A program made the position numbers and the translations under genes. 27,757 nt of DNA from a virus. This document shows positions 1-27,757 of this stretch, in pieces. The notes beneath the pieces are model-generated. The model did not search any database, was not told the DNA's origin, and saw only the letters and a program-made list of their open reading frames with translations. Numbering within the stretch: the first letter of the stretch is position 1; every line of letters begins with the position of its first letter. Where the stretch lies: positions 1-27,757 of IMG/VR virus record IMGVR_UViG_3300008113_004969, one strand, 5' to 3'.

Positions 1-116
1 TCAGTTACTCTGAGAATTGTAAAATCTTTATCAGATCATCTTATCCAACCCCGTGTAATATATCAAATATAGAGATTGTTGGTAACTTTAGATCTCTAAA
101 TACCAGCATTGAATAA
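1..116 (+). CDS. C-terminal end of probable tail tubular protein B (gp12-like nozzle), partial
   Basis: The frame starting at base 3 is open from the left edge to a TAA at 114-116 and encodes 37 residues. The visible end reads like the last beta-strand region of T7-type tail nozzle proteins: a short I-x-I strand, an S-x-P-x-P turn (SSYPTP), then IEIVGNF and an R-S motif (FRSLN). The stop is followed directly by the GGAGAAAGC ribosome binding site of the tail-fibre gene, the same junction style used through the rest of the late region. In T7-like phages this protein forms the distal tail nozzle to which fibres attach, so lying just before the fibre gene fits. The other two forward frames stop at 11-13 and at 70-72. 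The family call rests on 37 residues and on context, so it is moderate. Confidence 0.5.
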   Translation, partial: SYSENCKIFIRSSYPTPCNISNIEIVGNFRSLNTSIE

Positions 117-125
117 GGAGAAAGC

Positions 126-2354
126 ATGCCTTGTTATGATTATTTAACTACGAATTCTTCGTTATTTACAAATACAGAAGTAACTTTGCCTGTTAGTGGC
201 ACTACTTATTCCTATAATTCTTTATATTGGATTTGTAATTATTCAGTTTCAACTCAGTTAAAAGTATTTAAGAAGAACTCTACAACAAGTAATACTGTTC
301 AGTTGATTTTAAATACAGACTTTACTATTAATGAAACTAATGCGACTATTAATATTACAGCATCTTTAGTTAATTTTGATCAAATTGTACTACAAAGATC
401 TACTCTTAGTGATCGCATGATTACTAATTTTTCAGAAGGCGCTAAGCTTACTGCTAAAGATCTTAATGATTGTTTCTATCAGTTATTATTTGTAACCCAG
501 GAAAAAGACTTTACTAACTCAACTGTTAATGTTAATTATTCTTTAGCAACCGCAGTTAGTGCGTGGCTAAATGGAACCTCATATACAATTGGTAGTATTG
601 TCTCATATAACAATAAAATTTATAAATGTATCCAAGCCACCAGTAGCATTGATCCAACTAATGCTGCATACTGGACAATGATCAACCCAACTCTTAATGG
701 GTTTTACATTACTGGTACAAACTCTAGTTTAGAGTTTGACTTTAGTAATTTACAAGCTGGGCATGCTATTGTTTGGAATGGTACTAAATTTGTTAGCAAT
801 CCTTTTATTGGGTCTATTTCAGATTTATCTGATGTTGATACAACTCCAGTAGCTAATAAAGATATCTTAGTATATGATACTTCTAATCCTAATGGTAATA
901 AATGGACTGCAAAAAGTCCAACAGTTGATATTACCCAAGCACAACTTCTTTTTGCAGATAGAACATTCTATCCTCCAACAAACCTTTCATGGTACAACGG
1001 AACTGGACTTAATGTTTCTTCAGTAACACAACTTGGTGGATTTAAAAATAACTCTAATCAATGGGTAGTTACAGATCCTCCTACAGTTTATCATATTATT
1101 AAGAAAATTCTACCAGCCGAAGAAGATCCAGTTACTTATTTTACTAATGTAACCAATAGTCTTGAAGATGTTTCAGATCGTTTGTCAAATCCAGTTAAGA
1201 TTAAATTAGAATGGAATTTAAATCAAGGTAGAATTAATACAGCAAAATCAGATGGTACTGATAATCTTGGCAATTATAAATCAATGTATTGGAATAAACC
1301 CAATGAATTATACAGTGCATCTGGTTATAATTTAACAGGTCCTTTGCCACTTGTATTTCATGGAGTACAATCTGTAGATTCTCCAGTTACTAAAGTATAT
1401 ACAAGTCCTTATTTCAATAGAACAACTGTCTCAGCAAGTGAAACATCCTATACATCAAAACTATATGGTTATGGTATTGCAGCTTTTTATCTTAGTGTAC
1501 CAGAGTGTCATACAACAACACTTAAGATGCCTATATTTAGTTTAACAGCTGGACAAGAACCACTATTTTATTTACCAGTAGCAGCTGGATCAAATTTAGA
1601 TATAGATGGTATTAAAAATGCATTTAATTCAATTTCAGCTGAAGGTGGTACATTTAATAATGGTAATGTAAATTTTAAAGATTTTTATCTTTTACATCTC
1701 CGTGATATGTGTTTTGCTGGAGTAAGACAACCAAATAACTATAGTGTAAGCGCTAGTCCACAACAACGAGATAAAATTGCTCGATTAATGAAAAATTACT
1801 TTATAGCTGCGGATTACGATTTTAGTTATATTGGAAATTCTTCAACTAGTACTATAAATTATAAACGACTTGAAACAGCAGAATCAGCTATTGGTTGTAT
1901 GTGGAAAATTCCTGCTACAATTATTTACTATAATAAACAATCTTTAGCAATGGCATCAACAGCTGAAGGTTCAATTAATACAAGTAATAGTTTTACCAAT
2001 GAAAAACCAACTGTAAGATTTCAGGGTTGGAATCGTTTACAAAAAACAGAAAATTTAGATAGTACAACTAGTAATAGATGGGAAGGTGTTTATGCCAAAG
2101 CAGATAAACTATGGACTGCTTGGCAACAACGATGGCTTACAGAAAATACTAATACCTATGATTATCGTTTTAATGAAGCAGATATTGATTGGTTCACCAG
2201 TAATGTTGGAGTCGTAGACACAAGTACATTAAATCCACATTTAGATTTGTACAGACAAAGTTATGATTATCCTAGTTATACAGGTAATACTTATATTAAT
2301 GGTTACAACTGGTGTTTACCAAAGTTTTGTAGATCAGAATGCTATATTTTCTAA
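126..2354 (+). CDS. Tail fibre protein, T7 gp17-type N-terminal domain (5' part of a split gene)
   Basis: 742 residues with an ATG behind AAGGAG. Residues 1-130 match the T7 tail-fibre N-terminal (tail-attachment) domain: an early beta strand, NTDFT, an IVLQR-S-T-x-S-D-R stretch, F-S-E-G-x-x-L-T-A-K-D-L-N at ~102-114 and a closing Q-E-K-D. This part docks the fibre on the adaptor/nozzle. Residues ~146-184 look like a small CBM5/12-type carbohydrate-binding module (W-x-x-G-x-x-Y-x-x-G-x-x-V-x-Y, Y-K-C, then P-x-x-x-x-x-W). The remainder is beta-rich and rich in N, T and S, as expected of a receptor-binding shaft, and I do not recognise its fold. The last ten or so residues before the stop look unnatural (cysteine-rich), while the +1 frame continues as plausible protein. 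The real fibre is therefore probably ~990 residues and includes the next entry. Confidence 0.85.
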   Translation: MPCYDYLTTNSSLFTNTEVTLPVSGTTYSYNSLYWICNYSVSTQLKVFKKNSTTSNTVQLILNTDFTINETNATINITASLVNFDQIVLQRSTLSDRMITNFSEGAKLTAKDLNDCFYQLLFVTQEKDFTNSTVNVNYSLATAVSAWLNGTSYTIGSIVSYNNKIYKCIQATSSIDPTNAAYWTMINPTLNGFYITGTNSSLEFDFSNLQAGHAIVWNGTKFVSNPFIGSISDLSDVDTTPVANKDILVYDTSNPNGNKWTAKSPTVDITQAQLLFADRTFYPPTNLSWYNGTGLNVSSVTQLGGFKNNSNQWVVTDPPTVYHIIKKILPAEEDPVTYFTNVTNSLEDVSDRLSNPVKIKLEWNLNQGRINTAKSDGTDNLGNYKSMYWNKPNELYSASGYNLTGPLPLVFHGVQSVDSPVTKVYTSPYFNRTTVSASETSYTSKLYGYGIAAFYLSVPECHTTTLKMPIFSLTAGQEPLFYLPVAAGSNLDIDGIKNAFNSISAEGGTFNNGNVNFKDFYLLHLRDMCFAGVRQPNNYSVSASPQQRDKIARLMKNYFIAADYDFSYIGNSSTSTINYKRLETAESAIGCMWKIPATIIYYNKQSLAMASTAEGSINTSNSFTNEKPTVRFQGWNRLQKTENLDSTTSNRWEGVYAKADKLWTAWQQRWLTENTNTYDYRFNEADIDWFTSNVGVVDTSTLNPHLDLYRQSYDYPSYTGNTYINGYNWCLPKFCRSECYIF

Positions 2355-3102
2355 TGCTCATAACTTTGTTCCTAATCCCGAAGATGAATATGTTTTTAGA
2401 GTTGTGGCTAAGAAAGGTGTCATTAGTAATTATTTTATTGATGCACTTAGAGATAAACTTAAGTCATCAATTATCCTAGAATATGGTTTAACCGACAATG
2501 CAAATTATCAATCTAGAGCTTTAGTATCGTCAGTTACAGATATCTATAAAACTCAATACAGTCAATTAGAAGCATCTAGTGCCAGAGTCTGGTCTAAAAC
2601 AGATTTATCAAAACTAAAAGTATACATTAAAAATGAATCAGTTGAAATTTATGATGGTAATACTCGTTATGTAATTACCTTAGCAATTCGTGTTCCACGT
2701 TTAAAATCTTTAGGATATTCTAAAGTTTATAGAAAGTTTTCTGATACAGATGCAGGACATCCACAAAGAGACAGTAATGCTGATGATACCGAAATTGACT
2801 CAGGCCCTTGGGGTTTTACATTAGGTCCTATTACTGGAGCTGCAACTCCAGTGTTATTCGGTACAGTAGCAAATAATAAAAATATTTATACTTATGATGC
2901 AATGGGAATTTTTACTATGTATGGTGAAGCTGGTATTGGTTCTAGAGCTTATGGTATTGCAAATCGTGTCGAATGTGCTGTAAAGTTTACAAACCTAGGT
3001 ATTCCTAGTAATCTTTGGATTCGTTTATCTGTTTTAAATACAGATGGAACTTTAGCTTTAATTAATAGTGGTGGATTTAATTCTTTAGCAACTCAAGAAT
3101 AA
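2263..3102 (+). CDS. C-terminal part of the tail fibre, in the +1 frame
   Basis: This open frame runs to a TAA at 3100-3102. Its only upstream ATG (2263) lies inside the fibre gene, has no ribosome binding site, and gives a hydrophobic first ~20 residues that look like out-of-frame translation. The next in-frame ATG is near 2900. Sensible protein begins near 2323 (SFVDQNAIFSNAHNF) and joins smoothly to the fibre frame if one base is skipped in the CCAAAG at 2319-2324. I read it as the distal ~259 residues of the fibre, which usually hold the receptor-contacting tip. The segment ends with a compact beta-rich stretch (NLWIRLSVLNTDGTLALINSGG). Whether the join is made by programmed +1 frameshifting, or the break is a sequencing error or mutation, cannot be told from one sequence. 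A truly separate gene is less likely. Confidence 0.6.
   Translation: MIILVIQVILILMVTTGVYQSFVDQNAIFSNAHNFVPNPEDEYVFRVVAKKGVISNYFIDALRDKLKSSIILEYGLTDNANYQSRALVSSVTDIYKTQYSQLEASSARVWSKTDLSKLKVYIKNESVEIYDGNTRYVITLAIRVPRLKSLGYSKVYRKFSDTDAGHPQRDSNADDTEIDSGPWGFTLGPITGAATPVLFGTVANNKNIYTYDAMGIFTMYGEAGIGSRAYGIANRVECAVKFTNLGIPSNLWIRLSVLNTDGTLALINSGGFNSLATQE
2319..2327 (+). other. Apparent +1 frame break in the tail-fibre gene
   Basis: In the fibre frame the codons are CCA AAG TTT, running to a stop at 2352-2354. Skipping one A gives CCA AGT TTT GTA GAT, which reads L-P-S-F-V-D and opens the 259-codon downstream frame. No ribosome binding site or usable start serves the downstream frame. The run is only three A's, so homopolymer miscounting is possible but not the obvious explanation. 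A proline codon followed by A-A is a conceivable +1 slip site, but it is not a canonical one. Confidence 0.5.
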
Positions 3103-3112
3103 GGAGAAACTA

Positions 3113-3355
3113 ATGGAGGAAAAGAATCGTAATAGTCCAACAGTTGTACTTCAATGGTTTCAACTTATTGTATTAGCTATTGGTGTTGGTGGATTTTTTA
3201 TTGATATTGGAAAAAGAAGTCAATTAATTGATAAGACTGATAAAGATTTAGCTGAGTTAAAGATTATTGTTCAAGATTTGGTTAAAGCCCAGATTCAAGT
3301 TTCATCTAATGATGCTCGTCACGGTGCAATGTTAGATGATTTAAAACAAAACTAA
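3113..3355 (+). CDS. Small single-span membrane protein, probable lysis protein (holin-like)
   Basis: 80 residues with an ATG behind TAAGGAGAAACTA. Layout: a short charged N-terminus (MEEKNRN), one hydrophobic span at ~12-33 (VVLQWFQLIVLAIGVGGFF), then a charged helical tail (KTDKDLAELKIIVQDLVKAQIQ) that could form a coiled coil. In T7 the gene directly after the fibre gene is the holin (17.5), a small single-span protein, so position and topology suggest a holin or a membrane partner of the lysis system. No sequence signature confirms this. The frame ends just before the next small membrane gene, and the spacing implies co-translation. Confidence 0.55.
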   Translation: MEEKNRNSPTVVLQWFQLIVLAIGVGGFFIDIGKRSQLIDKTDKDLAELKIIVQDLVKAQIQVSSNDARHGAMLDDLKQN

Positions 3356-3362
3356 GTCTACT

Positions 3363-3689
3363 TTGGTTGCGTTAACTAAAGTAGAAGACGAAGTACCTTG
3401 GTGGGCAAGTTTATTAACTTATATTATGATTACCCTTAGTCTTATATCTATAGTATTCTTACTATGGTACACAGGTTTAGGTAATTTATTAAAAGGTATA
3501 TTTTACTCACTAGGTTTATTTATTCCTAAGGCTAAACTAGAGCAAGCTGATATAGCACGAAAAGCTTTAGCACAGGATAATCCTGTTACAGCACGGGAAA
3601 TGGTAGCTGCACTCAGGGCATCTGATCCTGCTTTTGATGCAGCATTCAAGAAAACAAAGGAGACAAAAAATGACAACAGTATTAGCTAG
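3363..3689 (+). CDS. Small membrane protein with soluble C-terminal tail, probable lysis-cassette member
   Basis: 108 residues starting at a TTG codon. No in-frame ATG lies upstream, and the first internal ATG (about 3427) would fall inside the membrane span. Residues ~13-36 (WWASLLTYIMITLSLISIVFLLW) form a clear transmembrane helix, and ~38-54 is a second, weaker hydrophobic stretch. The tail (~55-108) is charged and alanine-rich. No AGGAG precedes the TTG; the upstream stop is only 7 nt away, so translation is probably coupled to the preceding gene. The 3' end overlaps the next gene by 20 nt. Its place between fibre and small terminase is where T7-like phages keep holin-type genes. A specific role (holin, antiholin or spanin-like) cannot be assigned. 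Confidence 0.5.
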   Translation: MVALTKVEDEVPWWASLLTYIMITLSLISIVFLLWYTGLGNLLKGIFYSLGLFIPKAKLEQADIARKALAQDNPVTAREMVAALRASDPAFDAAFKKTKETKNDNSIS

Positions 3690-3807
3690 TTTTGAATCGT
3701 TCCTCGGTAGTGTTTGGTTTGCTGGTATGCTTGCAGTAGTTGGTTACATTGTAGGTCATATTTTCCCAATCTCAAAGATTGCTGAGTTGTTTGGTAAGAA
3801 GCCATGA
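3670..3807 (+). CDS. 45-residue membrane protein (holin-like)
   Basis: A very short gene: ATG 3670, TGA 3805-3807, 45 residues (MTTVLASFESFLGS...FGKKP). A strong ribosome binding site (AAAGGAG at 3657-3662) precedes the ATG at good spacing, and the stop overlaps the start of the small terminase gene as ATGA. These three facts together support real translation. Residues ~15-34 (VWFAGMLAVVGYIVGHIFPI) form one membrane span, with a lysine-bearing C-terminus expected on the cytoplasmic side. The size and topology suit a minimal holin or an accessory membrane peptide. It overlaps the end of the 108-residue gene, so the membrane genes 3113, 3363 and 3670 look like one translationally coupled cassette. 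Confidence 0.6.
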   Translation: MTTVLASFESFLGSVWFAGMLAVVGYIVGHIFPISKIAELFGKKP

Positions 3808-4025
3808 AAGAAAAGTTAAATCAATTACAAGATCTTCTTTTAGATTGTTTGGTTAATGATCTACAAGATCCAGATCGACGTACACCAGGTTTATATACCG
3901 TTATTAGAGGCATCCTCAGTGATCACAAGGATCAAGTAAACAAGATCCCAAGTGAGTCTATTGAAGCCGTAGAGCAAGCTATTAAAGATGCTGCTCCATT
4001 TAAGATTAAGAAAGCAGCTTATTAA
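3804..4025 (+). CDS. Small terminase subunit (T7 gp18-like, DNA maturase A)
   Basis: 73 residues, starting at the ATG that overlaps the previous stop (ATGA). The segment D-L-x-D-P-D-R-R-T-P-x-L-Y-x-x-I followed by L-x-D-H-K (residues ~19-43) closely parallels the T7 gp18 stretch as I recall it (DL-x-D-x-x-R-R-x-P-Q-LY-x-x-I ... L-D-R-H-K). The small terminase recognises concatemeric phage DNA and delivers it to the large subunit (4693-6360) at the portal. In T7 gp18 likewise sits a short distance before gp19. The protein is shorter than T7 gp18 (89 aa), mainly at the C-terminus. The next gene starts one base after the stop, implying coupled translation. Confidence 0.75.
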   Translation: MKEKLNQLQDLLLDCLVNDLQDPDRRTPGLYTVIRGILSDHKDQVNKIPSESIEAVEQAIKDAAPFKIKKAAY

Positions 4026-4026
4026 T

Positions 4027-4683
4027 ATGAAGATGGCTATTGCTAGTGTATTGTTTATTTCATCAGCCGCATGTGCTGAAGTTATTGTTGCTAATAATCC
4101 AGTTGTAGATACAGTTGGATTTTACTCAGATGCTTTTGATTCCAAGGGATCATATACTTATGCTCAAAGTGGAGCACAGGGTTTTGATCTTGAAGAAGCA
4201 TATTCAACTTCATCTATTCGTTGGTGGGGTTCCATGAATGGTTTTAATGATCAAGGTTTAACTAATATTGATTGCTTCCAAATCATTGTGTGGAATACAG
4301 ACTTTGAAACTCAAGTAACAAACCAAAAGATTGATCTTTCAGGTATTACTGTTACTGCAACTGGTGATTATAATTTCTTTGGTCAACCAGTCTATGAGTT
4401 TTACGTTCCGTTTACATTCCAAGTTGCAGCAGGGAGTTACTTTATGAATATCGGTGCTCAACTTAATGATGCTATGGGTGATCAGTTTGTTTGGTCGCAA
4501 GGCCAAAATGTAAATCAGTTTTGGTTTACAGACGAAAATGCACAAAACAAGTGGGGTGATTGGCGCCCACTTCCTATCTTCATCATCAATACCGCTGGTG
4601 GTGCATTTCAATTGAATGCTCCAACCCCAGGAGCTATTGCTTTGGTTGGTATGGCTGGTTTAATTAGTCGTCGTAGACGATAA
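4027..4683 (+). CDS. Secreted protein with PEP-CTERM-type sorting tail
   Basis: 218 residues from the ATG at 4027, one base after the small terminase stop. An upstream in-frame ATG at 3988 lies inside that gene and would bury the signal peptide. The N-terminus is a signal peptide (MKMAIASVLFISSAACA, probable cleavage before EVIV). Residues ~18-195 are beta-rich and aromatic with many G, N and D, like a jelly-roll or adhesin-type ectodomain. The last 20 residues are P-T-P-G, a small hydrophobic stretch (AIALVGMAGLI) and RRRR, the tripartite form of PEP-CTERM signals as seen in planctomycetes. Such tails are processed by host exosortase enzymes, so the product is presumably routed to the host envelope or surface. 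No exosortase is in the window. In T7 this slot between the terminase genes holds the spanins (18.5/18.7), so a lysis or envelope role is possible. Function unknown; the signal architecture is clear. Confidence 0.8.
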   Translation: MKMAIASVLFISSAACAEVIVANNPVVDTVGFYSDAFDSKGSYTYAQSGAQGFDLEEAYSTSSIRWWGSMNGFNDQGLTNIDCFQIIVWNTDFETQVTNQKIDLSGITVTATGDYNFFGQPVYEFYVPFTFQVAAGSYFMNIGAQLNDAMGDQFVWSQGQNVNQFWFTDENAQNKWGDWRPLPIFIINTAGGAFQLNAPTPGAIALVGMAGLISRRRR

Positions 4684-4692
4684 GGAGATTGG

Positions 4693-6360
4693 ATGAAGAT
4701 TCCTCAAGAAGTATTAGATGATTTTAGAAACCATTTGTATTTTTGTTTTAAGCATCTTGGTCTTGGGGAACCTACCAAAATCCAATACGAAATTGCACGA
4801 GAGATCCAAGAAGGTGCCAATGACTGTATCCTGACGGCAGGACGCGGTACTGGTAAGTCTACTATTACAGCTTGTTTAGCAAGTTGGGAGTGGCTTAAGG
4901 ACCCAAACCTCACCTTCTTGGTTCTTTCTAATACTCAAGGCAAAGCTATAGATTTTGTCTCACAAGCTAGAAAGATCTTATCGGTAGTTCCGTATTGTCA
5001 ATTCATGATCCCACGGGATCAGGATAAAGATAACGCACTTGGTTTTAACTTAGCGGTTAGAACCAAGTTTACACAAGATCTAAACTGTGCTGCCAGAGGT
5101 ATCACAGGACAGATCACAGGTCTACACGCAGACCGTGTAGTACTTGACGATATTGAGGTTTCGGGTAAAAATGAAACCCCAGTAGGTAAAGAAACATTAC
5201 TTAAGAAACTAGCAGAATTAGAGTCTATTAGAAATAAAGGTTCAAGAGTTATCTTCCTAGGTACTCCCCATTATCAGGACTCTGTTTATAATGTTCTTAA
5301 AGAATCCTACCCTATGATTAAGTATCCAGCCGAGATGCCAGACATCTCCGTACCCCATGAGGTCGAGGATGTGGCTCCTTGGGTCCTAGGATTGGATATA
5401 AAGCCAGGGGACGCTACACAGCCAGAGAGATTCGACCGAGATGAGCTAGCCTCCAGAGCGGCTAAAATCGGCCCTAGTCACTATGCCCTACAATACAAGC
5501 TTATTACCAGCTTAGCGGACCAAGATAGATATCCTCTTAAGTTACGGGACCTAGTGGTATTAGATGTAGATCCAGAGGTAGGTCCAGATAAAATTGTATG
5601 GCAAGGTCAGAACCCAATGCCAGGAATTCCTGTGTTTGGAATTGCAGGAGATATAGTTCCAGTTCCTATGCATGTGTCTAATAACTACCTTAAGTATCAA
5701 CACATGCATCTCTGTATTGACCCAAGTGGACGAGGTACAGACGAAACAGGACTTTGTGTAGCATCTGTCCTTAGTGGAACTATTTTTATACACGAACTAC
5801 TGGGCATTAGTGGTGGCTATGATGATGGAACTTTAATGAAAATTGCCAAATTAGTTAATGAATATCAGATTCCCCTAGTTAGGGTAGAGTCTAACTTTGG
5901 TGATGGTTTGTTTACTAAAGTACTTACACCATTCCTAATCCAACATTGTGGTAGGGTTGGTATAGAAGAATATAGAGTTACAGGTCAAAAAGAATTAAGA
6001 ATTATATCTACTCTTGAGCCTGTAATGGCAATGCATAGATTGGTTATATCTAGAAAAGCAATTAAAGATCAAAACAATCAAATGCAAATTACAAGACTAC
6101 ATAGGGGCCGAGGGGCCTTAAAGCATGATGATCGGGTGGATGTATTATCTGCTGCCGTAGAGTATTATAAATCCCATATGGCTTTGGATACAAGCAAGGC
6201 ATCCGAAGATATCAAACAAAAAGAATGGGAAAAAAGAGTTAAAGACTGGGCTAATAATTTTAGAGCCAGTGATTATGTTCCTTGCTCTGGAGCAACCCGA
6301 GTGGTTGCAACAAATCAAAAAAAGAAATCAACAAACTCTAATAAACAATGGGGTTGGTAA
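4693..6360 (+). CDS. Terminase large subunit (T7 gp19-like, DNA maturase B)
   Basis: 555 residues, ATG behind TAAGGAGATTGG. The N-terminal ATPase has Walker A GRGTGKST (50-57, Lys55), Walker B VVLDDIE (149-155) and motif III VIFLGTP (~186-192). The C-terminal RNase H-like nuclease shows its three acidic sites: Asp343 in CIDPSGRGTDETG, Glu399 in RVESNFGDG, and the KHDDRVD segment (477-483). It translocates DNA into the procapsid through the portal and cuts the concatemer. The length is close to T7 gp19 (586 aa). Base composition inside the gene is uneven: ~5290-5530 reaches 50-60% G+C, while the 3' third is ~30%. Unlike T7, where gp19 is the last major late gene, this gene is followed by the ejection-protein genes. 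Confidence 0.95.
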   Translation: MKIPQEVLDDFRNHLYFCFKHLGLGEPTKIQYEIAREIQEGANDCILTAGRGTGKSTITACLASWEWLKDPNLTFLVLSNTQGKAIDFVSQARKILSVVPYCQFMIPRDQDKDNALGFNLAVRTKFTQDLNCAARGITGQITGLHADRVVLDDIEVSGKNETPVGKETLLKKLAELESIRNKGSRVIFLGTPHYQDSVYNVLKESYPMIKYPAEMPDISVPHEVEDVAPWVLGLDIKPGDATQPERFDRDELASRAAKIGPSHYALQYKLITSLADQDRYPLKLRDLVVLDVDPEVGPDKIVWQGQNPMPGIPVFGIAGDIVPVPMHVSNNYLKYQHMHLCIDPSGRGTDETGLCVASVLSGTIFIHELLGISGGYDDGTLMKIAKLVNEYQIPLVRVESNFGDGLFTKVLTPFLIQHCGRVGIEEYRVTGQKELRIISTLEPVMAMHRLVISRKAIKDQNNQMQITRLHRGRGALKHDDRVDVLSAAVEYYKSHMALDTSKASEDIKQKEWEKRVKDWANNFRASDYVPCSGATRVVATNQKKKSTNSNKQWGW

Positions 6361-6371
6361 GGAGATAACAC

Positions 6372-7157
6372 ATGGAACCAATGACCGTCATAGCCCTCGG
6401 TGGTGCAATTGCTGGGGGCGCAAGTTCAATTTTTGGAGGAATGGCTCAAGGAGCCGCTGCTCGTTTACGGAATCAACAAGCAACACAACGGTGGATTCAA
6501 GAAAACACCCAACGTACTTTTGCTAATGCCCGTGAACAGTTTATGTCTACCTATAACTTTGCTCAACAAGCTAAAAGAAATGCAGCTATTGCTGAGTCTG
6601 CCTATGCAACACAATATGAAGCTACACAAAACCTAAAACAAATTGAGAGTTTTCAGCATCGTCAACTCGCAAGACAAAAGGCTCAAACATCAGCTTCTTT
6701 ATTAAATGCTATGGGCAGTAGTGGAATCTCGCCATCAAGTGGTTTATATGCTTCTTTAGCAACTGCACAAGCATTAGATGCTCTTAATAATATTTCTCAA
6801 TTAAAGAAAAATATTCAAATGCAAAAATCAAATATTGATAAAGAATTTAGAGCACAAATGTCAGCACAAACTGAAAATATATTTATGCCAAATATTGTGG
6901 GTTACATGGATGCACCTATGTTAGAAGATGCCTCAGCACTTGAGACAGCTGGTATAATTTCTGGTGCTTTACAAATTGGTAGTGCATTTGCTGGTGCTGC
7001 TGTAGGAGCTGCTGGAAGTGGTGGTGGTGGAACTGGTTCAACTACTTCTGCACCACAATATAGTACAGGTGGATATGGTTCATCAAGTAGTGCTGGAAAC
7101 TTTAGCAATACTCCTCAAACATTTGGTAGTGTTTCTGGTGGATATGGATTAGCATAA
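6372..7157 (+). CDS. Internal virion protein, T7 gp14-like (ejection protein B)
   Basis: 261 residues, ATG behind TAAGGAGATAACAC. Layout typical of gp14-type proteins in T7-like marine phages: a glycine-zipper hydrophobic start (~6-27, ALGGAIAGGASSIFGGMA), a long alanine/glutamine-rich helix (~28-165) with the N-A-M-G-S-S-G-I-S-P-S-S-G turn at ~115-127, and a second small-residue hydrophobic segment at ~196-220 (IISGALQIGSAFAGAAVGAA). The tail is G/S/T-rich and low in complexity. In T7 gp14 leaves the capsid core first and forms the outer-membrane part of the DNA-ejection channel; gp15 and gp16 follow. The two larger proteins downstream occupy those roles by position. The C-terminal low-complexity part is longer than in T7 (196 aa). 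Confidence 0.75.
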   Translation: MEPMTVIALGGAIAGGASSIFGGMAQGAAARLRNQQATQRWIQENTQRTFANAREQFMSTYNFAQQAKRNAAIAESAYATQYEATQNLKQIESFQHRQLARQKAQTSASLLNAMGSSGISPSSGLYASLATAQALDALNNISQLKKNIQMQKSNIDKEFRAQMSAQTENIFMPNIVGYMDAPMLEDASALETAGIISGALQIGSAFAGAAVGAAGSGGGGTGSTTSAPQYSTGGYGSSSSAGNFSNTPQTFGSVSGGYGLA

Positions 7158-7167
7158 GGAGCAATTA

Positions 7168-10100
7168 ATGTCAAGAGCAAATATTCAATCTCTATTACAA
7201 ATGCAACCCATTGAGCCATTACAAGCTCAACGAACTCCTGTTGAGTTTAAAGAATCATCTTTTTCAGGAGGACAATTCCGACCTGGCGAAATGTCAGCTT
7301 TACCCGCTAAGTCTTCTGAAGTTTATATGTATGAAGCATTAGCGGAAATTGCTTCGGGAACACAACAAAGTTTAAATATTTTTGCTGATATAGGCCAAAG
7401 AATTGAAAATGAAACAATTCAAAACAGTGAAATTGAGTGGGAAAGAATTGATGCATTGGAGATTGATCCTAGAGAAAAAGTACAAATGTTTAATAAACAT
7501 TTAGAAAATAACTCTACTATTTTGTCTGGTGATGCATGGAAACGTAAGTTAACTAATCGAATGGCAAAGTCATGGGGACCTGATGCCTTTGAACAATTTG
7601 TTTCAGATGAGTATAATTCTCAGGCAAAAGAATGGGATAAGTTTGATGGTAAAATGGGTCCTGTTTTATCAGATGAATTCTTAGAAGTATTTGCTAAAAA
7701 CAATCCTTCATTAGTTGGTTCAAACTTTTATACCTCTTTACGCAATGCAACTACAGCTCAGTTAGTTGAACAAGAACAAATGCTTGTAACCAATCAACTA
7801 TTGGGAGCAAAAATACAAGAGTTTTCTCTTCCTTCGGACTTATTATCTGGATTGGCTGATGGTTCATTGGATATTGAACAAGCAAGGAAAATAAATCCAA
7901 AAGTTGTTACTCTTTTAGAACAAGCTTATTCATATACAGATAGATCATCACATGCAGATGTACTTAAGAAAGAATTTTATGACGCTACTGCTGACATGGT
8001 TTCTACCTTTGATCCTGATATCCAATATCAAGTAAGAGTAAAGCTTTCTGAAATATTACCTAAGATTGAAGCTGATTTTTGGAATGCATCTAGATTACTT
8101 AGGAAAAATGATAACGATAGAATGAAACAAGCTTTAGCAGCTTCAGCTTCATTAGGGTTTCTTTCAGCTCCAAATCAACAAACCCTAAAGACATTTGGAG
8201 AACAGAGTAGAGCTGCCCTCTCTAATATGAATGATATACAGCAAGTGGAATATTTAAAAGATGCTTATACACAAGTTTATAATGGACTAGCTACTAACCA
8301 GTATCCAACTTATAATGCTGCTTCTTTTACTTTATTACCTCCAGCACAACAATTAGAAATTGTAGATAAACTATTTAAAGAGTCTTTTGGCCCTGGTTTA
8401 GATGGAGTATTAAAAGTTAAAACTTCAGATTTTAAAGATTTAGATTCTACTGTAAAATACCTTTCAAGTGCTTTTAAAGTTTCTAAACAGGGACAACAAT
8501 TGTGGGGTGGATTACTAAGTTCTGTAGAGTCTTCAGCAAAACAAATTATTGATGGGATTATTTTAGATTCTAATATTCCTTTAAAAACAAGTTTAGGTAG
8601 TTTTGTGGATGATTTCGATGCCAAACTTGGATTAACTAGAGACTTAGTTCAAAGTGGTTATACACCAGAAGAAGCAAGAAACCTTATTGAATCTGTATTC
8701 TTTACAGAGCAACGAGATGCTGAAGGTAACATAATTAAAGATGCAAATGGACAGCCTATTGTTACGCCTAGAACAGATACTATTCAACAAATGATTAACG
8801 AAGGAAATGTAGATGTTCTTGTCCCATTTACTAAAGCTGGGTTATCTTACGAAGCTATAGAAAAACTTCGTGGATATGTTGTTAATATTATAGAAGCAAA
8901 AGCTAAAAATACTCCAAAGGGTGGAACTGCTACTACCCTTGATAAAAGAAAATACCTAACAACTGAAAGTGCTTTAGGAGCCTTAATTAGTGATCCAGGT
9001 CTTTTGAATGCTGTAGATGCCTATAGTGCTAATCCAAGCCGACTAAATGAACTAAGTCCCGAAGCTTACCAAGATTTTAATACGCTTATAAAAGCTAAAG
9101 CTAAAATAGATTATGAAGCACGCACTGTTGCTTTGAATGTTTTAGTATCTGCTGGTAAGATAACTGAACAAGAGTTAGAACTATATCTTAAACCACAATC
9201 AGCTCAAACATTTCAGGAACAAACCCAAAGATTTAAGACTATAGAAAAAATTAACACAGAAGTAAATAAATATTATGGTGTTAATCTTGAAGGAATGACT
9301 GTTCTTGATCCAACTAAACCAATATCATGGGATTCAATAGCTAATCAAGAGTGGACAACCACAGGAAATGATGGTGTTGAATACTTAGCTAATACAGGCA
9401 ATTGGTTAGGTTTACGAACTGCTATGATTGCGCGAACTATGCATCAACTACCAGAAAGCACATCTAATGAGTTCTTTAGTCAGTTTAGAAGACAATTTGC
9501 AAAACTTGGTAATGGTTCTATTGCTAATGTAAAACCAAATGAACTTTATCCAGTATTATTTGTTGCACGGGGATTAGCGTTAACTGGAACAAACTTTAAT
9601 TTCTCGGTTGATATGTCTAATCAAGGTAATAAAGTTTTTGAAAGTTTAGTAAAGTTTATTGCTACATCTGATATTCCAACTAGCGTAAGCGGAGTAGATA
9701 ATAAAGCTAGTCAGTTTTTATCTATTGTACAAGCAGCATCTAGAGTAATGGGCAACCCTTCAGAAAAGATATCTGTAATTCCTGGTGCTGAAGCTAAGTC
9801 TACTTCAGAAACTGCTTCTGATTTTATTACGCAAATTGGAACAGGAAGAATTCATAGTTTTTATGGACTTAATGAAGAGGATTTTAAAAAACAAAAAGTT
9901 TCGGATAAAACAACACAGGTTGTTGCTCAAGCTTTTGGTATAGCAGGACGTACTCCAGAAGAAAGCCTAGTAAATGTATATAACCTTATTAGCCCTATGT
10001 TTGCTAGTAATTCATCATTTGCCCAAACAGGAAATATTTTACCTCCTACTTATAATGGAAGTATGATGGTTCAACTTCCTAACCAAGATCCAAAACCATT

Positions 10101-11208
10101 TAATTCACTTTCAGTGGATGAAAAGCTTGTTTATTACTTTGATGCTTTAGGAAAAACAGATCGTAGAGAAGCTGAAGGTGTTTTAATGACTTTACTTTCA
10201 CTACAACAATCGGTTCCTCCAGATCAATTACCAGTTGGTACAGCAAATAATGCAGCAAATCGTATTCAGGCTATGAGATCTTTATCAGAAACAACTAGAG
10301 AATTTAACCTAAGAAACTCATCTTTAGGTGGTGTTCCTTTCTACAGTGTACAATTTGCTGCACGAAACTGGAATTATTATATGTTTCCTGGTTGGTCCCC
10401 AAATATTATTAGACAAGGAACTACATTACCAAGTTTAGACACTAGTTATGATCCTTCTGCATCAACAAGAAGTCCTGAGTTTGTTCTTAAGCAAGCACTA
10501 CAGGCTACTTTTCCTGAAGGTATTCCTCTTTCCTTTTCTGATATGAGTGATATAATGGATAAGAGTTCTGATCCTAATGCAAGATCTTTATTTAGAAGTG
10601 ACTTTGAAAATGCCTTTAGTGATGGTACTACTTTTGAAAGTCGTCGTGGAGTACGAAAAGGTTTAGATCCAGTTGATTTATATGTTGCTTCGACTCTTAG
10701 TTTACCAGCCTCAAAAGAAAACTTAGACTGGTTAATAAAAACATATGTTTCTCCTGAAGGTATTCAATTATTAGAAAGTAAATCAAACGAAATACAAGCA
10801 ATGAATAATGAACTTGCAAAACAAACTGTAGGAGCTTCTGATGTTACAGTTTTTGAAATGTTAAAAAGAATAGATCCAGAAACATTTAAGACTGTAACCC
10901 AAAAACTACAAGAATTAAAACTTGGTTTAAACGAAGTAAATAAAACTGCTAGATTCTCTACAAATCCAACTAGAACACAAGCTTCTATTTACTATAGAGA
11001 TAAAAACGGTAATCACCAAAATATACCAATTTACACTTTACCATCACAACCAACTACGTCAACAGCAAGTGCTGTAAACCATAGACGCCTTGTTCGTTGG
11101 ACTAAAACTATGCTTGAATTAGATAGACTTCAAGGCCCACAAGAACCAGATAACAAATCAAAGACAAAAACAACTTTGAGCGATACACTAGGAAGAACTA
11201 AACTATGA
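7168..11208 (+). CDS. Large internal virion protein in the gp15 position
   Basis: 1346 residues, ATG behind TAAGGAGCAATTA. The sequence is mostly helical and soluble, with no transmembrane span and no recognised catalytic motif. The N-terminal ~100 residues (Q/P-rich start, then EALAEIASGTQQSLNIFADIGQ) resemble the opening of gp15-like core proteins, which typically begin with a short extended segment and an A-x-x-L-x-x-F helix. Position directly after the gp14-like gene, size and helical content support an internal core/ejection protein forming the periplasmic part of the DNA-ejection channel. It is almost twice the length of T7 gp15 (747 aa). The C-terminus is basic and rich in T, S and P. 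The gene overlaps the next by 4 nt (ATGA), so the two products are probably made in step. Confidence 0.6.
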   Translation: MSRANIQSLLQMQPIEPLQAQRTPVEFKESSFSGGQFRPGEMSALPAKSSEVYMYEALAEIASGTQQSLNIFADIGQRIENETIQNSEIEWERIDALEIDPREKVQMFNKHLENNSTILSGDAWKRKLTNRMAKSWGPDAFEQFVSDEYNSQAKEWDKFDGKMGPVLSDEFLEVFAKNNPSLVGSNFYTSLRNATTAQLVEQEQMLVTNQLLGAKIQEFSLPSDLLSGLADGSLDIEQARKINPKVVTLLEQAYSYTDRSSHADVLKKEFYDATADMVSTFDPDIQYQVRVKLSEILPKIEADFWNASRLLRKNDNDRMKQALAASASLGFLSAPNQQTLKTFGEQSRAALSNMNDIQQVEYLKDAYTQVYNGLATNQYPTYNAASFTLLPPAQQLEIVDKLFKESFGPGLDGVLKVKTSDFKDLDSTVKYLSSAFKVSKQGQQLWGGLLSSVESSAKQIIDGIILDSNIPLKTSLGSFVDDFDAKLGLTRDLVQSGYTPEEARNLIESVFFTEQRDAEGNIIKDANGQPIVTPRTDTIQQMINEGNVDVLVPFTKAGLSYEAIEKLRGYVVNIIEAKAKNTPKGGTATTLDKRKYLTTESALGALISDPGLLNAVDAYSANPSRLNELSPEAYQDFNTLIKAKAKIDYEARTVALNVLVSAGKITEQELELYLKPQSAQTFQEQTQRFKTIEKINTEVNKYYGVNLEGMTVLDPTKPISWDSIANQEWTTTGNDGVEYLANTGNWLGLRTAMIARTMHQLPESTSNEFFSQFRRQFAKLGNGSIANVKPNELYPVLFVARGLALTGTNFNFSVDMSNQGNKVFESLVKFIATSDIPTSVSGVDNKASQFLSIVQAASRVMGNPSEKISVIPGAEAKSTSETASDFITQIGTGRIHSFYGLNEEDFKKQKVSDKTTQVVAQAFGIAGRTPEESLVNVYNLISPMFASNSSFAQTGNILPPTYNGSMMVQLPNQDPKPFNSLSVDEKLVYYFDALGKTDRREAEGVLMTLLSLQQSVPPDQLPVGTANNAANRIQAMRSLSETTREFNLRNSSLGGVPFYSVQFAARNWNYYMFPGWSPNIIRQGTTLPSLDTSYDPSASTRSPEFVLKQALQATFPEGIPLSFSDMSDIMDKSSDPNARSLFRSDFENAFSDGTTFESRRGVRKGLDPVDLYVASTLSLPASKENLDWLIKTYVSPEGIQLLESKSNEIQAMNNELAKQTVGASDVTVFEMLKRIDPETFKTVTQKLQELKLGLNEVNKTARFSTNPTRTQASIYYRDKNGNHQNIPIYTLPSQPTTSTASAVNHRRLVRWTKTMLELDRLQGPQEPDNKSKTKTTLSDTLGRTKL

Positions 11209-14195
11209 GTATGTTTACAAATAACCCTATTAATTTAGGACTAACCACTACAAACAATCAACCTAGTGAAGAATCTTCTGTTTATTTTGGTCCTGTTGAT
11301 AGAGAAAACATTAGAAAAACTATGTTAATGTTTGGTTTTGATGCAACTGTTAAAGAAAGACAAAGAAACCAAGAACTTGCTTTAGCGGATGAAAACAAAG
11401 CTAACGAAGTTTCTGAATACTTTAAAAGATTTAAAGAAAGAAAAAACGAAGAAGAAGAAGTAATTGAATCTTATGCCCAAGAGTTAGGTTATGATCAAAA
11501 AGGATTATTATCTTACGATCCCAACTCAGGTGGTAAGTTTAAAATGGGAACTTTAGGTTTTCATGATGCAAATGTTGTAGCAAATTACAATGGTCAATTA
11601 CTTGAGTTAATGACTACAAACCAAAATACTATTTGGGCACAAACAAATGCTTTTATGAACACAGATCTTTTTAATGCATCTACCGCATTAGAACCAATTG
11701 TAGAAACTGTTCCTATGTTTCAATTAGACCTAGCAACAGGAACATACTTTAAACCAGATGGCACAACACTATTAATGAAAGACCTTAGGGATACCGCAGG
11801 TATTAATCTTGATACTATGGGTATTTCATTTAACCCAGACGATCCTGTAACTCCTAATACTATTGTTGGTTTTGGTCTTGAACAAGCACCAATTTTAGCT
11901 GAAAGCGTTTTATTAGCACAACGGACTAAATCACCAGGTATTAAAGCTTTATTACGAAATGAATTTGAAGAATCATTTTTTAATGAACGAGTTGGATCTA
12001 ATATAGTTAATAATTTTGATAGATATTTGTTAAAGCCGTGGGGTTCAGCAGCTACAGATCTTTCTCTCTGGCCTGTTTTGGATGCTATTGAAGGTTTAGT
12101 TTCTCCTGAAACAACAAACCCAGCATGGATTGCTTTACATAGTTCTAATAAAATTAATGGATCTGAAATGGTTAATGAACTTCAAACTAGAGATCCAGTT
12201 CTTTATAAAGCATGGACAGACGAGGGTGTTGATTGGGAATATCTAAAAGGCGTTAAAAATGCTGGTGAGTTTAGGTCTTACGTTAATGGGGTATTTATTA
12301 ATAATGCAATTGCAAGAACTTTACAAACTCATCAACAAATACATCCATACTGGACATATGTTAAAAAAGCAAGACATGCAATTTACAGTACCTTAACTTC
12401 TGGTGATGCTGTAGGACAAACCGCTATTATGGTTGCTACTGCTGGTGCTAGTACAGCTTTTTCAATTGGCCTTAGTGCACGATCTGCTGTGATTGGTGCT
12501 ACTAGAACAGCAGCAACTTCGTCTAATAACTTTAGGTCTGGCATTAAAGGAGCTATGGCTGTCAGACAAACCCTACAGAGAATAAACGCTGCGTTACCTG
12601 TTAATCTTCCTGGAACTATATTAGAAATTGCAGCTAAGAAAGCTGGAACTAAGTTTCCAAGATTAACGGCATTGAATAATACTATAAAAGGAACTAATCT
12701 TAGTTCATTAAAGGGTGCTGATTTTGCTAAAGGTGTAGCTAAAACAGGAGCACTTTGGAGTGCTGGACAAGCTGTAGAAGGTTTTGTTGAAGAAGGCGTT
12801 ACAAGTTTAATCAATCAAGGATATGATTATTCTTTAGGATTTAGATCTCATTTAGATTTAGCAAATACATTTGAACAAGCACTCTTTGGTGCTATTATGG
12901 AACCAATATTAGGTGGTACCCTTGCTCCTTTAAACTTTGCGACTGCTAAGATTATCAATAGTCCTAATGCTGTTATTAACGCAGGAGCACGTTTCTTTAA
13001 TCTAGATCCATCTAGAGCTAGAGAATTTAATGCTTATTTATCTGCCATACAAGGTAGTTTTGATGATTTAGACCCTATAGCAAAAGAAATGAGAATTCAA
13101 CAAATTACTAGAGGTTTAATGTTTGAAAGAACCTTTGGTAAATATACATCTGAGGGTTATGAATCTATTGAAAAAGCTTATACATCTTTGTCTAACTTAG
13201 GTAGTCAAGTAAGTGCCCTTAGTGGAAAACTAAATACAACATCTTTATTGGATGCTGGAATTATATTTGGTGAGACACTAGAAAAACTAAATATTGATTA
13301 TAGACAAAATAAACTAAACCAAGAACAACTAAATAATATTGATGAAGCGATTAATGAAGGTGTATTTATTAAGTCTAAGGATGGAACTTTACAGTTAAAC
13401 AAAAACCTTGCAGAATCCTTTCTGTTAATTACAACTTTAGGTGGTTTAGGTCGAAGTAATAATAACTCTTTATTAGGTTTGAGTTTTTTTAAAACACAAC
13501 ACGATAGTCTTGTAACAGAAAAACTTAGAAAAAAGAATGAAGAGTTAGTAAAAAAACTTGAAGATCCAAATCTTCCAGTAGAAGAAAAAGAAAAACTTCA
13601 AGAAGAGTTAGATAATAAAATTGCTGAAGGTTTAAAAACTGTTAGTAAAGATGTTATTGAACAAGTACAAAAACAACAGAAATTATTCTTTAAAGTATTT
13701 CCTATTGTACAAGAAACCATAGAGTCTTTTGAAATTGACCCACAAACTAACAACTCTATTCAAGCTGCTACAGATAATTTATTACAAACGCTACAAGAAC
13801 CTGTAAAACGATTACAAGAGTTTTCAGAGAATTTAAAAAATCAACAAGATACTCAAGGTACTCCTATAGATACTGGGGCTACTCAAGGTACTTCTATAGA
13901 TACTGGGGCTACTCAAGGTACTTCTATAGATACTGGGGCTACTCAAGGTACTCCTATAGATACACTTACAACACCTAAAGTACAGGAAAAACCTGCATTA
14001 TCTCAAGAAACTTTTGAACAGTTCTCAACTTTACTTAAATCCGTGGATATAGAAACGAATGGATATGTTAATTCGTTTGTTAATATACATAAAGAAGACA
14101 GCGAAAAACAAGCCAGAGCATTGATAGAGTTAGCTCCATTATATGATAAAGAAGAGCTTAAAAAAGAATTACAAACACAGATTAATTGCTCATAA
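11205..14195 (+). CDS. Internal virion protein, 996 aa, with hydrophobic middle and decapeptide repeats
   Basis: The ATG overlaps the preceding stop (ATGA) and is preceded by AGGAAG. Residues ~30-90 are highly charged (KERQRNQELALADENKANEV...KRFKERKNEEEEV). Residues ~400-430 are small and hydrophobic (TAIMVATAGASTAFSIGLSA), a candidate membrane-inserting helix pair. Residues ~765-815 are a charged coiled coil (EKLRKKNEELVKKLEDPN...EKEKLQEELDNKIAEG). Residues 883-920 hold a decapeptide repeat TQGT(P/S)IDTGA, followed by a charged C-terminus. No enzymatic motif was found; in particular I see no lytic transglycosylase E-S-x-F motif. Context places it among the ejection proteins. It may represent part of what gp16 does in T7 (membrane insertion), with other functions moved to the next gene. 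Family unassigned. Confidence 0.55.
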   Translation: MSMFTNNPINLGLTTTNNQPSEESSVYFGPVDRENIRKTMLMFGFDATVKERQRNQELALADENKANEVSEYFKRFKERKNEEEEVIESYAQELGYDQKGLLSYDPNSGGKFKMGTLGFHDANVVANYNGQLLELMTTNQNTIWAQTNAFMNTDLFNASTALEPIVETVPMFQLDLATGTYFKPDGTTLLMKDLRDTAGINLDTMGISFNPDDPVTPNTIVGFGLEQAPILAESVLLAQRTKSPGIKALLRNEFEESFFNERVGSNIVNNFDRYLLKPWGSAATDLSLWPVLDAIEGLVSPETTNPAWIALHSSNKINGSEMVNELQTRDPVLYKAWTDEGVDWEYLKGVKNAGEFRSYVNGVFINNAIARTLQTHQQIHPYWTYVKKARHAIYSTLTSGDAVGQTAIMVATAGASTAFSIGLSARSAVIGATRTAATSSNNFRSGIKGAMAVRQTLQRINAALPVNLPGTILEIAAKKAGTKFPRLTALNNTIKGTNLSSLKGADFAKGVAKTGALWSAGQAVEGFVEEGVTSLINQGYDYSLGFRSHLDLANTFEQALFGAIMEPILGGTLAPLNFATAKIINSPNAVINAGARFFNLDPSRAREFNAYLSAIQGSFDDLDPIAKEMRIQQITRGLMFERTFGKYTSEGYESIEKAYTSLSNLGSQVSALSGKLNTTSLLDAGIIFGETLEKLNIDYRQNKLNQEQLNNIDEAINEGVFIKSKDGTLQLNKNLAESFLLITTLGGLGRSNNNSLLGLSFFKTQHDSLVTEKLRKKNEELVKKLEDPNLPVEEKEKLQEELDNKIAEGLKTVSKDVIEQVQKQQKLFFKVFPIVQETIESFEIDPQTNNSIQAATDNLLQTLQEPVKRLQEFSENLKNQQDTQGTPIDTGATQGTSIDTGATQGTSIDTGATQGTPIDTLTTPKVQEKPALSQETFEQFSTLLKSVDIETNGYVNSFVNIHKEDSEKQARALIELAPLYDKEELKKELQTQINCS
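13851..13964 (+). repeat. 30-nt in-frame tandem repeat, 3 full copies plus a partial fourth
   Basis: The unit begins ACTCAAGGTACTCCTATAGA and is 30 nt long. Copies start at 13851, 13881, 13911 and 13941, and the fourth diverges after 24 nt. Copies differ only at one base (CCT versus TCT, Pro/Ser), with the first and fourth alike and the second and third identical. Being a multiple of three, the unit adds or removes decapeptides (TQGTPIDTGA) without breaking the frame. Confidence 0.95.
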
Positions 14196-14209
14196 GGAGA
14201 ATTTAAAAT

Positions 14210-17200
14210 ATGTTATGCGACATTCCAAATATTACTAAAGAATTTGAAAGACTAATTTCTAAAGGTGTTCCTGTTGATACAGCTGAAATAATTATTAGAG
14301 GAAAACTCCGAGCAGCATCTAATCCAGTTTCAGAAAAAGTATTAAATGAACTTTTTCCAAAGCCAATAGCCCAGGAATTAACCGAAGATGAAAAGAATGA
14401 ATTAGCAGATATTTGGGATACAATTGCTACTAGATTCTCCACACCAAGTAGAGATTTTTATGTTGAGTTTTTAGATAGTATTGGTAAAGCAGATTTACGA
14501 GAAACCTTTGGATTAATTGTTGGAGATAAACAACAAAGGTTATTTGAACTTGTTAAAAAGAGTGGATTAGATATTGAAAATTACCAAGTAGTTCAATATC
14601 AACATATTAATCGAATTAATGAACTTATTACTGCACATCAAAAACTTGGAAACGAAGAATTTGTAAAAGATCTTCAAGATGTTCTATTAAAAGAACAAAC
14701 CAAACTTGAAAAACGAAAAGAAAACGCTAATAATCTCGGAGAAAAAATTAAAGAACGTGAGATTAAAGCCGCTGTAATTAAAAGTCTTTTAGCAATAGCA
14801 GAAAAAATTGATATTTCTATTATAACCGAAACTGAAAAAGTTTTTAAAGCAGACCTAGAAGATCTATTATCTAAGATTGAAAAATACGTTGAAACAGCTA
14901 AAAACCTAAGAGCTAAGTTAGATAGAGCATATACAGCATGGAAAGCTGCTGATCCAACTAGACGATCAAAATTACGAGAAACTTACTATAAGTTAAAGAA
15001 AGAACTAACACCAAAAATCAAAGAAGCAACTAAAGAAGGCGCTAAGTTAGTTCGAGAATCAGACAAGAAACGACTTGAGTTTATCTCAAAAACTTATAAA
15101 GATCGTTTAGGTAAAAGTCTAGGAGCAAGGGATAAAACCTTTAGTGAAGTTATCTTTAGATTAGAACAAGAATTGAATAAAATACAAGGTGAAATGGTTA
15201 ACCTTAGTCTTAGAGCCGTAGCTCAAGATACAACTAATCTTACTAGATCAACAAGTGAAATTATTACCCATCAAACTCGTATGCGTACAGTTGCTGAAGC
15301 TGGTGCTAAGATGCGTGTTGATAATTTTATTGCTAGACTTGATACTGAAAATACACCCACCTTACAGGAACTTACTGAAACTTTTGGTGAACCCGCGTAC
15401 AATATGATTGTGAATCAACGCGATCCTATTAAACTTGCGGATGGAAGCGAAACTAAAGACTTAACCAATCCAAATAAAAAAGAAATTATTGCAGCTGGAC
15501 GTCTTTGGAAAAACTTAATGATGCAAACAGCAACTGCTGGGTTCTATTCAGAAGATCCTGCTGATATTACAGAAGAAGCAATAAACCTTATTGAAACTAT
15601 TGCAATGGGTCGTACTATAGTGGATTCATCCTCTCCTGAAGCCATTGATCCTTCCTTTGCTCCAGCTAATACTGCTGAAGATCGTCTAGCAATGGCAACC
15701 CCAGGTGTTATTCCAGATCATAATAGATTTAAAACTGAAGATGAAGCAGTACGAGCACTTGAAGGAACAATCCGTCGTTTATACAGTGTATTTGGATTTA
15801 AACACTTTAATGGTATAATTCCAGAAAAACTTATCAGACAGGTATTAGATCCTAAGTTAATGGACATCAATCCCAAAGCTTGGCAAAGTGCTCAAATTTC
15901 CTATCTTAAGTCTAAACCTTTTAACGATATTCAAACACAAGATCAAATCAATTTACGTCGGGGTATGATCCTTAGTCACGGTGGAAACCCTGATATCATG
16001 CCTGAGTTTAATGACCCTTTGTGGTTTGGCGATAATTCAAAATTAATTTCTTTTGATATTGAAACTTTTGGTAATATCTACCATCCAACTGATAAAGTAG
16101 ATGGTGTTTACTCTATTCAAATTAAAATGAAAGATGGTATTCATCCACCTCAAACAAAGATTTTAGTAAACAGTGGTGGTGTCTTAGTAGATGCAAAGTC
16201 TGTTATTACACCTGATAGAGATCCTATTACCAAGGATCAACTAACTAAGTTTCTGGGAGATTTAGAAAACTTCCAGAATGAGGGCTTTAAAGTTATTACT
16301 CATAATGGTAATAATTTTGATTTTCCTCAACTAAAGAAACATGTTAATGATGTTGATTTACTAGCAAGAGTTGCTATTCGAAGTATTGACTTATTAGCAA
16401 ATATTACATCAGCTGTTCCTGGTAGAACATGGCATCAAAAACAAAAGACTAAGGGTAAAAAACTTAAAGAACTGGCTAAAGCAAATTTGCCAGAATCTAC
16501 TCCTCGTACAGCTTATGATGGAAGAGTTCAATTTACAAGCGGCTATCCTATTGATTTAACTACAGGAACTGAAATTAAACTTAGTTCTGATGGTATTAAA
16601 CCACTATGGGATGAGGCTAAGGCTTCTGGAGAATGGTATCGTTTTGATGCTTATTCTGAAAATGACGCTGACATTACGATTGATTTGTTTGAACACATGT
16701 TTAATTCAAAAACAAGCGAATTAAAACTAATCAGTGAAGGATCAGTCTCACCATCTATAGTTTCAGTTGGAAAACCACTAAGTAATTTATTTTTAAATAA
16801 TGATACAACCCATATTTCTGGTGATTCTTTAGAAAATTCATTAGGTGATCTTAAAAACATTACACCACAGATGACTGATCAAATCGAATCAGCGTTATAT
16901 ACCGAAGCTGGAGGATACGATGCTCATAAAGTATTGGATATTTTTACTGGCTGGTGGTTAAAAGCACTAATGGGTAATGAGATTAAATATGGAAGAAAAC
17001 TAGAACAAATTAAGCAAGCTCTTGCAACCAAAGCAGAAAAAGAAGTTTTGTTTGATACTATTCTTGTAAATATTGCTAGTGAAAATCTTGGAGCAATTCA
17101 ACCACTACTTAGAGAAAAGTTTAATAAATATGGTTTTGTTTTAACTTTAAATTATAAGACTGATGGTGTTACTGATGGTTTAGTAGAAATTAATGATGAA

Positions 17201-20200
17201 TCAGATCCAACAACTGGTAATTTTAAAATAGAAGGTACTTTTAATGAGTCTGTTTTATATTCGCAACGAGTATCTAGCCCAGAGCGATACGAAAATGCAG
17301 TACTTAAGTCCTTCCTTGAAACAATTAATAATCCCAAAATTAAACATCGTTTTAGAAAAGCATTGGAAACTAGAGTTAAACCAAGAAAACGCCTTGACGA
17401 TGAAACCGATGCTGAGTATTGGAACTCAGTTATTAAAGATTACTTAAGACCATTAATTCGAGGTTTCTTTACTTTAGCTGATTTTGGTAATAGTAATATA
17501 GACTGGAAACCAGCAGATGAAGTTGGAATTGCTATTGCTCAGGTTATGATGGATCAAAAACCAGGAATGACTGTTTCTGATGTTTTAATCCATAATGGCC
17601 ACAGTATTGAAGAAATATTCCAAATTGACGAGCAAGCACAGTTTAAAGCTCAAGGATCTCTTGGAAGACGAAAAGAATTAGCAGTTTTAGATCCTCTTGA
17701 TGTTCATATGGCACAGCCACATGCTTTATCAAAAGAAGAAGCAGCATATGATGGATTTAGATTAATTCGACGTGTAAACCATTTGTTAGATATGGAGATT
17801 GATTTCACAAGAGAATTAAAGATCGAAGAATGGTTAAGAAAACCAATTAAACAAGAAAAAAGCGATGCTATTGCTTCAATCGTTAATGAACAAATTCTAA
17901 GTCTTCAACCAGATCTTGCAGCTCGTGGAGTCTTTACTAGTATACCTTCTTTAACTAGAAAAAAACAAATAGCACAAGAACATTTATACAACATTCCAAG
18001 ACTACTAATGTCCATTAATCACGATTGTTTTTATATTGGTATTGGACAGCCACAAAGATTCTTAAATGAAGATCTTCCTGTATTCTTCTTTAATGATGCT
18101 ATTAACCCAGGTGGACCAACTGGAGCTGCTTTAATGGGTGGCGCTATGGATCAACTTGCATGGATGATTAACTTTGGTATGGTTACAGACCAAGAGTTTA
18201 ATACTATTCTTGGTTCTGTCGAACGGGGTATTGAACTACTTCGTCGTGAGGGTCCTAACGCAATTGCTATTGGAAATAAAACCGATTATGCATTCCAAGG
18301 TAAACACAATATCCTAGCAATGATGTTAGCTATGCAAGATGGAAATCTAAATCTTGTAAATGACATCTTAGCTAAATTCGGTGCGACTGATGGTATGGGT
18401 AATGTTGCAACTCTAGAATCAGAAAAAATTATTGTTAATAAAAAAGATCTTGGAGATCCTAGATTTAAAGTTTATGATTTACTATTTGGATACAAAGAAA
18501 GACAAGCTGATGGTACTGAAAAAACTATTGATGGTATTTTCCCAGACATGTTAGATAATCCAGATAAATATAAACTTACAGTAGAAGAACATAATTTACT
18601 TAAGTCAATTGGCCCTAAGCTTAATAATATTGCAACGGATAGAACAAAACTTAAAGAGTTCTTTAAAGGTGCAATTACTCCTAGAATGTATCAAGCAGGC
18701 TTACCTGGTATTATGAAGGGTTTGTCTGATAAGAATGCAGCAAATGATTTAGGATTTACCGAAGAAGAAATTGAATATTTAGCTTCTGTTTTATTGCGAT
18801 CAAATATGATTCAAAGCATGTCTATTGTTGATGCAGCTTTGGGATTTTCATCAACAGATATTAAAGAATTAAAAGCACTTTTATTAAAATACAGACAAAG
18901 AGCAAATCGAGATAATCTTAGAGCTTATGTTGGACCCAGTGCAGCAAAAGCTGCTGCAAATAAGGAAGCAAGATTAAAATCATTAAAAGAATGGTATAGT
19001 AAGTCTTTAGATGAAGTTTCAAAGAGTCTTGGTAGATTTAAGGGTATTTCTGACATAGATGTAAGAAGACAACCCCAAATAATAGCCGAAAAAGAAAAGA
19101 TTAAAAAAGATTGGGAAACTCGTTTAACAGAAGCTTCTGAAATCTGGAATACCCGTGCAGTTGAAGATATGTCTACAGATGAATACCATACTCTTATGTA
19201 TGATTTAAATGTTGTTCTTGCTGGAGGTAAAGAAGCATTAGAAAACCAACTAATGTTATATGCTTTAAGACGTAGGGCAGCAACCCCATATGTAATTGAA
19301 GAAGATGCGATTGATTTACAACAATTAGTATCTACGGCTCATATTGATAAAGAAGATTATCAACGATGGTTAAATAAAGAAATATTCTTTAGATATGGCG
19401 TAGAAGCTGCTAGCGGACGTAATCACATGGTTGGATGGTATGGTATTGGACCAGAAGGTTCAAAGTATGCTCAACCAAGAGTTGTGGCTCCTAAAGATTC
19501 AACCGATGTTGAAAGAGATCTCTTTAAAAAAGAAATGGGAAGTGATTATAATCCATTTGGTTTATGGGATATTAAAGAAATTAAACCCAAAACTACTAGG
19601 GATATAGATATTTTATTTTTACGTTCAGTTATGATTGATTTAGCAAGATTCTATAAACCACCAGTTTTTACTGGCTATCCAATGATGGCAGAATCTAGAC
19701 AAAGTTACTTTAGAGCAGTTGAAAAAAGATCTGCTCGGGAAATTGAAGCCCAAGAAAAAGCTCAATATCTTGATTCATTTGCAGATGAACATGAGTTTAC
19801 TATTAATGGAGAAACAATTACCAATAAAGAACGTAAAGTTCGTAATCGTAAATTGTCGGGAACTGTAGGTCAAAGAGTTCGTATGCGTACTAAGTTAAGT
19901 GGAACAGGAAAAGAATCTCTTGTTCTTGACGCTAAGATTGATGGTATTGGTGCATTACGACCAAACTATGCAGATATTGACTTTACACAACGTGGTATTT
20001 ATGCATTAGCAATGGCTCAGCATAGAGCTAGAATTAGAAACAATGAATCACTTACTTTAGCTAAAACCTTAGATAAGCCAGATACTTTTGGCCCTAATGA
20101 CTTTGTTGATAAATCTTTACGAGGATTCGTAAGTCCATGGGATAAAGACACAATGCCCTATATTCCTCAGTCAAGTGAGGATATCGGAGCTCTTGTTGTT

Positions 20201-23200
20201 TTGGGTTCTAAAAATGCTATTGAAGTAAAGGCTGTTCAGTTACAAAATACACTAGAGGCTTTTGCTAAAGAAAACAATTTAGAAGATCTAGTTGCTAGGG
20301 GAGATTGGACACGCTTATTTGTTATTAAACGAATTAAAGAAAAGGCTTTGTATCCTACTTTATCAACACTTAGAAAGATTCAAAAACCATCACCAACTAG
20401 TACATCCTTAGATAGAATGCTTCCAATTAAAGAAGCTCGGGTTAAGTTCCATGATGGTTTAATTAAAGTAGCTGGAATTAATAGCATTGCTCTTAGCGGA
20501 AACCATAAATTCTCGGTAACTGATCTGATGGCTTCTTTAGATGAAAGAGCTTTATCAATAGAGGACATAAACGAAATTAATTCATTATACGGAGAAGAGC
20601 CTGGTTGGATTCAAGTATTGACATGGTTAGCAACTAAAGGCAAAGTAAGTCGTTTAATGCCTTTGAAGTTTGGTTTAACTATTGATGCTGGTGTTATTGC
20701 TAGAGGCAAAGAAGGACGCCAAGGAATTCGTGGTACTTCACTTATTCCTATTACGTCCTTTGGCTTTGAGATTATGCAAGTCTACCATTTTATCCAAAGT
20801 ACTGAGATAGCTAGAAAAATAGCAACACGATTAGTTCCTGGTTCTGCTTTGGATACTCCTGCGGTTAAGAAAGATTCAAATGGATTTATTATCCTTGAAA
20901 GTCTTAATCCATTATTAGATACCAAACTGTATAATCAAATCCTTCAAGAAACAATGCAAAATAAAACTGAGTTGACAAAACAACTCATGACTACTTTTAC
21001 TTTTGTATTAGATCGCAGTCAAACTTTACGCATAATGACTAACGCTGATCAAGTGTATAGAGAAGATGAAACAGAAGAATCTTTAACTAGACAGGGTATT
21101 ACTGATGCAAATGTATTTACTCAAACTTTAGTAGATAATCCTGGTACTCTGTGGTTATTTACTCCAGATATGGTTACACAAATGTTAAATCAGATCGGTA
21201 ATAATAAATTCTTTTCTGAATTTACATTGGGATATCAAACTAAAAAAGAATTATATCAGATTAAATCAGATGCTGATATCCTAGCACAAGAAGAACAAGC
21301 TCAGATGTTTGAAAAAATGCGTGAAGATGAAGAAGATATGAACGATGCTCTTCTCATGTTGCATAAACTTAATCCAGGTAAAGCTAAACCAATCATTATA
21401 TCTGATTACCGTAAAACAGATCTAAACGGAAATCCTCGTTTAGTTATTGACTTCGGTGCTTACATGGTTAATGAAGCATATTACCGTGGAAGTCAAGCAA
21501 AAGAAGCTGCCGAAGGTTCTTCTAATAATGTTAAAGTAAATTTATTAGTATCTAGGGATGGAACTACAGAGCTTAAAAAAACTTCAGTAACTATTCCAAC
21601 TGCTGATATGCCATATGTTTCTACGTTAATAAATGTCATTAACAAAGCAAGAGCTTCGGGATTCCATGAACAAGCTGATAAGATTTCTGATTTTGTTGAA
21701 AAATATGGTAGAATTGAAAAAGAAACTGATCCTAAAGAACTAACAGTTAAAAAGAAATTCAAAGGTGTAAGAACTAGTACTGTAGTTCTAAAACTTGCTG
21801 CAATGTCTTTTGAGTTGGCTGGTAATACTGAAGCACAGGAAGCGTTATTTACTTACTTTGGTTTTAGTAGTCCTGAAGAAGTAAAGACTCTTAAGACAAA
21901 ACTAGCCCCCGTTCTTGATGCTATGTTATACACTACCTCAGTTGAACGACATGAAGTAGATTCTGCTTACTATATTACAAAGGCAAAACTTGAACGTCAA
22001 GACTTTGTTGATAAGAATCTTTCTAGAGATTCTGTATTTGTTTCTGAAATTAGTCGCCTTACAAACAAACCAGATTCTAGAGAACTACGAATTAGTATTA
22101 TGAAAGCAACTGATGAGGTAATTCAACCAATGGTTGAACCTGAAATTGCTTCTGATTTATTTAAAATTACAGCAAGCCCAGCGGTCTTTGCTGATCCAGA
22201 TAGCTTTATGGATTCCTTTGCAGATCCTGGGGATAGAGCCATTGCTGAAAAGATTGTTGCTAATCTAGATCAACTAGTTGCAGATGGTATTATTTCAGCT
22301 CGTGTTCGTGATATGAAACTAATGTTAATTGGAAAACTCAGTCAAAATAATATGGAGTTTATCCGTAACTTAGGATTTGAAGCTTATAGTTCCGACTCTG
22401 AACCGCTTATGTCAGCAAGTAAACGAAATGGTAAATATATTCTTGGATTGAATATTAAACTTGCCGAACTAACAAATGAAACCGAAATGGTCTTTAGATT
22501 TGCTGAAGAATTATTACACATTGCTCGCGTTAAGTTTGTCAGTCAAAACTCCCAAGAATGGAACAATGTTGTTGGTTTGTTTAGTGCAAATAGATCTAGG
22601 GGTATGGTTCGTGAGATGTTAGTTGCAATGAGTGGTAAAATGCCAACAGAAGAATTAGAGTCAAAGGTAAGCTATGCAATGTCTAATCCTGATGAATTCT
22701 TTGCTCACGTTGGAGCATTTGTATTACTAAAAGATTTATTTGGCAACAGTGAAACTTTAAACACCTTAGCCGCTAGATTCCAAGGTATTGCAGCAGCAAC
22801 CTCACTTTGGAAACGAGCTTTCTTTATGATTAAGGGAATGGCTAAGAATATCTTAACTACATTTGCTAAACTTACTAATGATCCTAATTATTCAGATCTT
22901 TACCAAGAAGCTGAAAAAGCAGTAATGGGTGTTATTGAGAATGGATTTGTAGCTAGAGGAGATGTTGGAAATCCAGATGCAGTTTATAATACATATAAAA
23001 ATTCTGCAACTACTTTAAATAATAAGGTTATATCTCCTGTAGAGCAATCACAAATTACAATTCTTACTTCAGAAATACAAGCCTTAGAAACACTAAGAAA
23101 CGCTGAAGTAGCCAAAGATGTAACCACTAGAGATGAAGTGCTTATCAATAAACTAAATAACGATATTGAAACAAAAACAAAAGATCGTAGAGCACTAGAT

Positions 23201-23959
23201 GCAATTACATTTATGGGCATCAGTCGTACTGAAGTTTCTGAAAAAATGCAAGATCTAACTGCATGGCAAGCAAAAAGTAAACGACGTATTACCGAAAGTG
23301 AGATGTTAAGACAAGGAAACAGAAGAGCTTTTATTTCTCACTTTGTCACTAAGGGTATAGAAAGACGTGGTAATAGAGTTGATACGCCATTTACATTAGC
23401 TGGAATCTTTAGAAACTCTTGGCTTTCTGGTCCACTAGGTGAAAAGATTATCTCAGGAGTTATTCAAAATGGTGCATTAAATGCATTAACAGCAACTGAA
23501 CTTACATGGAATTCTCCATTTGCACCCATGGTTGTAATTGCTGATCTTCTAGATCATACTGCGGCAACAACCTCAGGTAGTTTTAAATCAAATGTAGGTG
23601 GCATTGCTAATCAAAAGCATCAAATAGATGTGTATGCCCATAACGTTTTAAGAACATGGGGTGAAATTTCCTCAGAATATACAAAGCCTGAAAAGCAATT
23701 ACAAATTGTAACCAGTGTTATTGAAGCACTTACCCTTAAGAAAACTCCAACGACAACTGATAAAAAGGAATATGAATATATTCTAAAACTATCTGAAGCT
23801 ATTAAACTTATGCGAGATCGTATGGTTGAATTGATGAATGAAAATCAATTGTTAGAACCAGGAGAAGATTTAAAGGTAGACGAGTTTCCAATCAAACTAA
23901 GAAACTTTTCATTGCTTTCTGAAGAACAACGAGAAGTTGGTTATACATTGAGATTGTAA
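14210..23959 (+). CDS. Giant virion polyprotein: DEDDy exonuclease plus RNA polymerase-like motifs (5' part)
   Basis: 3249 residues, ATG behind TAAGGAGAATTTAAAAT, last of the ejection-gene run. Residues ~130-330 are charged coiled coil. A DEDDy 3'-5' exonuclease follows: Exo I D616-I-E618 (SFDIETFG), Exo II HNGNNFD (Asp704), Exo III Y815-S-E-N-D819. Residues ~1270-1500 resemble single-subunit RNA polymerases: QPQR with Arg1283 then INPGGP (the DxxGR/NPQG loop of T7), T-D1359-x-x-x-Q-G-K-H with A-M further on (motif A), and K1486-x7-Y1494-x-x-G (motif B; T7 has K631-x7-Y639-G). Motif C is not clear; an H-D at 2081-2082 is far away. EELLH (2766-2770) with NPDEFFAH (2826-2833) resembles a degenerate zinc peptidase. 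By position it should be packaged and ejected with the DNA. The exonuclease call is firm, the polymerase call is tentative, and the rest is unassigned. The frame ends in an apparent break with the next entry. Confidence 0.7.
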   Translation: MLCDIPNITKEFERLISKGVPVDTAEIIIRGKLRAASNPVSEKVLNELFPKPIAQELTEDEKNELADIWDTIATRFSTPSRDFYVEFLDSIGKADLRETFGLIVGDKQQRLFELVKKSGLDIENYQVVQYQHINRINELITAHQKLGNEEFVKDLQDVLLKEQTKLEKRKENANNLGEKIKEREIKAAVIKSLLAIAEKIDISIITETEKVFKADLEDLLSKIEKYVETAKNLRAKLDRAYTAWKAADPTRRSKLRETYYKLKKELTPKIKEATKEGAKLVRESDKKRLEFISKTYKDRLGKSLGARDKTFSEVIFRLEQELNKIQGEMVNLSLRAVAQDTTNLTRSTSEIITHQTRMRTVAEAGAKMRVDNFIARLDTENTPTLQELTETFGEPAYNMIVNQRDPIKLADGSETKDLTNPNKKEIIAAGRLWKNLMMQTATAGFYSEDPADITEEAINLIETIAMGRTIVDSSSPEAIDPSFAPANTAEDRLAMATPGVIPDHNRFKTEDEAVRALEGTIRRLYSVFGFKHFNGIIPEKLIRQVLDPKLMDINPKAWQSAQISYLKSKPFNDIQTQDQINLRRGMILSHGGNPDIMPEFNDPLWFGDNSKLISFDIETFGNIYHPTDKVDGVYSIQIKMKDGIHPPQTKILVNSGGVLVDAKSVITPDRDPITKDQLTKFLGDLENFQNEGFKVITHNGNNFDFPQLKKHVNDVDLLARVAIRSIDLLANITSAVPGRTWHQKQKTKGKKLKELAKANLPESTPRTAYDGRVQFTSGYPIDLTTGTEIKLSSDGIKPLWDEAKASGEWYRFDAYSENDADITIDLFEHMFNSKTSELKLISEGSVSPSIVSVGKPLSNLFLNNDTTHISGDSLENSLGDLKNITPQMTDQIESALYTEAGGYDAHKVLDIFTGWWLKALMGNEIKYGRKLEQIKQALATKAEKEVLFDTILVNIASENLGAIQPLLREKFNKYGFVLTLNYKTDGVTDGLVEINDESDPTTGNFKIEGTFNESVLYSQRVSSPERYENAVLKSFLETINNPKIKHRFRKALETRVKPRKRLDDETDAEYWNSVIKDYLRPLIRGFFTLADFGNSNIDWKPADEVGIAIAQVMMDQKPGMTVSDVLIHNGHSIEEIFQIDEQAQFKAQGSLGRRKELAVLDPLDVHMAQPHALSKEEAAYDGFRLIRRVNHLLDMEIDFTRELKIEEWLRKPIKQEKSDAIASIVNEQILSLQPDLAARGVFTSIPSLTRKKQIAQEHLYNIPRLLMSINHDCFYIGIGQPQRFLNEDLPVFFFNDAINPGGPTGAALMGGAMDQLAWMINFGMVTDQEFNTILGSVERGIELLRREGPNAIAIGNKTDYAFQGKHNILAMMLAMQDGNLNLVNDILAKFGATDGMGNVATLESEKIIVNKKDLGDPRFKVYDLLFGYKERQADGTEKTIDGIFPDMLDNPDKYKLTVEEHNLLKSIGPKLNNIATDRTKLKEFFKGAITPRMYQAGLPGIMKGLSDKNAANDLGFTEEEIEYLASVLLRSNMIQSMSIVDAALGFSSTDIKELKALLLKYRQRANRDNLRAYVGPSAAKAAANKEARLKSLKEWYSKSLDEVSKSLGRFKGISDIDVRRQPQIIAEKEKIKKDWETRLTEASEIWNTRAVEDMSTDEYHTLMYDLNVVLAGGKEALENQLMLYALRRRAATPYVIEEDAIDLQQLVSTAHIDKEDYQRWLNKEIFFRYGVEAASGRNHMVGWYGIGPEGSKYAQPRVVAPKDSTDVERDLFKKEMGSDYNPFGLWDIKEIKPKTTRDIDILFLRSVMIDLARFYKPPVFTGYPMMAESRQSYFRAVEKRSAREIEAQEKAQYLDSFADEHEFTINGETITNKERKVRNRKLSGTVGQRVRMRTKLSGTGKESLVLDAKIDGIGALRPNYADIDFTQRGIYALAMAQHRARIRNNESLTLAKTLDKPDTFGPNDFVDKSLRGFVSPWDKDTMPYIPQSSEDIGALVVLGSKNAIEVKAVQLQNTLEAFAKENNLEDLVARGDWTRLFVIKRIKEKALYPTLSTLRKIQKPSPTSTSLDRMLPIKEARVKFHDGLIKVAGINSIALSGNHKFSVTDLMASLDERALSIEDINEINSLYGEEPGWIQVLTWLATKGKVSRLMPLKFGLTIDAGVIARGKEGRQGIRGTSLIPITSFGFEIMQVYHFIQSTEIARKIATRLVPGSALDTPAVKKDSNGFIILESLNPLLDTKLYNQILQETMQNKTELTKQLMTTFTFVLDRSQTLRIMTNADQVYREDETEESLTRQGITDANVFTQTLVDNPGTLWLFTPDMVTQMLNQIGNNKFFSEFTLGYQTKKELYQIKSDADILAQEEQAQMFEKMREDEEDMNDALLMLHKLNPGKAKPIIISDYRKTDLNGNPRLVIDFGAYMVNEAYYRGSQAKEAAEGSSNNVKVNLLVSRDGTTELKKTSVTIPTADMPYVSTLINVINKARASGFHEQADKISDFVEKYGRIEKETDPKELTVKKKFKGVRTSTVVLKLAAMSFELAGNTEAQEALFTYFGFSSPEEVKTLKTKLAPVLDAMLYTTSVERHEVDSAYYITKAKLERQDFVDKNLSRDSVFVSEISRLTNKPDSRELRISIMKATDEVIQPMVEPEIASDLFKITASPAVFADPDSFMDSFADPGDRAIAEKIVANLDQLVADGIISARVRDMKLMLIGKLSQNNMEFIRNLGFEAYSSDSEPLMSASKRNGKYILGLNIKLAELTNETEMVFRFAEELLHIARVKFVSQNSQEWNNVVGLFSANRSRGMVREMLVAMSGKMPTEELESKVSYAMSNPDEFFAHVGAFVLLKDLFGNSETLNTLAARFQGIAAATSLWKRAFFMIKGMAKNILTTFAKLTNDPNYSDLYQEAEKAVMGVIENGFVARGDVGNPDAVYNTYKNSATTLNNKVISPVEQSQITILTSEIQALETLRNAEVAKDVTTRDEVLINKLNNDIETKTKDRRALDAITFMGISRTEVSEKMQDLTAWQAKSKRRITESEMLRQGNRRAFISHFVTKGIERRGNRVDTPFTLAGIFRNSWLSGPLGEKIISGVIQNGALNALTATELTWNSPFAPMVVIADLLDHTAATTSGSFKSNVGGIANQKHQIDVYAHNVLRTWGEISSEYTKPEKQLQIVTSVIEALTLKKTPTTTDKKEYEYILKLSEAIKLMRDRMVELMNENQLLEPGEDLKVDEFPIKLRNFSLLSEEQREVGYTLRL
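16025..16720 (+). other. DEDDy 3'-5' exonuclease domain inside the giant protein
   Basis: Corresponds to residues ~606-837. Exo I D-I-E-T-F-G, Exo II N-x-x-x-F-D within THNGNNFDFPQL, and Exo III Y-x-x-x-D within YSENDADITIDLFEHM appear in the right order with plausible spacing (88 and 115 residues). This is the layout of proofreading exonucleases of family A/B DNA polymerases. All four acidic metal ligands and the tyrosine are present, so activity is expected. No family A DNA polymerase palm (D-Y-S-Q-I-E, H-D-E) follows it. Confidence 0.8.
23923..23959 (+). other. Apparent frame break between the two parts of the giant gene
   Basis: The 3249-codon frame stops at TAA 23957-23959, whereas the frame one base back is open from 23923 onward and continues for ~880 codons. 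The upstream frame reads ...EEQREVGYTLRL-stop; the other frame reads ...YIEIVKNDIKSGTATVV. The change needed is -1 (or +2) within 37 nt. I see no classical X-XXY-YYZ slippery heptamer there. No start codon with a ribosome binding site serves the downstream frame. Confidence 0.55.
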
Positions 23960-24024
23960 AGAATGATATCAAGAGTGGAACAGCTACAGTAGTTACTTCA
24001 GGTCGTCAAGCTTTAATAAATCAC

Positions 24025-26607
24025 TTGATTAGAAAGATTGCAGACAAAGGAGTTAAAACTGGAACATATTCAAAGATAAGTGTATATGCTGATAACTCCT
24101 CTGAAGCTATTATGAATGACATTCAAGATGAACTTTATTCTGTATGTTACATGACTAGAGAAGGTAACGTAACTATGAATAAAGCATTTGCTGGAATGAC
24201 TACTCAGAATATGGAAGTATTGTTAAAAGATTACACAGATGCTATTGAACATAAAACAGTAGATTCTAAGACTAAAGAAAAATTTGATTCAATTAAATCA
24301 AACGAACAAGCAATGTCTTTGTTTAATATCCCAACCCAAGCTATTGGTATCTTACCACAAGCATTTGATACAATGGGATCTAATGATGTCTTGGCTATTG
24401 AATTCTTAAGTAAAGTTGGGGTTTCTTCTCACTTGTTTAGAAAAGATGCGTTCCACTTAAATGCAGAAGATGTATTTGTAAATGGCTCAGTTGAACTTAA
24501 GCAACTATTTGATTGGCATATTGATTCAGCTTTCAAGTCTTTAGCACGGGGTACAGGATATGACCTTGTTGAAAGAATCTTGTTACAAGAACTTTCAGGT
24601 ATTCCTGGAGCTTACTTTAACATTGCTCAGCTACTTAATATGCTAGAAGCTGAAACAAACTCTACTGGTGTAGAAGCTGCTAATTTCCATTTATTAGATG
24701 CATCAGGCACTCCAATTGATAATACACGAAGTAAAGTTCTTATGCAACATGCTATTGAAAGAGCAAGATTGGCTCATAAAGAAATTCGTGGTACTTTAAC
24801 TAATGATGATTTAGACTTAGGTAGTACAATGAGCAAAGTTAATTCCGCAGCAAAACAATTAGTTGCATTTAGATATGGTGTTAATATTAACTTTGCAACA
24901 GCTTTAGTTGAAGCACCTAACGGAGTTTTAGCTGCTATGTCTAGCGGAGATAATATAATCAATTCTCTACTTAATATTATTGCATTTGGTGGAGTTGCTG
25001 TTGAACAATATCTAAGAGGTTTTGGTTGGAATCTATATGATAAATTACCACAAAAAGCAGATGGTGGTCCTATGTGGTCATTTAAAAAAGGTATTCTTGC
25101 TGGATACAAATTCTCACCACTAAGAGAACGAAAACTCAATGAACTAGCAGCAAGTGCTTTATGGACTACAGAAGAAGCCTTGTCACCTATGTTACCTCAA
25201 AACCTTAACCACTCGGATGCCACCAGTGACTTGGTTGAAAAACTTGGATGGTGGGAACGATCTCTATTAAGACGTAGTAGATCAAACTCTAATGTTATGC
25301 GTTCAGTTAGAATTGCGGCTGGAGCTGTGGCTAATCGTAATATTGTTAAACTTGTACGCAATGGTAAATTACAAAAGTTTAGAGATGAGTATATTAAATC
25401 AAAACCCACAACCGTTGCTGGTATTATTGCAGTAGCAGATTCCGTAAAAGTCAGTATTGATCAAGAAGTACTAATCAGTATTGTTAGATCTGGTTTACTA
25501 GAGAAGAATGTCCTAGAGGCAATTCAAACTGTATATCAAAACTATGGAACATACCGAGGTACTGTTCTAGATCAATCAATGTCTGCTTTAGAAACTGATC
25601 TACACTTTGGTAGATCACCTATTAGAGTTAATAAACTAGGGGCTAGAGAAAGTGAAATAGCAATTAAACAAGCAAGAATGGCTATGGCTAGATTCATGGA
25701 TCTAGACATAAGTCGTACAATGGTTACAAGAAAACCAATGGATGCTCCAGTATCTAATGATTTTGCTAGAAACTTGTTGACATTCTATAAATCCTACCCA
25801 GCACTCTGGGTATCACAACAGTTACTAAGGAGAGGTAGTGTTGCAAGCCCATGGAAACTTGCAATCCATATCTTCTTGACTGGTTTATTAGATTTGATTT
25901 ATAATATTGTTTTAGGTTTAGCAAGAGGTTCATTAAGTTATAAAGATGTCTTGGAACAGTTAGAAGATCCAAGTTCAACTAAAACTTCTGACTTAGTACG
26001 ATATGTACTCAGACATCCCGTGTTTACAAACAATCCAGTAGGTCTTGCTGCCAACAGTACACTACAGGCAGCTACTGGTAGGGGTTCTGCGGCCATTAGT
26101 GCTGTAACTGAAGGTGCTTTACAAACTCAAGTTAAAGACCTTGGTAAACTTGGGGCTGCTTTACTTGGTAATGAAGCTAGAGATCAATCGACTTCGGCAT
26201 TACTATATAAAGCATTAGGTCCATTGTTACCAGAAGAATTATACTCTATTCCAGTTCGTCTTATGGCTATGCAAGCATATGGTGATGCAACCCCCTATTC
26301 TAGCCCAGGAACAAAAAACTCTACAGTTGGTAGAGTTATGCAAATGCAAGATAATTATTATAATGGAGATGCAGCTGCTGTCTTTAGAGCTTTGATTCCT
26401 AGGTATGAAGAAACAATGCAAAAACGATCTGTTTATGATCGGGTTAAAACTAATGCTAATCAATTACAACAATTACATCAAAAACCAAACATCCAGGTAC
26501 CAACTCAAGTTCCAACACCAGTTACAACAACACCACCAGTACCAACCCAAACTAGAGTTCCAACTCTAGTTGAACAAGCTACCCAACCTATTAAAGCTCC
26601 GATGTAA
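24025..26607 (+). CDS. C-terminal part of the giant virion protein (gp16-like helical tail)
   Basis: 860 residues if started at a TTG at 24025, but the frame is open from 23923. The first ATG is near 24112, and neither start has a ribosome binding site, although nearly all neighbouring genes have AAGGAG. I read it as the continuation of the giant protein, giving ~4,130 residues in total. The sequence is mostly helical. A hydrophobic segment at ~607-640 (WKLAIHIFLTGLLDLIYNIVLGLA) could insert in a membrane, as gp16-type ejection proteins do, and other small-residue stretches occur at ~320-335 and ~690-720. The last ~45 residues are a P/T/Q/V-rich tail (VPTQVPTPV, PPVPTQTRVPT) suited to a flexible anchor. 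The stop at 26605-26607 is also where base composition changes sharply. No enzymatic motif recognised. Confidence 0.6.
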   Translation: MIRKIADKGVKTGTYSKISVYADNSSEAIMNDIQDELYSVCYMTREGNVTMNKAFAGMTTQNMEVLLKDYTDAIEHKTVDSKTKEKFDSIKSNEQAMSLFNIPTQAIGILPQAFDTMGSNDVLAIEFLSKVGVSSHLFRKDAFHLNAEDVFVNGSVELKQLFDWHIDSAFKSLARGTGYDLVERILLQELSGIPGAYFNIAQLLNMLEAETNSTGVEAANFHLLDASGTPIDNTRSKVLMQHAIERARLAHKEIRGTLTNDDLDLGSTMSKVNSAAKQLVAFRYGVNINFATALVEAPNGVLAAMSSGDNIINSLLNIIAFGGVAVEQYLRGFGWNLYDKLPQKADGGPMWSFKKGILAGYKFSPLRERKLNELAASALWTTEEALSPMLPQNLNHSDATSDLVEKLGWWERSLLRRSRSNSNVMRSVRIAAGAVANRNIVKLVRNGKLQKFRDEYIKSKPTTVAGIIAVADSVKVSIDQEVLISIVRSGLLEKNVLEAIQTVYQNYGTYRGTVLDQSMSALETDLHFGRSPIRVNKLGARESEIAIKQARMAMARFMDLDISRTMVTRKPMDAPVSNDFARNLLTFYKSYPALWVSQQLLRRGSVASPWKLAIHIFLTGLLDLIYNIVLGLARGSLSYKDVLEQLEDPSSTKTSDLVRYVLRHPVFTNNPVGLAANSTLQAATGRGSAAISAVTEGALQTQVKDLGKLGAALLGNEARDQSTSALLYKALGPLLPEELYSIPVRLMAMQAYGDATPYSSPGTKNSTVGRVMQMQDNYYNGDAAAVFRALIPRYEETMQKRSVYDRVKTNANQLQQLHQKPNIQVPTQVPTPVTTTPPVPTQTRVPTLVEQATQPIKAPM

Positions 26608-26727
26608 ATCGACTTAGGGATCAGAAATTTTTGGCGGGGTAGAACGATTACGCAATAGCTGGTATCCCCCCGTACCCCTGGTCGTGTGACCTAGCGGTGG
26701 GTTCCTATTGTGTAGACTGGAGACAAT
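26608..26727 (+). other. Intergenic boundary between the AT-rich late region and a GC-richer segment
   Basis: 120 nt without a gene. It contains C- and G-rich blocks (CCCCCC at 26666-26671, GGGG at 26636-26639). GGGGTA (26636-26641) can pair with TACCCC (26673-26678), but there is no U-tract, so I do not call a terminator. No convincing sigma70 or T7-type promoter was found. The end provides a weak ribosome binding site (TGGAGA) for the 68-residue gene. It marks a change in both composition and gene style and could contain a genome-end or recombination junction. Confidence 0.4.
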
Positions 26728-26934
26728 ATGCTGATGTTTATTCTGTTTATCGTGTTTTTCCTCTTTCTCATCATCCCTGGATTGATTGGAGTCGGCATTA
26801 TGTTGACGAAACGCATTCCTCCAAACTGTGGCGAATGGGAAATCGGCAAGTGTAGTGGTTGCCGCAAGACAAAGCCGTGCCACGTCGGATATGGGGTATG
26901 TTACCCATGTCTGGTCGATTGTGACGACGAGTAA
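26728..26934 (+). CDS. Small membrane-anchored cysteine-rich protein, unrecognised
   Basis: 68 residues, ATG preceded by TGGAGACAAT. Residues 2-25 are a very hydrophobic span (LMFILFIVFFLFLIIPGLIGVGIM). The following 40 residues carry seven cysteines, including C-x-x-C (CSGC) and C-x-x-C (CYPC) pairs separated by one more cysteine and a histidine, a zinc-ribbon-like spacing. The end is acidic (DCDDE). The C-terminal part is expected to lie in the cytoplasm if the positive residues after the span (TKR) are inside, where it could bind zinc. No family recognised. G+C is about 50%, unlike the preceding 26 kb. A reverse-strand frame overlaps it but lacks any sign of being real. Confidence 0.6.
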   Translation: MLMFILFIVFFLFLIIPGLIGVGIMLTKRIPPNCGEWEIGKCSGCRKTKPCHVGYGVCYPCLVDCDDE

Positions 26935-26952
26935 GTAAACAGAACTACCGTC

Positions 26953-26987
26953 GCTTCCTCCTAGGTAGGTCCCTAGGAGGAAGCTTT
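26953..26987 (+). terminator. Hairpin with perfect 13-bp stem, possible terminator
   Basis: GCTTCCTCCTAGG (26953-26965) and its exact reverse complement CCTAGGAGGAAGC (26972-26984) flank a 6-nt loop TAGGTC, followed by a short TTT. It lies 18 nt after the stop of the 68-residue gene. The stem is long and GC-rich enough for intrinsic termination, but the U-tract is short, so an RNA processing or protection hairpin is an alternative. The 3' arm contains AGGAGG, an ideal Shine-Dalgarno core, but no start codon follows at suitable distance. Confidence 0.6.
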
Positions 26988-27041
26988 CGGCTGCGCTGTT
27001 GCAGCAACGTTCAGAAATGTGCTAACACGAAAGGAAGCACA

Positions 27042-27440
27042 ATGGTTATTGCATTCGCTATCGGTTTTGTCGTTCTCGCAATTGGTATGATCTACCTTGC
27101 CATGATTGGAAAGGAGGTGGATCGCAGCCCTGACTACAATGGTCCTAATTTCATCGACCCACCAGAAGCATGGAAGGGAAAGGTGACTAATGTCACATTT
27201 GTAAAGCGCGACGGCGGGCTGCGGTTTATGCGGGACTTCATGGTTCTGCATGTGACATCTTACCCATCTGGTAAAATCCTCATTCACGGTTTGGAACCAA
27301 CCGATAATGGCTGGGAACCAAAGGGGTTTTGTAAGGATCAACTGCTGACATTGAAGGTAGTAGATGAACCATCCGCCGAAGAATTGGCGGAAGCTTACTG
27401 CGTTTACCGTCAACTAAGCAATCCAAACAACAAGAACTGA
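27042..27440 (+). CDS. Membrane-anchored protein of unknown function, 132 aa
   Basis: ATG preceded by AAAGGAAGCACA. Residues ~2-23 form one hydrophobic helix (VIAFAIGFVVLAIGMIYLAMIG) that could be a signal anchor. The remaining ~110 residues are soluble, with a compact mixed strand/helix look (WKGKVTNVTFVKRDGGLRF, GKILIHGLEPTDNGW, then an acidic helix EPSAEELAEAYCVYRQL). No family recognised. The gene shares the ~50% G+C composition and the anchored small-protein design of its upstream neighbour, which suggests they belong to the same unit. An opposite-strand frame of 146 codons covers the same bases but has no ribosome binding site and an implausible cysteine/tryptophan-rich product. Confidence 0.6.
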   Translation: MVIAFAIGFVVLAIGMIYLAMIGKEVDRSPDYNGPNFIDPPEAWKGKVTNVTFVKRDGGLRFMRDFMVLHVTSYPSGKILIHGLEPTDNGWEPKGFCKDQLLTLKVVDEPSAEELAEAYCVYRQLSNPNNKN

Positions 27441-27451
27441 CAAACTAGGGG

Positions 27452-27501
27452 CCGCGCATCTTTCACGCGGAACTGTACACTACCAACAGATCAAATGGTA
27501 G
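27452..27501 (+). promoter_or_regulatory. Two short hairpins in the leader of the last gene
   Basis: CCGCG (27452-27456) pairs with CGCGG (27466-27470), and CTACCA (27480-27485) pairs with TGGTAG (27496-27501). The second hairpin ends about 12 nt before the AGGAGA ribosome binding site of the gene at 27525. This could influence translation or RNA stability. Stems of 5-6 bp are weak evidence on their own. Confidence 0.25.
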
Positions 27502-27524
27502 GAACGTCAAAGACAGGAGAAGTT

Positions 27525-27757
27525 ATGAAACTTCACTACTTTGCTAAGGGTGAGATCAATCTTCACGATCTGATTCAGGTCGTGATGCCAGCCCACATTG
27601 CGGCTGGTGGCGATCCCACGGACTTTAGTCCAGTGGGACGAATTCTCGGACAGCTCGTTTCGACGGGCTGCTACTCCATGATTCCTATTCCCTATCGACA
27701 GGGAAACAAGGAATATGTTGGCTGGCAATTGCGTCGTGCCCCAGGCACGACAATTGA
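27525..27757 (+). CDS. Unrecognised protein, N-terminal 77 residues, runs off the window
   Basis: ATG at 27525 behind AGGAGAAGTT; the frame stays open to the right edge. The visible part begins MKLHYFAKGEINLHDLIQVV, continues with GGDPTDFSPVGRILGQLVSTGCYSM and ends with EYVGWQLRRAPGTTI. It is soluble, with no signal peptide or membrane span and no motif I recognise. It shares the ~50% G+C composition of the two preceding genes. The open frame with a good ribosome binding site supports a real gene. Function cannot be stated. Confidence 0.6.
   Translation, partial: MKLHYFAKGEINLHDLIQVVMPAHIAAGGDPTDFSPVGRILGQLVSTGCYSMIPIPYRQGNKEYVGWQLRRAPGTTI

Follow-up and report, generated by a model that had tools for sequence, protein, structure and literature searches.

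A probable rearranged T7-superfamily RNA polymerase module in a giant, probable virion protein of uncultured T7-like phages

The virion RNA polymerase (vRNAP, gp50) of phage N4 has the canonical motif order of the single-subunit RNA polymerases (ssRNAPs), and the RNA polymerase of crAss-like phages is of the double-psi-barrel type, unrelated to T7-type palms. The N4 vRNAP carries a zincin domain (PMC5512222) and forms part of the DNA ejectosome (PMC12633501). Permuted palms, in which motif C comes before motif A, are described for the RNA-dependent RNA polymerases (RdRPs) of Permutotetraviridae and Birnaviridae (PMC4666646). In the open-access literature, with few subscription papers and bioRxiv preprints covered, such permutation was found in RNA-virus RdRPs only and in no T7-like RNA polymerase (RNAP) or family-A polymerase. 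The giant gene described here encodes what we consider, with a probability of about two in three, to be an internal virion (ejection) protein in which a central stretch of ~650 residues (about 1230-1850) would constitute a DNA-dependent ssRNAP of the T7/N4 superfamily, with its motifs in the order C-A-B-thumb/DxxGR.

The window, which is the whole 27,757-base virus record IMGVR_UViG_3300008113_004969, has close relatives among IMG/VR contigs. Its late cassette is T7-like and comprises the tail fibre, the small and large terminase, a 261-aa protein and proteins of 1,346 and 996 aa, followed by the giant gene. This position behind the terminase and internal-protein genes fits an internal virion protein, as the original prediction had proposed, and the large terminase subunit (TerL), portal and T7-type RNAP of the giant-bearing phages are those of T7-like phages. 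The same prediction had described one open reading frame (ORF) of ~4,100 residues, which is not present in the window. The gene is divided there into a first part (14210-23959, plus strand), with 3,249 aa in frame that provide the residue numbering used throughout (1-3249), and a second part in a different frame (24025-26607, plus strand), with 860 aa from its first start codon. At positions 23946/23947, 151 nt are absent in comparison with two ~95% identical records and the frame is shifted. One of these two records, L002, is complete over the gene and encodes the giant as a single ORF of 4,182 aa. A programmed frameshift at 23.95 kb is ruled out, since the relatives have the 151 extra nucleotides and one frame. 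A similar gap is found in the tail-fibre gene at window position 2307/2308, where 89 nt of the relative G002 are absent and a 1,019-aa ORF is divided into 742 and 279 aa. The two gaps together suggest assembly errors in the record more than biology. Elsewhere in the window, a 231-aa protein (3988-4683) ends in a C-terminal PTPGAIALVGMAGLISRRRR resembling a PEP-CTERM-type sorting tail, a possible hint to the host; the sole NCBIfam result for the protein was a MYXO-CTERM match below threshold (E 0.43).

By a scan for the terminase, 68 loci were assigned to the same phage group; their records, together with alignment-based scans, provided the giant homologues. Their identity to the window protein ranges from 97% to about 14-16%. 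Wherever a contig contains the entire giant, the gene is one uninterrupted frame of 3,999-4,715 aa, and the giant of L147 has at least 5,211 aa. Because the frames are intact in the relatives, the giant protein is real and conserved. No isolate-phage relatives of the polymerase region (tested clades) were obtained by tblastn against 50,697 isolate-phage records, one pattern scan of GTDB genomes gave no relatives of the giant, and PDB sequence searches gave no match. No Pfam RNAP family, PF00940 included, matched any of 21 members or 11 full-length giants.

The polymerase motifs were examined in an alignment of 21 giant homologues covering window residues 905-2100. Among its 1,196 columns, 12 are invariant, namely G1093, D1098, R1188, P1263, D1272, G1301, D1359, G1364, D1416, K1486, Y1494 and G1497. 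Motif A (residues 1357-1370; 18278-18319, plus strand) contains D1359 and, at the steric-gate position, G1364, both in 21/21 sequences, as well as H1366 in 20/21. It is followed by a DxY element (residues 1412-1422; 18443-18475, plus strand), whose D1416 (21/21) is aligned by hhalign to the Asp of T7 'QDIYGIVA', and by the motif B helix (residues 1482-1497; 18653-18700, plus strand), in which K1486, Y1494 and G1497 occur in all 21 sequences and residue 1482 is Lys or Arg in each of them. In the hhalign register, D1359 corresponds to T7 D537, G1364 to G542 (T7 motif A 'DGSCSGIQH'), residue 1482 to R627, K1486 to K631 and Y1494 to Y639. The predicted T7/N4-type motifs A and B are thus supported, in exact register with T7, and motifs A and B were also located in the N4 vRNAP sequence. 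The original prediction named D1359, K1486 and Y1494, which are indeed found at these residues, and took their loss in homologues as the observation that would speak against it; none of the three varies among the 21 proteins, whose identities go down to 14-16%, a conservation that, judged from the alignment, exceeds chance.

The third acidic residue of the palm, which the prediction had asked for as motif C, appears to be D1272, located upstream of motif A. The corresponding C module (residues 1250-1295; 17957-18094, plus strand) includes H1271-D1272 at 18020-18025, 87 residues before motif A and in hhalign register with T7 806-818. D1272 is present in 21/21 sequences, and residue 1271 is His in 19/21 and Gln in two distant giants. 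The variants read 'VVHDSFF', 'FVHDSI' and 'FIHDSQ', in the context hhxhHD[SCA]. Downstream of motif B, the N module (residues 1681-1788; 19250-19573, plus strand) is assigned as the segment equivalent to T7 AINIAQNTAWKIN and the DxxGR loop, with R1737 (19418-19420) conserved in 20/20 sequences. R1283, formerly proposed as the DxxGR arginine, is Arg in only 11/21 homologues and was discarded. Upstream of all these motifs, a 'DFGNGxxDWxPA' element (G1093, D1098) and R1188 (nt 17486-17773) are invariant in 21/21 giants, and no T7 RNAP counterpart was assigned to them.

Profile alignments were used for the assignment of modules. An alignment of T7-like RNAPs, taken both from these phages and from isolates, was divided into module N (T7 300-500), module P (501-700) and module C (770-883), and each module was compared by hhalign with residues 1150-1850 of the giants; other giant parts and reversed and column-shuffled blocks provided 27 controls. 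The hhalign scores against the control maxima were 51.7 against 20.0 for N, 28.4 against 21.0 for P and 22.5 against 17.1 for C, a comparison that serves as a guide and not as a formal probability, the controls coming partly from the same giant proteins. The best hits fall on the catalytic register, with N at 1681-1788 (T7 315-460), P at motif B or at A and B together, and C at H1271-D1272. In the N-module alignment, T7 AINIAQNTAWKIN stands opposite 'ALNxxxxTPxxL' and 'DWRGR' opposite 'ASGR'. Considered by itself, the C match covers few columns (10-17, P about 0.02) and is of modest significance; this assignment is better supported by the invariance of D1272 across the family.

As aligned, the module order of the giant is C-A-B-N (C-P-N), compared with N-A-B-C (N-P-C) in T7, and it is not a simple circular permutation. 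Since motif C is placed upstream of A and the NTxWxIN/DxxGR segment downstream of B, the giant is not a strict member of the canonical T7 family. Of the T7-like order proposed originally, the succession of A and B holds, whereas the DxxGR/thumb segment (R1737) lies downstream and motif C upstream, so that the arrangement is rearranged and not co-linear. The shortness of the local C match leaves some room for a T7-superfamily RNAP of the order A-B-C-N, in which the true motif C would be degenerate or located elsewhere, H1271-D1272 would have another role and N would remain downstream. This reading gains from the global mode of hhalign, where the template order P-C-N scored best, with 43.4 versus 34 for P-N and 35.5 for N-P-C. 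However, T7 D812 stands opposite a gap in that very alignment, residues 1340-1850 alone gave no hit with the C module (hhalign P 0.44), leaving none after motif B, and D1272 is invariant in 21/21 sequences, in an hhxhHD[SCA] context. We consider this reading, which amounts to a simple circular permutation, unlikely.

The giant also contains a DEDDy (DnaQ-like) exonuclease domain at residues about 605-830 (16022-16699, plus strand). The predicted motifs D616/E618, D704 and Y815/D819 are found at these residues, and the domain is backed by Pfam RNase_H_2 (5e-5), PHROG 403 (0.0055) and an hhalign match with the exonuclease of T7 gp5 (P 1.5e-4). The exonuclease motifs are lost in the distant giants L137, L138 and L146-L148, which retain the polymerase motifs. 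The exonuclease of the original prediction is real, but it is optional in the family and no constant partner of the polymerase motifs. In L147, an insert at residues 3476-3676 has a RecB-like look (GELD...DVKTK) and matches the 'RNA-polymerase subunit' giants of crAss-like phages (29% identity, E 6e-10), which indicates that different giants bear different nuclease-like domains.

An upstream DEDDy exonuclease related to that of T7 gp5 reproduces the domain order of family-A DNA polymerases, and motif B is common to both families. A virion-carried, family-A-like DNA polymerase, joined to its exonuclease and filling in or repairing the entering DNA, could be envisaged on these grounds. The steric-gate position, however, is Gly in 21/21 sequences, as in T7 RNAP, and not the Glu of family-A DNA polymerases. 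The N module corresponds to a T7 RNAP element, and a family-A DNA polymerase profile, for which most sequences came from the same phages, gave no match to the polymerase region. Moreover, members of the family can do without the exonuclease, and the giant-bearing phages encode a separate family-A DNA polymerase. A DNA polymerase thus seems very improbable. An RNA polymerase is favoured over it because of the Gly at the steric gate, the T7-RNAP nature of the N module and the absence of a match with the family-A profile.

These phages also encode two other ssRNAPs. A canonical T7-type RNAP of ~811 aa was found in 13 of the 21 giant-bearing records, the other records being mostly fragments. A divergent second ssRNAP gene of 600-700 aa, canonical in its motif order, follows a short distance downstream of the giant, and in six relatives its product reaches PF00940. 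The window encodes the first 87 aa of this gene (27495-27757, plus strand), which is cut by the window end, and the full gene in a relative encodes 638 aa (L008:6620-8533). With three ssRNAP-type genes in one phage, the giant region could be a polymerase-derived domain that is inactive and serves the ejection protein structurally or in DNA binding. Consistent with such a role, the palm lacks a confident model. Two AlphaFold2 models had mean pLDDT of 65 and 59, mostly < 50 in the C/A region, and no palm is visible in either of these low-confidence models. A PDB fold search with the first of them gave nothing usable, nor did Foldseek against viral models with the same low-confidence model, where the top hit was an uncharacterised uncultured-virus protein (E 0.018). 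The module order of the giant is also not known from any ssRNAP. Against inactivity, the residues that stay invariant at 14-20% identity are the catalytic ones (both Asp, Lys, Tyr, Arg and the steric-gate Gly), which is unexpected for a purely structural role. An inactive domain is thus judged quite improbable, and the polymerase reading is retained.

Towards the C-terminus, a SprT-like zincin motif region is located at residues 2755-2800 (22472-22609, plus strand), with E2767 and H2770; this clade has lost the first of the two HExxH histidines. The SprT-like zincin is matched by Pfam in 4/11 giants, and HExxH or a remnant of it occurs in all giants reaching that far. The giants contain 0-6 cysteines each, whereas the other two RNAPs have 9 apiece and the N4 vRNAP has 0.

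Hairpins were noticed at several sites in the relatives. A cluster is situated upstream of early genes (L005:1862-1950; L192:2850-2980; L196:3240-3330) and may represent hairpin promoters or a control site of another kind. The hairpin ACCCTAG-TATATAG-CTAGGGT is conserved in G002, G001 and G011 and partly in G043, and ACCTAAG-ATA-CTTAGGT, with a 7-bp stem and a 3-nt loop, in G002, G001 and G011. Another hairpin, with GACTCACTATAGG, which is identical to the core of the T7 promoter, occurs at L005:13564-13582, immediately before a pair of tRNA genes, and was the sole such site found. No T7 promoter was detected within 3 mismatches in the first 20 kb of a relative, and repeated promoter-like motifs in intergenic DNA were absent or barely above shuffles.

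From these features we infer a mechanism involving palm folding, RNA synthesis, packaging, early timing and roles for the exonuclease and the zincin. The giant protein would be housed in the phage head and ejected together with the DNA. The rearranged palm would join D1359 of motif A and D1272 of motif C, and two metal ions would be held there. The motif B helix (K1486, Y1494) and R1737 may handle the incoming rNTP and the template, with G1364 replacing the steric-gate Glu of DNA polymerases. The giant could thereby transcribe the first genes on the incoming DNA at a time when the T7-type RNAP of the phage is not yet made, the optional exonuclease might trim or process the entering DNA, and the zincin might process or release the polyprotein. 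The wider picture, of a rearranged T7-superfamily RNAP (C-A-B-N) carried in the virion by an ejection protein of 4,000-5,200 aa with interchangeable nuclease domains, in phages encoding two further ssRNAPs, is on balance the probable one. The original interpretation is upheld in its T7/N4-type motifs A and B and in the late-cassette position, but not in T7 co-linearity or R1283.

A protein unrecognised by Pfam, PHROGs and isolate-phage records hereby gains a testable function. If the module is active, it would show that the most-used laboratory RNA polymerase has a fold in which modules can be rearranged, would add a second lineage of giant virion RNAPs outside Schitoviridae, and would suggest three-polymerase transcription programmes in a widespread group of uncultured phages.

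Among known systems, the giant likely works like the N4 vRNAP of Schitoviridae. Both are giant single chains encoded among virion genes, with a mid-chain polymerase module, a zincin towards the C-terminus and no or very few cysteines. The giants differ from the N4 enzyme in the order C-A-B-N, in the exonuclease added in some of them, and in belonging to phages with a T7-like TerL, portal and T7-type RNAP. With T7 RNAP and the T7-like ssRNAPs (PF00940), they appear to share motif A (D....G), the DxY element, motif B ([KR]xxxKx7Y), an HD motif C, a DxxGR-type Arg and the 'NTxWxIN' segment, whereas their module order is reversed, the thumb is largely shortened and no Pfam hit is obtained. The permuted RdRPs of Permutotetraviridae and Birnaviridae are comparable in having motif C before motif A in the palm, but they are RNA-dependent enzymes of RNA viruses, and no sequence relation to them is claimed. 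The giants also resemble polyvalent ejected proteins with interchangeable enzymes, since the polyvalent phage giants, including the RNAP-subunit giants of crAss-like phages, likewise combine several enzymes, nuclease and zincin domains among them, in one giant chain.
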